From assembly GCA_025964215.1 (NCBI GenBank), contig JAOPZG010000160.1, positions 1 through 10,337 on the forward strand: 10,337 nucleotides of DNA, given 5' to 3'. Under the pieces are notes generated by a model. It searched no databases and was not told the origin of the DNA. It saw only the letters and a list, made by a program, of their open reading frames with translations. How positions within the stretch are numbered: position 1 is the first letter of the stretch; the number at the start of each line of letters is the position of its first letter. Made by a program: the position numbers and the translations under genes. This document shows positions 1 through 10,337 of this stretch, in pieces. This DNA is from Conexibacter sp. (GTDB lineage: Bacteria > Actinomycetota > Thermoleophilia > Solirubrobacterales > Solirubrobacteraceae).

Positions 1-970
<970 letters not shown>

Positions 971-1007
971 TTCGACGCCGGTCGAATCATCCGCTACCCT
1001 TGGGCGC
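971..1007 (+). promoter_or_regulatory. Promoter with operator-like palindrome for the ArsR-type gene
   Basis: The 37-nt gap contains a perfect inverted repeat, TTCGAC-GCCG-GTCGAA (971-986), and a -10-like TACCCT at 995-1000. TTCGAC at 971-976 sits 18 nt before the -10 and could act as a weak -35. The -10 ends 7 nt before the GTG start, which fits a leaderless transcript. The palindrome covers the predicted -35, so a bound repressor would block the promoter; autoregulation by the adjacent regulator is an inference. Confidence 0.5.
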
Positions 1008-1313
1008 GTGGACCTCTACCAGCCCGCCCCCGAGGAGCTCGACCTCACCACGATCCTGCAGGCGCTCGGCGACCCCGTGCGCCTGAAGGTCGTCCGCACG
1101 CTCGCCGCGGGCGAGCAGGTCTGCGGGTCGATGGAGCTCGGGATCAGCAAGTCCACGCGCTCGCACCACTTCAAGACCCTGCGCGAGGCCGGCGTGACCG
1201 ACACCCGCGTCGAGGGCACGCACCGCTACGTCTCGCTGCGCCGCGACGACCTCGAGGCCCGCTTCCCCGGGCTGCTCGACGCCGTCCTGCAGGCCCAGCC
1301 CGCGCCGGCCTAG
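1008..1313 (+). CDS. ArsR-family helix-turn-helix transcriptional regulator
   Basis: Small winged-helix DNA-binding protein of 101 residues, the usual ArsR/SmtB size. The pattern LQALGDPVRLKVVRTLAAGE (about 18-36) is the family's first helix pair. The recognition helix region is SKSTRSHHFKTLREAGV (47-63), and the wing with HRYVSLRRDDL (72-82) follows. The only Cys is C39, and the CxC metal-binding motif of classical metal sensors is absent, so a metal-sensing role is not supported; ligand and targets are unknown. The GTG start at 1008 is preferred because a -10-like box lies just 7 nt upstream and no Shine-Dalgarno is visible, suggesting leaderless expression. Its TAG stop (1311-1313) lies within the same CTAG as the stop of the convergent prepilin gene. 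Confidence 0.9.
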   Translation: MDLYQPAPEELDLTTILQALGDPVRLKVVRTLAAGEQVCGSMELGISKSTRSHHFKTLREAGVTDTRVEGTHRYVSLRRDDLEARFPGLLDAVLQAQPAPA

Positions 1314-2878
1314 CCGACCGGCGCCTGCTCCGACTGGCGGAGCAGGTTCCAGGTCACGGTGACCGGGTCCAGGAAGTTCGGCGGCTCGCGATAGCGCAGG
1401 CGGTCGTCGTAGTTGTAGCTCTTGATGTAGCCGTTGACGGTGCCGTTCGAGCTCGTCTGCCCGATGATCCCGCGCCACTTCTGCGCGATCGCGCCCTTGA
1501 TCGTCAGGGTGCCGAGCGCCGCGCCGCACTTCGCGTTGTCGGCGAGGAACGAGCCCGTCGTCGCGAGGATCGCCGCGTCGATGTTGTTCACCCACGCCGA
1601 GGAGCCGAGCGCGTTGGTGGTGCAGTTGCCGTTGCTCCAGTTCACCGGGTGGTAGACGCGGACGAACTGGTTGGCCACGAGGCCCATGAGGCCGTCGCCG
1701 GTGTGCGTGAGGTTGCCGACGACGACGATGTCGTCCGCGGCGCCGATCGTGATGTTCTTGCTGTAGGTGCCCTTGACCCCGACGTCGCCGCAGTTGGACG
1801 AGTTGTTGTACTGCTGGGCGACGTCGTAGCCGGAGCAGGCGGCCTTGTTGGCGACCCAGATCGTCGTGTCGCCCGTGAGCGTCACCGTCGAGCTGGGCGA
1901 CCCCGCGCACGTGACGTTCGTGTAGACGCTCATCGTGTCGCCGGAGTTGAACTGCAGGCAGGTCGTGCCGCTGTAGGTGCGGTCGGCGACGCTGGCCAGC
2001 GCGGTGTTGCTCTCGGGCAGGTCCACCGACTTGGCCGGGAGCTGCACCGTGCCGTTCCAGTTCGGGTTGTTGCCGCAGCCGCCGCTCGCCACCGAGGCGT
2101 TGGCCTTGGTCGTGGCGCCGAGGATCTCGATCTTGTCCCCCGCGTCGCGGCCGAAGTCCGGGCTGTCGCAGACCAGGAGCGAGTCGTCCTCGGTGTGCAT
2201 CGGCCCGTTGATCGCGTCGCGGTCGGGGAACTGCAGGTCCTGGCAGCTCGAGCTGCGGGTCTTGCGGCCCTTGCCGCAGTTGGTCGACGCCCAGCTGATG
2301 TCGCTGTCGTCGTAGACCTGCGGCGACTGCGTCTCCCACTTCGTGTACCAGACGTAGTCCAGGAAGCCGGAGCGCCGGAACGTGCCGACGACCTGGCGCA
2401 GCTTGCCGTTGAAGCGGCCGGTCGAGCGGACGCGCAGCACGCCGTTGCTGAGCAGCTTGCTGCTCGGATCGGCCAGGCAGGCGGCGGTCGTGGTCGTCGT
2501 GGTCGGCAGCTGCTCGATCGCGAACTCGGCCGTCTGGTTCTTGGCGGTCGTGGTGTCGACGTCGGCGTCGGCGCCGGCGACCGGGCGCCACGAGGAGCGC
2601 GTGCCCTGGAGCTGGACGTAGGCCGGCGTCTTGCTGTTGTCGCCGCAGTAGGTCCAGTAGTTGGTGTCGCGCTGGAGCTGGTAGCTGTACCACTGCAAGC
2701 CGGCCTCGGCGGCCTCGTAGGCGCGCTTGCGGTCGGCGTCCTGTCGGCCGACCGGGAGGTCGTTGTTCGCGGCGCCCCAGGCGCCCACGGCGAACAGGCC
2801 GAGGATCGACATGGTGATGATCACCGTGATCATCGTGAAGCCGCTCTGGTCGGCCAGGGCCTTGCGATAGGAGCTCAT
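1310..2878 (-). CDS. PilX/GspK-like minor pilin, large and Cys-rich
   Basis: Predicted type IV pilus minor component, exported and anchored by an N-terminal prepilin helix. With the ATG at 2878 the product has 522 residues. A short leader ends at SG (12-13), followed by FTMITVIITMSILGLFAVGAW as the hydrophobic helix. Position +5 of the mature form is Thr18, not the usual Glu. YEAAEAGLQWYSYQL, just after the helix, is a recognisable PilX-type segment. The long exported part has 12 Cys, consistent with disulfides. It ends in a tail with AIAQKWRG, YNYDDRLRYREPPNFLDPV and WNLLR; I remember similar tails in Gram-positive prepilin-like proteins. The ATG overlaps the preceding stop as ATGA (2875-2878), favouring it over the GTG at 2887, which would add three residues. 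No clear Shine-Dalgarno is seen, so translational coupling is likely. It is the last gene of the three-gene pilus operon. Confidence 0.82.
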   Translation of the reverse strand: MSSYRKALADQSGFTMITVIITMSILGLFAVGAWGAANNDLPVGRQDADRKRAYEAAEAGLQWYSYQLQRDTNYWTYCGDNSKTPAYVQLQGTRSSWRPVAGADADVDTTTAKNQTAEFAIEQLPTTTTTTAACLADPSSKLLSNGVLRVRSTGRFNGKLRQVVGTFRRSGFLDYVWYTKWETQSPQVYDDSDISWASTNCGKGRKTRSSSCQDLQFPDRDAINGPMHTEDDSLLVCDSPDFGRDAGDKIEILGATTKANASVASGGCGNNPNWNGTVQLPAKSVDLPESNTALASVADRTYSGTTCLQFNSGDTMSVYTNVTCAGSPSSTVTLTGDTTIWVANKAACSGYDVAQQYNNSSNCGDVGVKGTYSKNITIGAADDIVVVGNLTHTGDGLMGLVANQFVRVYHPVNWSNGNCTTNALGSSAWVNNIDAAILATTGSFLADNAKCGAALGTLTIKGAIAQKWRGIIGQTSSNGTVNGYIKSYNYDDRLRYREPPNFLDPVTVTWNLLRQSEQAPVG

Positions 2879-3582
2879 GCGGAGCACGCCGTCAGGTCGG
2901 GGTCGGTGGGATCAGCGGTGGCGACGATGCCCTGGCCGCTGACGATGCTGCGGCTCGAGTCGCCGGTCTTCGTCCGGGCCGAGTTGGCCTGGAACTTGAC
3001 GCCGACGCGCACGATCTGGAGCTGGTTGGTCGCCGAGGGCGTCACGGGCGCGGCCTCGTTCACGGTGCCGTCGCTCGAGAACACGAAGTAGGTGAAGATC
3101 GGGTCGGTGCCCACCGGCTGGACGGCGTCGGTCAGCACCGTCGTGGTCGGCGTCGCGGCGAAGGTCACGTTGGGCAGCGCCCCGGCGCCGGCGTACTTGC
3201 TCTCCGTGAGCGTCTTCGCGGTGGCGTCGTAGGTGATGGTGTACTTGCTCGGGGTGTCCGAGGCGCCGCTGAGGTCGGCGTAGAAGGTGACCGACGTGCC
3301 GGTGCTCGACGGGCCCACGATCGGCGGGATCGCGGGCTGCGTCGTGCTGTCGCCCGAGTTGCGCAGGCAGACCTGGGAGTCGAGCAGCGTCGTGATCCGG
3401 TCCATCGCGATGCGGGCGCGCGAGCCGCTGTCGACGCGGTCGCCGATCTTGCTCGTCGCGGCGATGCCCGTCGTGAAGACGGTCATCACGGCCGTGAGGA
3501 CGAGCGAGCCGAGCGCCATGGCGACCAGCAGCTCGATCAGGGAGAAGCCGCGCTCGTCGCGCAGGCGCTCGCGGGCGGTCAT
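2875..3582 (-). CDS. PilW-like minor prepilin (N-terminal methylation motif)
   Basis: Minor (pseudo)pilin of 235 residues, probably part of a priming complex at the tip or base of a type IV pilus or a related secretion filament. A short basic leader ends with RG and is followed by FSLIELLVAMALGSLVLTAV, a textbook prepilin peptidase and methylation site: cleavage after Gly12, Phe13 as new N-terminus, Glu17 as Glu5. A polar region with SRARIAMDRITTLLDSQVC follows, typical of PilW/PulJ-type proteins, then a Thr/Ser-rich beta-type domain. There are two Cys, one after the N-terminal helix and one near the C-terminus (DLTACSA), which could pair. The start at 3582 overlaps the stop of the upstream gene as ATGA (3579-3582), and its own stop overlaps the next start the same way. 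Exact family within the PilW/PulJ/GspJ group is uncertain. Confidence 0.88.
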   Translation of the reverse strand: MTARERLRDERGFSLIELLVAMALGSLVLTAVMTVFTTGIAATSKIGDRVDSGSRARIAMDRITTLLDSQVCLRNSGDSTTQPAIPPIVGPSSTGTSVTFYADLSGASDTPSKYTITYDATAKTLTESKYAGAGALPNVTFAATPTTTVLTDAVQPVGTDPIFTYFVFSSDGTVNEAAPVTPSATNQLQIVRVGVKFQANSARTKTGDSSRSIVSGQGIVATADPTDPDLTACSA

Positions 3583-5060
3583 GCGGCGGCCTCGGCGGTG
3601 CCGTTGTCGACGCAGCTGCCCGTCCCGGTGGTGGCCTGGTTGACGACGGTCGGGTTCGCCATGTCCAGCGAGACGGCGGCCGTCGGGGCAGGCGTGCCGC
3701 CCGCCGGGGTGTTGTTGTACGGCGCGACCGGGCTCGTCGAGTTCTTGAAGAGGTAGTAGCTGCCGCTGAAGTCGATGCAGTACGAGTAGACGCCGTAGGG
3801 CAGGTCGTCGGTGAACGTCACGTCAGCGGCCTTGGTGGTGGTGTTCGTGATCGTGACGGTGGTGTTCGCCGCGGTGGCGTTCACGCCGGTGTTCGTCACC
3901 GCGGTGCGCCCGGCCGACTCGGTGCAGCTCGCCATCAGCGAGGTCGCCTTGTTGGCGTAGACGTTGAACCCGAGCGCCGCGTTCTTGGTGACGTTCGCGA
4001 TTTTGATCGACAGCTTGCGCATGTAGGCGGTCGCGGCGACGGTCGCGCCCGGCCCCGGCAGCACGGCCGACGCGGGGAAGGTCGTGGTGAAGGTGCTCTT
4101 GTAGAAGAGCGGGTTGTTGCCGACGCAGTTGCCCGAGTAGACCTGGTAGCCGGAGGAGAAGGGGAAGAGCGTCGTCGAGGTGTTGGTGATCGACGTCGCC
4201 GGCGTGCCGACGCTGCTCGAGCCCACGTAGTCGACCCCGAGGTTGCTGCTCACGCTGTAGCTCGTCCACAGCGGCCCCGTCGTCGCGTCGTCGCGGACGA
4301 ACGTGACCGGCGTGATCTTGGCCGCGACGTCGAGGAGCACCGTCTTGCTGGAGGCGTTGCCCTTGGTCACGACCGCCTGGTAGGAGCCGGTGCCGAGGCC
4401 CGTCGTCGCGACGTAGCCGCCGGCCTTGGCGTAGGTGGCGGTGTAGGTGCCGGGCGGGACGGCGAGGAACGCGACGCAACCCGCGGTGCTCGTGACCAGC
4501 GAGGAGCCGTTCATCGTCACCGTCGCGCCGGAGACGGGCAGGCCGCCGGCGGTCTGGACGGTGAAGACGAACGAGCCGGTCGAGTTGCTGACCTCGCCCG
4601 GGCGCGGGGCGAGCAGCGTCTCGGCGGTGACCGGCGCGATCGAGCCCATGCCGGGCCAGGTGACCGTCGAGGTCAGCCGGACGTACTGGCCGGCGTTGCC
4701 CGAGGCCGAGGTCGTGCAGCTGGAGAACGAGCCGACGGACGAGGTCCACTGCCCGGTCGTCGTGACGGTGTAGGTCCGGCCGTCGAGGCCGACGGGGGTC
4801 GCCGTCGTCGTGAAGTTGCTCGCCGTCGTGAACTTGGACTGGCGGACGCGGTCGAGCGCGGCGTGCGCGAGGTTCGAGGCGACGCCCTTGGAGCGCTGCT
4901 GGGACGACAGGTTCTGGGAGCCGTCGATCACCTTGAGCGTGCCGAGCGCGAGGACGATCACGAGCACGGCGCTGACCATGACCTCGATCAGCAGGAAGCC
5001 GGCCTCGCCGGCGACCCGGCGGGGCGTGGAAGGTGCGGGGCGACGGGAGCTGCCGGGCAT
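3579..5060 (-). CDS. PilV-like minor prepilin fused to a carboxypeptidase-regulatory-like domain
   Basis: First gene of the pilus operon; 493 residues from the ATG at 5060. A Pro/Arg-rich leader ends at Gly21 and is followed by FLLIEVMVSAVLVIVLALG, a clear class III-type prepilin signal with Glu26 as Glu5. The segment LAHAALDRVRQSKF after it resembles PilV. Residues about 160-245 (TGSFVFTVQTAGGLPVSGAT through AFLAVPPGTYTATY) look like a carboxypeptidase-regulatory or Cna-B-like beta-sandwich, a fold common in surface proteins. The remaining 250 residues are Thr/Ser/Asn-rich and probably all-beta. At roughly 490 residues it is far longer than classical PilV proteins (under 200), so an adhesive or presenting role is possible (inference). 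The start choice rests on ATG with GGGAAG shortly upstream; an adjacent in-frame GTG at 5063 is an alternative. The frame stays open upstream across the ROK gene, but that extension is antisense shadow. Confidence 0.85.
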   Translation of the reverse strand: MPGSSRRPAPSTPRRVAGEAGFLLIEVMVSAVLVIVLALGTLKVIDGSQNLSSQQRSKGVASNLAHAALDRVRQSKFTTASNFTTTATPVGLDGRTYTVTTTGQWTSSVGSFSSCTTSASGNAGQYVRLTSTVTWPGMGSIAPVTAETLLAPRPGEVSNSTGSFVFTVQTAGGLPVSGATVTMNGSSLVTSTAGCVAFLAVPPGTYTATYAKAGGYVATTGLGTGSYQAVVTKGNASSKTVLLDVAAKITPVTFVRDDATTGPLWTSYSVSSNLGVDYVGSSSVGTPATSITNTSTTLFPFSSGYQVYSGNCVGNNPLFYKSTFTTTFPASAVLPGPGATVAATAYMRKLSIKIANVTKNAALGFNVYANKATSLMASCTESAGRTAVTNTGVNATAANTTVTITNTTTKAADVTFTDDLPYGVYSYCIDFSGSYYLFKNSTSPVAPYNNTPAGGTPAPTAAVSLDMANPTVVNQATTGTGSCVDNGTAEAAA

Positions 5061-5109
5061 CACTTCCCGTAGGTCGGCAGTACCAGGCTTCAGATGTAGC
5101 CCTCGTCGT

Positions 5110-5121
5110 ATGGACGTCCAT
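5110..5121. promoter_or_regulatory. 12-bp perfect palindrome in the pilus operon leader
   Basis: ATGGACGTCCAT reads the same on both strands. It lies about 50 nt upstream of the start of the first prepilin gene. It could be a dimeric repressor site or a leader hairpin. Nothing in the window identifies the binding protein. Confidence 0.35.
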
Positions 5122-5173
5122 CGGTCTGCGGCCGGACCGAACCTCCGTCCAGGCGTTCTGGTGAGCGATCTCA

Positions 5174-5189
5174 CCCGACCCACCCACCC
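5174..5189 (-). other. G-quadruplex motif upstream of the pilus operon
   Basis: On the minus strand, which is the sense strand for the pilus genes, four GGG runs are separated by loops of 1, 1 and 2 nt. Short loops of this kind are known to give very stable parallel quadruplexes. The motif lies about 115-130 nt ahead of the first prepilin start, so it would fall in the promoter or 5' leader. Confidence 0.6.
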
Positions 5190-5231
5190 GGCGGGTAGTT
5201 CGGACGCACAGTGGGCAAAGCGCCAGGTGTT

Positions 5232-5263
5232 GTTTGTTGAGTTCGTACTTTGTCTTGACAAAC
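5232..5263. promoter_or_regulatory. Candidate ROK (XylR/NagC-type) operator
   Basis: A perfect inverted repeat TTTGTC-TT-GACAAA lies at 5249-5262. A second, wider pairing uses GTTTGT (5232-5237) and ACAAAC (5258-5263). XylR-type ROK repressors are known to bind AT-rich operators with GTTTGT/ACAAAC-like arms, and these stand out in a GC-rich genome. The site lies 32-63 nt ahead of the ROK start and overlaps a TTGACA hexamer. Autoregulation of the sugar operon is the natural inference; the pilus side could also be affected. Confidence 0.5.
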
Positions 5264-5294
5264 CTCGGCCGCGCGTGAGAGGGTCGACCTTGAG

Positions 5295-6509
5295 ATGGGT
5301 CATGAGGGATCCGGATCGCTCGAGTCCCTGCGCGAGCGAAACCGCAGGAGGGTGCTGAGCGCACTCCGCGTCGCAGGGATCACCAGTCGCGCCGAGCTTG
5401 CTCGTCGTACGGGCCTGTCCCGCACCACGGTCTCCTCGCTGATCGGCGACCTGGTCCGCGACGGCCTCGTCGCCGAGCGCGTCGACCACACTGCGGCGCC
5501 CGGCGCCCAGGGCGGCCGGCCGCCGGTCCTCGTCTCGCTCGATCGCCGCGCCGGCGCCGCCGTCGGCGTCGACTTCGGCAAGTCCCATGTGACGGTGGCT
5601 GTGGCGGACCTCGGCCATACCGTCCTCTCCGAGATGCGCCGCGAGCTGCCGAGCGACCACCGGGCCGAGCAGGGCCTCGAGGCCGCCGGCGGGCTCGTCG
5701 AGGCCGCGCTCAGCGAGGCGGGCGTCGATCGCAGCTGCGTCCTGGGCGTCGGCATGGGCCTCCCGGGCCCGGTCCACGCCGACACCGGCACCGTCGGCTC
5801 GACCTCGATCCTCCCCGGCTGGGTCGGCATCGCGGCCGCCCGCGCGATGAGCGATCGCCTCAGCCTGCCGGTCCGCGTCGACAACGACGCCAACCTCGGC
5901 GCGCTCGCCGAGCACGTCTGGGGCGCCGGCGAGGGCGTCGACGACATGATCTACCTCAAGCTCGCGACCGGCATCGGCGCCGGCATGGTCCTCGGCGGCC
6001 GCCTCTACGTCGGCGTCGGCGGGACCGCAGGCGAGATTGGCCACACGATCATCGACGAGCACGGCCCCGTGTGCCGCTGCGCCAACCGCGGCTGCCTGGA
6101 GACGCTCGCGAGCGGCGCCGCGACCGTCGAGCTCCTCCGCCCCACGCTCGGCGACGACCTCACGCTCAGCCGCGTCGTCCAGCTCACGCTCGACGGCCAC
6201 CCGGCCGCCACGCGCGTCGTCGCCGACGCCGGCCGCCACATCGGCCGCGCCGTCGCGAACCTCGTGAACCTGCTCAACCCGAGCCGGATCGTCGTCGGCG
6301 GCGAGATGGCCGCCTGCGGCGACGTCCTGCTCGACCCGCTGCGCCAGGAGTGCCAGCGCCACGCGATCTCCAGCGCCGGCGACGACGTCGAGATCCACCA
6401 TGGCCCGCTCGGCGACCGCGCGCAGGTCCTCGGCGCGCTCGCGCTCGTCCTCCAGGACGCAGAGACCTTCTCCACGCCCGTCGACCACCTCGCCGAGGCC
6501 CAGGCGTGA
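5295..6509 (+). CDS. ROK-family transcriptional repressor (NagC/XylR type)
   Basis: Sugar-responsive repressor of 404 residues, the normal length for ROK proteins with a DNA-binding head. Residues 9-62 form a winged helix (SRAELARRTGLSRTTVSSLI as the helix-turn-helix), and GGRPP (73-77) marks the link to the ROK domain. VGVDFGKSHVTVAVADLG (90-107) is the phosphate-binding motif and DNDAN (196-200) carries the catalytic-type Asp198. GEIGH with His250, then Cys260, Cys262 and Cys267 (CRCANRGCLE), form the zinc site. The intact sugar-kinase motifs mean sugar binding is likely, while kinase activity cannot be judged. It starts the sugar importer operon, with the binding-protein gene 54 nt downstream, so it probably represses that operon until the sugar is present. 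The ATG at 5295 has no close Shine-Dalgarno; AGAGGG ends 11 nt before it, so the start is somewhat uncertain. Confidence 0.92.
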   Translation: MGHEGSGSLESLRERNRRRVLSALRVAGITSRAELARRTGLSRTTVSSLIGDLVRDGLVAERVDHTAAPGAQGGRPPVLVSLDRRAGAAVGVDFGKSHVTVAVADLGHTVLSEMRRELPSDHRAEQGLEAAGGLVEAALSEAGVDRSCVLGVGMGLPGPVHADTGTVGSTSILPGWVGIAAARAMSDRLSLPVRVDNDANLGALAEHVWGAGEGVDDMIYLKLATGIGAGMVLGGRLYVGVGGTAGEIGHTIIDEHGPVCRCANRGCLETLASGAATVELLRPTLGDDLTLSRVVQLTLDGHPAATRVVADAGRHIGRAVANLVNLLNPSRIVVGGEMAACGDVLLDPLRQECQRHAISSAGDDVEIHHGPLGDRAQVLGALALVLQDAETFSTPVDHLAEAQA

Positions 6510-6563
6510 GACCAACTTCCCTCAATCCCTGTCCCCTGCACCTCGAGGAGGAGCGTGCTTTCC

Positions 6564-7700
6564 ATGCGTAGTTCGAAGTGGGTGTCGGTCATCGCGGCCG
6601 GAGCCCTCACGTTCGGCGTTGCCGCCTGTGGCAGCAACAACGACAACAAGAGCAGCTCGAGCGGAAGCTCGAGCTCGACGACGGCGGCCAGCAGCGGCGC
6701 CAAGAGCGGCAAGATCGCTCTGCTCCTGCCGGAGTCGAAGACGGCCCGGTACGAGTCCCAGGACCGGCCGAACTTCGAGCGCAAGCTCAAGGAGATCTGC
6801 CCGGACTGCCAGGAGATCTACTCCAACGCAGACCAGGACGCGTCCAAGCAGCAGCAGCAGGCTGAGGCTGCTCTGACGCAGGGCGCCAAGGTGCTCGTGC
6901 TCGACCCGGTGGACGCCGCTTCGGCCGCTGCCATCGTGACGCGCGCCGCCCAGTCGAAGGTCCCGGTCATCTCGTACGACCGGCTGATCAGCAACTCGAA
7001 GGTCGCCTACTACATCTCCTACGACAACGCCAAGGTCGGCAAGTTGCAGGCGACGAGCTTGGTCGACAAGCTCAAGAAGGACGGCAAGACCTCCGGCCCG
7101 CTCGTGATGATCAACGGCGCGCCGACGGACAACAACGCCAAGCTCTTCAAGGAGGGCGCGCACAGCGTCCTCGACAAGAGCGGCTTCAAGATCGCCAAGG
7201 AGTACGACACGCCCGACTGGTCGCCCGACAAGGCGCAGTCGGAGATGGAGCAGGCCATCACGGCGCTCGGGAAGACCGGCTTCGTGGGCGTCTACTCGGC
7301 CAACGACGGCAACGCCGGCGGCATCGTCGCGGCGATGAAGTCCAACGGCGTCGACCCGACCAAGATCCCGATCACGGGTCAGGACGCGGAGCTCGCCGGC
7401 GTGCAGCGCATCGTCGCCGGTCAGCAGTACATGACGGTCTACAAGGCCATCAAGCCGGAGGCGGAGATCGCCGCCACGCTGGCCGTCGACCTGCTGCAGG
7501 GCAAGAAGCCCGACGCCAGCTCGATCAACGTCCAGACGCCCAACGGCAGCGCGGGCCAGATCCCGTCGGTGATCTTCGATCCCGTCGCGGTCACGGTCGA
7601 CAACATCCAGAGCACGATCGTCAAGGACGGGTTCTGGAAGGCCTCGGAGATCTGCACCGGCCAGTACGCTGCCGGCTGCAAGGCTGCGGGCATCCAGTAG
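6564..7700 (+). CDS. xylF: XylF-like sugar ABC transporter substrate-binding lipoprotein
   Basis: Extracytoplasmic sugar-binding protein of 378 residues in the periplasmic-binding-protein class B (ribose/xylose) family. The signal peptide MRSSKWVSVIAAGALTFG ends in the lipobox VAAC, with Cys22 as the lipidated residue. A Ser/Thr/Asn-rich linker (23-50) spans the wall-proximal zone before the fold begins at KIALLLPESKTARYESQD. Segments typical of xylose-binding XylF are VPVISYDRLI, FVGVYSANDGNAGG and TGQDAELAGVQRIVAGQQY. Four Cys occur beyond the lipid Cys: one pair at 79/82 and another pair near the C-terminus. The ATG at 6564 is preferred over the GTG at 6555 because GAGGAGGAG (6545-6553) lies 10 nt upstream and would be too close to the GTG. 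Xylose is the best substrate guess, but no xylose catabolic gene is present to confirm it. Confidence 0.93.
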   Translation: MRSSKWVSVIAAGALTFGVAACGSNNDNKSSSSGSSSSTTAASSGAKSGKIALLLPESKTARYESQDRPNFERKLKEICPDCQEIYSNADQDASKQQQQAEAALTQGAKVLVLDPVDAASAAAIVTRAAQSKVPVISYDRLISNSKVAYYISYDNAKVGKLQATSLVDKLKKDGKTSGPLVMINGAPTDNNAKLFKEGAHSVLDKSGFKIAKEYDTPDWSPDKAQSEMEQAITALGKTGFVGVYSANDGNAGGIVAAMKSNGVDPTKIPITGQDAELAGVQRIVAGQQYMTVYKAIKPEAEIAATLAVDLLQGKKPDASSINVQTPNGSAGQIPSVIFDPVAVTVDNIQSTIVKDGFWKASEICTGQYAAGCKAAGIQ

Positions 7701-7734
7701 CCGACCTGTCCTGAGCTGAGAGGGAGAGCCCGAG

Positions 7735-8508
7735 ATGGCAGAGACCACGCCCCTGTTGGAACTGAGGGGCATCACCAAGAGGTTCGGCGCAGTACGAGCG
7801 CTGAACGGCGTGGACTTCCGGGTCATGCCCGGCGAGGTCGTTGGCCTCGTCGGTGACAATGGCGCCGGCAAGTCGACGCTCGTCAAGGTCATCTCGGGCA
7901 TCCACCCGGCTGATGATGGTGAGTACCTGTGGGATGGGAGCGCCGTGAGCGTGAACACCCCGCAGGACGCCACGGGCCTGGGGATCGCGACGGTCTACCA
8001 GGACCTGGCGTTGTGAGACAACCTCGACGTCGTCGAGAACCTGTTCCTCGGACGGGAGGCCATCGCTGGTGGCCTCCTGGACGAGGTCACCATGGAGAAC
8101 AAGGCCAACGAGCTGTTGGCCGAGCTGTCGGTCACGACGATCCAGTCCGTTCGCGGCGAGGTCGGGGCCATGTCCGGCGGCCAGCGGCAGTCCGTGGCGA
8201 TCGCCCGATCGCTGCTGGGCGAGCCGAAGATGGTCATCCTGGACGAGCCGACCGCGGCCCTGGGCGTCGCCCAGACCGCGCAGGTCCTGGCGCTGGTGAA
8301 GCGGCTCAAGGCCCGCCAGCTCGGCGTCATCGTCATCTCCCACAACCTTCGCGACGTCTTCGACGTCTGCGACCGCATCTTCGTCATGCGCCTCGGCGCC
8401 GACGGCGGCGAGTTCGACGTCGCGACCGCCAACGAGCAGGACGTCGTCGCGGCGATCACGGGCCTCCACGCCAACGGCGGCAAGCCGCAAGGAACGGTGA
8501 CCAAGTGA
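7735..8508 (+). pseudogene. Sugar ABC transporter ATP-binding protein, interrupted by in-frame TGA
   Basis: Single-domain ATPase of a carbohydrate importer, 257 codons from ATG 7735 (AGGGAG at 7721-7726, 8 nt upstream) to TGA 8506-8508. Domain order is complete: Walker A GDNGAGKST (40-48), Q-loop Gln89, signature MSGGQRQ (146-152), Walker B VILDEP (167-172) and H-loop His203. Codon 94 (8014-8016) is TGA between VYQDLAL and DNLDVVENLFLGRE; I remember relatives having Cys there. The frame is unchanged across it, so a single base change from TGC or TGT would explain it. Peptides split at this point separate Walker A from the signature motif, so neither half should work alone. ATG 8092 with GAGG 5 nt upstream could restart translation. 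The first 93 codons use more A/T-ending codons (about 13) than the rest. It is marked as a pseudogene on form; recoding or sequence error remain open. Single-domain ATPases differ from the tandem-domain XylG of E. coli. Confidence 0.85.
8014..8016 (+). other. In-frame TGA replacing a probable Cys codon
   Basis: The triplet interrupts the ABC ATPase just after the Q-loop. Six nt later there is a perfect hairpin CTCGAC-GTC-GTCGAG (8023-8037). The reading frame and codon bias continue normally behind it. See the findings for the interpretations. Confidence 0.9.
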
Positions 8509-9749
8509 GCACGACCGAGGCCCCCACCCCGCCGCCCGCCGAGCCGGAGACGGAGGCCGCGGCCCAGAAGGAGTCGCTGCCGACCTCCGCCCGGGACTTC
8601 CTGAACCGGATCCGCACCGGCGACCTCGGGTCGCTGCGCGTGCTGGTCCTGCTGGCGATCGTCTGGGCGATCTTCCAGTCGCAGGAGTCGCGGTTCCTCT
8701 CCTCGACGAACATCGTCAACCTCTCGTTGCAGATCACCGCGGTCGCGCTGATCTCCGTCGGCGTCGTGCTGGTGCTGCTGCTCGGCGAGATCGACCTGTC
8801 GGTCGGCGCCGTGTCCGGCGTGACCTCCGCGATCGTCGCGGTGCTGAGCGTCAAGCACGGCTGGGCGCCGGTCCCGGCGATCCTCGCGGGCGTGCTCGCG
8901 GGCGCGGCGATCGGCATGTTCCAGGGCTTCATCTCCACGAAGTTCGGGATCCCAACGTTCGTGGTCACGCTTGCCGGGTTGCTGGGCTGGCAGGGCCTGC
9001 AGCTCAAGGTGCTCGGCGAGACCGGCACGGTCAACCTGCTGCCCGGGCTGCTCACCGACCTGGCCGGCAAGTTCCTGGCCGACAGCGTCGGCTGGATCGT
9101 CGCGATCGTCGCGGTGGTGCTCTACGGGCTCGCGACGCTGCGCGGCCGGATGAAGCGCGTGAGCGCCGGGCTCAACGCGCCGTCGATGCTGCTGGTCGGC
9201 ATCCGGATCGGCGCGGTCGCGGTCGGCGGCCTGCTGTTCGTCTACGTCGTCAACAAGGACCGCGGCGTGCCGATGGCCGTCGTCATCCTGCTCGCCTTCG
9301 TGGCGGCCTTCGACTTCTGGACGCGGCGCACGAAGTTCGGGCGCCACATCTACGCGGTCGGCGGCAACATGGAAGCGGCTCGCCGTGCGGGCATCAACGT
9401 CTTCCGCGTCCGTGTCGTGGTGTTCTCGCTGGCGTCCGCCATGGCGGCGGTCGGCGGGATCATGGCGGCGTCGCGGCTGCTGGCGGTGAACCAGTCGAGT
9501 GGCGGGTCCGACCTGCTGCTGAACTCGATCGCGGGTCCGGTCATCGCGGGCACGTCGCTCTTCGGCGGTCGCGGCAACGTGTGGTCCGCGTTGTTGGGTG
9601 CCTTGGTCATCGGCTCGATCTCGAACGGCATGGACCTGCTGGCCTACACGTCGGCGACGAAGTTCATGGTGACAGGCGCGGTGCTGCTGGGCGCGGTCGT
9701 CCTGGACTCCGCGGCGCGCATGGGGCGCGCGGCGTCGGGGCGCGTGTAG
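8505..9749 (+). CDS. xylH: XylH-like sugar ABC transporter permease
   Basis: Membrane channel subunit of a ribose/xylose-class importer (BPD_transp_2 family), 414 residues. A hydrophilic, Pro/Glu/Ala-rich N-terminal tail of about 45 residues precedes the first membrane helix (LRVLVLLAIVWAIF). LLLGEIDLSVGAVSG (92-106) is the family signature. About nine to ten hydrophobic helices follow, and the cytoplasmic loop GRHIYAVGGNMEAARRAGIN is the conserved coupling region that docks on the ATPase. LFGGRGNVWSALLGALVIG near the end is also typical. The GTG start at 8505 overlaps the ATPase stop as GTGA, and AAGGAA (8489-8494) lies 10 nt upstream. The frame is open further upstream, but only as a shadow of the ATPase gene. 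It is the last gene of the operon, with a strong terminator 34 nt after the stop. The intact gene argues that the importer is still under selection or was until recently. Confidence 0.93.
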   Translation: MSTTEAPTPPPAEPETEAAAQKESLPTSARDFLNRIRTGDLGSLRVLVLLAIVWAIFQSQESRFLSSTNIVNLSLQITAVALISVGVVLVLLLGEIDLSVGAVSGVTSAIVAVLSVKHGWAPVPAILAGVLAGAAIGMFQGFISTKFGIPTFVVTLAGLLGWQGLQLKVLGETGTVNLLPGLLTDLAGKFLADSVGWIVAIVAVVLYGLATLRGRMKRVSAGLNAPSMLLVGIRIGAVAVGGLLFVYVVNKDRGVPMAVVILLAFVAAFDFWTRRTKFGRHIYAVGGNMEAARRAGINVFRVRVVVFSLASAMAAVGGIMAASRLLAVNQSSGGSDLLLNSIAGPVIAGTSLFGGRGNVWSALLGALVIGSISNGMDLLAYTSATKFMVTGAVLLGAVVLDSAARMGRAASGRV

Positions 9750-9782
9750 TTGTTGGACTTGTAGCTCGGTCTCGCTGTGCTG

Positions 9783-9818
9783 CGGGGCGGTCGGTCCTTT
9801 GGACCGGCCGCCCCGTTT
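9783..9818 (+). terminator. Strong intrinsic terminator of the sugar importer operon
   Basis: A hairpin from C9783 to G9815 has 15 base pairs including one G-U wobble and a TTT loop (9798-9800), followed by TTTGCGTTTG. Outer arms are CGGGGCGG and CCGCCCCG, inner arms CGGTCC and GGACCG. Its position just behind the permease stop fits a Rho-independent terminator; the T tract is short. Confidence 0.9.
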
Positions 9819-9974
9819 GCGTTTGTGGTGCCCAGCGCGTTTGCGGTCGGGGTGCGACGGCGTGGTCCGCCGTCACCGAGGGGAGTGAGGCGGGGTCGGT
9901 GGTGCGCGGCGCCTGGGGTCGTCCGCCGGCGCCGGGGCGCGGGTGGCTCGCGCGTCTCGCCGGCCTCCCCGCGG

Positions 9975-10023
9975 GGTTCGGGTCACTTCGGACGTCCATA
10001 TGACGCTCGAAGTGACCCGGATC
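9975..10023. repeat. Internal hairpin 1 of the inverted-repeat element
   Basis: The perfect 12-bp stem CGGGTCACTTCG (9979-9990) pairs with CGAAGTGACCCG (10008-10019). It continues inward through one wobble and one mismatch to CGTC/GACG, with a CATAT tip. Outward, wobble and standard pairs extend it to about 9975 and 10023. Confidence 0.8.
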
Positions 10024-10035
10024 GCTCGTGCTCGG

Positions 10036-10084
10036 GGTCCGGGTCGTCTCGGGCTCCAATATGGAGCCCAATCCGACCCGGATC
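10036..10084. repeat. Internal hairpin 2 of the inverted-repeat element
   Basis: The outer stem TCCGGGTCG (10038-10046) pairs with CGACCCGGA (10074-10082). A 4x4 internal loop follows, then the inner stem GGGCTCCA/TGGAGCCC (10051-10058, 10062-10069) with an ATA tip. Its outer stem shares the GGTYCGGGTC...GACCCGGATC frame of hairpin 1. Confidence 0.8.
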
Positions 10085-10237
10085 TCGCAACCTGCCGTTC
10101 GGCCCCGATCGCCCGCCTTGGCGCCTGCGGACGACCCCGGGCGCCGCGCACCACCACTTCCGCCTCACTCCCTCGTTGACGACGGACCCCGCGGCGCACG
10201 CCGACCGACGCCCGCTGCTCACCACAGGCGCTTGCGG

Positions 10238-10251
10238 TAACCTGCGGCCAG
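10238..10251 (+). promoter_or_regulatory. Putative -10 of the DeoR-like gene (leaderless pattern)
   Basis: TAACCT at 10238-10243 ends 8 nt before the ATG at 10252. The same -10-to-start spacing style is seen at the ArsR-type gene. No convincing -35 or Shine-Dalgarno is seen. Confidence 0.4.
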
Positions 10252-10337
10252 ATGCGTCCTCCTGCGGTATTACCCGACCAGCGCCGCGAAGCGATCCTCA
10301 CCGCTCTCGCCCGTGACGGACGCGTCGTCGCCACGCA
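10252..10337 (+). CDS. DeoR-family transcriptional regulator, N-terminal fragment (3' end outside window)
   Basis: From the ATG at 10252 the frame reads MRPPAVLPDQRREAILTALA and on through RDGRVVAT to the window edge: 28 codons plus two bases. The block LPDQRREAILTALARDGRV is the typical opening of DeoR/GlpR-type repressors, in which a first helix with R-R-x-x-I-L precedes the helix-turn-helix. These repressors commonly control sugar or sugar-phosphate metabolism, which fits a position after a sugar importer, although a terminator and the inverted-repeat element separate them. The fragment is too short to show the recognition helix or the sugar-sensing domain. The ATG is chosen because it directly precedes the conserved block and has a -10-like TAACCT just upstream. 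Confidence 0.72.
   Translation, partial: MRPPAVLPDQRREAILTALARDGRVVAT

Follow-up and report, generated by a model that had tools for sequence, protein, structure and literature searches.

The stretch of DNA analysed here (the window, 10,337 bases) raises the question of why a gene for the ATPase of a sugar ABC importer, with undamaged genes on both sides, carries a TGA codon inside its own reading frame. An earlier note on this DNA had offered four readings of the codon, namely a very recent nonsense mutation, a sequencing or assembly error, stop readthrough and the insertion of selenocysteine. The features on which the argument depends are the following, where G001 and G006 are two genomes of the same genus.

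5295..6509, plus strand: gene for a ROK-family regulator, intact
6555..7700, plus strand: gene for a xylF-like sugar-binding protein, intact
7735..8508, plus strand: gene for a single-domain, xylG-like sugar ABC ATPase with one internal in-frame TGA (orthologs in G006 at 89% and G001 at 88%)
7852..7878, plus strand: Walker A, GDNGAGKST, 5' of the TGA
8014..8016, plus strand: the in-frame TGA, codon 94; TGC (Cys) in both close orthologs
8092..8508, plus strand: ORF of 138 amino acids opened by an in-frame ATG 75 bases 3' of the TGA, a possible reinitiation start; lacks Walker A
8170..8184, plus strand: ABC signature, MSGGQ, 3' of the TGA
8230..8247, plus strand: Walker B, MVILDE, 3' of the TGA
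8341..8343: H-loop His, in the same frame as Walker A, the signature and Walker B
8505..9749, plus strand: gene for a sugar permease, intact; the best model is GguB, under its cut-off

The ATPase frame runs from the ATG at 7735 to the TGA at 8506-8508 and would encode 257 residues if the TGA at codon 94 were read through. The earlier note had described the frame as unbroken around the internal stop, and this holds: the segments that we take to be Walker A, the signature, Walker B and the H-loop all lie in one frame. The third-position G/C bias likewise persists past the stop, as had been claimed, with a GC fraction of 0.851 upstream and 0.945 downstream. The lower value of the pre-stop part (7735-8013) falls below the range of 0.941-0.973 seen across the remaining operon. 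The Pfam ABC_tran domain is present in two pieces that flank the TGA, with profile positions 1-68 matched by the pre-stop half and 77-137 by the post-stop half.

The best NCBIfam models for the ATPase are those of importer ATPases for xylose, galactofuranose and ribose, which span 492-513 positions and were all matched far under their cut-offs. The two xylose ATPase models (500-513 positions, against 257 for the protein) gave 216.6 of the 699 bits and 202.2 of the 723.65 bits required, and we therefore call the protein xylG-like rather than XylG. Proteins annotated as "D-xylose transport system ATP-binding protein" in Baekduia and its relatives share the family, the operon order and the motifs with the window copy, at protein identities of up to 99%, but have Cys where it has TGA.

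The ATPase gene is accompanied by genes for a sugar-binding protein and a permease, and the gene order is the same in G006 and G001. Identities to these two genomes are 93-95% for the ROK regulator, 76-79% for the binding protein, 84-95% for the two ATPase halves and 86-87% for the permease. The putative GTG start of the permease, which we infer at 8505, shares bases with the ATPase stop (GTGA), an arrangement also found in G006 and G001. In agreement with the earlier description of the neighbours as undamaged, the regulator, binding-protein and permease genes contain their terminal stop codons only.

Two further observations concern other parts of the window. Nested inverted repeats are located 3' of the permease gene (9881-10172), with arms of 59 nucleotides that are 86% complementary (9881-9939 and 10114-10172) and that enclose two adjacent hairpins, themselves direct repeats of 52 nucleotides. 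A search of the window against Rfam, these repeats included, gave no matches at the gathering score. On the minus strand at 1310-5100, three consecutive frames begin with the N-termini GFTMITV, GFSLIEL and GFLLIEV, which we take to be prepilin-like, perhaps a minor-pilin cluster.

The residue found at codon 94 in other genomes is central to the interpretation. The earlier note had placed Cys at this position, and this was correct: when aligned, both G006 and G001 have TGC, and these are the only close copies of the ATPase among the seven genomes of the genus. The other ATPase loci, distant paralogs included, comprise 18 with TGC, seven with Ala, two with Val and one each with Ser and Phe, and none of the 29 has a stop at codon 94. 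Two loci with one TGA each, G014:C258 (residue 253 of 256) and G036:C314 (residue 245 of 249), are probable natural gene ends. Among the best 120 of 7974 homologous proteins, Cys is present in all, and three of these are 98-99% identical to the window protein. Since genes with internal stops are under-represented among predicted full-length proteins, this tally alone cannot prove that TGA is absent elsewhere. The organism names listed for the 120 homologs are mostly Baekduia sp. (from 93% identity downward), with one Conexibacter sp. at 91%, which suggests that the window may come from a Baekduia.

Fragments and nucleotide motifs give a similar picture. Of 109 N-terminal fragments, 99 span codon 94, with Cys in 89, Ala in seven and Ser, Phe and Val in one each. 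None of the 109 ends at the TGA, a result of little weight, as the 93-residue ORF of the window is itself absent from the list. One of the fragments, P0122 (87 residues, 97% identical, on a contig of 1048 bases), terminates six residues before the TGA site; its end may be that of the contig or a stop of its own. The exact C-terminal fragment of 138 residues was found on a single contig, of 10337 bases, the length of the window, and the next match among the best 120 of 235 is 89% identical. Across 396 genomes of the phylum, the motif with TGC or TGT has 37 matches (36 with TGC and one with TGT) spread over 35 genomes, the window's own not among them, whereas the motif with TGA occurs in one of the 396, which is that genome. 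A scan of genome_contigs, which perhaps does not cover this genome, gave one match to the TGA motif, in Pseudalkalibacillus hwajinpoensis; it lies within an ORF of 360 residues on the opposite strand, and we rejected it as an unrelated gene.

The gene shows few traces of time spent under a stop codon. With codon 94 set aside, all 93 residues that precede the stop are identical to those of P0002, the closest intact protein, and two of the 163 that follow it differ (residues 195 and 233); the window residue at 233 matches P0003 and P0005-P0007. We infer that the base change is either very recent or not real.

The reading that we favor, with a probability of about 0.94, is a single very recent substitution of a Cys codon to TGA that is private to this genome and not recoded; we give roughly equal odds to a genuine nonsense allele and to a base error in the fragmented draft. 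The first two of the four readings first offered are thus supported by the private nature of the TGA, the Cys in the orthologs and the lack of decay. The selenocysteine reading is not supported, in view of a site that is not a conserved Cys and of the absence of a hairpin that fits the bacterial SECIS (bSECIS) model in the form considered below. For readthrough, we saw no positive evidence.

The window is a complete contig (C70) of a 3.43-Mb draft assembly with 674 contigs that is 65.0% complete. Within this assembly, one of 70 ABC_tran matches contains an internal stop, which is the codon-94 case itself, and none of 62 adh_short matches does. Stops are not scattered throughout the assembly, and it is not generally noisy. 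This low stop frequency weakens the base-error branch and leaves the nonsense branch unaffected. One incorrect base in an assembly of 3.4 Mb would be nothing out of the ordinary. Private nonsense mutations and in-frame stops caused by base errors both occur in draft assemblies; they involve one base change in one genome and a gene that is otherwise intact, and we found no feature in which the present case differs from them.

In mechanistic terms, one base change would have turned codon 94 from Cys to TGA in one assembly. If the change is real, translation would end after 93 residues, retaining Walker A and losing the signature and Walker B, so that the importer would be left without its ATPase; as judged from the sequence, the gene would then probably be a null allele. 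Given the overlap between the start of the permease gene and the ATPase stop, the TGA, if real, would probably also have a polar effect and lower the translation of the permease.

Among the alternatives, leaky or programmed readthrough of the UGA, or reinitiation at the ATG at 8092 to give an ATPase in two pieces, survives best, although we consider it improbable. Reinitiation has in its favor an in-frame start a short distance past the stop. Yet the two pieces would part Walker A from the signature and Walker B, and the structure around the TGA is unremarkable, with z-scores of -1.36 (8005-8064) and 0.20 (8014-8053). Furthermore, the stop is kept by no other genome examined, and so nothing indicates that selection has acted to maintain it.

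Slightly less probable still is the hypothesis that the gene is an older, decaying pseudogene. The substitution rates seem at first to favor it, with a dN/dS ratio for the window copy of about 0.30-0.32 after the stop and 0.11-0.18 before it. In the comparison with G006, dN is 0.053 and dS 0.467 before the stop, and 0.097 and 0.306 after it (codons 95-245); with G001, the corresponding values are 0.072 and 0.407, and 0.089 and 0.299. The intact pair of G006 and G001 nevertheless follows this pattern as well (0.20 after, 0.11 before), with a dN of 0.022 and a dS of 0.211 before the position of the stop, and 0.040 and 0.195 after it. As the post-stop ratio is higher in all three pairs, its elevation largely reflects the gene itself, although the post-stop ratio of the window copy is somewhat higher than that of the intact pair. 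Neither a frameshift nor a second internal stop was found in 7735-8508, further disabling changes or relaxed selection are not apparent, the adjoining genes are intact, and the near identity to P0002 likewise speaks against an old pseudogene.

The hypothesis that codon 94 is read as selenocysteine, by SelB and tRNA-Sec via a SECIS hairpin after a recent replacement of Cys, is very unlikely in our view. In its favor, the TGA is placed opposite a Cys of the homologs, and the genus decodes selenocysteine. SelA was identified above its cut-off in four of the seven genomes and SelB in the same four, while tRNA-Sec was found in five of the six relatives, one gene each in G001, G002, G003, G005 and G006, all confirmed with ARAGORN, which reclassified two of the seven tRNA-Sec model matches in the relatives as tRNA-Ser. 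In G001, a formate-dehydrogenase-like gene with an in-frame TGA, selA, selB, a selD-like ORF and tRNA-Sec are located close together (G001:C1:894500-909500; L063, L071). The TGA of this gene lies in the context NQARI-U-HSSTVPGLGTSFGRGG, and we read the two ORFs as FdhA and SelD.

The machinery was not recovered from the window's own assembly, which at 65% completeness limits each of these results: a family search did not find SelA, SelB gave matches below the cut-off only (the best at 102.8 of 242.25 bits), and tRNA-Sec was not found. One tRNA-Sec model match above the cut-off in this assembly (49.2 bits) was identified as tRNA-Ser by ARAGORN. The three genomes without SelA, this one included, are the three least complete of the seven. 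The sel region of G001 matches the assembly through one flanking gene at 72% identity, which has different neighbors and is perhaps a paralog, and through stretches of at most 114 bases.

In the available portion of its description, the bSECIS model requires a loop of 3-9 nucleotides with a G in the first two positions, a stem of 4-16 base pairs, a spacing of 16-37 nucleotides and an energy of at most -7.5 kcal/mol (PMC13188914). As a subset of the known bacterial elements does not fit this model, the test is not absolute (PMC13188914). With the model in this form, the FdhA site of G001, our positive control, fits (loop GGTCT, 7 base pairs, 18 nucleotides, -13.9 to -32.0 kcal/mol), whereas no hairpin after the window TGA does so at any fold length tried; the site in the TGC orthologs of G006 and G001 is also without a fitting hairpin. 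Of the operon's 1376 codons, 711 fit the same model by chance, which makes the test permissive in GC-rich RNA, and so the failure of the window TGA carries weight.

The comparison with known selenoproteins leads in the same direction. Selenoproteins with Sec/Cys pairs, such as FdhA of G001, share an in-frame TGA with the window gene, where it likewise stands opposite the Cys of homologs, but the window gene is without a fitting SECIS, without a second TGA-bearing homolog among the sequences examined and without a conserved redox Cys, since 11 of the 29 other loci encode Ala, Val, Ser or Phe at the site. The Sec-containing ABC subunits named in the available text are substrate-binding and permease proteins (SaoX, SaoB, SaoP), with no ATPase among them (PMC13188914). 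In the Sargasso Sea study, as far as its available text extends, TGA cases known from single sequences were treated as candidates only, even with SECIS-like structures, because a sequencing error can create an in-frame TGA (PMC1088965); the window TGA is without such a structure. As improbable as the selenocysteine reading itself is the idea that a sugar ABC ATPase of this Sec-decoding genus has only just acquired a codon for Cys-to-Sec replacement or readthrough and has yet to evolve a SECIS of its own.

Our findings are best accounted for by an ordinary, private and very recent single-base change, real or erroneous at roughly equal odds, that has little significance on its own. They also illustrate that a lone TGA opposite a Cys does not warrant a selenoprotein label, even within a Sec-decoding genus, unless it is accompanied by a SECIS element and a second sighting.
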